Shown: positions 1 to 64,000 of the stretch, piece after piece
How positions within the stretch are numbered: the stretch's first letter is position 1
Layout: each line of letters starts with the position of its first letter
Source of the DNA: Pseudomonas sp. PDM05
GTDB lineage: Bacteria > Pseudomonadota > Gammaproteobacteria > Pseudomonadales > Pseudomonadaceae
Direction: 5' to 3'
DNA: 64,000 nucleotides
NCBI RefSeq assembly: GCF_014851685.1
Contig: NZ_JACVAC010000001.1
Span: forward strand, 372,001-436,000
Position numbers and translations under genes: made by a program
The notes under the pieces: model-generated
What the model saw: only the letters and a program-made list of their open reading frames with translations
Told to the model about the DNA's origin: nothing
The model's database searches: none

Positions 1-694
1 CGCTGCGAATCTCACGCACCACCACCGGCGCGCCGCCGATGACCACGTTGGACGAAATCTGCACCTTGCCCACCGTGGCTTCGCAGGTGCTTCTGTCCCC
101 ACTGCGTACGGCGGGCTGGCCGTTGATGAATACCTTGCTGGAACCTTCGGCGAGGTACTGCTCCGGCATGGGCGGGTGTTTAGTGCAGTCGACGGTATCG
201 GCAGGACAAGGCACAGCGCCCGCCACCGGCGCAGCGACCGTAGGGCGCCAGAGCTGAGAGAAAAAACCTTCGGCGATATCCAGATAAGTCGGTTCACTGC
301 CCGCTTCTGGCACGGCGGCGGCGACTTTCCCGGCCGCCCGCGCAGCAGGCTTGCCGTTGATAAACACATCCGGCGAACCGTTGCTGATGAATGCATCGAT
401 GACGGGTGGGAAGAGTGCGTTGGCGAAAGACTCACATAATCGCGAAAGGCCTTTATCGGCGCCGCTTGCACCCATGCCGAGCCCGACCACCACACCGACC
501 ACGGCCCCCAGCACAACGCAGCCCAGGCCACCTGTCGCCACGCTGATGCCGGTTGCAGCCACAACGGCCGCCGTGGCCAGTGCCGTCACGGCCACCGTCG
601 CCGCAACTTCCAGCACGCCGCCCAACACGTCCGCCAGCATCGAGCTGTGCAACAGCGCGTCGCCCTCGCGGGCAGCCCACAGCGTATCCGTCAT
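1..694 (-). CDS. PAAR-domain / Rhs-type T6SS effector, N-terminal part (runs off the window)
   Basis: The reading frame opens at ATG 694 (MTDTLWAAREGDALLHS) and stays open to the left edge, so the gene is partial at its 3' end. Residues about 15-80 form two hydrophobic, Ala/Gly/Val-rich segments, as in the N-terminal transmembrane region of PAAR-Rhs effectors. PAAR-like elements follow: SPDVFINGKPAAR, SSKVFINGQPAVRSGD and a C-E-A-T-V-G-K stretch leading into NVVIGGAPVVV. PAAR proteins cap the VgrG spike of type VI secretion, and Rhs versions carry a variable C-terminal toxin, which would lie outside this window. No Eag/DUF1795 chaperone gene lies immediately upstream; the next gene on this strand is pqqA. 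The family call is good; the toxin type cannot be seen. Confidence 0.75.
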   Translation of the reverse strand, partial: MTDTLWAAREGDALLHSSMLADVLGGVLEVAATVAVTALATAAVVAATGISVATGGLGCVVLGAVVGVVVGLGMGASGADKGLSRLCESFANALFPPVIDAFISNGSPDVFINGKPAARAAGKVAAAVPEAGSEPTYLDIAEGFFSQLWRPTVAAPVAGAVPCPADTVDCTKHPPMPEQYLAEGSSKVFINGQPAVRSGDRSTCEATVGKVQISSNVVIGGAPVVVREIRS

Positions 695-804
695 GCGCAA
701 CAGTCCCTGTCCGAAAAGGCAGGATCAAATCACGCAGTGCCGTTATTTCTCAGGTGAGACTTTCCGAGGGGGTCGTAGGACGGGTCCCAAAGACCGCTTG
801 AGCA

Positions 805-827
805 CCGGCCAGCACGAGACTGGCCGG
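805..827 (-). terminator. Hairpin downstream of pqqA
   Basis: CCGGCCAG and CTGGCCGG form a perfect 8-bp stem with a 7-nt loop, 8 bases past the pqqA stop on the minus strand. There is no clear T-run after it, so it may stabilise the short pqqA transcript rather than terminate it. Confidence 0.35.
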
Positions 828-834
828 CGGTAGA

Positions 835-906
835 TCAACGGCTGGCGAAGTACATGGTCACTTCAAAGCCGATACGCAGGTCGGTAAACGCGGGTTTTTT
901 CCACAT
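835..906 (-). CDS. pqqA: Orphan pqqA, precursor peptide of pyrroloquinoline quinone
   Basis: This is a 23-codon gene: [14 protein letters not shown], then E15-V-T-M-Y19, then FASR. E15 and Y19 in the E-V-T-M-Y motif are the residues the Pqq enzymes crosslink to build PQQ. The start at 906 has a good ribosome binding site (AGAGGAA, 8 bases upstream). The peptide matches the PqqA family over its whole length. No pqqB, C, D or E gene follows, so it must be matured by enzymes encoded elsewhere. It sits downstream of the aldehyde dehydrogenase and close to two PQQ dehydrogenases, and a CTACT-type motif at 979-996 lies 73 bases upstream. An extra precursor copy raised together with the PQQ enzymes is the natural reading, but that role is inferred. 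Confidence 0.93.
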
Positions 907-926
907 GGGACGTTCCTCTTGTTGTG

Positions 927-940
927 CCGGAAGATTCCGG
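927..940. promoter_or_regulatory. Small palindrome upstream of pqqA
   Basis: CCGGAA-GA-TTCCGG is a perfect 6-bp inverted repeat starting 21 bases upstream of the pqqA start. It may be a protein-binding site or a leader hairpin; nothing else supports it. Confidence 0.25.
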
Positions 941-978
941 TCGGGTCATTAATGCATGGGGGGTATGGGAGGCGAATG

Positions 979-996
979 CTACTTTCGAAGGAGTTC
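979..996 (-). promoter_or_regulatory. Candidate alcohol-oxidation regulator site 1 (pqqA)
   Basis: CTACTTTCGAAGGAGTTC lies 73 bases upstream of pqqA. Read in the direction of pqqA it contains ACTCCTT, shared with the site at 16582-16599. It also keeps the CTACT-N8-AGT layout of the site at 7749-7766. It is the weakest of four 18-base members of the group. Confidence 0.45.
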
Positions 997-1033
997 GCGC
1001 ACTGCAATAGTCTCAGGCATACAGGGAACCAAA

Positions 1034-1061
1034 TGTGGGAGCTGGCTTGCCTGCTCCCACA
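1034..1061. repeat. Short REP-like hairpin
   Basis: TGTGGGAGCTGGCTTG and GCCTGCTCCCACA form a compact inverted repeat made from the ends of the REPIN family seen elsewhere in the window, with the middle missing. It lies between the aldehyde dehydrogenase and pqqA. Confidence 0.6.
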
Positions 1062-1087
1062 GGGGACTGCATTTCAAGCCTGGAGGG

Positions 1088-2608
<1,521 letters not shown>

Positions 2609-2632
2609 GATGAGGCCTCTGTCGGGGTCCGG

Positions 2633-2650
2633 GCCTGTTGGTCAACAGGC
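2633..2650. promoter_or_regulatory. Perfect palindrome upstream of exaC
   Basis: GCCTGTTG-GT-CAACAGGC is an 8-bp perfect inverted repeat, 24 bases upstream of the aldehyde dehydrogenase start. It could be an operator or a transcript hairpin in the pedH-exaC gap. Confidence 0.35.
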
Positions 2651-2729
2651 GATGAGCCGATAGTAAAGAGCCCCCGCTACCGGGCGAATGCGCCGTTGGC
2701 AGGGGGGCTATGGTCATTTGGTCGTAGAA

Positions 2730-4505
2730 CTAGTGCTTGGCCACCAGTTCCTTGGGCAACTTGAAGGTCCAGAGCATGCCGCCCTGGTTGAAGTCCTTCA
2801 CGCGCTTGGCCACTTCACCGCCCCACAACGGCACTGCGCCACCCCAGCCGGAGACCACCGAGACGTACTGTTCACCGTCCATGTCCCAGGTCACCGGCGA
2901 GCCGAGCACGCCGGAGCCGGTCTGGAACTCCCAGACTTTCTCGCCGGTCTTGGCGTTGAACGCTTGCAGGAAACCTTCCGGCGTGCCGGTGAACACCAGG
3001 TTGCCCTTGGTGGTCAGCACCCCGCCCCACAGCGGCGCGAAGTTCTTGTGGCGCCACACTTCCTTGCCGGTTTTCGGGTCGATGGCGCGCAGCACGCCGA
3101 TGTAGTCCTCGTTCAACGGCTTGATGGTGAAGCCCGCACCGAGGAACGCCGCGCCTTTCTTGTAGGCGATGCCTTCGTTCCAGATGTCCATGCCCCACTC
3201 GTTGGACGGCACGTAGAACAGCCCGGTGTCGCGGTTGTAGGCCATTGGCATCCAGTTCTTCGCACCGAGGAACGCCGGCGCTACGAACACCGAAGTGCCC
3301 TTGGTTTCACTGCCCGGCGCGCCGGGGCGGCTGGCTTCGTTGTAGATCGGCCGACCGTTTTTATCCAGGCCGGTGGCCCAGGTGATCTTGTCCACGAACG
3401 GGAAGCCACGGATGAATTTGCCGTTGGTGCGGTCCAGCACGTAGAAGAAGCCGTTGCGGTCGGCGGTAGCCGCCGCTTTGATTTCCTTGCCGCCTTCGGT
3501 GTAGTTGAACGAGATCAGCTCGTTCACGCCGTCAAAGTCCCAACCGTCGTGGGGGGTGCTCTGGAAGTGCCATTTGATGGTGCCGTCGTCCGGGTTCAGC
3601 GCCAGGCGCGAAGACGAATAGAGGTTGTCGCCCGGGCGCAGGTGGGAGTTCCACGGCGCCGGGTTGCCGGTGCCGAACAGCAGCAGGTTGGTTTCCGGAT
3701 CGTAGTAGCCGCCCAGCCACGGCGCCGCACCGCCGGTCTTCCACAGGTCGCCGGGCCAGGTCTTGCCCGCCTCGCCGCCGGAAATACCGTTCTCCACCGC
3801 CTTGCCGTCCTTGTACACGTAGCCCATATGGCCTTCGACAGTCGGACGGGTCCACAGCAGGTCGCCGTTTTTCGGGTCATAGGCTTCGATCTTGCCGACC
3901 ACGCCGAACTCGCCACCGGCCACGCCGGTGATCAGCTTGCCGTTGATCACCAGGGGCGCGGCGCTGATGGAGTAGCCTTCCTTGTGGTCGGCCACCTTCT
4001 TGCTCCACACCACCTTGCCGGTGTCCTTGTTCAACGCCACCAGCTTGGCGTCAAGGGTGCCGAAGAACACCAGGTCGCCATACAGCGCCACGCCACGGTT
4101 GATCACGTCGCAGCACGGACGGATGTCATCGGGCAGGCGCGCGTCGTATTGCCAGAGTTTCTTGCCGGTGCGCGCATCCACCGCGAACACCCGCGAATAG
4201 GAACCGGTGAGGTACATCACCCCGTCCTTGACCATCGGTTGCGCCTGCTGGCCGCGCTGTTTTTCACCGCCAAACGAAAACGCCCAGACCGGGCGCAGGT
4301 CCTTGACGTTGTCCACGTTCAGCGTATCCAGCGGGCTGTAGCGCTGGCCCTGCACGCCGAGGCCGTTGGTGACGATCTGCTCGGGGTTTTTCGGGTCCTG
4401 GAGAATGTCCTGGTCGGTCACGGCGGCCAGGGCCTGGCCGGATAACAGGATGGCACCGAGCAACACACTCAAGGCGAAGGGTTGGCGGCGTGCGGGTTGG
4501 GTCAT
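2730..4505 (-). CDS. pedH: PQQ-dependent alcohol dehydrogenase, lanthanide type (PedH-like)
   Basis: This is a 591-residue eight-bladed quinoprotein with a signal peptide (about residues 1-27, ending ALAAV). It oxidises primary alcohols in the periplasm with PQQ. Adjacent Cys residues C131-C132 (IRPCCDV) form the ring disulfide typical of these enzymes. The catalytic region reads HDGWDFDG: D323 is the catalytic Asp and D325, two residues later, is the extra acidic ligand that marks lanthanide-dependent members. The paralogue at 7901-9796 has Ser at that place. Tryptophan-docking repeats are plentiful. The gene starts a new unit after a 107-base gap holding the palindrome at 4536-4552 and no CTACT-type site, which suggests control separate from pedE. 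The metal preference is inferred from D325. Confidence 0.92.
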
Positions 4506-4535
4506 GACGGCTACCTCTGCGGTTTTTTGTTATAC

Positions 4536-4552
4536 CCGGGAAATTTTCCCGG
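4536..4552. promoter_or_regulatory. GGGAAATTTTCC palindrome upstream of pedH
   Basis: CCGGGAAATTTTCCCGG is a perfect 17-base palindrome (8-bp arms, 1-base centre) lying 31 bases upstream of the pedH start. The central GGGAAATTTTCC recurs exactly at 7823-7834 upstream of pedE. It is a good candidate operator for a regulator acting on both dehydrogenase genes, for example the PedR2/EraR-type regulator at 10744-11370; that pairing is inference. Confidence 0.5.
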
Positions 4553-4612
4553 TCTGGTGCAGATTCTTGGGCGCAGGGGCCGTCGTCACAATTGACCGCA
4601 GTATCGAGTTTG

Positions 4613-5542
4613 CTAGTTCCTTAGTAGCGGGTGCATCTGTTCGCGCTCGTAGCCCGGGTACAGGTGGCTGACGCTGCGGATCAATTCATAGCGGCTCAGG
4701 CTGATGGCGGCGAAGCGCTCGGGGATCGGGCTGCGGATCATCTCGGTCATGTCGCTGCCGTTGGCGGCACCGTCGCGCAACAGTTGATCGAGCCAGGTCA
4801 GGTAGTCGCGCATCTGTTCGAAGGGTTGCGCATCCGTGGCGATCGGGCCGTGACCGGGCACCACCAGGGTCCAGGGCAACCCTTGCAGAGTGGTGATGTC
4901 GGCCAGCCAGGCGGCGAGTCCGGGGCTGTTGGGGGTGGTCAGGGCGCGTTGGTAGAAGACCAGGTCGCCGGTAAACAATACGCCGGTGCTCTGGTCAAGA
5001 ATCGCCAGGTCGGCGCCGGTGTGCCCGGTCAGCGCCAGCAGGCGCAGATCATGATTGCCGAAGCTGCGCACACCGGGCTCCAGCACTTGGCCCGGCAACA
5101 CCACTTCTGTGCCGCGCATCCAGTCGCCGACCATGCGATAGAGGTTTTCCGCCATGCTGTCGCCTTGCTCGTGCAACAGCTTTGTGGTGTTGGCCAGGGC
5201 GCCAATGGGCACATCCTTGAACGCCTGATTGCCCAAGGCGTGGTCGGGGTGATGATGGGTCAGCAACACCTGGATCACCGGTTTGGACGTGACACTGGCG
5301 ATGGCCTGGCGCAGCGCTTCGCCGTAGCGTCTGGACGGCCCGGTGTCGATCACCACCACGCCCGCCTCGGTGACGATAAACGCCACATTGACGATATTGC
5401 CGCCATTGGCCTTGGCGAAATTCTCGGTGCTGCCTTCCAGCAGCCAGGTGCCTTCGGCGATCTGCCGGGGTTTGAGGGCATAGTCCATGTCGGCCATGGC
5501 GGGCAGGCTCAGGGCCAGGCATAACAACAGTATCCAGCGCAT
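4613..5542 (-). CDS. Quinoprotein-associated metallo-beta-lactamase-fold hydrolase
   Basis: The start at 5542 (MRWILLLCLALSLPAMA) gives 309 residues with a clear signal peptide, so the protein is periplasmic. The metal-binding motif is LLTHHHPDHALGN near residue 90, with later GHTGAD, FTGDLVF and VPGHGPI motifs supplying the remaining ligands. This matches the zinc hydrolase family found beside PQQ dehydrogenases (quinoprotein relay system metallohydrolase). Its substrate is unknown. It is the last gene of a run pedF-pedG-SoxYZ-like-hydrolase with gaps of 3, -4 and 16 bases. A longer frame extends upstream to 5809 but has no signal peptide and overlaps the previous gene, so it was not used. 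Confidence 0.87.
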   Translation of the reverse strand: MRWILLLCLALSLPAMADMDYALKPRQIAEGTWLLEGSTENFAKANGGNIVNVAFIVTEAGVVVIDTGPSRRYGEALRQAIASVTSKPVIQVLLTHHHPDHALGNQAFKDVPIGALANTTKLLHEQGDSMAENLYRMVGDWMRGTEVVLPGQVLEPGVRSFGNHDLRLLALTGHTGADLAILDQSTGVLFTGDLVFYQRALTTPNSPGLAAWLADITTLQGLPWTLVVPGHGPIATDAQPFEQMRDYLTWLDQLLRDGAANGSDMTEMIRSPIPERFAAISLSRYELIRSVSHLYPGYEREQMHPLLRN

Positions 5543-5558
5543 GCCGCGCTCCTTCTGG

Positions 5559-6308
5559 TCAGGGGATGGCCGCGTCGAACTCGTTGCCGCTGTTGTCGCG
5601 CAGCACCAGGCGCGTCTGCCCGGCGCCCTCAATATCGAAGGCCAGGTTGGGGTTCTCGCTGACCGCCGGGAACAGCTCCAGCTCGGCCATGACCTGGCCG
5701 TTGTCCCCAAGCAGTTGGGCGTGGTTGAGGTAAAACTCGGGGATGCCGCTGACCATGCCGTTGTCCATCGGATGCGCGATCTGCACACGCACGCGGCTGT
5801 ACTCGCCACGGGGGTAACGCCCGCCGAGTACCTCGCCGATATGCTCTTCCCACCCTGGCTGGGTGCGCACCACGCTCGGCGCGGTGCAGCCGCCGCCGGC
5901 GGCGTCGATCAGGGTCGAGCCGACGTGCCACACGCCGTCATCGGTCAGCACGGCGGCGCGCAGCGGCGTGGCCTGCTCGATGCGGATGCGCAGCGACAGC
6001 CAGGGCAACACCCCGGCCTTGGGCTGAAAGTCGACGATTTTGGGCAGCGGGTTCAGCTCGGCCCAGGCGAAGATGCGCACCACCCTGCCCTTGAAGGCCC
6101 GCGCATCGATTTCCAACGGTACCTGCCGCGCGTCTTCGGCGAACGGCGGCGCCAACAGCTTGACCCGCTCGTCGAACACGAACGGCGCGTCGTTCAGGAA
6201 CTGCTTGTGATAGAACGCCCACATCACCGACGGCACCGGATCGACCTCACTGGCGGGCGCTGCCAACGGCAACAGGCAGGCCAGTAACACCGTCAGGCGC
6301 CAGTTCAT
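5559..6308 (-). CDS. Quinoprotein dehydrogenase-associated SoxYZ-like carrier protein
   Basis: This 249-residue protein has a signal peptide (MNWRLTVLLACLLPLAAPAS). The N-terminal half resembles SoxY, including a Cys in GGGCTAPS near residue 139. The C-terminal half, with IAHPMDNGM and an Ig-like ending, resembles SoxZ. SoxYZ proteins carry sulfur intermediates on a swinging Cys arm, but versions fused like this next to PQQ dehydrogenases have no proven cargo. The start overlaps the stop of the previous gene by ATGA, so translation is coupled. Role in the alcohol system is by association only. Confidence 0.85.
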   Translation of the reverse strand: MNWRLTVLLACLLPLAAPASEVDPVPSVMWAFYHKQFLNDAPFVFDERVKLLAPPFAEDARQVPLEIDARAFKGRVVRIFAWAELNPLPKIVDFQPKAGVLPWLSLRIRIEQATPLRAAVLTDDGVWHVGSTLIDAAGGGCTAPSVVRTQPGWEEHIGEVLGGRYPRGEYSRVRVQIAHPMDNGMVSGIPEFYLNHAQLLGDNGQVMAELELFPAVSENPNLAFDIEGAGQTRLVLRDNSGNEFDAAIP

Positions 6309-7180
6309 TGGTACATCTCGGGCACTTCGTAACGCAGGCCGTAACGGCTGTAGATCGCTTGCAGGCTGCCATCGCGGATCAGGCCTTCCAGCGCTTCCTC
6401 CACGGCATAGGCCAGTTGCCGATTGCTTTCATGCACCGCCATGCCGATCTCCCAACGTTGCCGCCCCATGTTCGGGTAAGCGTTTTGCGCCAGGGCCAGT
6501 TGCGGGTCGTTGGCCTGATGCACCTGCCAGTCAATCTCGCCACGCATCGCCATCACCGCATCGATCTCCCCGGCCTTCATCGCCGCAAAGGCCTGGGGCA
6601 CGTTGGGATAGTGACGGGTCTTGCGCGCCAGCATGCCGTTGAACACCGAGGTCAGGTAAAACGACGGCACGCTGTCGACTTCGACACCAATGGGGTGTTC
6701 CTCGAACACCGCCACGCTGGCGACCTTGTCCAGGCGGCGGCGGTCGTACGCCACCTGCCATTGTTCGTTCTGGTACGGCCCGAACATCACCACATGGCCG
6801 TTTTCCAATTCACCCTGGTCGTTGCGCCGCTGCGCGTATTCGTGGTCGTAAGGCGCGCGCAGCATCAGGTCGGCCAGTTGCTGGTTGTGCAACGGGCTGC
6901 CGCGCCAGATGTAGTCGCGCAGGTCGTCGTCGAGCTTCTCGCCGGCCGGCGCCCAGATCAGCTTCAGTTGCACGCCCAGGGCCTTGGCCAGCGCCTGGGC
7001 CAACTCCACGTCCACCCCGCGCGGGGTGCCGCCGTCGTCGAAACTGTAGGGGGCAAAATCCTTGTACACCGCCACCTTCAACTCGCCGGCGGCGATCATC
7101 TGGTCATAGCTGCGCACCTGGGCCTGTGCCGCCTGGCAGCACAGCAAGGCCAGGCCGAACACGACGCTGAGCAGGCGCAT
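6305..7180 (-). CDS. pedG: Quinoprotein-associated periplasmic substrate-binding protein (PedG/XoxJ type)
   Basis: This 291-residue protein has a signal peptide (MRLLSVVFGLALLCCQAAQAQ) and a class II periplasmic-binding fold of the amino acid-binding type: ELKVAVYKDFAPYSF near residue 33, DVELAQALAKALG, and GVEVDSVPSF. No ABC permease partner adjoins it. Proteins of this family sit beside PQQ dehydrogenases (XoxJ, PedG), and in methylotrophs they are thought to help enzyme maturation or cytochrome interaction rather than transport. It begins 3 bases after the cytochrome gene and overlaps the next gene. Confidence 0.87.
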   Translation of the reverse strand: MRLLSVVFGLALLCCQAAQAQVRSYDQMIAAGELKVAVYKDFAPYSFDDGGTPRGVDVELAQALAKALGVQLKLIWAPAGEKLDDDLRDYIWRGSPLHNQQLADLMLRAPYDHEYAQRRNDQGELENGHVVMFGPYQNEQWQVAYDRRRLDKVASVAVFEEHPIGVEVDSVPSFYLTSVFNGMLARKTRHYPNVPQAFAAMKAGEIDAVMAMRGEIDWQVHQANDPQLALAQNAYPNMGRQRWEIGMAVHESNRQLAYAVEEALEGLIRDGSLQAIYSRYGLRYEVPEMYQ

Positions 7181-7183
7181 GGC

Positions 7184-7645
7184 TTACTCCTCGACGCGCA
7201 CGGAATCCAGGTACGTACGCACCGCCCACAAGGCTTCCTGGCTCAGGTAGTCGGCCATTTTCGGCATGTATACACGGCCATCCCGCACCGCACCGTGGCG
7301 CACGCGCTCGACAAACCACTCATCCCCGGCGTCGCCTTCGTCGAGCATGCGCAGGTCGGGGGCGATGCCGCCGGACTTGGCTTCCAGACCGTGGCACGCG
7401 GCGCAGTTCTGGTTGTAGGCGGAGGAGCCGATTTCGACGGCCCTGTCGTGTTCAGGGGACTTGCGATACGGGTTGTTGGCGGCCCAGCCATCGGCGTCGA
7501 GCGGTACACCCGTATCCTTGATCGGCGTCAGTCCTTTGGTCTCCACAGCCTGGGGCACCACGTTGCCATGGGCCCAGACGTTACCCACACCGATCACACC
7601 CACCAACAAGCCGGCCACGAGCAAGGCATTGCGTTTTGTTGTCAT
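7184..7645 (-). CDS. pedF: Cytochrome c550 (PedF), electron acceptor for the PQQ alcohol dehydrogenases
   Basis: From ATG 7645 (MTTKRNALLVAGLLVGVIG) the protein has 153 residues, an N-terminal export signal and a single c-type heme site, NCAACHG, with later Met candidates for the axial ligand (for example YMPKMADYL). It accepts electrons from the quinoprotein dehydrogenases in the periplasm and passes them to the oxidase. The frame can be extended to 7672 (MRAILRTKI) but the extension weakens the signal sequence. It is the first gene of the minus-strand unit and is divergent from pedE, sharing a 255-base control region with the sites at 7749-7766 and 7822-7835. Confidence 0.9.
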   Translation of the reverse strand: MTTKRNALLVAGLLVGVIGVGNVWAHGNVVPQAVETKGLTPIKDTGVPLDADGWAANNPYRKSPEHDRAVEIGSSAYNQNCAACHGLEAKSGGIAPDLRMLDEGDAGDEWFVERVRHGAVRDGRVYMPKMADYLSQEALWAVRTYLDSVRVEE

Positions 7646-7748
7646 TATTTTTGTCCTCAGGATTGCACGCAAACCTCATTGCAGAGGCTATGGCAACCAT
7701 CTTAGGAACCCGCAGTCCCGCGCCGTATGCTGCTTTGGTGGTCGCGTC

Positions 7749-7766
7749 CTACTCCCTTGGTAGTAG
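7749..7766. promoter_or_regulatory. Candidate alcohol-oxidation regulator site 2 (pedF/pedE)
   Basis: CTACTCCCTTGGTAGTAG is a near-symmetric element (CTACT-N8-AGTAG, perfect arms). It lies 104 bases upstream of pedF and 135 bases upstream of pedE. It shares CTACTnCCTTGGTA with the site at 12812-12829. Confidence 0.6.
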
Positions 7767-7821
7767 GGCTTGTGGGGCACGTCCAAATCAGCGGCGGTTC
7801 GGGAAGTCTTCCCGGCAACAG

Positions 7822-7835
7822 CGGGAAATTTTCCG
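7822..7835. promoter_or_regulatory. GGGAAATTTTCC motif upstream of pedE
   Basis: CGGGAAATTTTCCG lies 66 bases before the pedE start. Its 12-base core is identical to the core of the palindrome upstream of pedH at 4536-4552, but the outer arm is shorter here. No other exact copy was noticed in the window. Confidence 0.48.
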
Positions 7836-7900
7836 TATCCAGCCAGCGCCTCGGCGCACCACCCTGTGCAGGCCAAAACCTCAACTGGGAACTGCAAACC

Positions 7901-9796
7901 ATGACAATAAGATCGCTCCCCTCCCGCTCCCCCGTAAGCCTTGCCGTGCAAGCCTTTTTGCTGGTGGGCAGCCTGTCCTTCAGTGCGGCAGGTTTTGCCG
8001 CCGCCGAACCTGCCGCCAAGCAAACGCGCAACGTCACCTGGGAAGACATCGCCAACGACCACCTGACCACCAAGGACGTGCTGCAGTACGGCATGGGCAC
8101 CAACGCCCAGCGCTGGAGCCCGCTGGCCCAGGTCAACGACAAGAACGTATTCAAGCTCACGCCGGCCTGGTCTTACTCGTTCGGCGATGAAAAACAACGC
8201 GGCCAGGAATCCCAGGCCATCGTCAGCGACGGCGTGGTCTACGTCACCGGCTCGTACTCCCGCGTATTCGCCCTCGACGCGAAGACCGGCAAACGCCTGT
8301 GGACCTACAACCACCGCCTGCCAGACAACATTCGCCCGTGCTGTGACGTGGTCAACCGCGGCGCAGCGATTTTCGGCGACAAAATCTACTTCGGCACCCT
8401 TGATGCGCGCCTGATCGCCCTCGACAAAAACACCGGCAAAGTGGTGTGGAACAAGAAGTTCGGCGACCACGCCGCCGGCTACACCATGACCGGTGCCCCC
8501 GTGCTGATCAAGGACAAGGTCAGCGGCAAGGTGCTGCTGATCCACGGCAGCTCCGGCGATGAATTCGGCGTGGTCGGCCAGCTGTATGCGCGCGACCCGG
8601 ACACCGGCGAAGAAGTGTGGATGCGTCCGTTCGTGGAGGGCCACATGGGCCGCCTCAACGGCAAGGACAGCACCCCGACCGGCGACGTCAAGGCACCTTC
8701 GTGGCCGGATGACCCGACGACCGAAACCGGCAAGGTCGAGGCCTGGAGCCACGGCGGCGGCGCACCTTGGCAGAGCGCAAGCTTCGATGCCGAGACCAAC
8801 ACCATCATCGTCGGCGCCGGCAACCCCGGCCCGTGGAACACCTGGGCGCGCACGTCCAAGGACGGCAACCCCCACGACTTCGACAGCCTCTACACCTCCG
8901 GCCAGGTCGGCGTCGACCCAAGTACCGGGGAAGTGAAGTGGTTCTACCAGCACACACCAAACGATGCCTGGGACTTCTCCGGCAACAACGAACTGGTGTT
9001 GTTCGACTACAAGGGCAAAGACGGCAAAGTGGTCAAGGCCACCGGCCACGCCGACCGCAACGGTTTCTTCTATGTGGTGGACCGCAACAACGGCAAGCTG
9101 CAAAACGCCTTCCCGTTCGTGGACAACATCACCTGGGCCAGCCACATCGACCTCAAGACTGGCCGCCCCGTCGAGAACGAAGGCCAACGCCCAGCCAAAC
9201 CGTTGCCGGGTGAAACCAAAGGCAAGCCGGTGGAGGTGTCGCCGCCGTTCCTCGGCGGCAAGAACTGGAACCCCATGGCCTACAGCCAGGACACCGGCCT
9301 GTTCTACATCCCGGGCAACCAGTGGAAAGAGGAATACTGGACCGAAGAGGTCAACTACAAGAAGGGCTCGGCGTACCTGGGCATGGGTTTCCGCATCAAG
9401 CGCATGTATGACGATCACGTCGGCACCCTGCGGGCGATGAACCCCACTACCGGCAAGGTGGTGTGGGAGCATAAGGAACACCTGCCACTGTGGGCCGGCG
9501 TGCTGGCGACCAAGGGCAACCTGGTGTTCACCGGCACCGGCGACGGATTCTTCAAAGCCTTCGACGCGAAAACCGGCAAGGAGCTGTGGAAGTTCCAGAC
9601 CGGCAGCGGCATCGTCTCCCCGCCGATCACCTGGGAACAGGATGGCGAGCAGTACATCGGCGTGACCGTCGGCTACGGCGGCGCGGTGCCGTTGTGGGGC
9701 GGCGACATGGCCGAGCTGACCAAGCCGGTGGCACAGGGCGGGTCGTTCTGGGTATTCAAGATTCCGAGTTGGGATCTGAAAACCGCCCAACAATAA
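7901..9796 (+). CDS. pedE: PQQ-dependent alcohol dehydrogenase, calcium type (PedE/ExaA)
   Basis: From ATG 7901 the protein has 631 residues with a signal peptide (about residues 1-37, ending FAAAEPA). It is a periplasmic quinoprotein ethanol dehydrogenase. It shares the vicinal disulfide (IRPCCDV) and Trp-docking repeats with the 2730-4505 enzyme, but the active-site stretch is NDAWDFSG. D358 is the catalytic Asp, and position 360 is Ser instead of the extra Asp, as in calcium enzymes. It is longer than the PedH-like paralogue because of an insertion around residues 245-275 ([15 protein letters not shown]). It is divergent from pedF; a perfect inverted repeat (9813-9944) follows the stop. 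A longer upstream frame to 7727 has no export signal at its start and was rejected. Confidence 0.93.
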
Positions 9797-9812
9797 CCCT
9801 TACAAGGTGGCC

Positions 9813-9944
9813 GTAGTGAGCGGGCTTGCCCCGCGCTGGGCGGCGAAGCCGCCCCAAGACCAGACACCTCGGTCTCTCTGAAACACCGCGGCGGACCGTT
9901 TGGGGCGGCTTCGCCGCCCAGCGCGGGGCAAGCCCGCTCACTAC
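9813..9944. repeat. REPIN-like inverted repeat with 44-bp perfect arms
   Basis: GTAGTGAGCGGGCTTGCCCC begins the left arm (9813-9856), and the right arm (9901-9944) is its exact reverse complement over all 44 bases, with a 44-base spacer. The family differs from the GTGGGAGCGGGCTTGCTCGC REPINs elsewhere in the window, sharing only the AGCGGGCTTG core. The perfect arms suggest a recent insertion. A transcript here would form a very stable hairpin that could also end pedE transcription. Confidence 0.85.
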
Positions 9945-9956
9945 AAAGGTATCGTG

Positions 9957-10598
9957 ATGAACTATTTGCCCGTATTGCTCCTGATCGCTGTCTGCGTGGC
10001 CCACGCCGATGACGACGCCCCGCTGATCATCAACGGCTGCACCCTCGCCGAACACAGCCAATGCCCCGGCGCCAACCTCAAGGGCGCCAACCTGCGCAAC
10101 CAGAACCTCAGCGGCATGAACCTGGCCGGCGCCGACCTGCGCGATGCCGACCTGCGCCACGTCAACCTCGACCTGGCCAACCTGGAAAAAGCCCAACTGC
10201 AAGGCGCCAACCTCACCCGTGCCAGCCTGCAACAGGCCAACCTGCGCCTCGCCGACTTCAGCGGCGCCACCTTGATGGCCGTACAAGGCTGGGGCCTGTT
10301 TGCCCAGGGCGCGCAATTTGAAAACGCCAACCTCAGCGCGGCCTATCTGCAATTCGCACGACTGTCGGGGGCGAAGATGCACAAGGCCAACCTGCGTGCG
10401 GCAGACCTGGAAATGACCTGGCTGAGCAAGGCAGAGCTGCAAGGGGCAGATTTGAGCGATGCCAATTTGCAGGAGGCCAAATTCGGGGAAAGCAATCTGG
10501 AGAAGGCCACCCTTACGGGTAGCCGCCAGCACTATGCGAACTTCCAGGATGCGAATATGGAGGGCTGCAAGGATTGCCCCACCACCTGGGATCGTTAG
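9957..10598 (+). CDS. Exported pentapeptide-repeat protein
   Basis: The start at 9957 gives 213 residues with a signal peptide (MNYLPVLLLIAVCVAHAD). From about residue 25 the sequence is an almost unbroken run of A(D/N)LxG-type pentapeptides, for example GANLKGANLRNQNLSGMNLAGAD, predicting a right-handed beta-helix. There is one interruption near residues 100-110 (MAVQGWGLFAQ). Cys residues occur near each end (NGCTL, GCKDCP), which may cap the helix by disulfides in the periplasm. A pentapeptide gene sits in the same place between the alcohol dehydrogenase and the two-component genes in P. aeruginosa and P. putida. Function is unknown. Confidence 0.82.
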   Translation: MNYLPVLLLIAVCVAHADDDAPLIINGCTLAEHSQCPGANLKGANLRNQNLSGMNLAGADLRDADLRHVNLDLANLEKAQLQGANLTRASLQQANLRLADFSGATLMAVQGWGLFAQGAQFENANLSAAYLQFARLSGAKMHKANLRAADLEMTWLSKAELQGADLSDANLQEAKFGESNLEKATLTGSRQHYANFQDANMEGCKDCPTTWDR

Positions 10599-10629
10599 CG
10601 CACCGCAGATCTATAGGTGTGTGAGCTTG

Positions 10630-10714
10630 TGTGGGAGCGGGCTTGCTCGCAAATGCGGTGTGTCAGTATCAGATGTGCTAGCTGACCCACCGCTTTCGCG
10701 AGCCCGCTCCCACA
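10630..10714. repeat. REPIN 1 (GTGGGAGCGGGCTTGCTCGC family)
   Basis: TGTGGGAGCGGGCTTGCTCG opens the element and the inverse end CGAGCCCGCTCCCACA closes it. The right arm has lost four bases (CAAG) compared with full copies. It lies between the convergent pentapeptide and response regulator genes. Confidence 0.85.
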
Positions 10715-10743
10715 TGAGGCCGGTGTGCATCAGAGAGAACTCG

Positions 10744-11370
10744 TCACCCCGCCACCCGCACCACCCCCATATCAATCCCCACATGCACCAACTCCGCATG
10801 GGAACTCACCTGCAACTTGCTCTTGAGCAAAGTCAGGTGGTTGGACACCGTCTTGCTGCTGATACTCAGCTGTTCGGCAATCTGCCGCGCCGGGGTGCCT
10901 TTGGCGAGCATCAGGAAAATCTCCAACTCCCGTGGTGTCATGCTGTGCAAACGCGGGTCGGTGGGCTGGCAGGCGAGTTGGGTTGCCAGGGGTTGTTCAA
11001 TGTAGGCGTGGCCATCGAGGATGCGCCGCACCGCTTCGATCAACACCTGGGGCGCCGAGCTTTTGGTCAGGTAGCCCGCCGCGCCGGCGTCGAGCGCCTG
11101 GCGCACCAATGGCAGTTCATCGTGCATGCTGAAAAACAGCACACGCAGTTGCGGCAAGCGCTGGCGCAGGCGCCGGGTGGTTTCCAGGCCGCTGATGCCG
11201 GGCAAACCGAAGTCCATGATCACCAGATTCGGCACCGCCTCGTGTACCCGCGCCAAGGCTTCTTCGCCGCTGGCCGCCTCGCGCACTTCAATGGCCGGCA
11301 ACAACGCGCGCAACAAACTGGCATAACCCTGGCGAACCACGGCGTGGTCATCCACCAACAGAATATTCAT
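10744..11370 (-). CDS. NarL/LuxR-family response regulator (EraR/PedR2-like)
   Basis: The start at 11370 (MNILLVDDHAVVRQGY) gives 208 residues. The receiver domain has the acidic pair D7-D8, phosphoacceptor D53 (LVIMDFGLPG) and the conserved Lys in YLTKSSAP. A LuxR-type HTH follows at about 140-205 (LTPREXEIF-like start, SKTVSNHLTLLKSKL). Its ATG overlaps the TGA of the sensor kinase gene (ATGA), so the two are translated together. The position next to the pentapeptide gene and pedE matches EraR of P. aeruginosa and PedR2 of P. putida; in P. putida PedS2/PedR2 sets the lanthanide switch between pedE and pedH. The palindrome shared by these two promoters is a candidate target. Confidence 0.85.
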   Translation of the reverse strand: MNILLVDDHAVVRQGYASLLRALLPAIEVREAASGEEALARVHEAVPNLVIMDFGLPGISGLETTRRLRQRLPQLRVLFFSMHDELPLVRQALDAGAAGYLTKSSAPQVLIEAVRRILDGHAYIEQPLATQLACQPTDPRLHSMTPRELEIFLMLAKGTPARQIAEQLSISSKTVSNHLTLLKSKLQVSSHAELVHVGIDMGVVRVAG

Positions 11371-12629
11371 GACGCCTCCACAGGCATGTCCAACGCCAGC
11401 GCCCAACCGGCGCCGGGATGACTGATGATCTTCAATTCGCCGCCCAAACAGCGCGCACGTTCATACATCGAATGCAGGCCCACACCGCGCCGCTGAGGCT
11501 GCTGCGCGCCGTGGCCGTTGTCGCGCACCCACAGGCGCAGGCGCGTACCGCGATGCTGCAAACGCACGCGCACCTGGCTGGCACCGGCGTGGCGCACGAT
11601 GTTGGTCAAGGCTTCCTGGAGCAAGCGATACAGGTGGGTCTTGTCGGCCGGGGACAGCGGCGGCAGCGCCTCGCTGACCTGCAACTGGCAGTCGATGCCA
11701 TGGCTGGCACGCCATTGCGTCACCAACATGCCGAACGCCTCGGCCATCGGCAGGTGTTGCAGGGCCACCGGGTAAAGGTCGTGGACCAGTTCGCGAAAGC
11801 CCTGCTGCAAGTGGTCGCAGTGTTCTTCCAGCAGATGCACGGTACGCGTCAGCGTGGCGGGTTGATGGGCGATCAGCGGCAACAGGCACACCTGGGCGCG
11901 AATCCCCGCCAGGTACTGGCCGAGGTCATCGTGCAGGGTCTGGGCCAGGCGGGTGCGCTCTTGTTCCTGCACCGCCAGCAGGGTTTGGGTCAGCCGGGTG
12001 TTGTCGGTGCGCGCCTGTTCGAGGGCATCGGTCATGCGGTTGAAATGCCGCGCCAGTTGCTGCGCCTCCGGCACCCCGGCGCCGCGCAGGCGCACATTGA
12101 GACGGCCGCTGCACACGTGCTGCAGGGCCAACAGCAATTCGTCCAGCACGCCCATGCCACGGCGCACCGCCCAGCGAATGGTCAACAGGCTCAGGGCCAA
12201 TGCCAGCGCACACAGGCCCAGCAGTTGCTGCAAGGAATCCCAGACCTCATCGATCTCGTCACGCGGGTCGACGCCGATGGACACGCGCCGGCCATCGGCC
12301 AGGTCGAGCACCTCGGCACTGTGGCGCGCCTGGGCAAACAGCAGGCGCCCGAGCCACGCATCCAGCCCCTCTTGCTCCGGCGCGAGCGGGGTTTCATCTG
12401 CGCCCAACCAGTGCACGCGCACATGGCGCAGGCTGGCCGTGAGGCGTGGTTGCAGGCTGGCCGGATCGCGCACGGCGGTTTCACTCAGGTAATGCACCAC
12501 CGCTTCGGCCGATTGCAACTCGCGCTCCACATCCGCCAGGGCCTGATGCATCAGCAACGCCGTGCAGGCGCAGGTGACCAGCGCGAAGAAACCGCACACC
12601 CACAGGTTGATCCGCCACAGCGCCGACAT
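11367..12629 (-). CDS. Membrane sensor histidine kinase (EraS/PedS2-like)
   Basis: From ATG 12629 (MSALWRINLWVCGFF) the kinase has 420 residues. It has TM1 at about 8-30, a periplasmic sensor segment of about 100 residues, TM2 at about 134-153, a HAMP segment, a HisKA_3 motif with phosphoacceptor H233 (AQTLHDDLGQYL), and an HATPase domain with NIVRHAGA (N box) and a C-terminal VGLHSMYERA. It is a NarX/UhpB-type partner for the LuxR regulator that overlaps its end. The frame continues to 12785, but that upstream part is out of keeping with the family and overlaps the small ORF at 12632-12748. The signal is unknown; lanthanide or calcium status is the inferred one by analogy with PedS2. Confidence 0.87.
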   Translation of the reverse strand: MSALWRINLWVCGFFALVTCACTALLMHQALADVERELQSAEAVVHYLSETAVRDPASLQPRLTASLRHVRVHWLGADETPLAPEQEGLDAWLGRLLFAQARHSAEVLDLADGRRVSIGVDPRDEIDEVWDSLQQLLGLCALALALSLLTIRWAVRRGMGVLDELLLALQHVCSGRLNVRLRGAGVPEAQQLARHFNRMTDALEQARTDNTRLTQTLLAVQEQERTRLAQTLHDDLGQYLAGIRAQVCLLPLIAHQPATLTRTVHLLEEHCDHLQQGFRELVHDLYPVALQHLPMAEAFGMLVTQWRASHGIDCQLQVSEALPPLSPADKTHLYRLLQEALTNIVRHAGASQVRVRLQHRGTRLRLWVRDNGHGAQQPQRRGVGLHSMYERARCLGGELKIISHPGAGWALALDMPVEAS

Positions 12630-12631
12630 GC

Positions 12632-12748
12632 CTAGCGCGCCAGCACAGTCGGCACGAGCGCCGCCGAGCGCGGTGCGTGGGGTCGGTCGATACCGATCAG
12701 GCTGACGATCAGCAGGAACGGCAAGAGCAACGCCTTGATAATTCGCAT
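12632..12748 (-). CDS. Small hydrophobic peptide coupled to the sensor kinase (38 aa)
   Basis: ATG 12748 opens MRIIKALLLPFLLIVSLIGI, followed by a polar tail (DRPHAPRSAALVPTVLAR) and TAG. Residues about 3-20 form one membrane or signal segment. Its stop ends 2 bases before the kinase ATG, and the kinase has no strong ribosome binding site of its own, so translation is probably coupled. A G-rich stretch (GCGGGGG) precedes the start. It is too short for routine gene calling. Function is not known; it could be a leader peptide, a small membrane partner of the kinase, or a chance frame. Confidence 0.45.
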   Translation of the reverse strand: MRIIKALLLPFLLIVSLIGIDRPHAPRSAALVPTVLAR

Positions 12749-12811
12749 GATCGTGCAACCCCCGCAGCGGATACTGGAGCCCCATGCTAAAACCGCACCG
12801 CGTGCGGCGGG

Positions 12812-12829
12812 CTACTACCTTGGTACTGC
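12812..12829. promoter_or_regulatory. Candidate alcohol-oxidation regulator site 3
   Basis: CTACTACCTTGGTACTGC lies 76 bases upstream of the substrate-binding protein gene at 12905, and 64 bases upstream of the divergent small peptide/kinase unit. It matches the site at 7749-7766 in 14 of 18 positions. Confidence 0.58.
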
Positions 12830-12904
12830 CCCAGCGCTACTTTCTGCATATTTGCAGGGGTAACCGGGCTTTATATGCTGGCGCCAACTGTCTTGGAGTG
12901 CCTT

Positions 12905-14077
12905 ATGCGCCAGCTCGCCCCTTTCGCCGTGACCTGCCTGCTGGCACTCACCTGGGCTACCGCCGGCCAGGCCGCCGAGGCACCGTTGCAAGTGCAGATC
13001 GGCTACCTCGGCTATCGTCCGGACCCGGGGCCGTTGCTGTCCAACGTGATTGCCGAACCCACCGATGCCGGGTTGCGCGGCGCCGAATTGGCGATCATCG
13101 ACAGCAACAGCACCGGCGCCTTTCTCAACCAGCGCTACAGCCTGATCGACGCAACAGTCGATAACCCCGAAGACCTGCTTGCCGCCGCGCAGAAACAACA
13201 CGACCAAGGCCTGCGCCTGTTTGTCGTCAACGCCCCCGCCGCCAGCCTGCGCCAACTCAGCGCCGCACTGCCCGACAGCCTGCTGTTCAACGCCGGCAGC
13301 CCCGATGACAGCCTGCGCAGCACCGACTGCCTGGGTAACGTGCTGCACAGCCTGCCCAGCCGGGCCATGCTCGCCGATGCGCTGGCGCAATTTCTGGTGA
13401 CGCGCAAATGGCAGAAGGCGCTGCTGATCGTCGGCCCCACCGCGGACGATCAAGCCTACGCCGCCGCCCTGCGCCGCGCAGCCAAGCGTTTTGGCCTGCA
13501 ACTGGTGGCGGAGAAAGCCTGGCGTTTCGACAACGACCAGCGCCGTAGCGCCCAGGCCGACATGCCGTTGTTCACCCAGACCGCCGAATACGACGTGGTG
13601 CTGGTCGCCGACGAGCGCGGCGACTTCGGCGAATACGTGCCCTACCAGACCTGGTACCCGCGCCCGGTCGCCGGCACTCAGGGCCTGACGCCCACCGGCT
13701 GGCACAAGAGCGTCGAAACCTACGGCGCCGCCCAACTGCAAAAACGCTTCGAAGCCCTCGCCGGACGCTGGATGAACGACCGCGACTTCGCCGCCTGGAT
13801 GGCCGTGCGCAGCGTCGCCAGTGCAGTGAGCAAGCTGCGCGAGGTCGACCCGATGAACATCCGCCAGCTGGAGATCAGCGAGCAGTTGCCGCTGGACGGT
13901 TTCAAGGGCCGCAAGCTCAGCTATCGCCCGTGGAATGGCCAACTGCGCCAGCCGATCCCCATCGTGCAACCCCGTGCACTGGTGAGCACCTCGCCCCAGG
14001 ACGGTTTCCTGCACCCTTTCAACGAAATGGACAGCCTGGGCTACGACAAACCCGAGGTGACCTGCCGCTTTCCCTGA
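12905..14077 (+). CDS. PQQ-catabolism-associated ABC substrate-binding protein
   Basis: From ATG 12905 the protein has 390 residues, with a signal peptide (MRQLAPFAVTCLLALTWATAGQA) and a type I periplasmic-binding fold of the branched-chain amino acid family (IGYLGYRPDPGPLL, then ELAIIDSNSTGAFLNQ). It heads a plus-strand run: binding protein, beta-propeller, ABC ATPase, ABC-2 permease, CxxCW protein, LuxR regulator. The same order occurs in P. putida (PP_2670 to PP_2665). The ATPase and permease look like an exporter, so a periplasmic-binding protein beside them is unusual; it may sense or capture a quinoprotein-related ligand. The ligand is unknown. The site at 12812-12829 precedes it. Confidence 0.85.
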   Translation: MRQLAPFAVTCLLALTWATAGQAAEAPLQVQIGYLGYRPDPGPLLSNVIAEPTDAGLRGAELAIIDSNSTGAFLNQRYSLIDATVDNPEDLLAAAQKQHDQGLRLFVVNAPAASLRQLSAALPDSLLFNAGSPDDSLRSTDCLGNVLHSLPSRAMLADALAQFLVTRKWQKALLIVGPTADDQAYAAALRRAAKRFGLQLVAEKAWRFDNDQRRSAQADMPLFTQTAEYDVVLVADERGDFGEYVPYQTWYPRPVAGTQGLTPTGWHKSVETYGAAQLQKRFEALAGRWMNDRDFAAWMAVRSVASAVSKLREVDPMNIRQLEISEQLPLDGFKGRKLSYRPWNGQLRQPIPIVQPRALVSTSPQDGFLHPFNEMDSLGYDKPEVTCRFP

Positions 14078-14104
14078 ACACACAACAACAATAAGGAATA
14101 CGCC

Positions 14105-15064
14105 ATGCGCCGCACCCTGCTCTCCTGCGCCCTGCTGCTTGCCGCCGGACACGCCGTGGCCGCCACGGCCTGGGTCTCCAACGAGAAAGACAACAGCCTG
14201 AGCCTGATCGACATGCAGACCCTGCAAGTCACCGACACCCTCAAGGTCGGCCAGCGCCCACGCGGCCTGCTGCTGTCCCATGACAACAAGCTGCTGTACA
14301 TCTGCGCCAGCGACTCGGACCGCGTGCAGGTGATGGACGTGGCCACGCGCAAGATCGTCAAGGAGCTGCCCTCCGGCAAAGACCCCGAGCAATTCGCGTT
14401 GCACCCCAACAACCGCTGGCTGTACGTCTCCAACGAAGACGACGCGCTGGTCACCGTGATCGACACCGAGACCGCCAAGGTGCTCGGCCAGATCAACGTC
14501 GGCGTCGAGCCCGAAGGCATGGCCGTGAGCCCCGACGGCAAGTGGGCGGTGAACACCAGCGAAACCACGAACATGCTGCACTGGATCGACACCAGCACCC
14601 AGACCCTGGCCGACAGCACCCTGGTGGACCAACGCCCGCGCTTCGTCGAATTCAACCATGACGGCACGCAACTGTGGGCCTCGGCGGAAATCGGCGGCAC
14701 CGTGACCATCCTGGATGTGGCCAGCCGCGCAATCCTCAAAACCCTGACCTTCAAGATCAAAGGCGTGCACCCGGACAAGGTGCAGCCGGTGGGCATCAAG
14801 CTGAGTGCCGACGGCAAATACGCCTTTGTCGCCCTCGGCCCGGCCAACCATGTGGCGGTGATCGACGCCAAGACCTACGAGATCCTCGACTACCTGCTGG
14901 TGGGCCGTCGTGTGTGGCAGCTGGCATTCACCCCGGATGAGAAACAGTTGCTGGCCACCAACGGCGTGAGCGGCGACGTGTCGGTGATCGACGTGGACAG
15001 CCTCAAGGTGCTCAAGTCGGTCAAGGTCGGGCGCTATCCGTGGGGCGTGGTGGTCACGCCATGA
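14105..15064 (+). CDS. YVTN-type beta-propeller protein, periplasmic
   Basis: This 319-residue protein has a signal peptide (MRRTLLSCALLLAAGHAVAA). It contains about seven repeats of the YVTN type (for example LYICASDSDRVQVMDVATRK, LYVSNEDDALVTVIDTET, LLATNGVSGDVSVIDVDS), forming a single beta-propeller. This is the propeller family associated with PQQ-dependent catabolism. It follows the binding protein by 27 bases and its TGA overlaps the ATG of the ATPase gene. No catalytic motif is visible; it probably binds a partner protein or small ligand in the periplasm. Confidence 0.86.
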   Translation: MRRTLLSCALLLAAGHAVAATAWVSNEKDNSLSLIDMQTLQVTDTLKVGQRPRGLLLSHDNKLLYICASDSDRVQVMDVATRKIVKELPSGKDPEQFALHPNNRWLYVSNEDDALVTVIDTETAKVLGQINVGVEPEGMAVSPDGKWAVNTSETTNMLHWIDTSTQTLADSTLVDQRPRFVEFNHDGTQLWASAEIGGTVTILDVASRAILKTLTFKIKGVHPDKVQPVGIKLSADGKYAFVALGPANHVAVIDAKTYEILDYLLVGRRVWQLAFTPDEKQLLATNGVSGDVSVIDVDSLKVLKSVKVGRYPWGVVVTP

Positions 15065-15792
15065 ACGCGCTGGACGCCAGCGCCATCAGCTTCTCCTACG
15101 GCGCGCGCCAGGCGTTGCGCGAGGTGAGTTTCAGCCTGGCGCCCGGGCGTTTTGCGGCGTTGCTAGGGCCCAATGGCGCGGGCAAATCGACGTTGATTGC
15201 GCTGCTCACGCGCTTGTATGACTTGCAGGCCGGCGACATCCGCGTGGGCGGGCATTCATTGCGCGAGGCGCCGCGTGAGGCGTTGCGCCAACTCGGCGTG
15301 GTGTTCCAGCAAAGCACCCTGGACCTGGATTTGAGCGTCGAACAGAACCTGCGTTACCACGCCGCGCTGCACGGCCTGTCGCGGCGTCAGACCGGGTTGC
15401 GGGTGGAGGCCGAACTGGCGCGCCAGGCCCTGGGCGAGCGGCGCCGGGAAAAGGTCCGCGAACTCAATGGCGGCCACCGCCGCCGCGTGGAAATCGCCCG
15501 CGCCCTGCTGCACGAGCCGCGCCTGCTGTTGCTCGACGAAGCCAGCGTCGGCCTCGACCCGGCCAGCCGCCTGGCGCTGAACCAACACGTGCGCACGCTG
15601 TGCCTGGAACAAGGCATCAGCGTGCTGTGGACCACCCATTTGCTCGATGAAGTGCAGGCTGACGACGCCTTGATGATTTTGCATCGGGGCCGCCTGGTGG
15701 CCAGCGGGCAACTCGACCACCTGCTGCTGGAGCAAGGCGACGACCTGAGCGGTTTGTTCGCACGACTGACCCACGCAGAGGTGGCGGCATGA
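15061..15792 (+). CDS. ABC transporter ATP-binding protein of the PQQ-associated exporter
   Basis: This 243-residue ATPase starts at the ATGA overlap (15061). Walker A is GPNGAGKST, the Q-loop is VVFQQST, the signature is altered to LNGGHRRR rather than LSGGQ, Walker B is LLLLDEAS, and the switch His is in WTTHLLDEV. Together with the ABC-2 permease that follows (overlap of 4 bases) it forms an exporter of the drug or polysaccharide type. The Asn-for-Ser and His-for-Gln changes in the signature may be typical of this subfamily. Confidence 0.9.
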   Translation: MNALDASAISFSYGARQALREVSFSLAPGRFAALLGPNGAGKSTLIALLTRLYDLQAGDIRVGGHSLREAPREALRQLGVVFQQSTLDLDLSVEQNLRYHAALHGLSRRQTGLRVEAELARQALGERRREKVRELNGGHRRRVEIARALLHEPRLLLLDEASVGLDPASRLALNQHVRTLCLEQGISVLWTTHLLDEVQADDALMILHRGRLVASGQLDHLLLEQGDDLSGLFARLTHAEVAA

Positions 15793-16580
15793 ACGCCTAC
15801 TGGCAGTGTTTCAGCGGCATCGTCCTGCGCGAATGGCTGCGTTTTGTCTTGCAGCGCACACGGTTCCTCAGCGCCCTGGTGCGGCCATTGCTGTGGCTGC
15901 TGGTCTTCGCCGCAGGCTTTCGGGCAGCGCTGGGCATCTCGGTGATCGAACCCTACGACACCTACATCCCCTACGAGGTGTACATCATCCCGGGGCTGGC
16001 CTGCATGATCCTGCTGTTCAACGGCATGCAGGGCTCGCTGTCGATGGTCTACGACCGTGAGATGGGCAGCATGCGCGTGCTGCTGACCAGCCCGCTGCCG
16101 CGCACGTTTTTGCTGTGCAGCAAGCTGCTGGCGACCTCGTTGATTTCGCTGTTGCAGGTCTACGGGTTCCTGGCGATTGCCTGGGTGTATGGTGTGCAAC
16201 CGCCGGCCCTGGGCTTGCTGATCGCCTTGCCGGCGCTGTTGCTGGTGGCGTTGATGCTCAGCGCGCTGGGCTTGCTGCTGTCCAATGGGATACGCCAATT
16301 GGAGAACTTTGCCGGGGTGATGAATTTCGTGATCTTCCCGCTGTTCTTCCTGTCGTCGGCGCTCTACCCACTGTGGAAGATGCGCGATTCCAGCGAGTGG
16401 CTGTACTGGCTGTGCGCGGTCAACCCGTTCACCCACGCGGTGGAACTGGTGCGCTTTGCCCTCTACCAACGCTTCGCCGGCCTGGCCCTGCTGGTGTGCC
16501 TGGGGCTGACCGTGGTGTTCACGGTGCTGGCGGTGCTGACCTTCAATCCGCAGCATGCCGCCCTGCGCAAAAACGGCTGA
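15789..16580 (+). CDS. ABC-2 type permease of the PQQ-associated exporter (PedC-like)
   Basis: This 263-residue membrane protein has about six hydrophobic segments and the ABC-2 family pattern (RPLLWLLVFAAGF; NGMQGSLSMVYDREMGSMRVLLTSPLPR; PLFFLSSALYPLW; NPFTHAVELVRF). It overlaps the ATPase gene by four bases. The pair resembles NodJ/DrrB-like exporters. The cargo is unknown, although related genes lie in phenylethanol and alcohol catabolism clusters. The site at 16582-16599 begins right after its stop, so the next gene probably has its own promoter. Confidence 0.88.
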   Translation: MNAYWQCFSGIVLREWLRFVLQRTRFLSALVRPLLWLLVFAAGFRAALGISVIEPYDTYIPYEVYIIPGLACMILLFNGMQGSLSMVYDREMGSMRVLLTSPLPRTFLLCSKLLATSLISLLQVYGFLAIAWVYGVQPPALGLLIALPALLLVALMLSALGLLLSNGIRQLENFAGVMNFVIFPLFFLSSALYPLWKMRDSSEWLYWLCAVNPFTHAVELVRFALYQRFAGLALLVCLGLTVVFTVLAVLTFNPQHAALRKNG

Positions 16581-16581
16581 T

Positions 16582-16599
16582 CTACTCCTTTAGTACTGG
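16582..16599 (+). promoter_or_regulatory. Candidate alcohol-oxidation regulator site 4
   Basis: CTACTCCTTTAGTACTGG lies 78 bases upstream of the CxxCW protein gene. It matches the site at 12812-12829 in 14 of 18 positions, at nearly the same distance from its gene. Confidence 0.58.
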
Positions 16600-16677
16600 T
16601 TTTCGTGTCTATCGTCGCATTCCCAAGGCAGCGGGACTGACGTGTAATGGCCGCATAACGATAAGGATTGACCTGCC

Positions 16678-17217
16678 ATGCTGCCCGCCCGACTGCCCCT
16701 GCTGGCCTTGCTGTGCCTGCTCTGCGCCAACGCCCAGGCTGAGGCGCCGTTGTTTTCCACCGACGGCTACCGCATCAGCCTGTACCGCAGCCCCACGCCG
16801 GCACAGGCGCCCGGTGCGACCATCGTCGACACCCCTGCCCTGCAAGCCCTGCTCACCCAGACCCCGGCGCCGGTGTTGATCGATGTGTACCGGCGCCAAT
16901 ACCTGCAAGGCCGCTTCATCGAAGACCAGCCCCACGCCAACCTGCCCGGCAGCCACTGGCTGGCCAATACCGGCGACGGCGACCTCACGCCCGAATGGCA
17001 AAGCTACTTCGCACGCCACCTGTACACATTCACCGGCGGTCAGCTGACCCGGCCGTTGGTCTTCTACTGCCGCTCCGATTGCTGGTTGAGTTGGAACGCG
17101 GTAAAACGAGCCGCCAATCTGGGCTATACCTCGGTGTATTGGTATCGCGATGGCCTGGATGCATGGGAAGCGGCAAAACTGCCAGTGATGGCTGCGACAC
17201 CCGAGCCCTTTCAATAA
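16678..17217 (+). CDS. Rhodanese-fold CxxCW-motif protein of PQQ-dependent catabolism
   Basis: This 179-residue protein has a signal peptide (MLPARLPLLALLCLLCANAQA). It has a rhodanese-like core: PVLIDVYRRQY near residue 60, GSHWLANTGDGDL, and an active-site loop YCRSDCWLSWNA where the CxxCW motif replaces the usual single rhodanese Cys loop. The family is found only with PQQ-dependent alcohol oxidation genes. A redox or thiol-transfer role in the periplasm is plausible but unproven. It is followed 27 bases later by the LuxR regulator, so both probably share the promoter with the site at 16582-16599. Confidence 0.85.
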   Translation: MLPARLPLLALLCLLCANAQAEAPLFSTDGYRISLYRSPTPAQAPGATIVDTPALQALLTQTPAPVLIDVYRRQYLQGRFIEDQPHANLPGSHWLANTGDGDLTPEWQSYFARHLYTFTGGQLTRPLVFYCRSDCWLSWNAVKRAANLGYTSVYWYRDGLDAWEAAKLPVMAATPEPFQ

Positions 17218-17244
17218 AAAACCACAACAAGAAGGTGAACGGCC

Positions 17245-17910
17245 ATGTACAAAATCCTGATTGCCGACGATCACCCGCTGTTTCGCGAGGCGATCCACAA
17301 CGTCATCAGCGACGGCTTTCCCGGCAGCGAAGTGATGGAAACCGCCGACCTCGACAGCGCCCTCGCGCTGACCCAGGACCACGACGACCTTGACCTGATC
17401 CTGCTGGATTTGAACATGCCCGGCATGCACGGCCTCAATGGCCTGATCAACCTGCGCAACGAATCGCCGACCATCCCGGTGGTGATCGTCTCGGCCGAGC
17501 AGGACAAGCAGATCGTGCTGCAAGCCATCACCTACGGCGCCGTGGGGTTCATCACCAAGTCGTCGCCGCGCCAACAAATGACCGAAGCGATCCAGCAGAT
17601 CCTCAACGGCAACGTATACCTGCCGCCCGACATCATCCGCACCCAGAAAAACCCCAGCCAACGCCGCATGAACGACACCCCGGGCTTTGCCCCGGAGCTG
17701 CTGCAGGCGCTGACCCGCAAGCAATTGCTGGTGCTGGAGCGGATGACCAAGGGCGAATCGAACAAGCAGATCGCCTACACGCTGGAGATTGCCGAAACCA
17801 CGGTGAAGGCCCATGTGTCGGCGATCCTGCGCAAGTTGAATGTGCATAACCGGGTGCAGGCGATTCTGAGTGCCGGCGATATCGACTTCGGCTCCTACCT
17901 GCGCCGCTGA
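17245..17910 (+). CDS. agmR: LuxR-family response regulator (AgmR/ErbR/PedR1)
   Basis: This 221-residue protein has receiver residues D8-D9, phosphoacceptor D55 ([13 protein letters not shown]) and FITKSSPR. The C-terminal HTH ([22 protein letters not shown], then [15 protein letters not shown]) is of the LuxR type. AgmR/ErbR activates the quinoprotein ethanol oxidation genes and pqq genes in Pseudomonas. It is the best candidate to bind the CTACT-type sites found upstream of five units in this island; that link is inferred. Its likely kinase partner is the soluble hybrid kinase encoded convergently at 18042-19940. Confidence 0.9.
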
Positions 17911-17934
17911 TCCCCCTGCCCTATGGAGATCCAC

Positions 17935-18024
17935 TGTGGGAGCGGGCTTGCTCGCGAATGCGGTGGGTCAGTCACTAGATTCATTGACTGACCCACCGCA
18001 TTCGCGAGCAAGCCCGCTCCCACA
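17935..18024. repeat. REPIN 2
   Basis: A full copy: TGTGGGAGCGGGCTTGCTCG, then GCGAATGCGGTGGGTCAGTC, and the inverse GACTGACCCACCGCATTCGC with its matching end. The arms pair over about 38 bases. It lies between convergent agmR and the hybrid kinase gene, where it can act as a two-way transcript end. Confidence 0.92.
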
Positions 18025-18041
18025 TTTTGATCTGCGTTTTG

Positions 18042-19940
18042 TCAGGGGCGGCCGAGTAAGTGACTCATCGCTGTCTTTAACTTCATCGGCCGCACGGGCT
18101 TGTGCATCAACGTATGCCCCAACTCACGAATCTGCTGCTTGAGTTCATTGCTGTAGTTGGCGGTAATCATCAACGCCGGGATCGCAGTGCCGCGCCGGGC
18201 GTTGATGCGGGCCACGGCGTCGACGCCGTTCTGGTCGTCGTCGAGGTGGTAGTCGGCGATCAGCAGGTCCGCCTCGGCATGGTAGTTGTCCACCTGCCGG
18301 GCCAGGTCCTGTTCCGACAAGGCGGTGGTCACCCGGCAACCCCAGCCTTCGAGCAAGGTGCGCATGCCCGCGCAGATCGCCGCGTCGTTATCCAGCACCC
18401 ACACCCGCGCGCCCTGCAAACGTTCCAGCAGCGCTTCGCTCATGCACGGCATCGGCAGCGACTTGGGCGCGGTGGCGCTGAGCGGCACTTCCACGCTAAA
18501 CATCGAGCCCTTGCCCGGCCAGGATTTGACGCTGATGCGATGGCCAAGGATTCCGGCGATTTTCTCGACGATGGCCAGGCCCAGGCCCAGCCCGCGATCC
18601 TGGTCCGGGCGCTGGACGTCACCGCGCTTGAACTCCTGGAAAATCTCCTCCAGGCGCTCCTCGGCAATGCCCATGCCGCTGTCCCACACCTGGATCAGCA
18701 AACGCTGCTGCTGGCGTCGGCAGCCCAGCACCACACGGCCCTGGTAGGTGTAGCGCAGCGCGTTGCTGAGCAGGTTGCGCAGGATTCGTGCGAGCAGCTG
18801 GATGTCGCTGCGCACCAGCGCCGAGCAGCCGACAAAGTGCAGCTCCAGGCCTTCGGCGCGGGCCAGTTCGGTGTATTCGGCGGCGAGGTTTTCCAGCAGT
18901 TCGCTGAGGGCGAACGGCGCCATGTCGGCCTTGATCACCCCGGCGTCGAGTTTGGAAATATCCACCAGGGTGCCCAGCAGGTTTTCCACGTCTTCCAGGG
19001 AGTTGCTCACGTTGCGCACCAGGGTTTCGCTGGGGCGCTCCAGCAGTGCGCTGGTAAACAGGCGTGCGGCGTTGAGCGGTTGCAGTAAGTCATGGCTGAC
19101 GGCGGCGAGGAACTTGGTTTTCGACAGGTTGGCCTTTTCCGCCTCTTGTTTGGCTTCGCGCAGGCGGGTTTCCATGCGTCGGCGCTCGTCGATTTCCTGC
19201 AACAACTGATCGTTGAGCGCAGTCAGTTCCGAGGTGCGCTGGGCCACGCGCTGCTCCAGGTGCTGATAGGCCTGGTGCAGGGCCTCGGCGGTGCGGCGGC
19301 GTTCGGTGATGTCGCGGATCAGCACGAAGATCCCCACCACCTCGCCACTGGCGAGCAGGTTGGGCACGTAGGAGCGCAGCATGTAGCGCTCCTGGTTGTT
19401 GATGTTGGTTTCGGCGAATTCGAAGGTCACGCTCTCACCCGCCAGGGCGCGGGCGACGTAAGCGTCGAGGCGCTGGCAGTGCTGCTCGCTGTGCACTTCG
19501 CGCAGGCTCTGGCCGAGCATCATGCCGCGCGGCCAGCAGTACCATTCTTCGTAGACTTTGTTGGTGAACTCGTAGACCAGGTCGGCGTTGAGGTAGCCGA
19601 TCAGCGCCGGCACGTTGTCGGTGATCAGACGAATCCAGCGTTCACTTTCCTGGGCTTTTTGCGCCGCGGCCTGCTCGCCGCGCAGGGTTTCGGCGCGCAG
19701 CCGCGCGTTGATCAGCAGGTGGTTGCTGGCCTTGAGTTCGGCCATCGCCTGGTTCAGCGCGTCGGTGCGTTCGCGCACCTGTTCGGCAAGCACCACCGAA
19801 TGCTGGAACGTGGTGTACGGGTTGTTGCCCTGGGTCATGCCGGATTCGATGCGCTCGATCAGGGCCGCGTTGATCCGCGCCAATTTGTGATTGGCCTGTT
19901 GCAGCTGGGCGACCTGGGCGCGCAGTTCAGCGTCGGCCAC
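18042..19940 (-). CDS. Soluble PAS-containing hybrid histidine kinase (ErcS'/PedS1-like)
   Basis: A GTG start at 19940 is chosen because it overlaps the FIST gene end by 14 bases and begins a coherent coiled coil (ADAELRAQVAQLQQANHKLAR). The protein has 632 residues and no membrane segment. It has coiled coils at about 1-100 and 220-275, a PAS domain at about 100-215, HisKA with H283 (AAVSHDLLQPLN), HATPase (NLLSNALRYT; GLGLGLAIVEKI) and a C-terminal receiver with D563 (LLIADYH). Its position and form match the hybrid kinase that works with ErbR/AgmR. Being cytosolic and co-encoded with FIST, it may take its signal from that protein. Confidence 0.87.
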   Translation of the reverse strand: MADAELRAQVAQLQQANHKLARINAALIERIESGMTQGNNPYTTFQHSVVLAEQVRERTDALNQAMAELKASNHLLINARLRAETLRGEQAAAQKAQESERWIRLITDNVPALIGYLNADLVYEFTNKVYEEWYCWPRGMMLGQSLREVHSEQHCQRLDAYVARALAGESVTFEFAETNINNQERYMLRSYVPNLLASGEVVGIFVLIRDITERRRTAEALHQAYQHLEQRVAQRTSELTALNDQLLQEIDERRRMETRLREAKQEAEKANLSKTKFLAAVSHDLLQPLNAARLFTSALLERPSETLVRNVSNSLEDVENLLGTLVDISKLDAGVIKADMAPFALSELLENLAAEYTELARAEGLELHFVGCSALVRSDIQLLARILRNLLSNALRYTYQGRVVLGCRRQQQRLLIQVWDSGMGIAEERLEEIFQEFKRGDVQRPDQDRGLGLGLAIVEKIAGILGHRISVKSWPGKGSMFSVEVPLSATAPKSLPMPCMSEALLERLQGARVWVLDNDAAICAGMRTLLEGWGCRVTTALSEQDLARQVDNYHAEADLLIADYHLDDDQNGVDAVARINARRGTAIPALMITANYSNELKQQIRELGHTLMHKPVRPMKLKTAMSHLLGRP

Positions 19941-21072
19941 GGGCAATGGCGACCCCGGTGAAGGTCTGGTTGATGTGCATGCCATTGAACTGTTCTCCGT
20001 AGGTATTGAAGCCCAGCACCCGTCTCTCGCGCAGGTAATTGCCGATGTGTTCGAGGTCGCCGTTGTCTTCCAACTCCATGCGGCGCAGGAAGCAGTCGCA
20101 GCCGATGGTCAGCAGCAGGTCGCCGAGGCGCGTGTGCAGGCCGTCGAACAGGCTTTGCAGGTTCGGCAGGATCGGCCCGGGCCGCATCACGGTGAGCACG
20201 ATGCCGTTTTCCACCGCACAGTAGAAACTCAGGCTGAGGTCTTCGTGCACTTGCTGGATAGCGCGTACGTAGTACTGGTCGTGGATACGCACTGCCAACG
20301 GGTGAGCGGCGAAGACGCGGTGGTCGAGGTCGGCCACGGCTACGCCGATGTGCCTGGCGTATTCTTCGGCGGCCGGTTCGGCGTTGAGTTCGAACACCCG
20401 GCGTGACGGGCTGTCGGCGCCGGTCACCACCAGTTTTTCGGTACGCGGCAGGATGTGGTGGGTGGTGAACACCTCGAAATCCAGCCAGGTATTGACCAGC
20501 ACCACCACCGCCGCGCCGCTGTGGAACACACCATTGAAGTACACGTGGGTGTGGGTGAGGAAGTTGTCGTCGCCGGCCGAACCGCCGAAGTGCGGGATGT
20601 CGCCCAGGGCCGCGCTGAGGGCGGCGAGGACCATTTCTTCCCGGCTCGACAGCCCGTCGAGCAAGGTCAGCGCGAAGGTGTTGCCCTTGATCGGCGCCAG
20701 GGTGTTGCTGCGACAGCCGCCGACCAGGCGTTCGACCATATCCTGGGCACCGATCAGGCTGAAGTGCTCGACTTGATCGATCAGCTCGGTGGCGATGGAA
20801 AAGTGCGCGTGGTTGAAGCCCATCGCGGTGATGCAGTTGCGTCCGTAACCCTGGGGCGTGATCTCGCCGGCACTGGTGCAGCCGACCACGCGCACCTTGC
20901 CGAAGCACTGTTGCAGCGCTTGGCCAAGGGCCTGCAGGTCATAGGACGCAGAGCAGAAAAACAGCACGAAACCCAGGTACGGGTGCAGCAACTGCCGGGC
21001 CAACTCTTCGGCGGCCTGCCCGGCATCGGTGGCCTGGGACATGGCACTGACTACGCCTTCACTGTTGTGCAT
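19927..21072 (-). CDS. FIST-domain sensory protein
   Basis: From ATG 21072 (MHNSEGVVSAMSQATDAGQ), with a GAGGGGGAACC ribosome binding site, the protein has 381 residues. It contains FIST N (about 20-220; GCTSAGEITPQGYG, FGGSAGDDNF) and FIST C (about 230-375; LARPL-like HPLAVR and GCDCFLRRMELED). FIST domains are thought to bind small ligands such as amino acids, and they often accompany signalling proteins. Its stop lies inside the start of the hybrid kinase gene, so they form a unit, with the site at 21122-21141 upstream. A longer frame to 21297 runs through a REPIN and was rejected. Confidence 0.86.
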   Translation of the reverse strand: MHNSEGVVSAMSQATDAGQAAEELARQLLHPYLGFVLFFCSASYDLQALGQALQQCFGKVRVVGCTSAGEITPQGYGRNCITAMGFNHAHFSIATELIDQVEHFSLIGAQDMVERLVGGCRSNTLAPIKGNTFALTLLDGLSSREEMVLAALSAALGDIPHFGGSAGDDNFLTHTHVYFNGVFHSGAAVVVLVNTWLDFEVFTTHHILPRTEKLVVTGADSPSRRVFELNAEPAAEEYARHIGVAVADLDHRVFAAHPLAVRIHDQYYVRAIQQVHEDLSLSFYCAVENGIVLTVMRPGPILPNLQSLFDGLHTRLGDLLLTIGCDCFLRRMELEDNGDLEHIGNYLRERRVLGFNTYGEQFNGMHINQTFTGVAIARGRR

Positions 21073-21121
21073 CGTTGGTTCCCCCTCTAAGGCGTCAGTG
21101 TACGAAGGCCGAGGGGTGGGC

Positions 21122-21141
21122 CCTATGCTACTTGGGTACTG
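21122..21141 (-). promoter_or_regulatory. Candidate alcohol-oxidation regulator site 5 (FIST)
   Basis: On the minus strand CAGTACCCAAGTAGCATAGG lies 49 bases upstream of the FIST start. It aligns with the reverse complement of site 3 (CAGTACCAAGGTAGTAG) if one inserted and one deleted base are allowed. Confidence 0.42.
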
Positions 21142-21206
21142 GGTGGGGGGATGCGTTGGGATGAATATCTCAAGATCACTGGAGATCAACATGTGGGAGG
21201 GCTTTT

Positions 21207-21312
21207 TGTGGGAGCGGGCTTGCTCGCGAAGGCGGTGGATCAGCCACTGAATCTGTTGACTGACACTCCGCTTTCGCGAGCAAGCCCGCTCCCACACAAG
21301 CCCGCTCCCACA
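21207..21312. repeat. REPIN 3 with an extra right end
   Basis: A full element (21207-21296) carries an added ACAAGCCCGCTCCCACA end copy to 21312, and a partial left end TGTGGGAGG at 21192. The extra ends look like slippage or nested insertion. It lies between the porin 3' end and the FIST promoter. Confidence 0.88.
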
Positions 21313-21324
21313 TTTATGACTGCG

Positions 21325-22500
21325 TTACCAAGTCAAGACAGCACCTACGGCAAAGGTGTCGGTGTCTTCATTCTGCGCATTGGTGTCATGGCCCTTGATC
21401 TGGAATTGGTTGTACTCCGCCACCAGCTTCAGGTTGGCATTCACATCATGGAACAGCGCAATCCCACGGGTTTCATAATCCGCGCCGCTGCCGACCACGC
21501 CATTGCCGTCGTCCTTGGTCTTGCCATAGGACAGCGCCAGACGGTTCTTGCCCAGTTTGTACGAGCCCTGCACCAGGTAGCCGTTGCTGTCGACATTACG
21601 CAACGTCGCCTCCCCGGCGTTGTTGGTGAAGAACGGGTTGATGCCCTTGGCCTGGAACCCCGAGCCGGTCAGCGACAAGCCGCCCATCTTGGCCTGCACG
21701 CCGTAGCCAAGGCCCTTGGAGGTGACGCTGGCGACGTTGGAGTCGGTGTTGTCGGAAGTCTGGTAGCTGCCGTTGAGCCAGCTGTAGATCTTTGCGCCGC
21801 CGACGTCGAACTGGTAGGTGATCTCGCTCTCGGTGCGCGGGTTCTTCTGGTAGGCCTTGCCCAGGGCACTGCTGTCGTTGGTGTCGACCGGGTCCAGGAT
21901 GCCGACGGCGACGCGCAGGCCGTCCATCACCGGGGTGCGGTAGGTGATCTGCGAGCTCGGGAACGGGTACGGGTAGCCACTACCGATGTTGCCGAACGAC
22001 ACGCCACCGCCGTCCACCAGGCCGAGGCTGTCGCTGACCTGGCCGTAACCGGCGAGCAACTCATCGAGCAGGATGTTGGAGCGGGCGAACAGGCCGAAGT
22101 CCTTGCCGATCAGCACTTCGCCCCACTCCGGGTTGGCCACGGTGCCGTAGAACTGGCGCACGTCGATGGCGGTGTCGGTGCCGTTGGTTTCGCTGTCGTT
22201 GATGGTCACCCAGAACGAAGCGCGGGCGCCGAGCTTGAGGTCGTCGACCTGCTTGCTCATGTTGAAGCCCAGGTAGTTGGGCAAGAAGCCCATCTTCACG
22301 CGGGCCTGGCGGCGGTCGTACTTGTCACCCGCGCGGTCGACGTCGCTGTTGACGTAGAAGGCGTTGATGTAGCCGTCGGTGGAAAAGGTGGTTTCGTCCT
22401 TGTCGTACAGCATGATTTCGGCGTTGGCCAATGGGCTCAGGCCGAGGCCGACGATGAAGGCAGGCAACAGACGCAGGGGGACATTCTTATTGTTATGCAT
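21325..22500 (-). CDS. Outer membrane porin of the Gram-negative trimeric family
   Basis: From ATG 22500 (MHNNKNVPLRLLPAFIVGLGLSPLANA) the porin has 391 residues with a signal peptide cut after LANA. It shows alternating beta-strand pattern throughout (YINAFYVNSDVD; ASFWVTINDSETNG; LRVAVGILDPVDTND) and ends with the aromatic residue needed for outer membrane assembly (FAVGAVLTW). It resembles general diffusion porins placed at the end of this alcohol cluster, so uptake of alcohols is a reasonable guess. A frame extension to 22620 lacks a signal sequence and was not used. It has no recognised CTACT-type site upstream. Confidence 0.87.
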   Translation of the reverse strand: MHNNKNVPLRLLPAFIVGLGLSPLANAEIMLYDKDETTFSTDGYINAFYVNSDVDRAGDKYDRRQARVKMGFLPNYLGFNMSKQVDDLKLGARASFWVTINDSETNGTDTAIDVRQFYGTVANPEWGEVLIGKDFGLFARSNILLDELLAGYGQVSDSLGLVDGGGVSFGNIGSGYPYPFPSSQITYRTPVMDGLRVAVGILDPVDTNDSSALGKAYQKNPRTESEITYQFDVGGAKIYSWLNGSYQTSDNTDSNVASVTSKGLGYGVQAKMGGLSLTGSGFQAKGINPFFTNNAGEATLRNVDSNGYLVQGSYKLGKNRLALSYGKTKDDGNGVVGSGADYETRGIALFHDVNANLKLVAEYNQFQIKGHDTNAQNEDTDTFAVGAVLTW

Positions 22501-22645
22501 GGCGCGCTCCGCAACGGGGACTTGATGTCGGAGGCGATTATCGAAACCCCGCAAGCCACGGCCTACGCTGCCTTGGCCTTGGTTTGCGGGTGCTTTGGGC
22601 GGGCCGCGGGTGCCCGGCAAGTTCGGCGTAAGCCAGGCCCGGCAC

Positions 22646-23458
22646 TTAGTGCGTAAGACCGGCCTTGATCAACATGCCGACCGCCACCAGTACACAGAGG
22701 CCGGCAAACCCGACCTGCAAGGTGCGCGCAGGAATCACCGAGCACAGGCGCCGGCCGGCGAGCATGCCGACGATGCTCGCGCCGATAAACACCCAGCCCA
22801 CCGATTCGATCCGCACCCCGGCATGGAATGAGCCCGCAACGCCGATCAACGAGATCAGGCTGATCACCATCAACGAGGTGGCGACGATGCCGCGCATCTG
22901 TACATCGGTGAGCTGCTTGAACGCGGGCACGATCAGGAAGCCGCCACCGACGCCGAGCAGCCCGGAGACAGCGCCTGTCACCGCGCCCAACGCCGCCAGG
23001 GTCGCACTGCATTTGGCGGTCCAGGCCAGGCGTCCGGTCTGCTGGTTGAGCATGCAGTTCTTCTGGCCCCAGGATGAGGTGCCGTGATCACTTGGCCCAG
23101 GCTCGGTTTTCTCGCGCTGCAACATGCGCCAGGCCACCAGCACCATCAGTGCGCTGAACAGGCCCATCAGCACGGCTTCCGGCAGTTGATGGGCGAGGAA
23201 CACACCCACCGGCGAAAACAACGCGCCCAACAAGGCGATCAGCAGCGCGGCGCGGTAGCGCACCAGGCCGTGGCGCAGACCGTCGATCGCCCCCACCGCC
23301 GCCGCCGCGCCCACCGCGAGCAAAGACACCGGCGCGGCCTGGGTCATGCTCAGGCCCAACCCCAGCACCAGCGCCGGCACCCCGAGGATGCCGCCGCCCG
23401 CGCCGGTCAGGCCCATCACCAGGCCCATCAATAATCCCAACACCGTGGCGAGCAGCAT
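22646..23458 (-). CDS. TauE/SafE-family sulfite or sulfur-anion exporter
   Basis: This 270-residue inner membrane protein has about eight hydrophobic segments and two glycine-rich family repeats (GLLMGLVMGLTGAGGGILGVPAL near the start and GAVTGAVSGLLGVGGGFLIVPAF near 155). TauE/SafE proteins export sulfite, thiosulfate or related anions. It begins immediately after the sulfide:quinone oxidoreductase stop, so the two are in one operon with the ArsR regulator. It probably removes sulfite or thiosulfate formed when sulfide is oxidised. Confidence 0.87.
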   Translation of the reverse strand: MLLATVLGLLMGLVMGLTGAGGGILGVPALVLGLGLSMTQAAPVSLLAVGAAAAVGAIDGLRHGLVRYRAALLIALLGALFSPVGVFLAHQLPEAVLMGLFSALMVLVAWRMLQREKTEPGPSDHGTSSWGQKNCMLNQQTGRLAWTAKCSATLAALGAVTGAVSGLLGVGGGFLIVPAFKQLTDVQMRGIVATSLMVISLISLIGVAGSFHAGVRIESVGWVFIGASIVGMLAGRRLCSVIPARTLQVGFAGLCVLVAVGMLIKAGLTH

Positions 23459-24703
23459 TCAGTCCACCTTGCTCAGACGGGTCAGCCATTCACGGCCCTT
23501 GAGCATGCCGTTCCAGTAGAACCACGGCAGCAACGTGGCCTTAAGGAACCACATCGAACGGCGTGCACGGGTCGGGTCCAGGGCAAAGGTCGGCAACAGC
23601 TTGCCGCCGTAGCCGAACTCGGCGAGCACCACCTTGCCCTTCTCCACCGTCAACGGGCACGAACCATAGCCGTCGTACTTGAGCGGCAGCGGCGCCTGTT
23701 GACGCAGGGCCAGCAGGTTCTCGGCCACCACCACGATCTGCTTGCGCACCGCCGCAGCGGTTTTGGCGTTGCTGGTGGAGCACACGTCACCGAGGCCGAA
23801 GATATGCGGGTAACGCAGGTGTTGCAGGCTGTGGGGGTGCACTTCGCACCAGCCGGCGGCGTCGGCCAGCGGGCTTTGGCGGATGAAATCCGGGGCGACT
23901 TGGGGCGGGACCACGTGCAACAGGTCGAAGAATCGTTCTTCCACCGTGACGGTGCCGTCAGCGTCGTGCACCTCGAACCAGGCTTTGCGGGCCGGGCCGT
24001 CGACCTTGATCAGGTTGGACCTGAAGGTCAGGCGGGCGTTGTATTTCTCCACGTACTTCATCAGCGGCGGCACGAACGTCGGCACGCCGAACAGCGCCAT
24101 GCCGGCGAGGTTGAATTCGACGTCGATGTTGTTCAGGTCGCCCTGCCTGAGCCAGTGATCACAGGACAGGTACATGGCCTTCTGCGGCGCGCCGGCGCAT
24201 TTGATCGGCATGGCGGGCTGGGTAAAGATCGCCTTGCCGCCCTTGAGTTGCTGCACCAGTTGCCAGGTGTAGGCCGCGTGTTCGTAGCTGTAGTTGGACG
24301 TGACGCCGTTGTGCCCGAGGGTCGCTTGCAACCCTTCGATTTGCTCCCAGGCCAGGCGCAGGCCGGGGCACACGATCAAGTTTTGCCAGGTGACGCGCTG
24401 GCCGCTGTCGAGGACCAGGGTGCGCTCGTTTGGCAGCAGTTCACTGACGGCAGCCTGAATCCAGGCAACGCCATTGGGCAACACATCGGCCAGGGGCCGG
24501 CGGGTCTTGCGCACGTCGTAGGCACCGCCGCCCACCAGGGTCCAGGCGGGTTGGTAGCAATGGTAATCGTTGGGTTCGATCAGGGTGATGTTCAGGTGGG
24601 GGTCGCGCTTGAGCAGGCTGGCCAGCAGGCCGATGCCTGCCGAGCCGCCGCCGATGACTACGATATCGCCACTGATGGTCGGTCCCCAGTGTTGGTCGGT
24701 CAT
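23459..24703 (-). CDS. sqr: Sulfide:quinone oxidoreductase (SQOR-like)
   Basis: This 414-residue FAD enzyme has an N-terminal dinucleotide motif ([17 protein letters not shown]) and the pattern of the type shared with mitochondrial SQOR. C169 in [13 protein letters not shown] and C349 in YDGYGSCPL are the redox pair, with [10 protein letters not shown] near 310. It oxidises sulfide to persulfide and passes electrons to the quinone pool at the membrane. It is followed directly by the TauE exporter and preceded by the BigR-like regulator 52 bases upstream. The divergent persulfide dioxygenase completes the pathway. Confidence 0.9.
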
Positions 24704-24755
24704 GGTCTATTGCCTTTTTTTATTCAATGCACACAAGGGGCGCTGCCGGATGGCG

Positions 24756-25091
24756 TCACGCCCAACTTTTGATGACCGCGCCGCAGTACAGGCCGGACAG
24801 GGTCTTCATCACTTGGATCACTTCGTGACTGGCCAGCCCGTAGTAGATGTACTTGCCTTCCCGGCGGGTGGCGACCAACCCTTCATCACGCAGGATGCCC
24901 AGCTGCTGCGACAGTGTGGGCTGACGCACGCCGGTCATGGTTTCCAACTCGCCGACATTGCGTTCGCCCTGGGTCAGTTGGCAGAGGATCAGCAGGCGGT
25001 CTTCATTGGCCAGCGCCTTGAGCAATGAACAGGCCTTGGACGCCGATGCGCGCAACTGGGCGACTTCGCCTTCACTCAGAGTAGATTCCAT
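24756..25091 (-). CDS. bigR: ArsR-family persulfide-responsive repressor (BigR/SqrR-like)
   Basis: From ATG 25091 the protein has 111 residues with a winged HTH (VRQPTLSQQLGILRDEGLVATRREGKYIYY). C37 (LILCQLTQGE) and C103 (GLYCGAV) are at the two places that form the polysulfide bridge in BigR and SqrR; a third Cys, C21, is extra. Persulfide would lift repression of the operon. It is first in bigR-sqr-tauE and divergent from the persulfide dioxygenase gene across 94 bases, where its operator must lie. A frame extension to 25187 was rejected because it would cover the whole control region. Confidence 0.85.
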   Translation of the reverse strand: MESTLSEGEVAQLRASASKACSLLKALANEDRLLILCQLTQGERNVGELETMTGVRQPTLSQQLGILRDEGLVATRREGKYIYYGLASHEVIQVMKTLSGLYCGAVIKSWA

Positions 25092-25185
25092 TTGCCTCGG
25101 GTCCTTTGCGTCACTTAAGCTCAAAACATTATGTGAAAACGTAAACTGATTGTAACCACTTTTTTCTCCACCGGGGACAGCCGCC
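25092..25185. promoter_or_regulatory. Divergent control region of the sulfide genes
   Basis: A 94-base AT-rich gap, in contrast to its GC-rich surroundings, holds ACATTATGTGAAAACGTAAA (25127-25146) and GATTGTAACC further on. The BigR-like repressor is expected to bind here and control both directions. No exact operator is claimed. Confidence 0.4.
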
Positions 25186-26049
25186 ATGCCAGCGTTGATT
25201 CAAGCCTTTCTGGACGAGGCATCGTCGACCTACACCTACGTCGTCTATGAAGACCACGGCAGCCCGTGTGCCATCGTCGACTCGGTACTCAATTACGACC
25301 CGGCATCGGGGCGTACCGATACCACCCAGGCCGACAAGGTCATCGCCTTCGTGCGCGAGCAGGGCTTGCACGTGCAATGGCTGCTGGAAACCCACGCCCA
25401 CGCCGATCACCTGTCCGCCGCGCCTTACCTGCGGCGCACCCTGGGCGGCAAGATCGCCATCGGCCAGTGCATCAGCACCGTGCAGGGTGTGTTCAAGAAC
25501 CTGTTCAACCTGGAGCCGGAGTTTCGCGCCGATGGCTCGCAGTTCGATCATCTGTTTGCGCCGGATGAGGTGTTTCATATCGGCAACCTCACGGCCCAGG
25601 CCCTGCACGTGCCGGGGCATACGCCGGCGGACATGGCCTACCTGATCGATGGCCGGCTGATCCTGGTGGGCGACACGCTATTCATGCCCGACGTCGGCAC
25701 CGCCCGCTGCGACTTTCCCGGCGGCGATGCGCGGCAGTTGTATGGGTCGATGCGCAAGTTGCTGAGCTTTCCCTTGGAAACTGAACTGTACGTCTGTCAT
25801 GACTACCCACCGCAGGGCCGCGCGGCGAAATGCCTGACGACCGTGGCGGAACAACGGGCCGGGAATATTCATGTGCATGACGGGGTGGATGAGGCGCAGT
25901 TTGTGGCGATGCGCACCCAACGCGATGCGGGCCTGGGCATGCCGACCCTACTGCTGCCGGCGATCCAGGTGAATGTACGGGCGGGGAATATGCCGCCGGC
26001 GGAAGACAATGGGGTGGTGTATCTGAAAATCCCGCTCAACCAGCTCTGA
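25186..26049 (+). CDS. blh: Persulfide dioxygenase-like metallo-beta-lactamase protein (Blh/ETHE1 type)
   Basis: This 287-residue enzyme has the ETHE1-type motif THAHADHLSA (H70, H72, D74, H75), with H145 (VPGHTPADM), D163 (VGDTLFMPDVG) and H205 (CHDYPP). Unlike hydrolytic relatives, this group uses one iron to oxidise glutathione persulfide to sulfite. The segment GTARCDFPGG is typical of the Blh/ETHE1 branch. It is transcribed away from the BigR-like repressor and fits downstream of sulfide:quinone oxidoreductase, giving sulfite for the TauE exporter. Confidence 0.9.
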   Translation: MPALIQAFLDEASSTYTYVVYEDHGSPCAIVDSVLNYDPASGRTDTTQADKVIAFVREQGLHVQWLLETHAHADHLSAAPYLRRTLGGKIAIGQCISTVQGVFKNLFNLEPEFRADGSQFDHLFAPDEVFHIGNLTAQALHVPGHTPADMAYLIDGRLILVGDTLFMPDVGTARCDFPGGDARQLYGSMRKLLSFPLETELYVCHDYPPQGRAAKCLTTVAEQRAGNIHVHDGVDEAQFVAMRTQRDAGLGMPTLLLPAIQVNVRAGNMPPAEDNGVVYLKIPLNQL

Positions 26050-26056
26050 ATCGATG

Positions 26057-27274
26057 TCACTCAAAATACGACGTCTTGGAGGGGGCAAGCCCCGACCACA
26101 GTTCGTCGACGTGCTTGAAGCCCCACTCCTCGGCATTTTCCCGGCCGACAATCTTGTCGCTTTGTTCGGCCAGGTTCACCACAACCTGGGGAATCGGCAA
26201 GCGTGAACGTGCAGAGAAAAACACCTTGACCCTGGGGGTGAGCAGCGATTTCGGGCTTTGTTCGACCACCACGCCAATGCGCCCACTCTCCAGGCGCACC
26301 AAGGCGCCGACGGGATAAATCCCTACGCAGCGCACAAACGCCTGGAACACCTGATCATCGAAATGACCTTTCCATTCCGCCATTTTCCGGATCGCGTCGG
26401 CGGGCCCCCAGCCGCGCTTGTAAGGGCGCTCCGAGGTGATCGCATCGTAGACGTCGCATACCGCCCCCATCTGGGCGAACAGGCTGATCTGCTCTTGCAG
26501 CAAGCCATTGGGATAACCGCTGCCGTCAGATTTTTCGTGGTGATGCAGGCACACATCCAGCACCAAGGCACTGATCTGCGGGCAGAGACGCAGCAACCGG
26601 GCGCCTTCCACCGGGTGCTGGCGGACGGTGTGAAACTCCACCTCGGTAAGCCCGGCCGGCTTGTTCAAAATCGCCTCGGGAATCATCATTTTCCCCACAT
26701 CATGAAACAACCCCGCCAGCCCGGCTTCCTGGACCAGCTCCGCAGAGAGATCCAACTGCCGTGCCAGCGCGATCATCAAGCCACTGACCGCGACGGAGTG
26801 CATGTAGGTGTATTCGTCGGCCTTTTTCAGCCGCACCAGGCTGAGCAAGGCATGGGGATGGCGCAGCATGGACTGCGAAATCTCTTCCACCAGGCCGGCC
26901 ACATGATGCACATCCACCGCCCGCCCCATGCGCAGGTCGCTGAACATACTGACCACTGCACGTTTGGCGACCGCACACACCCTCACTGCGCGCGCGACCT
27001 CCGCCTTTGTCTCTGCCGGAGTCGGTTCCACCGGGCGCGTTTTGACCGGGCTGCTGAGCGTAACCTGGGCCGGTCGGGCGGGCGGCGGCGTGTCGCAGCC
27101 TTTGGCAGTGTCTATCCAGACCCGCTGGACCTGCGACGTCAACAAACGCTGCAGGTCGTCTTCGCGGTCCAATAAAAAGCTGCTCTTCCAGAACCCGTGG
27201 CCGATCCACGGGCCATCCAGTTTATGAAGGTACATGCCCAGGCTGACCTGAGAACACGCAATGCATTTGAGCAT
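26057..27274 (-). CDS. HD-GYP domain protein (putative cyclic-di-GMP phosphodiesterase)
   Basis: This 405-residue protein has an N-terminal DUF3391-like region (about 1-120; LDGPWIGHGFWKSSFLL) and an HD-GYP domain (about 140-310). Metal-site residues visible are H159, H191-D192 with K195 (LFHDVGKM), the HHHEKSDGSGYP stretch and D274 in VYDAITSERPY. GYP itself (G253-Y254-P255) is intact, so it is probably active against cyclic-di-GMP. The C-terminal part (VGIYPVGALVRLESGRIGVV) is the usual tail of this subfamily. It has no membrane segment. It is convergent with the persulfide dioxygenase gene, with 7 bases between stops. Confidence 0.9.
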   Translation of the reverse strand: MLKCIACSQVSLGMYLHKLDGPWIGHGFWKSSFLLDREDDLQRLLTSQVQRVWIDTAKGCDTPPPARPAQVTLSSPVKTRPVEPTPAETKAEVARAVRVCAVAKRAVVSMFSDLRMGRAVDVHHVAGLVEEISQSMLRHPHALLSLVRLKKADEYTYMHSVAVSGLMIALARQLDLSAELVQEAGLAGLFHDVGKMMIPEAILNKPAGLTEVEFHTVRQHPVEGARLLRLCPQISALVLDVCLHHHEKSDGSGYPNGLLQEQISLFAQMGAVCDVYDAITSERPYKRGWGPADAIRKMAEWKGHFDDQVFQAFVRCVGIYPVGALVRLESGRIGVVVEQSPKSLLTPRVKVFFSARSRLPIPQVVVNLAEQSDKIVGRENAEEWGFKHVDELWSGLAPSKTSYFE

Positions 27275-27309
27275 CTATAACCCCCCCCAAGGCTTGACCC
27301 GCTACATGA

Positions 27310-28935
27310 TCAACTCACGGCGAACTTCGCGACGATCTGCTTGAGGTCCACGGCGAGTCGGGACAGTTCCTGACTGGCCACCGACGTTTGCCCGGCCGCC
27401 GACGAACTCTGGATGGACAGGTCGCGGATGCTGATCAGGTTCTGATCGACGGACCGGGCAACATGGGCCTGCTCTTCCGAGGCCGTCGCAATCATCAGGT
27501 TGCGCTCGTTGATGTCGGTAATGGCCTGGGTGATCTGGGTAATGGCCACGCCGGCTTCATGGGCGACCTTCAGCGAATCCACCGCTTCGTTGCGATTGAG
27601 GACCATGGACGCCACCGCCTCGCTCGAACAGGCCTGGATTTTCGCAATCATCTGTTCGATTTCCTGGGTCGACGTTTGCGTTCTGTGGGCCAGCGCCCGC
27701 ACTTCGTCGGCCACTACCGCAAAGCCCCGGCCCTGCTCCCCGGCCCTTGCCGCCTCAATCGCCGCGTTCAAGGCGAGCAGGTTGGTCTGCTCGGCGATGG
27801 AGCGAATCACTTCGACCACCCGGGCAATGTCCTGAGCCTGCTTGGCCAGGCCTTCGACTTCCACGCCGGTCTGCTGCACCGTGGCACTGAGTTTTTCGAT
27901 CGAGGCGATGGTTTGCGTGACGCGCTGCTGGCCCACGCTTGCCGAGCGCTGGGAGTCTTGCGTCGACTGGGAAGCGGAAACCGCATTCCTCGCGACTTCC
28001 TCCACTGCCGCCGTCATCTCGTTGACCGCCGTCGCCGCCTGGTCGGTCTCCATGCTTTGGCGTTCGATGCCAGCGGTGGATTCACGGGTGATTGCACTCA
28101 TTTCTTCCGCAGCCGAAGCCAACTGCCCGGATGCCTCCGAGATATGCTGCAAGGTGCTTTTCAGGTTCATTTGCATGGTGGCAGTCGAGCGTTGCAGCTC
28201 GGTCAGTTCGTCCTTGCCGTTGATGGCAATCGCCACGCGCAAATCACCGTCGGCGATTTTGCCGGTCGAGATCATCAGCTCACGCACCGGGCCAATGATG
28301 CTGCGGGCAAACAACCGTGCGACGACCACCGCGATCAATACCGAACTGGCCATCAGCACCCAAGTGAACAAGCGGGCCGCATCGTGTTCGCTCGCCGCGA
28401 CTTGCACGGCCGCCTTGGACCCCTGTTCATTGAGCACAATCAGGTCATTGATGGAGCCCTGCACTTCACGGGCGATAGGGCCGTTGACGTCGCGCAGGTA
28501 CACCGACATTTGTTCCGGGGAAAACGTGGCGGCTTGCGCGAGGAATTCATCCATTTTCTGGCTGTAATTCTTGATCTCGCTGAGTGCGTCGTTGTACTTG
28601 GCTTGCTCCTCGGGGCTCGACACCATCGGCGCATAGCTTTCGGCAATCTGCAGTACTTCGGCGCGAACAGCCTTGAGTTTTTCCAGGGAGGCCGGGTCCT
28701 TGTCAGGGAACTCCATGGCGTAACGACGCAGATCCAGGCGAAGTTTGTAGAACGTGGAATCTATCTGGCCCGCCAGGCGAATACTGGGCAGCCAGTTACT
28801 TTCGATTTCAACCGTCGACGAATAAACCTTATCGACTTTTATCAGCGTCATCGCGCCCTGTATTAACAGCAAGAAACAAACCACACCGAAGCACAATGTG
28901 GTACGAAAGTTCAACTTCAAGGATCTCATGGACAT
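27310..28935 (-). CDS. Methyl-accepting chemotaxis protein
   Basis: This 541-residue chemoreceptor has TM1 at about 11-30 and a four-helix-bundle type periplasmic domain (about 31-190; [26 protein letters not shown]). TM2 lies at about 191-212, followed by a HAMP domain and a signalling domain with the conserved hairpin tip ([38 protein letters not shown], given here in two overlapping parts of the sequence). It lacks a C-terminal CheR-binding pentapeptide. The ATG at 28935 has GGTGAG upstream; an ATG two codons later is also possible. The ligand is unknown. It is followed by the HD-GYP gene on the same strand. Confidence 0.92.
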
Positions 28936-29115
28936 CGTGGCTCACCCTTCCCCTTGGTCGCATGGGACACGACCTGACGGGTTTAACTTTGTTTAAAAGT
29001 ATGTGAAAAAAGCGTGAGCCGTCATGCAATTTTTTATTAATTAGCGCGAATAAAAATGACCCATATCATTGCTTAGCTAAACATCAGATTAAACGCGACT
29101 GCCTTGTGCCGATAT

Positions 29116-29598
29116 TCACACCATCAGGCCATCGCGCGGTAACGGCAGCGCAGTTTTATAACGCACTTGTTTAAGGGCAAAACTGGAGCGGATATTCGCC
29201 ACGCCCGGCACTTTGGTCAAAAAGTCCATCATGAAGCGCTCCAGTGACTGGATCGTCGGTACCAGCACCCGGATCAGATAATCCGGGTCACCCGCCATCA
29301 GGTAACACTCCATCACTTCCGGCCGATCCGAGATCGCGCCTTCAAACTGCTGCAACGCCAGTTCGTTCTGCTTCTCCAGGCTCACATGAATAAACACATT
29401 CACGTGCAGCCCCAACAAATCCGGGTCCAGCAGCGTGACCTGCTCGCGGATCAAGCCCAACTCTTCCATCGCCTTGACCCGGTTGAAACACGGCGTGGGC
29501 GACAGGTTGACCGAGCGGGCCAGGTCGGCGTTGGTGATGCGGGCGTTCTCCTGCAAGGCGTTGAGAATGCCGATATCGGTACGGTCCAGTTTGCGCAT
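29116..29598 (-). CDS. bkdR: Lrp/AsnC-family activator of branched-chain keto acid catabolism
   Basis: This 160-residue protein has an N-terminal HTH ([30 protein letters not shown]) and a C-terminal RAM/AsnC ligand-binding domain (about 70-150; [17 protein letters not shown]). It is divergent from bkdA1, as BkdR is in P. putida, where it responds to branched-chain amino acids and binds the shared intergenic region. The family, orientation and neighbour all agree. Confidence 0.92.
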
Positions 29599-31029
<1,431 letters not shown>

Positions 31030-31030
31030 C

Positions 31031-32089
<1,059 letters not shown>

Positions 32090-33343
32090 ATGGGCACGCA
32101 CGTAATCAAGATGCCGGACATTGGCGAAGGCATCGCAGAAGTTGAACTGTCGGTGTGGCATGTGAAAGTCGGCGACATGGTGGTTGAAGACCAGGTGCTG
32201 GCGGATGTGATGACCGACAAGGCGATGGTGGATATTCCCTCGCCGGTGCACGGCAAGGTGATCGCCCTCGGCGGCGAGCCGGGTGAAGTCATGGCCGTGG
32301 GCAGTATTTTGATCAGCATTGAAGTGGAAGGCGCGGGCAATGCCAAGGACGCGCCGGTGATAAAGGAGGCGCCCAAAGCGGCGCCCGTGGCACCTGTGGT
32401 AGAAGCCAAGCCCGCGCCGGCTGCCGTTGTCAGCAAACCCGCGCCGGCACCTGTTTGCCGTGCAGCCGACGAACGTCCCCTGGCCTCCCCGGCCGTGCGC
32501 AAGCACGCATTGGACGCCGGGATTCAGTTGCGCCTGGTCCAGGGCACCGGCCCGGCCGGGCGAATCCTGCACGAAGACCTCGACGCCTACCTCCAACAAG
32601 GCACAGCGAAGGCTTCAGCCACCGCCAACCCCTATGCCGAACGCAACAGCGAAGAGCAGATCCCGGTGATCGGCATGCGCCGCAAGATTGCCCAGCGCAT
32701 GCAGGACGCCACCCGCCGCGCCGCGCATTTCAGCTACGTGGAAGAAATCGACGTGACCGCCCTCGACGAGCTGCGTGTGCACCTCAACGAAAAACACGGC
32801 GCCACACGCGGCAAGCTGACCCTGCTGCCATTCATCGTGCGTGCCATGGTTGTTGCGCTGCGCGATTTCCCGCAGATCAACGCGCGTTACGACGACGAAG
32901 CCCAGGTCATCACCCGCCTCGGCGCGGTGCATGTGGGCGTCGCCACCCAGAGCGACGTCGGCCTGATGGTGCCAGTGGTGCGTCACGCTGAAGCCCGCAG
33001 CCTGTGGGGCAACGCCGAGGAGATCGCGCGTTTGGCCACCGCCGCGCGCAATGGCAAGGCCAGCCGTGACGAGCTGTCCGGCTCGACGATCACCCTGACC
33101 AGCCTGGGCGCGTTGGGCGGCATCGTCAGCACGCCGGTGCTGAACCTGCCGGAAGTGGCCATCGTCGGCGTCAACCGAATCGTCGAGCGGCCGATGGTGA
33201 TCAAGGGCCAGATCGTGGTGCGCAAGATGATGAACCTCTCCAGCTCCTTCGATCATCGCGTGGTCGATGGCATGGACGCGGCGCAATTCATCCAGGCCAT
33301 TCGCGGCCTGCTCGAACAACCCGCCAGCCTGTTTTTGGAGTAA
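32090..33343 (+). CDS. bkdB: Branched-chain 2-oxo acid dehydrogenase E2 (dihydrolipoyl transacylase)
   Basis: This 417-residue protein has a lipoyl domain at about 1-80 with lipoyl-Lys K44 (VMTDKAMVDI), an Ala/Pro-rich linker at about 85-130, an E3-binding domain at about 135-170 (ASPAVRKHALDAGIQL), a second linker, and the acyltransferase domain with the HRVVDGMDAAQF motif (H389). It forms the core of the complex. It directly follows bkdA2 with no gap. Confidence 0.95.
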   Translation: MGTHVIKMPDIGEGIAEVELSVWHVKVGDMVVEDQVLADVMTDKAMVDIPSPVHGKVIALGGEPGEVMAVGSILISIEVEGAGNAKDAPVIKEAPKAAPVAPVVEAKPAPAAVVSKPAPAPVCRAADERPLASPAVRKHALDAGIQLRLVQGTGPAGRILHEDLDAYLQQGTAKASATANPYAERNSEEQIPVIGMRRKIAQRMQDATRRAAHFSYVEEIDVTALDELRVHLNEKHGATRGKLTLLPFIVRAMVVALRDFPQINARYDDEAQVITRLGAVHVGVATQSDVGLMVPVVRHAEARSLWGNAEEIARLATAARNGKASRDELSGSTITLTSLGALGGIVSTPVLNLPEVAIVGVNRIVERPMVIKGQIVVRKMMNLSSSFDHRVVDGMDAAQFIQAIRGLLEQPASLFLE

Positions 33344-33346
33344 GTC

Positions 33347-34723
33347 ATGCAAACGTTGAACACGACGCTGCTGATTATCGGCGGCGGCCCCGGCGGTTAT
33401 GTGGCGGCGATTCGCGCCGGCCAACTGGGCATCCCGACCATCCTGGTAGAAGGCCAGGCGCTGGGGGGGACTTGCCTGAATATCGGCTGCATCCCGTCCA
33501 AGGCCTTGATCCATGTGGCCGAGCAATTCCAGCAAACCGTGCACCTCAGCCAAGGTTCGCCCCTGGGTATCGATGTGGATGTGCCGACATTGGACATCCG
33601 CAAAAGCGTGGCATGGAAGGACGGCATTGTTGACCGCCTGACCACCGGCGTTGCCGCACTGCTCAAGAAACACAAAGTGCAGGTGATCCACGGCTGGGCC
33701 AGCGTGGTCGACGGCAAGACCGTCGATGTCGGCGACCAGCGCATCCGCTGCGAACACCTGCTGCTGGCCACCGGCTCGAAAAGCGTCAACCTGCCGATGC
33801 TGCCGATTGGCGGGCCGATCATCTCGTCCACCGAAGCCCTGGCACCGACCCGTGTGCCCAAGCGGCTGATCGTGGTGGGTGGCGGTTACATCGGCCTGGA
33901 ACTGGGGATTGCCTACCGCAAGCTTGGTGCCGAGGTCAGTGTGGTCGAGGCGCAGGATCGTATCCTGCCGGCCTATGACGCCGAGCTGACGGCGCCGGTA
34001 AACGAATCCCTCAAGCAACTGGGGATGAAGCTGTACCTCAAGCACAGCGTCACCGGGTTTGCCGACGGCCGCCTGCAAGTGCGTGATCCGAACGGCGAGA
34101 CCTTGTCACTGGGCACCGATCAGGTGCTGGTCGCCGTTGGTCGCAAACCCAACACCCAGGGCTGGAACCTTGAGGCGCTGGACCTGGAGATGAACGGCGC
34201 CGCGATCAAGATCGACCAGCACTGCCAGACCAGCATGCGCAACGTGTGGGCCATCGGTGATGTAAGCGGCGAGCCGATGCTGGCGCACCGGGCCATGGCC
34301 CAGGGCGAAATGGTCGCCGAACTGATCAGCGGCAAGCATCGTGAGTTCACTCCGGCAGCGATCCCGGCGGTGTGTTTTACCGACCCGGAACTGGTGGTGG
34401 TCGGCAAGACCCCGGATGAAGCCAAGGCCGCAGGCCTGGACTGCGTCGTGTCGAGCTTCCCCTTCGCCGCCAATGGCCGGGCGATGACCCTGGAGTCGAA
34501 AACCGGCTTCGTGCGGGTGGTGGCACGCCGCGATAACCACCTGATCGTCGGCTGGCAAGCGGTTGGCGTCGGCGTGTCCGAGCTGTCCACCGCCTTTGGC
34601 CTGAGCCTGGAAATGGGCGCGCGCCTGGAGGATGTGGCGGGCACGATCCATGCCCATCCGACCTTGGGCGAAGCAGTGCAGGAAGCGGCGTTAAGAGCCT
34701 TGGGCCACGCGCTGCACCTGTAA
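33347..34723 (+). CDS. lpdV: Dihydrolipoamide dehydrogenase of the branched-chain complex (LPD-Val)
   Basis: This 458-residue FAD disulfide oxidoreductase has [10 protein letters not shown] at the N-terminus, the redox disulfide C43-C48 ([13 protein letters not shown]), the NAD motif [12 protein letters not shown] near 175, and the C-terminal catalytic pair in HAHPTLGEA. It reoxidises the lipoyl arm of BkdB. It is last in the operon, three bases after bkdB, and is followed by a REPIN that probably marks the transcript end. Confidence 0.95.
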
Positions 34724-34735
34724 AACCGCCCCCCC

Positions 34736-34825
34736 TGTGGGAGCGGGCTTGCCCGCGAATACGATGGATCAGTCAATAAATTTTGCGCCTGACACACCGC
34801 ATTCGCGAGCAAGCCCGCTCCCACA
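34736..34825. repeat. REPIN 4
   Basis: Outer ends TGTGGGAGCGGGCTTG and CAAGCCCGCTCCCACA are intact. The inner left arm reads GCCCGCGAATACGATGGATC, so it has diverged from the right arm GACACACCGCATTCGCGAGC. It lies between lpdV and ilvE. Confidence 0.9.
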
Positions 34826-34895
34826 CCAAGCCAAGAATGAAGTATTGTTGCGCCCATTCAGAAAAAAACCGACTTGACCAAAGATAGAGGGTGTC

Positions 34896-35915
34896 ATGGG
34901 TAACGAAAGCATCAATTGGGACAAGCTGGGTTTTGACTACATCAAGACCGACAAGCGGTTTCTCCAGGTCTGGAAAAACGGCGAATGGCAAGAAGGCACC
35001 CTGACCGACGACAACGTGCTGCACATCAGCGAGGGCTCCACTGCCCTGCACTATGGCCAGCAGTGCTTCGAAGGTCTCAAGGCCTACCGCTGCAAGGACG
35101 GTTCGATCAACCTGTTCCGCCCGGACCAGAACGCCGCCCGTATGCAACGCAGCTGCGCCCGCTTGCTGATGCCGCATGTGCCGACCGACGTGTTCATCGA
35201 CGCCTGCAAACAAGTGGTCGCGGCCAACGAGCGGTTCATCCCGCCGTACGGCAGCGGCGGCGCGCTGTACCTGCGCCCGTTCGTGATCGGCACCGGTGAC
35301 AACATCGGCGTGCGCCCCGCGCCGGAGTTCATCTTCTCGGTGTTCTGCATCCCGGTCGGCGCCTATTTCAAAGGCGGCCTGGTGCCCCACAACTTCCAGA
35401 TTTCCACCTTCGACCGCGCCGCGCCACAAGGCACCGGTGCCGCCAAGGTCGGTGGCAACTACGCCGCCAGCCTGATGCCAGGTTCGGAAGCGAAGAAAGC
35501 CGGTTTCGCCGACGCGATCTACCTGGACCCGATGACCCACTCGAAAATCGAGGAAGTCGGTTCGGCCAACTTCTTCGGGATCACCCACGACAATAAGTTC
35601 ATCACGCCGAAGTCGCCTTCGGTACTGCCAGGCATTACCCGCCTGTCGCTGATCGAACTGGCCAAGACCCGCCTGGGCCTGGAAGTGGTCGAGGGCGAAG
35701 TGTTCATCGACCAGCTGGACCAGTTCAAGGAAGCCGGCGCCTGTGGTACCGCAGCGGTGATCTCGCCGATCGGTGGTATCCAGTACAACGGCAAGCTGCA
35801 TGTGTTCCACAGCGAGACTGAAGTGGGTCCGATCACCCAGAAACTCTACAAAGAGCTGACCGGCGTGCAGACCGGTGATGTTGAAGCGCCAGAGGGTTGG
35901 ATCGTCAAGGTCTGA
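34896..35915 (+). CDS. ilvE: Branched-chain amino acid aminotransferase
   Basis: This 339-residue fold-type IV PLP enzyme carries the PLP-binding Lys K184 in GTGAAKVGGNYA. Other family stretches are HYGQQCFEGLKAYRC, LYLRPFVIGT and the glutamate region IEEVGSANFFG. It interconverts Val, Leu and Ile with their keto acids and so feeds the bkd complex just upstream. It has its own promoter region after REPIN 4 and ends in a strong terminator at 35939-35976. Confidence 0.94.
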   Translation: MGNESINWDKLGFDYIKTDKRFLQVWKNGEWQEGTLTDDNVLHISEGSTALHYGQQCFEGLKAYRCKDGSINLFRPDQNAARMQRSCARLLMPHVPTDVFIDACKQVVAANERFIPPYGSGGALYLRPFVIGTGDNIGVRPAPEFIFSVFCIPVGAYFKGGLVPHNFQISTFDRAAPQGTGAAKVGGNYAASLMPGSEAKKAGFADAIYLDPMTHSKIEEVGSANFFGITHDNKFITPKSPSVLPGITRLSLIELAKTRLGLEVVEGEVFIDQLDQFKEAGACGTAAVISPIGGIQYNGKLHVFHSETEVGPITQKLYKELTGVQTGDVEAPEGWIVKV

Positions 35916-35938
35916 AAATGACCTGATCCTGCTGCTCC

Positions 35939-35976
35939 AAAAGGCCCATTTACTGCTGAAGGTAAATGGGCCTTTT
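35939..35976 (+). terminator. Strong rho-independent terminator after ilvE
   Basis: AAAAGGCCCATTTA pairs perfectly with TAAATGGGCCTTTT (14-bp stem, 10-base loop), 23 bases past the ilvE stop and followed by T-rich sequence. The A-run on the left makes it usable from the other strand as well. Confidence 0.92.
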
Positions 35977-36086
35977 CATTTCCCTGGATCACTGGACGTC
36001 TGAACACCTGTGAGATCTGACAGTAGACGCTAAAAATCGTCGAGCCTAATTTGCAACTCTCTAGCTGATAAGACGAGGAGTGACTC

Positions 36087-36368
36087 ATGGCCAAGTACGA
36101 ACTACGTGTTTCCAGTGAGGATTTTGAAGGGGACGGCAGTAAAGAAATCGTGATGGAGACGTATATCAACAAGAATCTTGATTGGGCTGTCTACGCGTCA
36201 TCCAGTCAGCAAAACGGCGTTTATGATACGGCCTCCTCTCCTGACGACGTCGACGGTGACGGGGATTACGATGATGACGACAAAAAACTGTACTTGGACG
36301 TCGCCAATGCGTTTGCCAAGATGACCGCCTACGCCATCAAGAAACGCAAAAAAAGGACTGGGAAGTAA
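36087..36368 (+). CDS. Small acidic protein with an EF-hand-like loop, unknown function
   Basis: This is a 93-residue protein with a strong ribosome binding site (GAGGAG). It has no signal peptide. Residues 1-50 are mixed beta-type. Residues 54-65 read DVDGDGDYDDDD, which fits the 12-residue EF-hand pattern with acidic ligands at positions 1, 3, 5, 9 and 12 and Gly at position 6. An amphipathic helix (LYLDVANAFAKMTAYAI) and a basic tail (KKRKKRTGK) follow. Base composition is lower in GC than the neighbours, a hint of transfer. No family was recognised. The acidic loop may bind Ca or another metal, or be just a low-complexity run. Confidence 0.7.
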   Translation: MAKYELRVSSEDFEGDGSKEIVMETYINKNLDWAVYASSSQQNGVYDTASSPDDVDGDGDYDDDDKKLYLDVANAFAKMTAYAIKKRKKRTGK

Positions 36369-36378
36369 ACCGTACACG

Positions 36379-36405
36379 GCATGACCAGTTTGCCTTCGGT
36401 CATGC
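36379..36405. terminator. Hairpin between convergent genes
   Basis: GCATGACC and GGTCATGC pair perfectly (8 bp, 11-base loop), just after the small acidic gene and overlapping the last codons of the acetyltransferase gene. There is no T-run, so terminator activity is uncertain. Confidence 0.35.
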
Positions 36406-37296
36406 ATCTGAAACCTTGATGTTTTCTAAAATCTTCTTGCCCATACTGACCCGCGGCTCTACCCCATATCCCAGGGTTTCATAAAACCCCGTCACCGCCT
36501 CATTCCCGCCGGATATCTGCAGGTTGATCTTCATGCAACCCAGGGCCGTCAACGCCTGCTCCGCATGGCGCACCAGCGAAGAGCCCAAGCCATGGCGCCG
36601 ATAGTCGGCGTGTACCGCCACCGAATACAGCCAGCCGCGATGGCCGTCGTAACCGGCAAGAATCGTCCCGATCACGGCCTTCTTATCCGTGGCCACAAAA
36701 AACAGCCCATCGTTGACCGCCAGCTTCTTATCGATCGCCAGGGTCGGCAGGTTGTGCGCCGTGTCATACCCAAATGCCTCCTGCCACAACGCCACCACCT
36801 GCGCCCGGTGCTGGCGGTCGCGATACGGCCCGATGGGGTGGCGCGACAGCAGCGTCTTTTCCATTACCAGCGTCCGCTCGTTGCCGTGATAGACATCGCG
36901 CACGGTGTGAAAACCCAGCTTGGTATAGAACGGCTCGGCCGTCAGTGAAGACGGCACGTTCAATACCGTCACCCCGGCTTCTCGGGCGCGCCGTTCGATC
37001 TCGTTCATCAACAACCGGCCAATGCCCTGCCCTTGCAGCGCCGGATTGACGAATACCGAACGCACCACATTGGCGTCCAGCGCCGCCGTGGCGACGATGA
37101 CGTCGTCCTGCACCGCCACCAGCACCACCCGGCGCGTCAGCAAGGCCAGGACTGCATCGGGGGTGAAGTTGCTCGCGACCCGGGCGATCACGTCTGCCGG
37201 GTAATCCTTCGCGTTGCTGCTGTGCAGGGCAGCCAGGATGACCTGGCTGATGCCCTCGGCATCGGCGGGTTGGGCGAGACGAACGGCGGTAGGCAT
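36400..37296 (-). CDS. Tandem GNAT acetyltransferase (two GNAT domains in one chain)
   Basis: From ATG 37296, with a GGAGGAAT ribosome binding site, the protein has 298 residues. It has two acetyl-CoA-binding units: the first at about 60-125 (NVVRSVFVNPALQGQGIGRLLMNEIERRA), ending in FYTKLGF, and the second at about 220-285 (WLYSVAVHADYRRHGLGSSLVRHAEQAL), ending in FYETLGY. The second half resembles YpeA-type acetyltransferases. Both Q/R-x-x-G-x-G/A motifs are intact, so both halves may be active. The substrate is unknown. A longer frame to 37341 was rejected because the ribosome binding site sits before 37296. Confidence 0.85.
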   Translation of the reverse strand: MPTAVRLAQPADAEGISQVILAALHSSNAKDYPADVIARVASNFTPDAVLALLTRRVVLVAVQDDVIVATAALDANVVRSVFVNPALQGQGIGRLLMNEIERRAREAGVTVLNVPSSLTAEPFYTKLGFHTVRDVYHGNERTLVMEKTLLSRHPIGPYRDRQHRAQVVALWQEAFGYDTAHNLPTLAIDKKLAVNDGLFFVATDKKAVIGTILAGYDGHRGWLYSVAVHADYRRHGLGSSLVRHAEQALTALGCMKINLQISGGNEAVTGFYETLGYGVEPRVSMGKKILENIKVSDA

Positions 37297-37341
37297 GATT
37301 CCTCCTGGCTGACGGCGTTTTAGCAAACGCCACAATACCAA

Positions 37342-37430
37342 TGTGGGAGCGGGCTTGCTCGCGAATGCGGTGTGTCAGTAACGGATGAGCTGGCTGATCC
37401 ACCGCATTCGCGAGCAAGCCTGCTCCCACA
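37342..37430. repeat. REPIN 5
   Basis: TGTGGGAGCGGGCTTGCTCG opens the element. The right end reads GCAAGCCTGCTCCCACA, with one C-to-T change in the tip. It lies between divergent GNAT and ctlX genes, so it is not acting as a shared terminator here. Confidence 0.9.
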
Positions 37431-37583
37431 TTTTTGATTGCATTCCAGAGCTGGCAGCCGATTCGGTCGCGCCACCTCCCCTTTCAGCTTTCCCGGCTGA
37501 GCCGCCCCCTCGTTTCAGCCGGGATTCATCCCGCACAACCCACAAAATAGTCCCACAGCTCAACCTCATGGATTCGTGCACCC

Positions 37584-38510
37584 ATGCAAACCACCAACAC
37601 CGTCTTGATGATTCGCCCGGCGCGCTTTGCCTTCAACCCGGACACCGCGATCAACAACCGTTTCCAACGCCAGCCCGCCGACCCACTGAGTGCACAGCAG
37701 AAAGCGCTGGAAGAGTTCGACGGCTATGTCGACACCCTGCGCCAGCACGGTGTCGAAGTGCTGGTGGTGCAGGACACCCCGGCGCCCCACACCCCCGACT
37801 CGATCTTCCCCAACAACTGGTGGAGCAGCCACGCCGACGGCAGCCTGGTGCTGTACCCGATGGAAGGCCAGAACCGCCGGCTGGAACGCAACAAAGGCGT
37901 GCTGCAAGTGCTGGAACAACGCTTTGCGATCAACAGCACCATCGACCTCAGCCACCTGGAACAACAGAACATCTTTCTCGAAGGCACCGGCAGCATGGTG
38001 CTCGACCGTCAGCACCGCATCAGCTACGCCTGCCACTCCGGGCGCACCCATCACGACGCCCTGCGCCAGTTCGCCGAGCGCCTCGACTACCAGCTCTGCG
38101 TATTCCACGCCGTCGACCGCCACCACGCGCCGATCTACCACAGCAACGTGATGATGAGCGTCGGCCGCGACCTCTCGGTGGTGTGCCTGCAAGCCCTGCC
38201 GGATGCCGACGAACGCCTGGCCCTGGAACGCTCGCTGCGCGACACCGGCAAGGACATCCTCGCCCTCGACTTCGACCAGCTCGAAGCCTTCGCCGGCAAC
38301 ATGCTCGAAGTCCACGACCGCGACGGCCAACCGCTGCTGGTGATGTCGGCCAGCGCCTGGGGTGCCCTGCAGCCGGCGCAGCGTGCGCATGTGGAACGCC
38401 ACACCCGGCCGGTGGTGGTGAATATCGACAACATCGAACGCATCGGCGGCGGCAGTGCCCGCTGCATGCTGGCGGAAGTGCATCTGCCAGCCCGTCCCTC
38501 ATTTCAATAA
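37584..38510 (+). CDS. ctlX: Citrulline utilization hydrolase-type amidinotransferase-fold protein (CtlX)
   Basis: This 308-residue protein of the arginine deiminase / amidinotransferase superfamily has the N-terminal FPNNWWSS substrate loop, FLEGTGSMVLD, YACHSGRTH and YHSNVMMSV (catalytic His region). The probable nucleophile is C294 in GGGSARCMLAEV. It fits CtlX, a hydrolase linked to citrulline use. The neighbouring ornithine cyclodeaminase gene starts 11 bases later, so the pair may convert citrulline to ornithine and then to proline. The exact substrate is inferred from the family and context. Confidence 0.85.
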   Translation: MQTTNTVLMIRPARFAFNPDTAINNRFQRQPADPLSAQQKALEEFDGYVDTLRQHGVEVLVVQDTPAPHTPDSIFPNNWWSSHADGSLVLYPMEGQNRRLERNKGVLQVLEQRFAINSTIDLSHLEQQNIFLEGTGSMVLDRQHRISYACHSGRTHHDALRQFAERLDYQLCVFHAVDRHHAPIYHSNVMMSVGRDLSVVCLQALPDADERLALERSLRDTGKDILALDFDQLEAFAGNMLEVHDRDGQPLLVMSASAWGALQPAQRAHVERHTRPVVVNIDNIERIGGGSARCMLAEVHLPARPSFQ

Positions 38511-38521
38511 GGAGTCTTGCC

Positions 38522-39565
38522 ATGACCCGTTACATCGACGTCAATGACCTCAGCTACCTGGTGTCGCAAAAAGGCCTGCAAACCTGCATCACCGAAATGG
38601 CCGAGTACATCCGCGCCGACTACCTACGCTGGCAGGACTTCGAAAAGTGTGCACGCCTGGCCAACCATTCGCCGGACGGTGTGATCGAGTTGATGCCGGT
38701 GTCGGATGCCTCGCTGTACGCCTTCAAGTACGTCAACGGCCACCCGAAAAACACCCAGGCCGGCATGCTCACCGTGATGGCCTTCGGCGCCCTGGGCGAT
38801 GTAGACACTGGCAAACCGGTGCTGCTGGCGGAAATGACCCTGACCACCGCGATCCGCACCGCCGCCACGTCGGCGCTGGTGGCGCGCTACCTGGCGCGGG
38901 ACAACAGCCGCAGCATGGCGCTGATCGGCAACGGCTCGCAGAGTGAATTCCAGGCCCTGGCCTTCCACGCCATGCTCGGCATCAATGAAATCCGCCTGTT
39001 CGACATCGACGCCAAGGCCACCGCCAAGCTGGCGGCCAACCTCAAGGCGTTCCCGGCAATCAAGGTGATCCTGGCCAGCAGCGTGGCTGACGCAGTGAAA
39101 GGCGCGGACATCGTCACCACTGTCACTGCCGACAAGGCCTACGCGACCATCCTGACCGACGACATGATCGAACCGGGCATGCACCTCAACGCCGTCGGCG
39201 GCGACTGCCCCGGCAAGACCGAGCTGGACCGACGTATCGTCGAGCGTGCCCGCGTGATCGTCGAGTACGAGCCGCAAAGCCGTATCGAAGGTGAAATCCA
39301 GCACATGCCGGAAGATTCGCCGGTGACCGAGCTGTGGCAAGTGATCAACGGGCAAAAACCCGGCCGCGAAAACCCACGCCAGGTCACTTTGTTCGACTCG
39401 GTGGGTTTTGCCATCGAAGACTACTCGGCGCTGCGCTACGTGCTGGATGTGGCCACCGCCCTGGACGTGGGCAGCACCCTTGAACTGGTGCCGGACCTGG
39501 CCGACCCGAAAGACCTGTTTGCGCGTCTGGCCCAGCCGGTCGCACAGCAGAAAAAGCGCGCCTGA
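38522..39565 (+). CDS. ocd: Ornithine cyclodeaminase
   Basis: This 347-residue protein of the OCD/mu-crystallin family has N-terminal ELMPVSD and AFKYVNGHPKN (substrate-binding Lys), TAIRTAATSALVARYL, and a Rossmann motif ALIGNGSQSEFQALAF near 135, then LNAVGGDCPGKTELD. It converts ornithine to proline with loss of ammonia, using bound NAD. It has a GGAG ribosome binding site. A long frame running back through ctlX is a reading-frame shadow and was ignored. Confidence 0.9.
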   Translation: MTRYIDVNDLSYLVSQKGLQTCITEMAEYIRADYLRWQDFEKCARLANHSPDGVIELMPVSDASLYAFKYVNGHPKNTQAGMLTVMAFGALGDVDTGKPVLLAEMTLTTAIRTAATSALVARYLARDNSRSMALIGNGSQSEFQALAFHAMLGINEIRLFDIDAKATAKLAANLKAFPAIKVILASSVADAVKGADIVTTVTADKAYATILTDDMIEPGMHLNAVGGDCPGKTELDRRIVERARVIVEYEPQSRIEGEIQHMPEDSPVTELWQVINGQKPGRENPRQVTLFDSVGFAIEDYSALRYVLDVATALDVGSTLELVPDLADPKDLFARLAQPVAQQKKRA

Positions 39566-39810
39566 GACCGCTCTGGCCTGCCGCTTTGCGCAGAGGGTGG
39601 GCCAGATATTCAAGGAGCAAAAGCCGATTCAGCGGGTGTCACAGCCGATTCCGCTGCATTGCCTGTTTTAACAGCGCAATTCGCGCTTTATGCGAGGGGT
39701 AAACGACACAAAAAACGCACCACCATGAAGCATTCTCTCCGCCAACAAGAACGATTTGTTTCAACTCATTTACTGCCCTGACATCAATTACAAAATATAG
39801 GGACTACACC

Positions 39811-40590
39811 ATGACTCCACTGCGATCACTCTTCGCTGCGTTGCTGTTGCCACTGTGCGCCACCGCCGCCCACGCCCAGGAGTGGAAAGAAATCCGCTTC
39901 GGCGTCTTCCCCGAATACCCGCCCTTCGAATCCGTGGCCGCCGACGGCAGCCTGCAAGGTTTCGACATTGATCTGGGCAACGCCATCTGCGCCAAGCTCG
40001 AAGTCAAATGCACCTGGGTGCACAACGAATTCGACGGCATGATCCCGGCCCTGCGTGCGCGCAAGTTCGACGCCATCATGTCGTCCATGGCCGTGACCCC
40101 GGCCCGCGAAAAAATCATCGACTTCACTGACCGCCTGTTCCTCAGCCCGACCTCGGTGATCACCCGCAAGAGCGCCGACTTCGGCGATACCCCCGAGTCG
40201 TTGAAAGGCAAGCAAGTCGGCGTTCTGCAAGGTTCGCTGCAAGAGGCCTACGCCCGTGCACACCTGGCCAAGCTCGGCGCGCAGATCAAGGCGTATCAGT
40301 CCCAGGACCAGAACTATGCCGACCTGCAGAACGGCCGCCTTGATGCGACCCTGACCGACAAGCTCGAAGCCCAACTCAACTTCCTGTCCAAGCCGGAAGG
40401 CGCCGACTTCAAGACCGGCCCGGCGTTCAAAGACCCCACCCTGCCGCTGGACATCGCCATGGGCCTGCGCAAGAACGACCAGGAATTGCGCGCGCTGATC
40501 AACAAAGGCATCGCGGCGGTGCAAGCGGATGGCACCTACGCACAGATCCAGAAGAAATACTTCGGCGATCAGGACATCTACAACGAGTAA
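39811..40590 (+). CDS. Periplasmic basic amino acid-binding protein (ABC transporter)
   Basis: This 259-residue protein has a signal peptide (MTPLRSLFAALLLPLCATAAHAQ). Family stretches of the Lys/Arg/Orn-binding group are FGVFPEYPPFESVAADGSLQ, GFDIDLGNAICAKL, WVHNEFDGMIPAL, DAIMSSMAVTPAR and KKYFGDQDIYNE. It precedes two permeases and an ATPase, and follows ornithine cyclodeaminase, so ornithine, citrulline or arginine is the likely ligand. A REPIN separates it from the first permease, which could set higher expression of the binding protein. Confidence 0.9.
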   Translation: MTPLRSLFAALLLPLCATAAHAQEWKEIRFGVFPEYPPFESVAADGSLQGFDIDLGNAICAKLEVKCTWVHNEFDGMIPALRARKFDAIMSSMAVTPAREKIIDFTDRLFLSPTSVITRKSADFGDTPESLKGKQVGVLQGSLQEAYARAHLAKLGAQIKAYQSQDQNYADLQNGRLDATLTDKLEAQLNFLSKPEGADFKTGPAFKDPTLPLDIAMGLRKNDQELRALINKGIAAVQADGTYAQIQKKYFGDQDIYNE

Positions 40591-40604
40591 GCCAACACCG
40601 ACCC

Positions 40605-40693
40605 TGTGGGAGCGGGCTTGCTCGCGAAGGCGATGTGCCAGACACACATCCAGTGACTGACACTCCGTCTTCGCGAGCAAGCCCGCTCCCACA
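40605..40693. repeat. REPIN 6
   Basis: Full ends TGTGGGAGCGGGCTTGCTCG and CGAGCAAGCCCGCTCCCACA, with a diverged middle. It lies inside an operon, between the binding protein and permease genes, where its hairpin would protect or limit the upstream message. Confidence 0.92.
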
Positions 40694-40728
40694 GGGGGAT
40701 ATCTGTGCCCTTCAGAGATACTCCCTCC

Positions 40729-41430
40729 ATGAACGAATTCCTAAACTTGCAAGGCTACGGCCCCATGCTCGCCCAAGGCGCGTGGATGACGCTCAAGCTG
40801 GCGTTCCTCGCCCTGGCCCTCAGCCTCGTCCTGGGCCTGATCGCCGCTGGCGCCAAGCTGTCCAGCGTCAGATGGCTACGGGTGCCGGCCACGCTGTACA
40901 CCACGCTGATCCGCAGCGTGCCGGACCTGGTGCTGATCCTGCTGATCTTCTACAGCCTGCAACTGTGGCTCAACGACCTGAGCGAAATGGCCGGCTGGGA
41001 TTACTTTGAAATCGACCCGTTTACCGCCGGGGTGGTGACCCTGGGCTTTATCTACGGCGCGTATTTCACCGAGAACTTCCGCGGCGCGATCCTCAGCGTA
41101 CCCGTCGGCCAACTGGAAGCGGCCACCGCCTACGGCCTGAGTCGCTGGCAGCGCTTCCATCTGGTGCTGTTCCCGCAACTGATGCGCTTTGCCCTGCCGG
41201 GCCTGGGCAATAACTGGCTGGTGCTGCTCAAGTCCACCGCGCTGGTGTCGATCATCGGCCTGTCGGATCTGGTCAAGGCCGCGCAAAACGCCGGCAAGAC
41301 CACCAACGAGCCGTTGTATTTCCTGATCCTCGCGGGCCTGGTCTATCTGGTGATCACCACCCTGTCCAACCGCATCTTCAAGCGCCTCGAACGGCGCTAC
41401 AACCTCGGCATCAAGGGGATGGCGCGATGA
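40729..41430 (+). CDS. ABC transporter permease 1 (basic amino acid, HisQ type)
   Basis: From ATG 40729 (MNEFLNLQGYGPMLAQGAW) the protein has 233 residues and about five membrane segments. It carries the permease motif that contacts the ATPase (LEAATAYGLSRWQRFHLVLFP). It pairs with the next gene, overlapping it by four bases (ATGA). It is part of the importer for arginine/ornithine-type amino acids. Confidence 0.9.
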   Translation: MNEFLNLQGYGPMLAQGAWMTLKLAFLALALSLVLGLIAAGAKLSSVRWLRVPATLYTTLIRSVPDLVLILLIFYSLQLWLNDLSEMAGWDYFEIDPFTAGVVTLGFIYGAYFTENFRGAILSVPVGQLEAATAYGLSRWQRFHLVLFPQLMRFALPGLGNNWLVLLKSTALVSIIGLSDLVKAAQNAGKTTNEPLYFLILAGLVYLVITTLSNRIFKRLERRYNLGIKGMAR

Positions 41431-42140
41431 TCGAACTGTTCCAGCAATACGGCCTGGCCTACCTGTTCAGCGATGGCGCGGGGTTGTCCGGCGTGGCCAT
41501 GACCCTGTGGTTGTTCATCATCTCGGTGGTGTTCGGCTTTTGCCTGTCGATCCCCCTGGCGCTCGCGCGGGTCTCGGAGCACTTCTGGCTGCGCTGGCCG
41601 GTGGAGGTCTACACCTACCTGTTTCGCGGCACACCGCTGTATATCCAACTGCTGATTTGCTACACCGGGCTGTACAGCCTGGAAGTGGTGCAGGACAACG
41701 CCCTGCTCAACCAGTTTTTCCGCAACGCGCTGAACTGCACCCTGCTCGCCTTCGTGCTCAACACCTGCGCCTACACCGTGGAAATCTTCGCCGGGGCGAT
41801 CCGCAACATTCCCCATGGTGAAATCGAAGCGGCCCGCGCCTACGGCCTGCACGGCTGGCGGCTGAACCTGTTTGTGGTGGTGCCCGCCGCACTGCGCCGC
41901 GCATTGCCGGCCTACAGCAATGAAATGATCCTGATGCTGCACGCGACGTCCCTGGCGTTTACCGCCACCGTCGCCGACATCCTCAAGGTGGCCCGCGACG
42001 CCAATGCCGAGACATTCCTCACGTTCCAGGCCTTTGGCATCGCCGCCCTGCTCTACATGCTGCTGTCCTTTGCACTGGTGGGCCTGTTCCGACTGGCCGA
42101 ACGTCGCTGGATGCGCTTTCTTGTTCCTACCCGAGGCTAA
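41427..42140 (+). CDS. ABC transporter permease 2 (basic amino acid, HisM type)
   Basis: This 237-residue membrane protein has about five hydrophobic segments and the EAA-type loop IEAARAYGLHGWRLNLFVVVPAALR. It resembles HisM/AotM. It overlaps permease 1 and ends three bases before the ATPase gene. Confidence 0.9.
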   Translation: MIELFQQYGLAYLFSDGAGLSGVAMTLWLFIISVVFGFCLSIPLALARVSEHFWLRWPVEVYTYLFRGTPLYIQLLICYTGLYSLEVVQDNALLNQFFRNALNCTLLAFVLNTCAYTVEIFAGAIRNIPHGEIEAARAYGLHGWRLNLFVVVPAALRRALPAYSNEMILMLHATSLAFTATVADILKVARDANAETFLTFQAFGIAALLYMLLSFALVGLFRLAERRWMRFLVPTRG

Positions 42141-42143
42141 CCC

Positions 42144-42974
42144 ATGAATCAGTCCGCGCAGGCCCTGGCCGCATACCCTCTGGATGTACCCGTGGCCAAA
42201 GCCGCCACCGCCGCCGTCAAGCTGCAAGTCGAAGGCATCCACAAACGCTATGGCGAACACGAGGTGCTCAAGGGCGTGTCCCTCAACGCCCGCAACGGCG
42301 ACGTGATCAGCCTGATCGGCGCCAGCGGCTCGGGTAAAAGTACGATGCTGCGCTGCATCAACTTTCTCGAACAACCCGACGCCGGGGTCATCACGCTCGA
42401 CGGCATCAGCATCGAAATGCAGCAAGGTCGCGCCGGCACCCGCGCGCCGCACCAGGCCCAACTGCAAAACCTGCGCACGCGCCTGGCCATGGTGTTCCAG
42501 CACTTCAACCTGTGGAGCCACATGACCGTGCTGGAAAACATCACCATGGCCCCGCGCCGGGTACTGGGCGTCAGCGCCGCCGAGGCGGAAAAACGCGCGC
42601 GGATGTACCTGGACAAGGTCGGCCTGCCGGGCCGCGTCGCCGATCAATACCCAGCCTTCCTGTCGGGCGGCCAGCAACAACGCGTGGCGATTGCCCGCGC
42701 CCTGGCCATGGAACCGGAGATCATCCTGTTCGATGAACCCACCTCGGCCCTCGACCCGGAACTTGTAGGAGAAGTCCTCAAAGTCATACAGACGTTGGCT
42801 GAGGAAGGTCGTACCATGCTGATGGTCACCCACGAAATGGGCTTTGCCCGCCAGGTGTCCAGCCAAGTGCTGTTCTTGCACCAGGGTCGTGTCGAGGAAC
42901 AAGGCGGCGCCGAGATCCTTGACCACCCCAAGAGCGAACGCTTGCAGCAATTTCTTTCCAACCGTTTGAAGTGA
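42144..42974 (+). CDS. ABC transporter ATP-binding protein (basic amino acid, HisP type)
   Basis: This 276-residue ATPase has Walker [10 protein letters not shown], signature LSGGQQQR, Walker B IILFDEPTSALD and switch His in MVTHEMGF. It carries an N-terminal extension of about 25 residues (MNQSAQALAAYPLDVPVAKA) before the conserved core. It energises the two permeases above. Its TGA overlaps a possible GTG start of the following Lrp gene. Confidence 0.93.
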   Translation: MNQSAQALAAYPLDVPVAKAATAAVKLQVEGIHKRYGEHEVLKGVSLNARNGDVISLIGASGSGKSTMLRCINFLEQPDAGVITLDGISIEMQQGRAGTRAPHQAQLQNLRTRLAMVFQHFNLWSHMTVLENITMAPRRVLGVSAAEAEKRARMYLDKVGLPGRVADQYPAFLSGGQQQRVAIARALAMEPEIILFDEPTSALDPELVGEVLKVIQTLAEEGRTMLMVTHEMGFARQVSSQVLFLHQGRVEEQGGAEILDHPKSERLQQFLSNRLK

Positions 42975-42979
42975 AACCC

Positions 42980-43477
42980 ATGGATACCAAGGCCAACGGA
43001 CCCCATACCTCCCCTGCGCTGGATCGCATCGATGAAGCCATCATCGAAGTGCTGCGTCACCAGGGGCGCATCACCTACGAAAAGCTCTCGTCGCTGGTGC
43101 ACCTCACGCCCAGGCCCTGCCTGGAACGGGTGCGCAAGCTGGAGCGACGCGGGGTGATTCGTGGGTACGGGGCGATCATCGATGTGCAGATGGTCTCGCC
43201 GGGGCTGTCACTGCTGGTGCTGGTGGCCTTGTCCAACCAAAGCGGGCGCTCGGCGCAGAAGGCGTTTGAAGCCTGTGTGAAAAACTGCCCGCAGGTATTC
43301 GAATGCCAGCTGATCAGCGGGCCGTTCGACTACAGCCTGCGCATGCGCTGCCGGGACATGGAGCATTACCGGGTGCTGACGGAGACCTGGTTGAACAATG
43401 ACGAGTTGCATATCGATAAGTTGGTGGCGCATCCGGAGTTGGCCGTGGTCAAAAACACCGCTACAGAGCTGACCTGA
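42980..43477 (+). CDS. Lrp/AsnC-family regulator of the citrulline/ornithine cluster
   Basis: This 165-residue protein has an HTH at about 10-55 (ITYEKLSSLVHLTPRPCLERVRKLERRGVI) and an AsnC ligand-binding domain at about 65-150. ATG 42980 is preferred, with GAAG about 8 bases before it. A GTG at 42971 overlapping the ATPase stop would add three residues. Its place at the end of the transporter operon suggests that it controls uptake and use of the same amino acid. Confidence 0.87.
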   Translation: MDTKANGPHTSPALDRIDEAIIEVLRHQGRITYEKLSSLVHLTPRPCLERVRKLERRGVIRGYGAIIDVQMVSPGLSLLVLVALSNQSGRSAQKAFEACVKNCPQVFECQLISGPFDYSLRMRCRDMEHYRVLTETWLNNDELHIDKLVAHPELAVVKNTATELT

Positions 43478-43507
43478 AAGGCAACTCACCAAACACTGCA
43501 TAGCCCT

Positions 43508-43628
43508 TGTGGGAGCGGGCTTGCTCGCGAAAGCGGTGTATCAGCCAAAGATGTTTCGACTGACGCACCGTATTCGCGAGCAAGCCCGCTCCCACACAAG
43601 CCCAATCCCACACAAGCCCGCTCCCACA
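43508..43628. repeat. REPIN 7 with repeated right ends
   Basis: A full element (43508-43596) is followed by two further tip copies, ACAAGCCCAATCCCACA and ACAAGCCCGCTCCCACA, ending at 43628. REPIN 3 shows the same kind of tail, which looks like slippage at the element end. Confidence 0.9.
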
Positions 43629-43631
43629 TTT

Positions 43632-44465
43632 TTATGCGTGCCCGCTTGAAATTCGTTTACCAGGTTTGGCGCCAATCAGTTTGGCCTGCCCGTCCTTCTG
43701 CTTGCCCGTGCGCGCCTCGCTGATCAACCCCGGGATCAACTTGCCCTCCGGCAGGTTCTTCCAGAACCGACTGGGCAAATGCCCCTCCATCACCTTGGGG
43801 TTCAAGCGCGCCGGATTGAAGATATGGCTGTAGTAGGTCAACCACATCTCACTGTGGGGGTCCTCGACATTCTGCGCCAACTGCCGCCACGCCTCGGGGC
43901 ATTCACGCTGGTGGATCAGCTGCTCACCGTCGTAATACACCCCGTCCAACGGCGTGGCGATCATCCAGCGATGGCGCCCCATGCGCCCGACAAAATGCTG
44001 GCTGGCAGATTTCAAGATGTCGTGTGCCGGTTCATGCCACGCCACGTACTCCGGCAATTCGGGCCCAGCCCCGGCCGGCAGCGCCACAAAGCGCACAAAC
44101 GCATGCAAGTGGTGCGCCTCTCGGCTGACCTGTTTGATCCGCCGCTGCAACTCGCTGCCCAATTTGTCCCCCGCCAGCATCGCCGTACGGTCGCCATGAC
44201 TCACGCGCCATAACACTTCATACAACAGGCTCCAACGCTGCTCGCCGTGATAGCAGGCGGCCGACTCGAGCAATTCGAGCAGCGCCTTGGGCACCCGCGT
44301 CTGGAACGGCCCAAGCCCTGCGGGGATCGGCTCGTCAGTGGCAAACAGGTCGGCCACCTCGGCTTCGCCCCAGCTTACCTGGCTGGGATCGACCTGATGG
44401 CTGAGCAGCCAGCGCGCCTGGTCGCGCCAGGTGCTGAACAGGTTGTCGCATTCCAGGCTGATCAT
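43632..44465 (-). CDS. Putative DNA metabolism protein of the TIGR03915 type
   Basis: From ATG 44465 the protein has 277 residues. Family stretches are CYHGEQRWSLLYEVLWRVSHGDR, SREAHHLHAFVRFV and FVGRMGRHRWMIATPLDGVYYDGE. In many bacteria this domain is encoded beside, or fused to, a uracil-DNA glycosylase-like protein and paired with a radical SAM partner. Here it is a stand-alone protein that overlaps the radical SAM gene by ATGA. The biochemical activity is not established; a DNA repair or modification role comes from the family and from the LexA box upstream of the pair. Confidence 0.85.
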   Translation of the reverse strand: MISLECDNLFSTWRDQARWLLSHQVDPSQVSWGEAEVADLFATDEPIPAGLGPFQTRVPKALLELLESAACYHGEQRWSLLYEVLWRVSHGDRTAMLAGDKLGSELQRRIKQVSREAHHLHAFVRFVALPAGAGPELPEYVAWHEPAHDILKSASQHFVGRMGRHRWMIATPLDGVYYDGEQLIHQRECPEAWRQLAQNVEDPHSEMWLTYYSHIFNPARLNPKVMEGHLPSRFWKNLPEGKLIPGLISEARTGKQKDGQAKLIGAKPGKRISSGHA

Positions 44466-45682
44466 CCCCACAAGCCCATTTGCTGCGGCTGCGGACGATC
44501 ACGCAATTGCTCGCGCAGCAGCACGCTGGTGCTGTCGGCCTGTTGCGGGTGGTAGTCGCTGGTGATGAAAAACGGCTTGGCCTTGGCTAACACGCAGCGC
44601 ATGCGTGCGAGGTCTTCGAAGCGGATCTTGCGTTCACGGCGCAGGTCCACCAGCCGTTGGGTGGTGCGCAGGCCAATGCCGGGAATGCGTGCGATCAAGG
44701 TCGGTTCGGCGCGGTTGAGGTCGAGGGGGAAGACGTCGCGGTTTTCCAGGGCCCAGGCCAGCTTGGGATCAATATCCAGGGCCAGGTGACCGGGCCCCTT
44801 GAACAGTTCGGTGGCGTTGAAGCCGTAGCTGCGCAGCAGGAAATCGGCTTGATACAAGCGGTGCTCGCGCATCAGCGGTGGCGCGGCCAGGGGTACGCTT
44901 TTCGGGCTGTTGGGGATGGGGCTGAACGCCGAGTAGTACACGCGGCGCAGCTTGAAGCTGCCGTACAACGCCTCGGCACCATGCAGGATGGTGCTGTCGT
45001 CGGTGTCGTCGGCGCCGACGATCAGCTGCGTGCTCTGCCCCGCTGGCGCGAAACGCGGCGCGCGCGGCTCGTTGAATACGGTCTGCTCGCCGGTGTAGAT
45101 GGTCTGCATGGCCTGCTTGATCGACACGATCTTTTTTTCCGGCGCCAGGGTCTGCAGGCTGGCTTCGGTGGGCAACTCGATGTTCACGCTCAGCCGGTCG
45201 GCATAGCGCCCGGCCTCGGCGATCAGCGCCGGGTCGGCATCGGGAATGGTCTTGAGGTGGATGTAGCCCCGGAAATCATGCTCCTCGCGCAGCAGTTTGG
45301 CGACGCGTACCAACTGTTCCATGGTGTAGTCGGAGGAACGGATGATGCCGGAGCTGAGAAACAGCCCGCTAACGCAATTGCGCCGGTAGAAATCCAGGGT
45401 GAGGGTCACCACCTCCTCCGGGCTGAAGCGTGCGCGGGGCACGTCGCTGGAGCGGCGGTTGACGCAGTATTGGCAGTCGTAGAGGCAGAAGTTGGTGAGC
45501 AACACCTTGAGCAGCGAGACGCAGCGCCCGTCCGGTGTGTAGCTGTGGCAGATGCCCATGCCATCGGTGGAGCCCAGCCCGGCCTTGCCCTCGGAACTGC
45601 GCTTGGGCGCGCCGCTGCTGGCGCAGGAAGCGTCGTACTTGGCGGCGTCGGCGAGGATGCTGAGTTTTTCGATCAACTGCAT
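44462..45682 (-). CDS. Putative DNA modification/repair radical SAM protein (TIGR03916 type)
   Basis: This 406-residue protein has the radical SAM cluster motif C66-x3-C70-x2-C73 (NFCLYDCQYCVNRRS). Near residues 320-350 lies a helix-hairpin-helix DNA-binding motif (LIARIPGIGLRTTQRLVDLR). The N-terminal CASSGAPKRSS and CHSYTPDGRCVSLLKVLLTN segments are conserved in this family. It is the first gene of the pair, 14 bases downstream of a LexA-type palindrome at 45696-45715, so DNA damage induction is likely. The substrate is unknown. Confidence 0.88.
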   Translation of the reverse strand: MQLIEKLSILADAAKYDASCASSGAPKRSSEGKAGLGSTDGMGICHSYTPDGRCVSLLKVLLTNFCLYDCQYCVNRRSSDVPRARFSPEEVVTLTLDFYRRNCVSGLFLSSGIIRSSDYTMEQLVRVAKLLREEHDFRGYIHLKTIPDADPALIAEAGRYADRLSVNIELPTEASLQTLAPEKKIVSIKQAMQTIYTGEQTVFNEPRAPRFAPAGQSTQLIVGADDTDDSTILHGAEALYGSFKLRRVYYSAFSPIPNSPKSVPLAAPPLMREHRLYQADFLLRSYGFNATELFKGPGHLALDIDPKLAWALENRDVFPLDLNRAEPTLIARIPGIGLRTTQRLVDLRRERKIRFEDLARMRCVLAKAKPFFITSDYHPQQADSTSVLLREQLRDRPQPQQMGLWG

Positions 45683-45695
45683 GGAAGGCTACCGA

Positions 45696-45715
45696 TACTG
45701 GTTTTTTGTACAGTA
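45696..45715 (-). promoter_or_regulatory. LexA (SOS) box
   Basis: TACTG-N10-CAGTA is a perfect outer palindrome. Read on the minus strand it is TACTGTACAAAAAACCAGTA, which keeps the CTG-N10-CAG spacing of LexA sites with an A-rich centre. It lies 14 bases before the radical SAM start, where it can block the promoter. Confidence 0.78.
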
Positions 45716-45748
45716 TCAGCAGCCCCCCTATGTCACAAGTGCAGCCTG

Positions 45749-47086
45749 TCAGCTCGCGGTAGCGAGCAGCAGGTCCTTCACCGAACGCTCCTGGCCACGG
45801 CTGCGGTCGTTTTCGTGCAACGACGCGGCAATTTCATCGGCACGGATCGGCAGGACCGACAGCAGCGTGTCGCTCAAACCATGGCTGGCCTGGCTGAAGC
45901 CCTGGATATAAATGCCGGCCTTGCAGCGCTCGTCGGTGACGATGCGGTAATCGCGGGCCACTTCGAAGTCGCCCATGTAGGCTTCCAGCGGTGCCAGCAA
46001 GGCGCGATGGGTCTGGCGCTCGTAGCCGGTGGCGAGGATCACCGCATCGTAGTGGTTGACGCAGGTTTCGCCGTTGGCGTTGTTGCGCAGCACCAGTTCG
46101 ATACCCAGCGGGCCAGCCGTGGCTTTTTCGACCACGGTCATGGTGCGGAACGCCTGGCGCGCGATACCGGAGACTTTCTGGCGGTAGAAGATGCCGTAGA
46201 TGCGCTCGATCAGGTCCAGGTCCACCACCGAATAGTTGGTGTTCTGGTACTCGGCGACCAGGCGTTCGCGCTCCTCGCCCACCTGCTGGAACACCAGGTC
46301 GGTGAACGCCGGCGAGAACACTTCGTTGACGAACGGGCTGTCATCCGCCGGCTTGAGCGCCGAACCGCGCAGGATCATGTCGACTTGCACCGACGGGAAG
46401 CCGTCGTTGAGGTCGATGAACGCCTCGGCCGCGCTCTGGCCACCGCCGATGATCGCGATACGCATCGCCTTGCCGTCGATGCAGGGCTGCTGGGCCATGC
46501 GCTCCAGGTACTGGGAATGGTGGAACACCCGGCCGTCACCCTTGAGCGCCTTGAACGCCTCGGGAATACGCGGCGTGCCACCGGCGCTGACCACCACCGA
46601 ACGGGTGGTACGCACATGCTGCTCGCCCACTGCGTCGCGGGAGATCACGCGCAACGCTTCAACCTGCTGTTGATGCAGGATCGGCTCGATGGCCAGCACT
46701 TCCTCGCCGTAGCGCGCCTGGCTCTGGAACTGCCCGGCGACCCAGCGCAGGTAGTCGTTGTATTCCATGCGGCACGGATAGAAGGTACCCAGGTTGATGA
46801 AATCCACCAGGCGCCCGTGGGTTTTCAGGTAATTGACGAAGGAATAAGGGCTGGTGGGGTTGCGCAGGGTCACCAGGTCCTTGAGGAACGAAATCTGCAG
46901 TTCGCTCTGGGTCACCAGGGTATTGCCGTGCCAGCGGTAGTCCGCCTGCTTGTCGAGAAACAGCACGTCGAGTTTGCCCTGGGCTTTTTCGCGCTCCTGC
47001 AGGGCGATGGCCAGCGCCAGGTTCGAAGGGCCGAAACCGATACCGATCAGGTCGTGAACCGCGGGCGAAGCAATTGCCTGTGTCAT
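45749..47086 (-). CDS. pvdA: L-ornithine N5-monooxygenase of pyoverdine synthesis
   Basis: From ATG 47086 the enzyme has 445 residues, the usual PvdA length. It has an FAD motif near the N-terminus (IGIGFGPSNLALAIAL), an NADPH motif IIGGGQSAAEAFIDL near 217, the substrate loop PADDSPFVNEVFSP and the C-terminal ATGYERQTH motif. It hydroxylates ornithine for the siderophore hydroxamate. An exact PvdS promoter (47170-47193) lies 83 bases upstream, so iron starvation induces it. The frame runs on to 47221 through that promoter, so the longer start is excluded. Confidence 0.94.
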   Translation of the reverse strand: MTQAIASPAVHDLIGIGFGPSNLALAIALQEREKAQGKLDVLFLDKQADYRWHGNTLVTQSELQISFLKDLVTLRNPTSPYSFVNYLKTHGRLVDFINLGTFYPCRMEYNDYLRWVAGQFQSQARYGEEVLAIEPILHQQQVEALRVISRDAVGEQHVRTTRSVVVSAGGTPRIPEAFKALKGDGRVFHHSQYLERMAQQPCIDGKAMRIAIIGGGQSAAEAFIDLNDGFPSVQVDMILRGSALKPADDSPFVNEVFSPAFTDLVFQQVGEERERLVAEYQNTNYSVVDLDLIERIYGIFYRQKVSGIARQAFRTMTVVEKATAGPLGIELVLRNNANGETCVNHYDAVILATGYERQTHRALLAPLEAYMGDFEVARDYRIVTDERCKAGIYIQGFSQASHGLSDTLLSVLPIRADEIAASLHENDRSRGQERSVKDLLLATAS

Positions 47087-47169
47087 TCCAGTGTCCTCTG
47101 GATAAGCCCCTTGGCGGTGGGGCGGGAATACCTTCAAGACCTGCACAACAGGTCGTGTGTTGATAGGAA

Positions 47170-47193
47170 ACGAGGACAGTGAAAAAAAATTTA
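47170..47193 (-). promoter_or_regulatory. PvdS-dependent promoter of pvdA (iron-starvation box)
   Basis: On the minus strand TAAAT (47193-47189), exactly 16 bases, then CGT (47172-47170). This is the known signature of PvdS promoters, 83 bases before the pvdA start. Confidence 0.85.
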
Positions 47194-47205
47194 ACCGATC
47201 AGCGC

Positions 47206-47688
47206 TCAGTGTGCGTCCCACTCGCGCATCCGTACCCGGCAGTGCTTCATCGCGTTGACGATGTGTTTTTCCACGAGGCTGCGGGAAATCCCCAGGCGCT
47301 CAGCGATTTGCGGGTGGGACAGGCCGTCGAGCTTGCGCAGCAGGAAGCTGTCGCGGCAGGCCTTGGGCAGTTCCGCCAGGGCCCGCTCCACCATCGCCAG
47401 GCGCTGCTCGTGGGCGTGGCTGGCGTGGGGCGATGAGTTGGCGAAGCGCCCTTCGGTGTCCAGCACTTCCAGCGGCTCGACCTGGCGCAACGCGTTGCGG
47501 CGGTGCCCGTCGATCACCAGGTTCAGCGCCGTGCGGTACAAAAACGCGCGTGGCTGGTCGATCGGCGTGTCGCTGGAGCGCTCCAGCACCCGGACATAAG
47601 CGTCATGCACCACATCCTCGGCCACCTGTCGGTTGCCCAGCTTGGCGTTGAGGAAACACACCAGCTCGCGATAGTAGTTTTCCAACAT
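47206..47688 (-). CDS. fpvI: ECF sigma factor of the iron-uptake group (FpvI-like)
   Basis: From ATG 47688 the protein has 160 residues, with sigma region 2 (ELVCFLNAKLGNRQVAEDVVHDAYVRVL) and region 4 (LRKLDGLSHPQIAERLGISRSLVEKHIVNAMKHCRVRM). It belongs to the FecI-type group and sits beside pvdA as FpvI does in P. aeruginosa, where it drives the ferripyoverdine receptor gene. A Fur-like site is at 47777-47796. The usual anti-sigma partner FpvR is not next to it: the other side is directly pvdR. It could be FpvI or another FecI-type factor; position favours FpvI. Confidence 0.83.
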   Translation of the reverse strand: MLENYYRELVCFLNAKLGNRQVAEDVVHDAYVRVLERSSDTPIDQPRAFLYRTALNLVIDGHRRNALRQVEPLEVLDTEGRFANSSPHASHAHEQRLAMVERALAELPKACRDSFLLRKLDGLSHPQIAERLGISRSLVEKHIVNAMKHCRVRMREWDAH

Positions 47689-47776
47689 GACTCCCGACCG
47701 CCGGAAGAGGCGGCATCCGTTCCTTGTGCACTGTAAGAAAAGATACCCAAACGATGATGGCAGTTTGGGTGCGTGC

Positions 47777-47796
47777 AATTTATAGTAATTCTCATC
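47777..47796 (-). promoter_or_regulatory. Probable Fur box upstream of the sigma factor gene
   Basis: On the minus strand GATGAGAATTACTATAAATT resembles the AT-rich Fur sites common before FecI-type sigma genes. It lies 89 bases upstream of the start. The match to the 19-base Fur consensus is only moderate (about 10 of 19). Confidence 0.5.
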
Positions 47797-47868
47797 TACT
47801 TTTAAAGAAGTGTTGTACCAACGGACGTTTTTTTAACCCATGGAGCTGTAACCGCTTGTGTAACCGCC

Positions 47869-47892
47869 TAAATCCCCGCGCAATCCCCTCGT
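47869..47892 (+). promoter_or_regulatory. PvdS-dependent promoter of pvdRT-opmQ
   Basis: TAAAT (47869-47873), exactly 16 bases, then CGT (47890-47892), 55 bases before the pvdR start. It has the same form as the pvdA promoter. Confidence 0.83.
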
Positions 47893-47947
47893 TTAACAGT
47901 CAGCTCTGCGCAACTGCGCCCCGAACTTCCCTGGCTGGAACCAAAGC

Positions 47948-49117
47948 ATGAAACGCTCTCGACCCGCCCGACGCGCGCTGCTTGTTGTCGCGTGCCTGAT
48001 CCCCGTCATCGGCGTTGCCGCCTGGCAAGTGCTGCCCTCGGACCGCGACGCCCTCGCCACCGTCACCGTGACCCGCGGCAATATCGAAAACAGCGTCACC
48101 GCCCTCGGCACCCTGCAACCGCGCCGCTATGTGGACGTAGGCGCCCAGGCGTCGGGGCAGATCCAGAAGATCCACGTCGAAGCCGGCGACCATGTCAAGG
48201 CAGGCCAACTGCTGGTGGAAATCGACCCGTCGACGCAAAAAGCCAAGCTTGACGCCAGCCGCTACGGCATCCAGAACCTCAAGGCGCAGTTGCAGGAACA
48301 GCAGGCCCAACTGGCACTGGCGCAGCAGAAATACCAGCGCCAGCAACGTCTGACGGCCGGCAACGCCACCCGCGAAGAAGACGTGCAAACCGCCAAGGCC
48401 GAGCTGAGCGCCACCCAGGCGCGGGTGGCGATGTTCCAGGCGCAGATCCTCCAGGCCCAGGCCAGCCTGCGCAGCGACGAAGCGGAGCTGGGCTACACGC
48501 GCATCTATGCGCCGATGGACGGCACCGTCGTCGCGGTAGACGCCCGTGTCGGCCAGACCCTCAATGCGCAACAACAGACCCCGCTGATCCTGCGCATCGC
48601 CAAGTTGTCGCCGATGACCGTGTGGGCGGAAGTCTCGGAGGCCGACATCGGCCACGTCAAACCGGGGATGACTGCGTATTTCACCACCCTCAGCGGCGGC
48701 AACCGGCGCTGGACCAGCACCGTGCGGCAGATCCTGCCGATCCCGCCCAAGCCGCTGAACGAAACCCAGGGCAGCGGCAGCCCCAGCAGTTCCAACAAGA
48801 GCGGCAGCGGCCGCGTGGTGCTGTACACCGTGCTGCTGGACGTGGACAACAGCGACCACGCGCTGATGGCCGAGATGACCACCCAGGTGTTTTTTGTCGC
48901 CAGCCAGGTCAAGGATGCCCTCACCGCCCCCGTCGCCGCGCTGCAGGGTACAGCGAACGCCGATAAACAGATCGCTCGTGTGGTCGCCAAGAACGGCCGT
49001 ATCGAGGAACGCGAAGTGCGCCTGGGTATCAGCGACCGCCTGCGCGTCGAAGTGCTCGACGGCTTGAACGAAGGCGATCACCTGCTGATCGGCCCAGCCG
49101 ACGGCAACGGGGGTTGA
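47948..49117 (+). CDS. pvdR: Periplasmic adaptor of the pyoverdine efflux pump
   Basis: This 389-residue MacA/HlyD-type adaptor has an N-terminal membrane anchor ([20 protein letters not shown]), lipoyl halves ([24 protein letters not shown] and [20 protein letters not shown]) and a coiled-coil hairpin at about 100-175 ([18 protein letters not shown]). It links PvdT to OpmQ. The system recycles pyoverdine and exports it from the periplasm. It heads pvdR-pvdT-opmQ behind a PvdS promoter. Confidence 0.93.
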
Positions 49118-49118
49118 G

Positions 49119-51092
49119 TTGGCCACGCCCCTGATCGAACTCAAGAACATCCGCAAATCCTACGGCGGCGGCGACAGCCCGCAAGTCGACGTGTTGCGCG
49201 GCATCGACCTGGCAATCCACGCCGGGGAATTCGTCGCGATTGTCGGCGCGTCCGGCTCGGGCAAATCGACGCTGATGAATATCCTCGGCTGCCTCGACCG
49301 CCCCACTGCGGGCGACTACCTGTTCGCCGGAGAAAACGTCGCGCACCTGGACGGCGACGCGCTGGCCTGGCTGCGCCGCGAGGCGTTCGGCTTTGTGTTC
49401 CAGGGCTACCACCTGATCCCGTCGGGCTCGGCCCAGGAAAACGTCGAGATGCCGGCGATCTACGCCGGCATCAGCGCCGCTGAACGCCACGCCCGCGCCA
49501 AGGCCCTGCTCACCCGCCTGGGCCTGGCCGAGCGCACCGGCAACCGTCCGCACCAACTCTCCGGCGGCCAGCAGCAACGGGTGTCGATTGCCCGCGCGCT
49601 GATGAACGGCGGCCATATCATCCTGGCCGACGAACCCACCGGCGCCCTCGACAGCCACAGCGGCGCCGAGGTGATGACACTGCTCGACGAACTGGCCAGC
49701 CAGGGCCACGTGGTCATCCTGATTACCCACGACCGCGAAGTGGCGGCGCGCGCCAACCGCATCATCGAGATCCGCGACGGCCAGATCATCAGCGACTCGG
49801 CCAAAGACGCCAGCTACGTGCCGGCGGTCGCCAACAGTGATGCCTTGCAAGCCGTGGACCTGCGCCAGCGCCTGGTCGACGGCGCCGAGCACAATGGCGC
49901 GTGGAAGGCCGAACTGGTCGACGCCGTGCAGGCCGCCTGGCGGGTGATGTGGATCAACAAGTTCCGCACCGCGCTGACCTTGCTGGGGATCATCATCGGC
50001 GTGGCGTCGGTGGTGGTGATGCTGGCGGTGGGCGAAGGCAGCAAGCGCCAGGTCATGGCGCAGATGGGCGCGTTCGGTTCCAACATCATCTACCTCAGCG
50101 GCTCGTCGCCCAACCCGCGTACGCCGCTGGGCATCGTTACCCTCAACGATGTGGCGGCACTGGCGGCGTTGCCCCAGGTCAAGCGCATCATGCCGGTCAA
50201 TGGCAGCGACGCCGGGATCCGCTTCGGCAACCTCGACTACCTGGCATACGTGGGCGGCAACGACATCAACTTCCCGGAGATCTTCAACTGGCCGGTGGTC
50301 GAGGGCAGCTACTTCACCGAGGCCGATGAGCGCGCCGGGGCCACCGTCGCGGTGATCGGCCATCGCATCCGCGAGAAGCTGTTCAAGGATCTGCCGACGC
50401 CGATCGGCCAATACATCCTCATCGAAAACGTGCCGTTCCAGGTGATCGGCGTGCTCGCGGAAAAAGGCTCCAGCTCCGGCAACAAGGACAGCGACGACCG
50501 CGTCGCCATCCCCTACACCGCCGCCAGCGTGCGCCTGTTCGGCACCTATAACCCCGAATACGTGGCGATTGCCGCCGCCGATGCGCGCAAGGTCCACGAA
50601 GCCGAGCGGGCCATCGACCAGTTGATGCTCAAGTTGCACAACGGCAAGCGCGACTACCAGCTGACCAACAACGCGGCGATGATCCAGGCCGAGGCGCGCA
50701 CGCAGAATACGCTGTCGCTGATGCTCGGTTCGATTGCCGCGATCTCGCTGCTGGTGGGCGGTATCGGTGTGATGAACATCATGCTGATGACCGTCCGCGA
50801 GCGTACCCGTGAAATCGGCATCCGCATGGCCACCGGCGCCCGCCAGCGCGACATCCTGCGCCAGTTCCTCACCGAAGCGGTGATGCTCTCGGTGGTCGGC
50901 GGCCTGTTCGGCATCGCCCTCGCGCTGCTCGTCGGCGGCGTGTTGGTGCTGGCCGAAGTGGCCGTGCAATTTTCCCTGGTGGCGGTGTTCGGCGCGTTTG
51001 GCTGTGCGCTGGTCACCGGTGTCATCTTCGGCTTCATGCCGGCCCGTAAAGCTGCCCGGCTCGATCCGGTTAAGGCGTTGACCAGTGAATAA
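49119..51092 (+). CDS. pvdT: MacB-type ABC transporter of the pyoverdine efflux pump
   Basis: This 657-residue protein has an N-terminal ATPase (Walker [10 protein letters not shown]; signature LSGGQQQR; Walker [13 protein letters not shown]), then TM1 at about 285-308 ([20 protein letters not shown]), a large periplasmic MacB domain and three C-terminal membrane segments. The start is TTG at 49119, one base after the pvdR stop, giving [16 protein letters not shown]. No ATG is available before the Walker region at a sensible distance, so the TTG is accepted. Confidence 0.93.
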
Positions 51093-52488
51093 ACCGTCCC
51101 TTTACCTGCCCGGCCTGTGCCTGTTGCTCAGCGCCTGCGCCGGCCAGCCGCCGGCTGTCGACAGCGGCATCGCCGCACCCGCCGCCTGGCAATATGCCGA
51201 ACGCGAGACGGCGCAGGCCAGCAATGCACGGTGGTGGACGCAGTTCGGCAGCCCGCAGCTCAACCGCTTGGTCGAGCAGGCGCGCCGCGACAGTTTCGAC
51301 GTCGCCGCCGCCATGGCCCGCGTGCGCCAGGCCCAGGCCAGCGCGGTGATCGCCGGTGCGCCGCTGCTGCCCGAGGTGAAGTTCAACCTCACCGCCAGCC
51401 GTGAACGGCTGTTGCGCGGCAGCGGCAACTCAGACCTGAACGCCACTGCGAGCAACAACACCGTCAACAGTTACGACACCAACTTCACCGCCAGCTATGA
51501 ACTGGACTTCTGGGGTGGCCGCGCCGCCGCCCGCGACAGCGCGGTGCAGACCTTGCGCGCCAGTGAGTTCGACCAGGCCACAGTGGAGCTGACCCTGCTC
51601 GGCAACGTCGCCGACCGCTACGCGCAGACCCTCGCCGCACGCCAGCGCCAACAGATCGCCGCGCTCAACCTGGCCAATGCGCGCAACGTGCTCGACCTGG
51701 TGCAGACCCGCTACGACGCCGGCTCCGCCACTGCCCTGGAACTGGCCCAGCAGAAAAGCCTGGTGGCCAGCCAGCAACGGCAATTGCCGTTGATCGAGCA
51801 GTTGGCCGAAGAGTCGCAGATCACCCTCGCCGCCCTGCTCGGCCAACCCGTGCAAGCCGTGGACCTGGGCAACGAAACGTTCCAGGCCCTGACCTGGCCG
51901 ACCATCGGCAGCGGTGTGCCGAGCCAGTTGCTCAGCCGGCGCCCCGACCTGGCCCAGGCCGAAGCGCAACTGGCCGCCGCCAGTGCTGACGTCACCGTTG
52001 CCCGCGCCGCCATGCTGCCAACCCTGACCCTTGGCGCCACACTCGGCAGCGGCGCCTACAAGGCCAACGAAATCCTGCGCAGCCCGTTCTACACCCTGAC
52101 GTCCGGCCTGATCGCGCCGATCTTCAACAATGGCCGTTTAAGCGCCGAGCGCGACAAGGCCCGCGCACGCCAGGATGAGCTGCTGCAAAGCTATCGCGGC
52201 GCGATCATCAACGGCTTTGCCGATGTGGAAAAATCCCTCAGCAACATCACCCGCCTCGACCAGCAGCGCCACTGGCAAACCGAAGAACTGCAACAAGCGC
52301 AGACGGCCTTCCAGATCGCTCAAAGCCGCTACCAGGCAGGCGCCGCGGACTTGCTGACGGTCCTGGAAACCCAGCGCACCCTGTACGCGGCCCAGGATTT
52401 GAACGTGCAGTTGCGGCTGTCGCGCGTACAAGCCAGCATCGCCCTGTACAAAGCACTGGGGGGCGGCTGGGAAAGCAATATCCGATAA
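51085..52488 (+). CDS. opmQ: Outer membrane lipoprotein channel of the pyoverdine efflux pump
   Basis: From a GTG at 51085, overlapping the pvdT stop by 8 bases, the protein has 467 residues. A lipoprotein signal is present ([13 protein letters not shown], lipobox LSAC). It has two NodT/TolC-type repeats ([24 protein letters not shown] and the second at about 330-450), with typical [13 protein letters not shown] and [15 protein letters not shown] stretches. It provides the outer membrane exit for PvdRT. Confidence 0.93.
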
Positions 52489-52592
52489 ACAAAACTCCAT
52501 TTCCTTACAGAAGTTGTCTGTTCGCCCTACATTTTTTGACCCGGGGTCCTTGGTAAAAAAGCCGCTATCTCACGGCTGCCCGGGACCTCTTG

Positions 52593-53342
52593 ATGACTGT
52601 TGTAAAACACCTGTTCTGCGCCTGCCTGTGGCTGACGGCAAGCCTTGCCCATGGTTTGCCGCTGATCAGCCCCACCGCCATCGACTGGCAACTGGACTGC
52701 CGCCTCCCCGCCTTCGCACACTTGGCTCCCGACGTGCTTGAGCGCACCCAATGCGGCATCGTCACCGTGCCGCGCAACCACGCCGCGCCCCGGCAAGGTA
52801 AACTGCGCCTGTACCTGACCCGCGTCGGCGCCCGCGACCCGCTGAGCCGCCAAGGCGTGGTGTTCGCCCAACCCGGAAACAGCCCCCAGACCAATCACAG
52901 CGGCACCTTCGCCATCCTCCTGGCCGGCAGTTGGAGTGCCCATTCCACCCAGGCCTATCGCACCCTGCTCAATCGCTACGATGTGGTTGAACTCACCCCG
53001 CGTGATCTCAACCAGGAGAGCGGGGTCGAAAACGCGGCACGGGACATGGAGTTCGTCCGCGCCCAACTTGAAGAGACCCAGCTCAATTACCTCGGCAGCG
53101 CCGACGCCACACGCCTGGGCAGTCGCTACGCGGCGCTGTTTCCCGAGCGGGTCGCGCGCATGGTGCTGGTCAACGCCGAGCGTGGCGAGGCGAACCTTAC
53201 GCAAGTCGAGCAACTGCGCCTCAAGGCACCCCCCAAGTCTGAGGCCAGTGCATGCGTGATCCGATGGGTCGGCGACTTCCTCGCCTTCGGCAAGCAGCCG
53301 CCACCTGCCACCCAGTGCCTCGACAAAGGCGATTGGGAGTAG
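52593..53342 (+). CDS. Truncated alpha/beta-hydrolase-like protein lacking its nucleophile
   Basis: From ATG 52593 the protein has 249 residues with a signal peptide (TVVKHLFCACLWLTASLAHG). It follows the N-terminal half of secreted proline-peptidase-type hydrolases: CRLPAFAHLAPDVLERTQCGIVTVPRNH, VVFAQPGN, then YLGSADATRLGSRYAALFPERVARMVLVNAE. In active relatives this last stretch has G-x-S-x-G-T; here it reads G-S-A-D-A-T, so the nucleophilic Ser is replaced. The C-terminal half with the Asp-His of the triad is absent, although a Cys-rich end (ACVIRW, TQCLDKG) could form disulfides. It is either an inactive binding protein or a decayed gene; codon use looks normal. Confidence 0.72.
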   Translation: MTVVKHLFCACLWLTASLAHGLPLISPTAIDWQLDCRLPAFAHLAPDVLERTQCGIVTVPRNHAAPRQGKLRLYLTRVGARDPLSRQGVVFAQPGNSPQTNHSGTFAILLAGSWSAHSTQAYRTLLNRYDVVELTPRDLNQESGVENAARDMEFVRAQLEETQLNYLGSADATRLGSRYAALFPERVARMVLVNAERGEANLTQVEQLRLKAPPKSEASACVIRWVGDFLAFGKQPPPATQCLDKGDWE

Positions 53343-53449
53343 CGCACCGTTTGCGACCTGTTGCCGCTGAAAACGACACCTTGCGTTGACGCTCCAGGCT
53401 AATCGTTATTAAGTGCTATTTATCCGCATTAATACGATAAATCGACGCC

Positions 53450-54220
53450 ATGCTAAGCCGCCCGCTGAAACGCAAACGCCAGAAGCTGTCCGACGTGATT
53501 GTCGAGTCGGTCAAGCGCTCCATCGTCACCGACGCCTTGAAGCCCGGCGATCGTTTGCCCACCGAGCGTGAGCTGATGGAAAGCTTCCAGTGCTCCAAAG
53601 GCTCGGCCCGCGAGGCGCTCAAGGCCCTCGAGGTCGAGGGTTTGGTGAGCACGCGCACCGGGCCCAGCGGCGGTGCATACCTCAACCAGGCCGGCACCGA
53701 ACCGGCCAGCCGCGCGTTGCGTAACTATCTGCACTTTCAGCATCTGGATGGCGAGCAGGTGTACCAGTTGCGCAAGGTCATCGAAGTGGAACTGGCGGTC
53801 TCGGTGCTGGGGCGCTTGAGCGAAGATGACTACCAGGCCCTGCAAGACAACGTGGATTTCTGTAGCGCACCGGAAGACAGCGAGGCCGGTCAACGCGAAC
53901 AGCGCCTGGCTGAACTGGAGTTCCACAACCTGCTGGCCAAGGCGTGCCCCAACCCGTTGCTGAGTTTCATGGCGCAGTTCCTCAATGATCTGCTGCGCGA
54001 CCTGGTAGTGCTGAAAAAGGCCTACAAACCCAAGCGCAAGCAGTTCGACGCCGCCAACCTCGACTATCACAAACAGTTGCTGATTGCCTTTCGCGCCGGT
54101 GATGAAAGCGCGGTGCGCGGTTTGATGCATGAACATATGTGCGATGCCGAACACCACATGACCGCGCTTGAAGGCCAGGTCAGCCCGCATTTTCTACTGG
54201 AGTTCGATCACCGCCCCTAA
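53450..54220 (+). CDS. FadR-type GntR transcriptional regulator
   Basis: This 256-residue protein has a winged HTH at about 12-80 (RLPTERELMESFQCSKGSAREALKALEVEGLVSTRTG) and an FCD ligand-binding domain at about 95-240, with the metal-binding type residues ELEFHNLLAKA and HEHMCDAEHHM. It lies directly upstream of a Liv-type transporter and hydrolase operon in the same direction, so it probably controls that operon in response to its substrate. Confidence 0.88.
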   Translation: MLSRPLKRKRQKLSDVIVESVKRSIVTDALKPGDRLPTERELMESFQCSKGSAREALKALEVEGLVSTRTGPSGGAYLNQAGTEPASRALRNYLHFQHLDGEQVYQLRKVIEVELAVSVLGRLSEDDYQALQDNVDFCSAPEDSEAGQREQRLAELEFHNLLAKACPNPLLSFMAQFLNDLLRDLVVLKKAYKPKRKQFDAANLDYHKQLLIAFRAGDESAVRGLMHEHMCDAEHHMTALEGQVSPHFLLEFDHRP

Positions 54221-54285
54221 AGACAACACAGCTTCCACATTTTGACCGCATTCCAACCAACACTCGCGTCATCCAATAAATAACA

Positions 54286-54301
54286 GGCCTGCCCACAGGC
54301 C
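54286..54301 (+). other. Short hairpin in the leader before the binding protein gene
   Basis: GGCCTG-CCCA-CAGGCC, a 6-bp stem with a 4-base loop, 59 bases before the start at 54361 and after the GntR gene. It may be a weak terminator or attenuator; no T-run follows. Confidence 0.3.
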
Positions 54302-54360
54302 CTTGCTCCACCGTATCGCCCTTGCCGCTCCTGCCAATAACTAAACCAGGGAGTCACCCC

Positions 54361-55563
54361 ATGCAGCGTCGTACGTTATTGAAAGCCAGCCTTACCTTCG
54401 CCTCCGCCCTCAGCCTCCCGCTGAGCGTGCGCCACGCATTCGCCGCCGAGCCCTTTACCTTTTACGGCCTCAAGTCCATGTCCGGCGCCTTTGCCAGCTA
54501 TGGCAAGTTTGCCGACATGGGTTCGCGCCTGGCGGTGGAACAACACGCCACCCTTCTCGGCCGCCCGCTGAACTACAAGGTCATCGACACCGAAGGCAAC
54601 GCCGGCAAGGCCGTGCGCAAGGTGCAGGAAGCCATCCAGCAGGACGGCGCGCGGTTCTTCCAGGGCTGCACATTGTCGTCGTCGGCGCTCGCGGTGGCCA
54701 AGGAAGTGGACAAGGTCGGCGGCGTGTTCATGACCCCGGTGGGCGCCGATGAAGTCACAGGCAAGGATTGCAATCACGCGACATTCCGCTGGTCGGTGCC
54801 CACCTACGGCGCGATTCGCGAAACCATGCTGCCGCTGATCAAGCTGCTGCCGGACGCCAAGCGCTGGTACACCATCACCCCGCAATACGTGTTTGGCGAA
54901 GCGCTGCTCGAAGGCGCCAAAAGTGTGCTCAAGGACAGCGGCCTGGAACACATCGGCAATAGCTATCACTCGTTGCAGGAACAGGAATTCTCCGGTTACC
55001 TGACCAACGCCATCGCCGCCAAACCCGATGTGCTGGTACTGCTCAACTTCGGCAGCCAGTCGTCAAACACCCTGCGCCAGGCAGTGAACTTCGGCATCAA
55101 GCAGCGCATGAAAGTACTGCTGGTATGGTCCGCCGGCCTCGACCAGTTCCAGGAACTGGGCAGCGACATCCTTGAAGGCGTGTACCTGGGCGCGCAGTAC
55201 TGGCATCAGGTCGACACCCCGCTCAACCGCGAACTGGTCAAGCTGACCCAGGCCAAATACGGGATCAACCCCACCTACCCGCTGGCCGCCGACTACATCA
55301 GCACCAAGGTCATGCTAGACACCATCGTCGCCACCGGCAGCTTCGACGGCCCGACCGTAGCCAAGGCCATGCAGGGCCTGAGCTTCGATGGCCCGACCGG
55401 CAAGGAATCGATCCGCGCCGGCGACCACCAGGTGATCAAGGATTACTACCTGCTCGTCGGCAAAGCCGCCAGCGAGATGGCCGACAAGGACGACCTGGCC
55501 AAAGTGCTCAGCGCCGGCCAATCCTTCCCGCCAGTGGGCGCCACGGGCTGCACGCTCGCCTGA
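54361..55563 (+). CDS. Liv/Urt-type periplasmic substrate-binding protein
   Basis: From ATG 54361 the protein has 400 residues with a signal peptide carrying twin Arg (MQRRTLLKASLTFASALSLP), possibly Tat-exported. It has a type I binding fold: GLKSMSGAFASYGKFADMG at the ligand site and VIDTEGNAGKAVRKVQEAI. It heads an operon with two permeases, two ATPases, a carbamoylase-type hydrolase and an amidase, so the ligand is probably a ureido or amide compound rather than a plain amino acid. Confidence 0.88.
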   Translation: MQRRTLLKASLTFASALSLPLSVRHAFAAEPFTFYGLKSMSGAFASYGKFADMGSRLAVEQHATLLGRPLNYKVIDTEGNAGKAVRKVQEAIQQDGARFFQGCTLSSSALAVAKEVDKVGGVFMTPVGADEVTGKDCNHATFRWSVPTYGAIRETMLPLIKLLPDAKRWYTITPQYVFGEALLEGAKSVLKDSGLEHIGNSYHSLQEQEFSGYLTNAIAAKPDVLVLLNFGSQSSNTLRQAVNFGIKQRMKVLLVWSAGLDQFQELGSDILEGVYLGAQYWHQVDTPLNRELVKLTQAKYGINPTYPLAADYISTKVMLDTIVATGSFDGPTVAKAMQGLSFDGPTGKESIRAGDHQVIKDYYLLVGKAASEMADKDDLAKVLSAGQSFPPVGATGCTLA

Positions 55564-55619
55564 CCCCCTGAATATTGCAGGCAGGGCCGCGCAAGCGGCG
55601 TCCTGCCGAGGGTTCCTGC

Positions 55620-56480
55620 ATGCTTAATCTTTACCTGTTCCAGATCCTCAACGGCCTCGGGCTGGGGATGATCTACTTCCTCATCGCCGTCGGTCTGACC
55701 ATCATTTTCGGCCTGCTCAACTTCGTCAACTTTGCCCATGGCGCGTTCTTTTTGCTCGGTGCCTACATCTGCTACACCGCCGTGAGCCTCACCGGCAACT
55801 TCTGGCTGGCGCTGCTGATCGCGCCGCTGGTGGTGGCCGCTTTGGCGTGGGTGATCGAGCGATTATTGATCCAGCGCATCTATCACTTGCCGCACATGTT
55901 CCAGATCCTGGTGACCTTGGGGATAGCCCTGATCATCCAGGAGGCCAGCGTGATGATCTGGGGCCCGGTGGGCAAAAGCGTCGCCGTGCCGGAACTGCTG
56001 CGCGGGGTGCTGGTGATCGGTGACTTTGTGTACCCGCACTATCGCCTGTTCCTGATCGGCTTCTCCGGGCTGGTCGGCCTGGGCCTGTGGCTGCTGCTGG
56101 AACGCACGCGCTTCGGCGCCCTGGTGCGCGCCGGCAGTGAAAGCACCGAGACCGTGTCGCTGCTGGGCACCAATATTTTCCGTTTGTTCTCGATGACCTT
56201 CGCCCTCGGCGTGGCCCTGGCCGGTGTCGCCGGGGTGCTGTTCGCCCCCTTGCGCGGCGCACAGCCCTTTGTCGGCCCGGAAATTCTCGGCGTGGCCTTC
56301 GTGGTGGTGGTGATCGGTGGCATGGGGTCGTTCAGCGGTGCGCTGGTCGGCGGTTTATTGGTCGGCGTGGTGCAAAGCCTGATGACCACACTCTGGCCCC
56401 AGGGCGCGAGCCTGATGATCTACGGCGCGATGGCCGTGGTGATTCTGGTGCGCCCTTACGGCCTGTTCGGGAGAGCCTGA
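55620..56480 (+). CDS. Branched-chain-type ABC permease (LivH family)
   Basis: From ATG 55620 the protein has 286 residues and about eight membrane segments. LivH-family stretches are GLGMIYFLIAVGLTIIFGLLNFVNFAHGAFF and FALGVALAGVAGVLFAP. It works with the LivM-type permease one base downstream. Confidence 0.9.
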   Translation: MLNLYLFQILNGLGLGMIYFLIAVGLTIIFGLLNFVNFAHGAFFLLGAYICYTAVSLTGNFWLALLIAPLVVAALAWVIERLLIQRIYHLPHMFQILVTLGIALIIQEASVMIWGPVGKSVAVPELLRGVLVIGDFVYPHYRLFLIGFSGLVGLGLWLLLERTRFGALVRAGSESTETVSLLGTNIFRLFSMTFALGVALAGVAGVLFAPLRGAQPFVGPEILGVAFVVVVIGGMGSFSGALVGGLLVGVVQSLMTTLWPQGASLMIYGAMAVVILVRPYGLFGRA

Positions 56481-56481
56481 C

Positions 56482-57492
56482 ATGAGCGAGAAAAATCCCC
56501 TGCCGTTTGCCAAGACCCAATCCCGTGCGATGTTGCTGTGGGTGCTGGCCGTACTGATCGGCCTGCCGCTGATCTTGCCTTCGGCGACCCTGGCCACCGA
56601 GATCCTGATCTTTGCCATGGCCGCCCTCGCCTGCAACCTGCTGCTGGGCTATACCGGGCTGCTGTCGTTCGGCCAGGGCATCTTCTTTGGTGCCGGGGCA
56701 TATTGCGCGGCGCTGCTGATGCTGCATTTGCAGATGGGCCTGTTCACTGCGTTGCTCGGCGCGGCCGTGGCCGGTGGTTTCCTGGCCTTGTTGGTCGGCG
56801 CCCTGGCGATCCGCCGCACCGGCATCTACTTCGTGATGCTGACCCTGGCTTTCAGCCAGATGGCCTACTTCGTCGCCTACACCCTCAGCGACTGGACCGG
56901 CGGCGACAACGGCCTGCTCAGCGTGCCGCGCCCGGAAATCCGCGTCGGTGACACTGTGCTGCTATCCCTGGCCGACGCCCGCGCCTTCTACGGCTTTGTG
57001 GCGGTGCTGTTCCTGCTGATCTTTATCGGCGCGCGCCGGGTCATCGCCTCGCCCTTTGGCAGCACGCTGATGGCGATCCGCGAAAACGAAACCCGCGCCG
57101 CGGCGATCGGCTACGACACGCGTCACTTCAAGATCCTGGTGTTTGTGCTGTCCGGCGCAGTCACCGGGATCGCCGGTGCGCTGTACGCGATGCTGCTGCA
57201 CTTCGTGCCGCTGTCGAACATCGACCTGGCGATGTCCGAGAACATCCTGATCATGACCATCGTCGGCGGCACCGGCTCGCTGTTCGGCTCGTTGCTGGGT
57301 GCCGGCTCCATCGTGCTGCTGGGGGATTTCCTCTCCGACTTGTGGCCACGCTGGCTGATGCTACTGGGGGTGATCCTGATCCTGGTGGTGATCTTCATGC
57401 GCGGTGGTTTGTGGGGCGGCCTGGCGTCGCTGTTTGAAAAAGTGCGCGGCGCTCGCAAGCCCGCAGTGGTGGCCAAGGAGGAAGTGCTATGA
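56482..57492 (+). CDS. Branched-chain-type ABC permease (LivM family)
   Basis: This 336-residue membrane protein has LivM-family stretches LLLGYTGLLSFGQGIFFGAGAY and ALAIRRTGIYFVMLTLAFSQM, and the loop AIRENETRAAAIGYDTRHFK. Its stop overlaps the first ATPase gene by four bases. Confidence 0.9.
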   Translation: MSEKNPLPFAKTQSRAMLLWVLAVLIGLPLILPSATLATEILIFAMAALACNLLLGYTGLLSFGQGIFFGAGAYCAALLMLHLQMGLFTALLGAAVAGGFLALLVGALAIRRTGIYFVMLTLAFSQMAYFVAYTLSDWTGGDNGLLSVPRPEIRVGDTVLLSLADARAFYGFVAVLFLLIFIGARRVIASPFGSTLMAIRENETRAAAIGYDTRHFKILVFVLSGAVTGIAGALYAMLLHFVPLSNIDLAMSENILIMTIVGGTGSLFGSLLGAGSIVLLGDFLSDLWPRWLMLLGVILILVVIFMRGGLWGGLASLFEKVRGARKPAVVAKEEVL

Positions 57493-58238
57493 GCATCCTG
57501 CTGGAAACAGAGAACCTGGAACTGGCCTACGGCGCCTTCCATGCGGTGAACGGCGTCAACCTCAAGGTCGAAGCCGGCACCATCCACACCATCATCGGCC
57601 CCAACGGTGCGGGCAAGACCAGCCTGTTCCATTGCCTCACCGGCGAGCGCCAGGCCACCGCCGGGGCAATCCATTTCGACGGCAAGAACCTGATGCGCAA
57701 ACCGGCCCACGGCCGCGTCGGCCTAGGCATGGCGCGCTCGTTCCAGTTGACCAGCCTGTTCCAGAACCTCAGCGTGCGCGAAAACCTGCGCCTGGCCGCC
57801 CAAGGCCGTGACGGTGCGCGGGCGCTGAACTTCTGGCGCCGTGTCGACAGCAAACGCGAGCACCTGGAGATGGCCGACCAGGTCTTGGAACGCCTGCAAC
57901 TCACTGCCCGCGCCGACACCCTGGCCGGCGAGTTGTCCCACGGCCAGCAGCGGGTGCTGGAGGTGGGCATGTCGATCTGCTCCAAGCCCAAACTGTTGAT
58001 GCTCGACGAGCCCACCTCGGGCATGGGCATCGATGACATTCCGATCATGACCCAACTGATCAGTGACCTCGGTCGCGACCACACGGTGCTGCTGATCGAA
58101 CACAACATGAGCATCGTCATGTCCATCAGCCAACGCATCACGGTGATGAGCCACGGGCAGATCCTGGTGGAAGGCACGCCGGAATTCGTGCGCGCCGATG
58201 AACGTGTGCGCACTGCGTATCTGGGGGAAGCCGCCTAA
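57489..58238 (+). CDS. ABC ATP-binding protein (LivG family)
   Basis: This 249-residue ATPase has Walker A GPNGAGKTS, signature LSHGQQR, Walker B LLMLDEPTSGM and switch His in IEHNMSIV. The LivG insertion (ARSFQLTSLFQNLSVRENL) is present. It overlaps the next gene by one base (TAATG). Confidence 0.92.
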   Translation: MSILLETENLELAYGAFHAVNGVNLKVEAGTIHTIIGPNGAGKTSLFHCLTGERQATAGAIHFDGKNLMRKPAHGRVGLGMARSFQLTSLFQNLSVRENLRLAAQGRDGARALNFWRRVDSKREHLEMADQVLERLQLTARADTLAGELSHGQQRVLEVGMSICSKPKLLMLDEPTSGMGIDDIPIMTQLISDLGRDHTVLLIEHNMSIVMSISQRITVMSHGQILVEGTPEFVRADERVRTAYLGEAA

Positions 58239-58933
58239 TGCTGATCGTCGAGAATATCCATTCCTACTACGACAAGAGCCACGTGCTCGAAGGCGTGTCG
58301 CTGAGCGTCAACCCTGGTGAGCTGGTGACGCTGCTGGGGCGCAACGGCGCGGGCAAGACCACTACGTTGCGCAGCATCCTCGGCATCATCTGCCCGCGCC
58401 AGGGCCAGATTCACTTCAACGGCCAGGCGCTGGTGGGGCAGAAGATTTTTGAAATTGCGCGCCAAGGCTTGGCGCTGGTGCCGGAGAACCGCGGGATCTT
58501 CCGTTTGCTCACGGTCGAGGAAAACCTGCGCATCGCCGCCCGCAAGACCAGCCGCTGGCAGCTGGAAGACGTGTACGGCATGTTCCCGCGTCTCAAGGAA
58601 CGGCGCAAAAATGCCGGGCATGCCTTGTCCGGCGGCGAGCAGCAGATGCTCGCCATTGCCCGCGCCCTGCTCAATGACCCCAAGTTGCTGATCCTCGATG
58701 AACCCACCGAAGGCCTCGCCCCGGTGATCGTCGACGAATTGGTGAAGATCCTGCGCAAGATCAAGGACGACGGCCTGCCGGTGCTGCTGGTGGAACAGAA
58801 CCTGATGGTCTGCGACAAGCTCGCCGACCGCCATTACGTACTCGAACAGGGCCGCGTGGTCTACGAAGGCAGCGCCGCCGCCTTCCGCGCCGACCCGAGC
58901 ATCAAGAACCGCTATTTGGCCCTGAGTGCCTGA
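58238..58933 (+). CDS. ABC ATP-binding protein (LivF family)
   Basis: This 231-residue ATPase has Walker A GRNGAGKTT, signature LSGGEQQM, Walker B LLILDEPTEGLAP and the LivF-type VPENRGIFRLLTVEENL. It pairs with the LivG protein for the same importer. Confidence 0.92.
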   Translation: MLIVENIHSYYDKSHVLEGVSLSVNPGELVTLLGRNGAGKTTTLRSILGIICPRQGQIHFNGQALVGQKIFEIARQGLALVPENRGIFRLLTVEENLRIAARKTSRWQLEDVYGMFPRLKERRKNAGHALSGGEQQMLAIARALLNDPKLLILDEPTEGLAPVIVDELVKILRKIKDDGLPVLLVEQNLMVCDKLADRHYVLEQGRVVYEGSAAAFRADPSIKNRYLALSA

Positions 58934-58946
58934 CCGGAGAATGCAG

Positions 58947-60215
58947 ATGAACAGTTTTGCGCAACCGCTCCAGAGCAACGCCCCGCTGATCAACCGCGAC
59001 CGCTTGTGGCAGTCGCTGATGGACCTGGCCCAACTCGGCGCCACGCTAAAAGGCGGCGTGTGCCGCCTGGCCCTCACCGACCTCGACCGCCAGGCCCGCG
59101 ACCTGTTTGTGCAGTGGTGCGAAGCGGCCGGGTGCAGCGTCAGTGTGGATGCCATCGGCAATATCTTTGCGCGCCGCGCCGGACGCAATCGCGCCCTGCC
59201 CCCGGTGATGACCGGCAGCCATATCGACACCCAACCCACCGGCGGCAAGTTCGACGGCTGCTACGGGGTGATGGCCGGACTGGAAGTGATCCGCACCCTG
59301 AACGATCTGAAGATTGAAACCGAAGCGCCGATTGAAGTGGTGGTGTGGACCAACGAAGAAGGCTCGCGTTTTCCGCCGTGCATGATGGGTTCCGGCGTGT
59401 TTGCCGGGAAATTCGATTTGCAGGAGACCCTGGCCAAGCTCGATGACCAGGGCCTGTCGGTGGGTGCCGAATTGCAGCGCATCGGTTATGCCGGTTCCCG
59501 CGCGGTGCTGGGCCACCCGGTGGGGGCGTATTTCGAAGCGCATATCGAACAAGGCCCGGTGCTGGAAGATCGCGCCACCACCATTGGCGTGGTCATGGGT
59601 TGCCTGGGCCAGAAGTGGTTCGACCTGACCTTCACCGGCGTCGAAGCCCACGCCGGGCCGACACCGATGCACTTGCGCAAGGACGCACTGGTCGGCGCTG
59701 CCGAGGTGGTCAGTGCAGTCAACCGTATCGCCCATCAACAGCAACCCCACGCCTGCGGCACGGTGGGTTGCCTGAGCCTGCATCCGGGTTCGCGCAATGT
59801 GATTCCAGGCCAGGTGCACATGACCCTCGACCTGCGCCACCTGCATGCCGACAAGCTGCAAGCCATGGTCGACGAGGTACGCGGTGTGATCGAAGCCACG
59901 GCACAACAGCACGGCCTGGCTTATGAGCTGACACCGACGGCCGACTTCCCGCCGCTGGACTTCGACCCGGCCTGCGTCAACGCCGTGCGCGACGCTGCGC
60001 GCAGCCTGGGCCTGAGCCATATGGACATCGTCAGCGGCGCCGGGCATGACGCGATTTTCGTCGCGGAACTGGGCCCGGCCGGGATGATCTTTGTGCCGTG
60101 CGAAGGTGGTATCAGCCACAACGAAATCGAAAACGCCGCGCCGGATGACCTGGCGGCGGGCTGCGCGGTGTTGCTGCGGGCCATGGTCAATGCGGCGCAG
60201 GGGGATCGGGCATGA
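58947..60215 (+). CDS. Zn-dependent amidohydrolase of the N-carbamoyl amino acid / allantoate family (M20)
   Basis: This 422-residue enzyme has a complete two-metal site: H92 (TGSHIDTQ), D103 (GKFDGCYGV), E137-E138 (WTNEEGSRF), H198 (FEAHIEQGP) and H391 (GISHNE). This pattern fits N-carbamoyl-L-amino acid hydrolase, beta-ureidopropionase and allantoate amidohydrolase, which cannot be told apart here. ATG 58947 is chosen because GGAG lies about 8 bases before it; ATG 58941 is too close. It follows the transporter operon and overlaps the amidase gene. Confidence 0.88.
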   Translation: MNSFAQPLQSNAPLINRDRLWQSLMDLAQLGATLKGGVCRLALTDLDRQARDLFVQWCEAAGCSVSVDAIGNIFARRAGRNRALPPVMTGSHIDTQPTGGKFDGCYGVMAGLEVIRTLNDLKIETEAPIEVVVWTNEEGSRFPPCMMGSGVFAGKFDLQETLAKLDDQGLSVGAELQRIGYAGSRAVLGHPVGAYFEAHIEQGPVLEDRATTIGVVMGCLGQKWFDLTFTGVEAHAGPTPMHLRKDALVGAAEVVSAVNRIAHQQQPHACGTVGCLSLHPGSRNVIPGQVHMTLDLRHLHADKLQAMVDEVRGVIEATAQQHGLAYELTPTADFPPLDFDPACVNAVRDAARSLGLSHMDIVSGAGHDAIFVAELGPAGMIFVPCEGGISHNEIENAAPDDLAAGCAVLLRAMVNAAQGDRA

Positions 60216-61615
60216 GCGATATCGGGCAACTGACGGCGGTGCAATTGCTGGAGCATTTTCGCGACAAGACCCTGTCGCCGGTGGAGGTCACCGAGGATGC
60301 ATTGCTGCGTATCGAACGCTACAACCCGGTGGTAAACGCCTACTGCCATGTGGACCCGCAGGGCGCGTTGCACGCTGCGCGCGCCTCGGAACAACGCTGG
60401 TTCAAGGGCCAGCCGTGCGGCGCGCTGGACGGTGTACCGGCCTCCATCAAAGACCTCACGCTGACGCTCGGCATGCCGACCCGCAAGGGCTCGCGCACCT
60501 CATCTGCCGACGGGCCGTGGGACGTCGACGCGCCCTTCCCGGCCTTTATGCGCAAGGCCGGCGCGGTATTGCTGGGCAAAACCACCACGCCGGAATTCGG
60601 CTGGAAAGGCGTCACCGACAACCCGCTGTACGGCATCACCCGCAACCCGTGGGACACGCGGACCACGGCGGGTGGTTCGTCCGGCGGCGCGGGGGCGGCG
60701 GCGGCGTTGAACCTGGGGGTGTTGCACCAGGGCAGTGATGCGGGCGGCTCGATCCGTATCCCCTGTGCGTTTACCGGCACGTTCGGGATCAAGCCGACCT
60801 TTGGTTATGTGCCGCAGTGGCCGGCCAGTTCCATGACGATTCTGTCGCACCTGGGGCCGATGACCCGCACGGTGGAAGACAGCGTATTGATGCTGCAAAC
60901 CATCGCCCAGCCGGATGCGCGGGACGGTTTGAGCGGTGCGCCGAGGACTGCGCCGTGGCTGACGCCAGGGGCGGACTTGAAGGGCTTGCGGGTGGCGTAC
61001 AGCCCTGCGTTCGGCTACGTGGACGTGGACCCGCAAGTGGCTAAAGTGGTCGCCCAGGCGGTTGAGGGGTTGGTGCGATTGGGCGCCCATGTCGAACAGA
61101 TCGACCCCGGTTTCAGCGACCCGCTGGAGGTGTTCAGCACCCTGTGGGCAGCCGGGGCCGCACGTTTGACCGGTTCGATGAGCGACGCGCAAAAACAGCT
61201 CTTGGACCCCGGCCTGCTGCGCATCGCGCAACGGGGCGAACGCTTGAGCCTGGATGACTTCAGCGCGGCCCTTGAAGCGCGGGCGGCGTTGGTAGCGCGG
61301 ATGGCTGCGTTCCACCAACATTACGACGTGCTGGTCTCGCCAATGATGCCGATCACCGCATTCGACGCCGGGCACGACGTCCCGCCGGGCTCCGGGTTGC
61401 AGGAATGGACCGAATGGACACCGTTCACCTACCCCTTCAATCTCACCCAGCAACCGGCGGCGTCAGTGCCCTGCGGGTTGGCGGCGAATGGCTTGCCGGT
61501 GGGGTTGCATGTGGTCGGTGCGCGGTTTGCCGATGATGTGGTGTTGCGGGTTTGCCAGGCTTATTCAAAGGCATTCCCTACCCAGCACCCGCAAGCCCCA
61601 GTAACCCCGCCATGA
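60212..61615 (+). CDS. Amidase of the amidase-signature family
   Basis: This 467-residue protein has the Ser-Ser-Lys triad: K80 (PASIKDLT), S156 in GGSSGGAG and S180 in DAGGSIRIP. It hydrolyses a carboxamide, releasing ammonia. It starts at an ATGA overlap with the carbamoylase-type gene, so the two enzymes are made together. A two-step breakdown of an imported ureido or amide compound is inferred. The substrate is not evident from the sequence. Confidence 0.9.
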   Translation: MSDIGQLTAVQLLEHFRDKTLSPVEVTEDALLRIERYNPVVNAYCHVDPQGALHAARASEQRWFKGQPCGALDGVPASIKDLTLTLGMPTRKGSRTSSADGPWDVDAPFPAFMRKAGAVLLGKTTTPEFGWKGVTDNPLYGITRNPWDTRTTAGGSSGGAGAAAALNLGVLHQGSDAGGSIRIPCAFTGTFGIKPTFGYVPQWPASSMTILSHLGPMTRTVEDSVLMLQTIAQPDARDGLSGAPRTAPWLTPGADLKGLRVAYSPAFGYVDVDPQVAKVVAQAVEGLVRLGAHVEQIDPGFSDPLEVFSTLWAAGAARLTGSMSDAQKQLLDPGLLRIAQRGERLSLDDFSAALEARAALVARMAAFHQHYDVLVSPMMPITAFDAGHDVPPGSGLQEWTEWTPFTYPFNLTQQPAASVPCGLAANGLPVGLHVVGARFADDVVLRVCQAYSKAFPTQHPQAPVTPP

Positions 61616-61694
61616 AATGCAATTGAATGTGGGAGATTGGCAGTGCCCGGGCGATCTCCAGCCGAACACTCACTCCCCATCAACACCCATCAAC

Positions 61695-61799
61695 TGTGGG
61701 AGCGGGCTAGCCCACGAAAGCGGAGTGTCAGTCACAGAATTATTGACTGATCCACCGTCTTCGCGAGCAAGCCCGCTCCCACACAAGCCCGCGCCCACA
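61695..61799. repeat. REPIN 8, diverged
   Basis: The left tip reads TGTGGGAGCGGGCTAGCCCA (one of the most altered). The right tip CGAGCAAGCCCGCTCCCACA is intact and followed by a second partial tip (ACAAGCCCGCGCCCACA). It lies between the amidase and LysR genes. Confidence 0.85.
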
Positions 61800-61849
61800 G
61801 TTCTGAGCGCATTCCACTACAATGCCCCCATTCATTCTCCGGGGCTCCC

Positions 61850-62713
61850 ATGGACATCGAACTGGCACGCACCTTCCTCGAAATCACCCGCTGCGGCAGC
61901 CTCGCCGCGGCGGCCGAGAAACTGCACGTTACCCAGACCGCCATCACCGCCCGGGTCAAAAGCCTGGAAAGCCAGCTGGGCAGCACGCTGTTCATCCGCA
62001 ACCGCGCCGGCGCGCGCCTGACCGCGGATGGCGAAGCGTTCGTGGTCTACGCCAACCAGTTGCTGCAAACCTGGGAAGCCGCGCGCCGCGATCTGCCGTT
62101 GCCCGAGGGCTATCGCAACGTGCTGCACATCGGTGGCGAGGTCAGCCTGTGCAACCCGTTGATGCTCGGCTGGGCCCAGGCCCTGCGTGAACACATCCCC
62201 GGCCATGCGCTGCGCACCGAAGTGCGCGAAGGCGAATACCTGCTGCGCCAGCTGGAGCTGGGGGTGCTGGATGCCGCCCTGGTGTTCCAGCCGCAATACT
62301 GGCCGGGGTTGCAGGTGGAACAGGTGCTGGAAGAAAAACTGATCCTGGTGCAACTGGCCAGCAACCCGGTGCCCTACGTGTACATCGACTGGGGCCCAGG
62401 CTTCCGCCAGCAACACGACGCCGCCCTGCCGGACAGGGCACGCGCCGCGCTGAGTTTCAACCTGGGCCCGCTGGCCTTGCAGTACATCCTGGAAAACGGC
62501 GGCGCCGGGTACTTCCGCACGCGGGTGGTACAAAGCTACCTGGACAGCGGCGTGATGCAGCGTGTGGCGAAGGCGCCGGAGTTCAGTTTCCCGACGTATC
62601 TGGTGTACTCGCGGGCACGGGATTCGGCGGTGTTGCAACACGCGCTGGAGTTGCTGCGGGGCGTGGTCAAGGCCGAGAGCGACTGGTCGCAACGCTGGGA
62701 CCCGGTACTTTGA
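61850..62713 (+). CDS. LysR-family transcriptional regulator
   Basis: This 287-residue protein has an N-terminal winged HTH (CGSLAAAAEKLHVTQTAITARVKSLESQLG) and a substrate-binding domain from about 90 (VLHIGGEVSLCNPLMLGW; GVLDAALVFQPQYW). It is co-directional with the preceding amidase operon but separated from it by a REPIN. It may regulate that operon or another target. Its last two bases are the first of the direct repeat copy at 62712-62812. Confidence 0.9.
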   Translation: MDIELARTFLEITRCGSLAAAAEKLHVTQTAITARVKSLESQLGSTLFIRNRAGARLTADGEAFVVYANQLLQTWEAARRDLPLPEGYRNVLHIGGEVSLCNPLMLGWAQALREHIPGHALRTEVREGEYLLRQLELGVLDAALVFQPQYWPGLQVEQVLEEKLILVQLASNPVPYVYIDWGPGFRQQHDAALPDRARAALSFNLGPLALQYILENGGAGYFRTRVVQSYLDSGVMQRVAKAPEFSFPTYLVYSRARDSAVLQHALELLRGVVKAESDWSQRWDPVL

Positions 62714-62812
62714 AACACACGTGCGACCAGCAGAATGTTCAGGCCGGGCTACGCTCCAACACCACAAAAACAGCCAGGAGTCGGCATGCGTACCCGCTCA
62801 CGAAAACGGCGT
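62712..62812. repeat. Direct repeat copy 1 (101 bp) flanking the toxin/immunity fragment
   Basis: It matches 63900-64000 at a constant offset of 1188 bases with four mismatches (62720, 62721, 62722 and 62771). The repeat contains CAGGAGTC and the start of a small reading frame (MRTRSRKRR). Copy 2 reaches the window edge, so the true length may be greater. Confidence 0.93.
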
Positions 62813-62953
62813 CACCTGCTGTTTGTGTTGCTGCTGGGTGGTGGCGTTCCTGCTGCTGACGGCTTCCTGCTCAGCGGTTTGCATGACGGCCGGAAAGTGA
62901 GTTACCACTTCTGCCAAATGCCGCCGATGATCATGACAACTATCCAAATGTAA
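62786..62953 (+). pseudogene. 5' remnant of the gene starting in the direct repeat
   Basis: ATG 62786 with AGGAG upstream opens MRTRSRKRRHLLFVLLLGGG, a basic start plus a hydrophobic segment. After the GGTGGTGGC run the frame becomes ordinary; the next frame instead carries on with VAFLLLTASCSAVCMTAGK, which looks like a continued membrane or lipoprotein signal. The frame then runs into the end of the minus-strand immunity gene. It is most likely a duplicated and broken 5' end of the gene that begins again at 63974. Confidence 0.5.
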
Positions 62954-63264
62954 GAAATGCGATAGGGCCACAACGCCCATCGCTTGAGCGCTATGGGAAC
63001 TGATGCAAGTTCGGCCTCTGAAACTAGCCCTGCCTTCAAATAGGGCTTTGGATTCGAGAGGAAATCAATCATCAGCCCCATGCGATGGAATCTGTCGATC
63101 CGCTGGTTTTTTCCCCAGAAACGCTTATGCCTTCGAACCTTTTCGTTTTCACTGAAGTATTTTTCCAACTCATCGAGCTTTCGATACTCCGCAAATAACA
63201 TCAGCCCCAAAAGGATGAATACGCCGGCCATCAATACAATGCTGTAGATAAGAAAAAACGACAT
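62902..63264 (-). CDS. Two-helix inner membrane protein, candidate immunity protein
   Basis: This 120-residue protein has TM1 at about 3-25 (FFLIYSIVLMAGVFILLGLML), a charged middle (EYRKLDELEKYFSENEKVRRHKRFWGKN) and TM2 at about 97-117 (YRISYIWIVVMIIGGIW). It starts 2 bases after the stop of the toxin-tail frame on the same strand, the usual effector-immunity arrangement. Small membrane immunity proteins typically guard against pore-forming toxins. Its base composition is AT-richer than most neighbours. The role is inferred from position and topology. Confidence 0.6.
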   Translation of the reverse strand: MSFFLIYSIVLMAGVFILLGLMLFAEYRKLDELEKYFSENEKVRRHKRFWGKNQRIDRFHRMGLMIDFLSNPKPYLKAGLVSEAELASVPIALKRWALWPYRISYIWIVVMIIGGIWQKW

Positions 63265-63266
63265 TG

Positions 63267-63955
63267 TTAAGCCCGCTCCGGTTCAAAAATCAAAACGCCA
63301 TCGACCTCTACAACTTTCCCCCCCAGAAAGGCACCGCTATCACCCATCCTGTCACCGCCTAAATACCCTCCCCCCGCTCCCCCAATAACTGCGCAGACCA
63401 GTTCACTCTGTCCTTTCATCGCCACACCCAAAGCGACTGTACATAGGCGACGCGCAACTTTTGCACCTACCGCTCCGAACCAAGCAGCCCCCGCCCCACC
63501 ACACACGCCTCCTTGATCTCCAATCCCGCAGCCCCGACATCCATCGCCAAACCCACATACGTGCCCTTCCCCAACCACTTCGACACCTGCGCAATCGCCC
63601 CCATGCGCTTGGCATAGCCATCGATCTCGCCCTTGTGCAAAAAGCTCTTGGTGGAAATCCCCAACACGTTCTTCAACGACTGATTGCCACGCAACCCCGT
63701 GCCAAACCGCGCCGCGCCACGCAGTTGTGTGTCGAGCAATTCAAACAACACCTGGCGCTGGCGGATAAACGTCTGACGGTTCAAGCCACCGGCCTTCAAG
63801 CGCTGATGCAACTGCTCGATGTCTTCCAGCGTGCGCAGCACTTCATCCAGGTGCCGCGCCCACGCCGAGGTCGTGCTGCCGACGCCTATCGAGCCGTACG
63901 AAACACATACGCGACCAGCAGAATGTTCAGGCCGGGCTACGCTCCAACACCACAA
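63267..63955 (-). pseudogene. C-terminal fragment of a glycine-zipper toxin-like effector, frameshifted
   Basis: Two frames join to one product. 63955-63467 encodes, after repeat-derived residues, SAWARHLDEVLRTLEDIEQ, FIRQRQVLFELLDTQLRGAA and VGLAMDVGAAGLEIKEACVV before a stop. The next frame then carries AAWFGAVGAKVARRLCTVAL, a hydrophobic Gly-rich stretch (AVIGGAGGGYLGG) and the end EPERA. Adding one G to the five-G run (C run at 63488-63492) restores a single frame. The 5' part of the gene is missing: its sequence begins abruptly at the repeat boundary near 63900. Glycine-zipper tails of this kind occur in PAAR/LysM/Rhs effectors thought to form pores; this assignment is tentative. Confidence 0.6.
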
Positions 63956-64000
63956 AAATAGCCAGGAGTCGGCATGCGTACCCGCTCACGAAAACGGCGT
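63900..64000. repeat. Direct repeat copy 2 (at least 101 bp)
   Basis: Partner of 62712-62812. Bases 63912-63958 are identical to copy 1, as are 63960-64000. It cuts into the 5' side of the toxin fragment and supplies its apparent start codon at 63955. Confidence 0.93.
63974..64000 (+). CDS. Start of an unknown gene running off the window
   Basis: ATG 63974, preceded by CAGGAG, opens MRTRSRKRR, identical to the start at 62786. This is presumably the intact copy of the duplicated gene. Only nine codons are visible, so no function can be given. Confidence 0.5.

Follow-up and report, generated by a model that had tools for sequence, protein, structure and literature searches.

The closest described system is the PedS2/PedR2 rare-earth switch of Pseudomonas putida KT2440. 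According to the published genetics, as covered in the accessible parts of PMC6115532 and PMC13390443, PedR2 in its phosphorylated form switches pedE on and represses pedH; the pedE response persists, more weakly, without PedR2 (PMC13390443). In P. aeruginosa, EraR is the homologue of PedR2 (66% identity) and ExaA that of PedE (84%; PMC12997753, accessible part). EraR/exaA lacks a pedH partner, so that activation is the one arrangement present. EraR also appears in an HT-SELEX study as one of the regulators given predicted targets (PMC8041468, accessible part). From mutants, pedE activation and pedH repression by a single response regulator were already known; what is added here is a candidate DNA site. 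The covered text of PMC6115532 gives no operator for KT2440, whereas sites, spacing and positions are given below. No operator was found in the covered text of PMC6115532, PMC12997753, PMC13390443, PMC11845868, PMC8041468 and PMC13086498 either, and a literature search by operator sequence in five spellings returned no paper; an EraR motif, possibly published, would lie outside the text covered.

The window (the whole 64-kb stretch of DNA that was analysed) resembles the KT2440 system (PMC6115532, accessible part), from which the direction of control is adopted, in its genes and in the Asp53 of the regulator:

2730-4505, minus strand: pedH, lanthanide-type PQQ alcohol dehydrogenase (TIGR03075; WDFDGVNE, extra Asp)
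7184-7645, minus strand: pedF, cytochrome c-550 (TIGR04494), divergent from pedE; ATG at 7645 picked from sequence
7901-9796, plus strand: pedE, calcium-type PQQ alcohol dehydrogenase (TIGR03075; WDFSGNNE, Ser at the lanthanide position)
10744-11370, minus strand: pedR2, NarL/FixJ-type response regulator (Asp at 53), proposed operator binder
11367-12785, minus strand: pedS2, sensor histidine kinase (profile search)
17245-17910, plus strand: candidate pedR1 (agmR), NarL-type response regulator, proposed binder of motif A

The extra Asp of pedH and the Ser of pedE agree with their naming as lanthanide and calcium enzymes in a preliminary description of this DNA. PedR2 matched full-length NarL/FixJ-type profiles (GacA, MctR, NarL, FixJ) below their cut-offs. 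Its gene lies about 1 kb from pedE, so that a regulator of this family stands beside its proposed target. The pedR1 candidate was named from its family and its position beside a CXXCW-protein gene.

The inverted repeat GGGAA-N3-TTCCC is very likely the operator that PedR2 binds in the pedE/pedH switch, and its two positions would turn pedE on and pedH off. Three candidate sites were located (no strand assigned):

4538-4550: pedH operator, GGGAAATTTTCCC; full dyad 4536-4552; centre near +13 of the predicted pedH transcript
7801-7813: pedE operator site 1, GGGAAGTCTTCCC; perfect 15-base dyad 7800-7814; centre near -65
7823-7835: pedE operator site 2, GGGAAATTTTCCG; 22 bp after site 1; centre near -43

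Among operators of NarL/FixJ-family response regulators, those of DosR have GGGAC half-sites. Such operators share with the present element a short inverted repeat and a GGGA half-site; here the half-site is GGGAA with a 3-base centre.

The full pedH dyad, CCGGGAAATTTTCCCGG (4536-4552), is of odd length with a single unpaired central base, and 30 bases separate it from the minus-strand start codon of pedH (4503-4505). An identical palindrome core before both genes, as first described, was recovered (GGGAAATTTTCCC at 4538-4550 and GGGAAATTTTCC at 7823-7834, 66 bases before the pedE ATG at 7901); the stronger pedE copy, GGGAAGTCTTCCC at 7801-7813, had been overlooked. The core had also been noticed nowhere else. 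This holds for the window, with two exact 12-mers; the 6.03-Mb genome has five. Two of the other three lie inside long open frames, and the third (L002) overlaps no frame but one of 124 aa. At up to one mismatch, the window gave 3 matches (one of them the pedH site read on the opposite strand), where 0.25 would be expected, and none of 100 shuffles came to 3. One-mismatch matches in the genome came to 29 rows, 8 of which were fetched. The 12-mer identity was rejected as a meaningful feature: orthologues keep GGGAA-N3-TTCCC, which is the conserved signal, and not the 12-mer. Because their downstream pedE site is usually GGGANNTTTTCCG, the exact identity is a peculiarity of this genome.

GGGAANNNTTCCC (GGGAA-N3-TTCCC) occurs five times in the genome, against three for a reversed-pattern control: at pedH (4538-4550), at pedE (7801-7813) and at three places within long frames. 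Further copies as extra targets were not supported, since those beyond pedE and pedH sit in long frames. GGGAAANTTTCCC has a single genomic occurrence, at pedH, and was present in 120 of 298 genus genomes (reversed control in 16). Orthologous promoters were compared as proposed in the preliminary description, and non-conservation did not occur: the inverted repeat core was kept before both regulated genes across the genus.

At pedH, 149 sequences were searched, yielding 134 usable rows and 121 after removal of identical ones. A promoter was predicted directly upstream of the palindrome:

4563-4568, minus strand: predicted pedH -10 (AAGAAT), with a 17-bp spacer to the -35
4586-4591, minus strand: predicted pedH -35 (TTGTGA; TTGTTG in most orthologues displayed)

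The spacer was 17 bp in 120/121 promoters and the gap to the palindrome constant in 117/121; the distance from palindrome to start codon was variable. The -35/-10 pair thus places the palindrome near +13 of a predicted start (4556), a repressor position. An operator at or just downstream of the predicted start would agree with the promoter prediction in 120/121. TATAAC just after the palindrome was tried as an alternative -10 and dropped, the upstream pair with its exact 17-bp spacer being conserved in 120/121.

For pedE, 126 promoters (113 distinct) were assembled from the window and relatives' loci (47, drawn from the best 80 of 591 relatives), genus genomes (50) and a family sample (29); L199 is the window itself, and L054 ends before the -10. 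The family sample was taken from the 30 best-matching loci of 86 family genomes with PedE (genera g3, g4, g5, g7, g10 and g18 left out), and genus-genome loci carrying GGGAAANTTTCCC in the 298-genome survey were left out of the promoter analysis. The looser second site followed site 1 at exactly 22 bp in 124/126 promoters, with zero cases at spacings of 15-21 and 23-33; the pair was also found in four further genera (g8, g9, g12, g15). In 12 of the 50 fetched genus genomes PedE was present without PedH, and there site 1 deviated by at most one mismatch and site 2 by at most two. Downstream of the pair a -10 was predicted:

7860-7865, plus strand: predicted pedE -10 (CACCCT; NANNNT), at a fixed distance after site 2

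Among the 113 distinct promoters, 112 had a NANNNT hexamer at an offset of 23 or 24 bases from site 2, other offsets from 10 to 35 giving at most 2. From this conserved hexamer the pedE sites fall near -65 and -43 of a predicted start (7872), which are activator positions; counted from that predicted start, site 2 near -43 would fit a class II promoter, whose activator site adjoins the -35 with its centre near -42. The opposite control had earlier been ascribed to a shorter arm, and so a different affinity, at pedE. This was not supported: pedE has a pair of sites spaced by 22 bp, of which one is a full dyad, and a better explanation is position, at about -43 and -65 for pedE and about +13 for pedH.

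The presence of PedR2 was then compared with the state of the pedH site. PedE was found in 51/149 genomes and PedR2 in 50/149, 49 being common to both. The pedH core was intact in 52/52 PedR2-positive and 18/28 PedR2-negative rows (p 8e-6), and in a wider set in 81/82 and 24/37 (p 5e-7), the one deviating PedR2-positive promoter being L172. L021 was dropped (same genome and upstream sequence as L019), and L042 (a MAG) was kept as a negative. L057 (draft) and L070 (a MAG with pedE and without PedR2) were negatives in the 52/28-row comparison and excluded from the wider set and the tree, as their identical copies had unknown PedR2 status. The tree (119 rows, 2 of unknown PedR2 status omitted) was based on 540 pedH columns, with 24 of 116 inner branches well supported. 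On it the core acquired 1 substitution on PedR2-positive branches (length 5.57) against 14 on PedR2-negative ones (1.83; p 3.7e-8). The 94 other promoter columns showed no difference (945 and 304 substitutions, ratio 0.98), and the negative-to-positive ratio was 0.51 at the -35 and 0.43 at the ribosome site. With PedR2 present, the core changed about 100-fold less than background columns. The pedH site was thus constrained only where the regulator is present; an independent-pairs test (treekit, well-supported branches) had too few pairs, namely 8, with a mean of 1.8 in the expected direction, 0 opposite and a median p of 0.5. Since its conservation goes with PedR2 in the genome, the operator at pedH is very probably that of PedR2; among the genes missing along with PedR2, the sole recognised DNA-binding domain is its own.

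Relaxation without PedR2 may be wider than the operator: the pedH -10 was altered solely in PedR2-negative rows (AAGAAT kept in 82/82 positive and 33/37 negative rows, p 0.008; 0 against 2 substitutions, p 0.06).

A second shared element, motif A (CTACYAAGGNANTAG), was found upstream of pedH, pedF/pedE and pedS2R2:

4613-4627, minus strand: motif A, CTACTAAGGAACTAG, proposed PedR1/AgmR site; centre near -64 of pedH, overlapping the end of a hydrolase gene
7749-7763, minus strand: motif A, CTACCAAGGGAGTAG, proposed PedR1/AgmR site common to pedF and pedE
12812-12826, minus strand: motif A (one mismatch), GTACCAAGGTAGTAG, upstream of pedS2-pedR2 and pedA1

It probably serves as the binding site of PedR1/AgmR, an activator that responds to alcohol; dependence on PedR1 was taken from the papers. 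The converse assignment, with PedR1/AgmR on the palindrome and PedR2 on motif A, is improbable, even though both elements occur at pedE and pedH and PedR1 is thought to act directly on pedE too (PMC13390443, accessible part). Motif A is also present at pedS2R2, whose promoter requires PedR1 and not PedR2 (same source), whereas GGGAA-N3-TTCCC is absent there (best match, 5 mismatches). Moreover, where the region could be inspected in PedR2-negative loci (21 of them), 20 retain the PedR1 candidate at 88-96% identity (the remaining one, L022, had none in its 14.6-kb contig), and in PedR2-negative loci the palindrome relaxes but motif A does not, its rate at pedH being equal with and without PedR2 (ratio 1.13).

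The pedH palindrome might instead work in RNA, as a hairpin of the 5' leader. As a dyad in the predicted leader, shortly ahead of the start codon, it has the form for this, yet the core also occurs upstream of the predicted pedE promoter, there in two copies with constant spacing, and its conservation at pedH tracks PedR2; a role in RNA is accordingly even less probable. Slighter still is the chance that pedE transcription uses sigma-54 together with a LuxR-type regulator, the sites being enhancers, as for Azospirillum brasilense exaA, a case raised as an open possibility in PMC6115532 (accessible part). Sigma-54 consensus matches (2-3 mismatches) were found in 29/127 promoters against 16/127 after one shuffle, but no -24/-12 element stood at a conserved place among the 127: GG-N10-GC reached at most 14/127 at any fixed offset after site 2, where the -10-like hexamer holds its place almost throughout. 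That an AT-rich core flanked by GC clamps recurs merely by chance is hardly credible, for although the core copies inside frames equal in number those of the reversed control, position and sequence are conserved in more than 100 promoters, at the low rate of change noted while PedR2 is present.

The PedR2 operator reading is based on sequences, spacing, conservation and the association of pedH-site integrity with PedR2, from which we infer PedR2 binding, start sites and occupancy. Without lanthanides, PedS2 would phosphorylate PedR2. At pedE, PedR2-P dimers would occupy both sites, centred near -65 and -43, whose 22-bp spacing corresponds to about two turns of the helix, and would bring RNA polymerase to a promoter whose -10 is poor. 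PedR2-P near +13 of pedH, just downstream of the 17-bp-spaced promoter, would block transcription. With lanthanides, phosphorylation of PedR2 by PedS2 would cease and the operators would empty, so that pedE goes down and pedH is released.

One operator in two positions would make up the whole lanthanide switch. Several Pseudomonas lineages have likely deleted pedE-pedD-pedR2-pedS2 independently and as a unit, leaving a lanthanide-only pedH under PedR1 alone and an orphaned PedR2 operator that decays. The operator makes the switch mechanism testable by a few base changes and is a small defined part for lanthanide-responsive promoters. Its state also points to lineages in which the switch has apparently been lost and whose alcohol route may require lanthanides. 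The pedH core is retained in 24 of the 37 PedR2-negative rows. In L016 and L027 this fits a recent loss of PedR2, pedE promoter relics being still there; retained cores may alternatively have a residual function. No pedE promoter relic was found in L030. Relics were found in L027, L016, L061 and L076, so that some losses of the calcium half are seen directly, and their decay stages and ends differ.

A palindrome ahead of pedH with a partial copy ahead of pedE, as reported in the preliminary description, was borne out in the window: CCGGGAAATTTTCCCGG lies at 4536-4552 and a 12-mer of it is found again at 7823-7834. Both genes were identified by profile match as PQQ alcohol dehydrogenases, in line with the earlier assignment. 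PedH has an extra aspartate (WDFDGVNE), which we take to be the hallmark of lanthanide enzymes, and PedE has serine at that position (WDFSGNNE). Their neighbours include pedF, pedS2/pedR2 and the PedA1A2BC genes. Next to the cluster, at 18042-21297, lie a NahK/ErcS-type hybrid kinase, whose match is under the model's cut-off, and NosP, a nitric-oxide sensor. A pedE site missed earlier, GGGAAGTCTTCCC (site 1, 7801-7813), is located 22 bp upstream of the copy noticed before (site 2) and forms with its flanking bases a perfect 15-base dyad. In the listed orthologues, the best-matching pedE copy occupies the place of site 1. The signal common to both genes is GGGAA-N3-TTCCC (the operator core), present in five copies in the strain's own genome (pedH, pedE site 1 and three within long open frames). 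GGGAAANTTTCCC occurred in 120 of 298 genus genomes versus 16 for the reversed control (hand count). Further features are:

10744-11370, PedR2, aspartate at position 53
4613-4627, motif A (CTACYAAGGNANTAG, at most one mismatch)
7749-7763, motif A (at most one mismatch)
12812-12826, motif A (at most one mismatch)

At pedH, the gap from TTGnnn to AAnAAT was exactly 17 bp in 120 of 121 distinct promoters, and the palindrome followed this predicted -35/-10 pair at one fixed distance in 117. In the window, transcription is predicted to start at about 4556, which would place the centre of the palindrome near +13 and that of motif A near -64.

For pedE, 126 promoters were compared: 47 from the window and those loci among the best 80 of 591 relatives with pedE in reach, 50 from genus genomes and 29 from the 30 best-matching family-sample loci. 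The family loci with pedE include the coded genera g8, g9, g12 and g15; six more distant PedE-bearing genera lay outside these loci. PedE matches in six genomes of other family genera (G369, G379, G392, G400, G414, G442) contain one in-frame TAA each. Sites 1 and 2 (GGGANNTTTTCCG) were exactly 22 bp apart in 124 of the 126 promoters with at most two mismatches in total, and no other spacing (15-21, 23-33 bp) was found. Twelve of the 50 genus genomes are without PedH, and there site 1 is kept with at most one and site 2 with at most two mismatches. Of 113 distinct promoters, 112 carry a NANNNT hexamer after site 2 at an offset of 23 or 24 (the exception, locus L054, is a row cut short); at other offsets from 10 to 35 it occurs in at most two. 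If this hexamer is the -10 element, the pedE sites would be centred near -43 and -65.

Lineages that keep pedH without PedR2 served as natural control. Of 149 genus genomes, 51 yielded PedE, 50 yielded PedR2 and 49 yielded both, the mismatched ones (G035, G133, G076) being fragmented or incomplete assemblies; PedH was found in 55, 16 of them without both PedE and PedR2. Within the best 80 of 591 relatives, 21 of 28 PedR2-negative loci had pedF and pedA1 in reach, separated by 181-758 bp (between tblastn match starts), and pedE, pedD, pedR2 and pedS2 were not found in their fetched DNA. As to the other seven, L070 (a MAG) retains pedE, the gap is wider in L062 and L069, no pedA1 lies within reach in L066, and the DNA of L042, L051 and L057 is too short for a judgement. 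Whole-genome search of 50 genomes gave 22 strong PedR2 matches (E <= 2e-85; four were controls), and PedR2 was not found at 1e-40 in the other 28.

The pedH core was intact in 52/52 PedR2-positive versus 18/28 PedR2-negative rows (Fisher p 8e-6), and in a wider set in 81/82 versus 24/37 (p 5e-7). Treating loss as irreversible on a tree of 119 pedH rows gave about 17 losses of PedR2; parsimony gave 15 changes, at least 8 of them forced by well-supported branches. A single operator-core substitution fell on PedR2-positive branches (length 5.57) versus 14 on PedR2-negative branches (length 1.83; p 3.7e-8). Rates were equal in the 94 other promoter columns (945 versus 304 substitutions, ratio 0.98). 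Rate ratios were 1.13 for motif A, 0.51 for the -35 element and 0.43 for the ribosome site. This constraint on the pedH core where PedR2 is present indicates that the earlier assignment of PedR2 to the palindrome is very probably right. The palindrome itself is real and very probably a functional operator.

Some results point the other way. The core is still present in 24 of the 37 PedR2-negative rows. An independent-pairs test (treekit) yielded 8 pairs, with a mean of 1.8 in the expected direction, 0 opposite and a median p of 0.5, on a tree with 24 of 116 inner branches well supported. The pedH -10 AAGAAT was likewise intact in 82/82 PedR2-positive versus 33/37 negative rows (p 0.008; altered in L180, L028, L064 and L066, all negative), with 0 substitutions on positive versus 2 on negative branches (p 0.06). 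Motif A (loose pattern) ran opposite to the operator, being intact in 54/82 versus 32/37 (p 0.03). The -35 element was intact in 78/82 versus 37/37 and the ribosome site in 68/82 versus 35/37.

According to excerpts of PMC6115532, in the absence of lanthanum PedS2 phosphorylates PedR2, at aspartate 53, and PedR2 activates pedE and has a part in pedH repression. Judged from position, PedR2 would activate pedE from the predicted site near -43 and block pedH from that near +13. The argument that the shorter pedE arm reflects different affinity was left unsupported. An excerpt of PMC11845868 calls the exact mechanism of the switch unknown. The operator was not found in the excerpts consulted, nor, under several spellings, in any paper of the collection searched; EraR, the P. 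aeruginosa homologue of PedR2, is named in an HT-SELEX study (PMC8041468), whose EraR motif lies outside the excerpt.

Motif A, with at most one mismatch, has three genome copies, every one in the ped cluster (reversed-pattern control, 6). It is present upstream of pedS2R2, where the palindrome was not found. In excerpts of PMC13390443, full pedE promoter activity requires PedR1 together with PedS2-PedR2, and the pedS2R2 promoter PedR1 alone; from these patterns we infer that motif A is a putative PedR1 site. Of the 21 PedR2-negative loci with pedF and pedA1 in reach, all but L022 keep the PedR1 candidate (20 loci, 88-96% identity); none was found on the 14.6-kb contig of L022.

Motif A is also kept in the pedF-pedA1 gap of all 21 loci (best copy with at most two mismatches), and an exact palindrome core is left in two, L016 and L027. 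Among five gaps read out, L027 has both pedE sites intact, the L016 sequence is cut within site 2, site 1 has decayed in L061 and L076, and nothing of the pedE promoter is left in L030. The L061 gap holds a stretch resembling, by eye, the start of pedD. The relic ends differ, which fits independent deletions, although later erosion may have contributed. L016 and L027, which hold the freshest relics, have intact pedH sites, which fits the prediction for recent loss. A TACTTTCTGCATATTT-like element lies at about 12838-12858, beside motif A upstream of pedA1, and also in all five gaps. The PedR2 match in G125 (C1:499098-499592, near L158) ends at residue 161 of 208, which may mean a changed DNA-binding end; matches to both pedE sites and an intact pedH core are present there.
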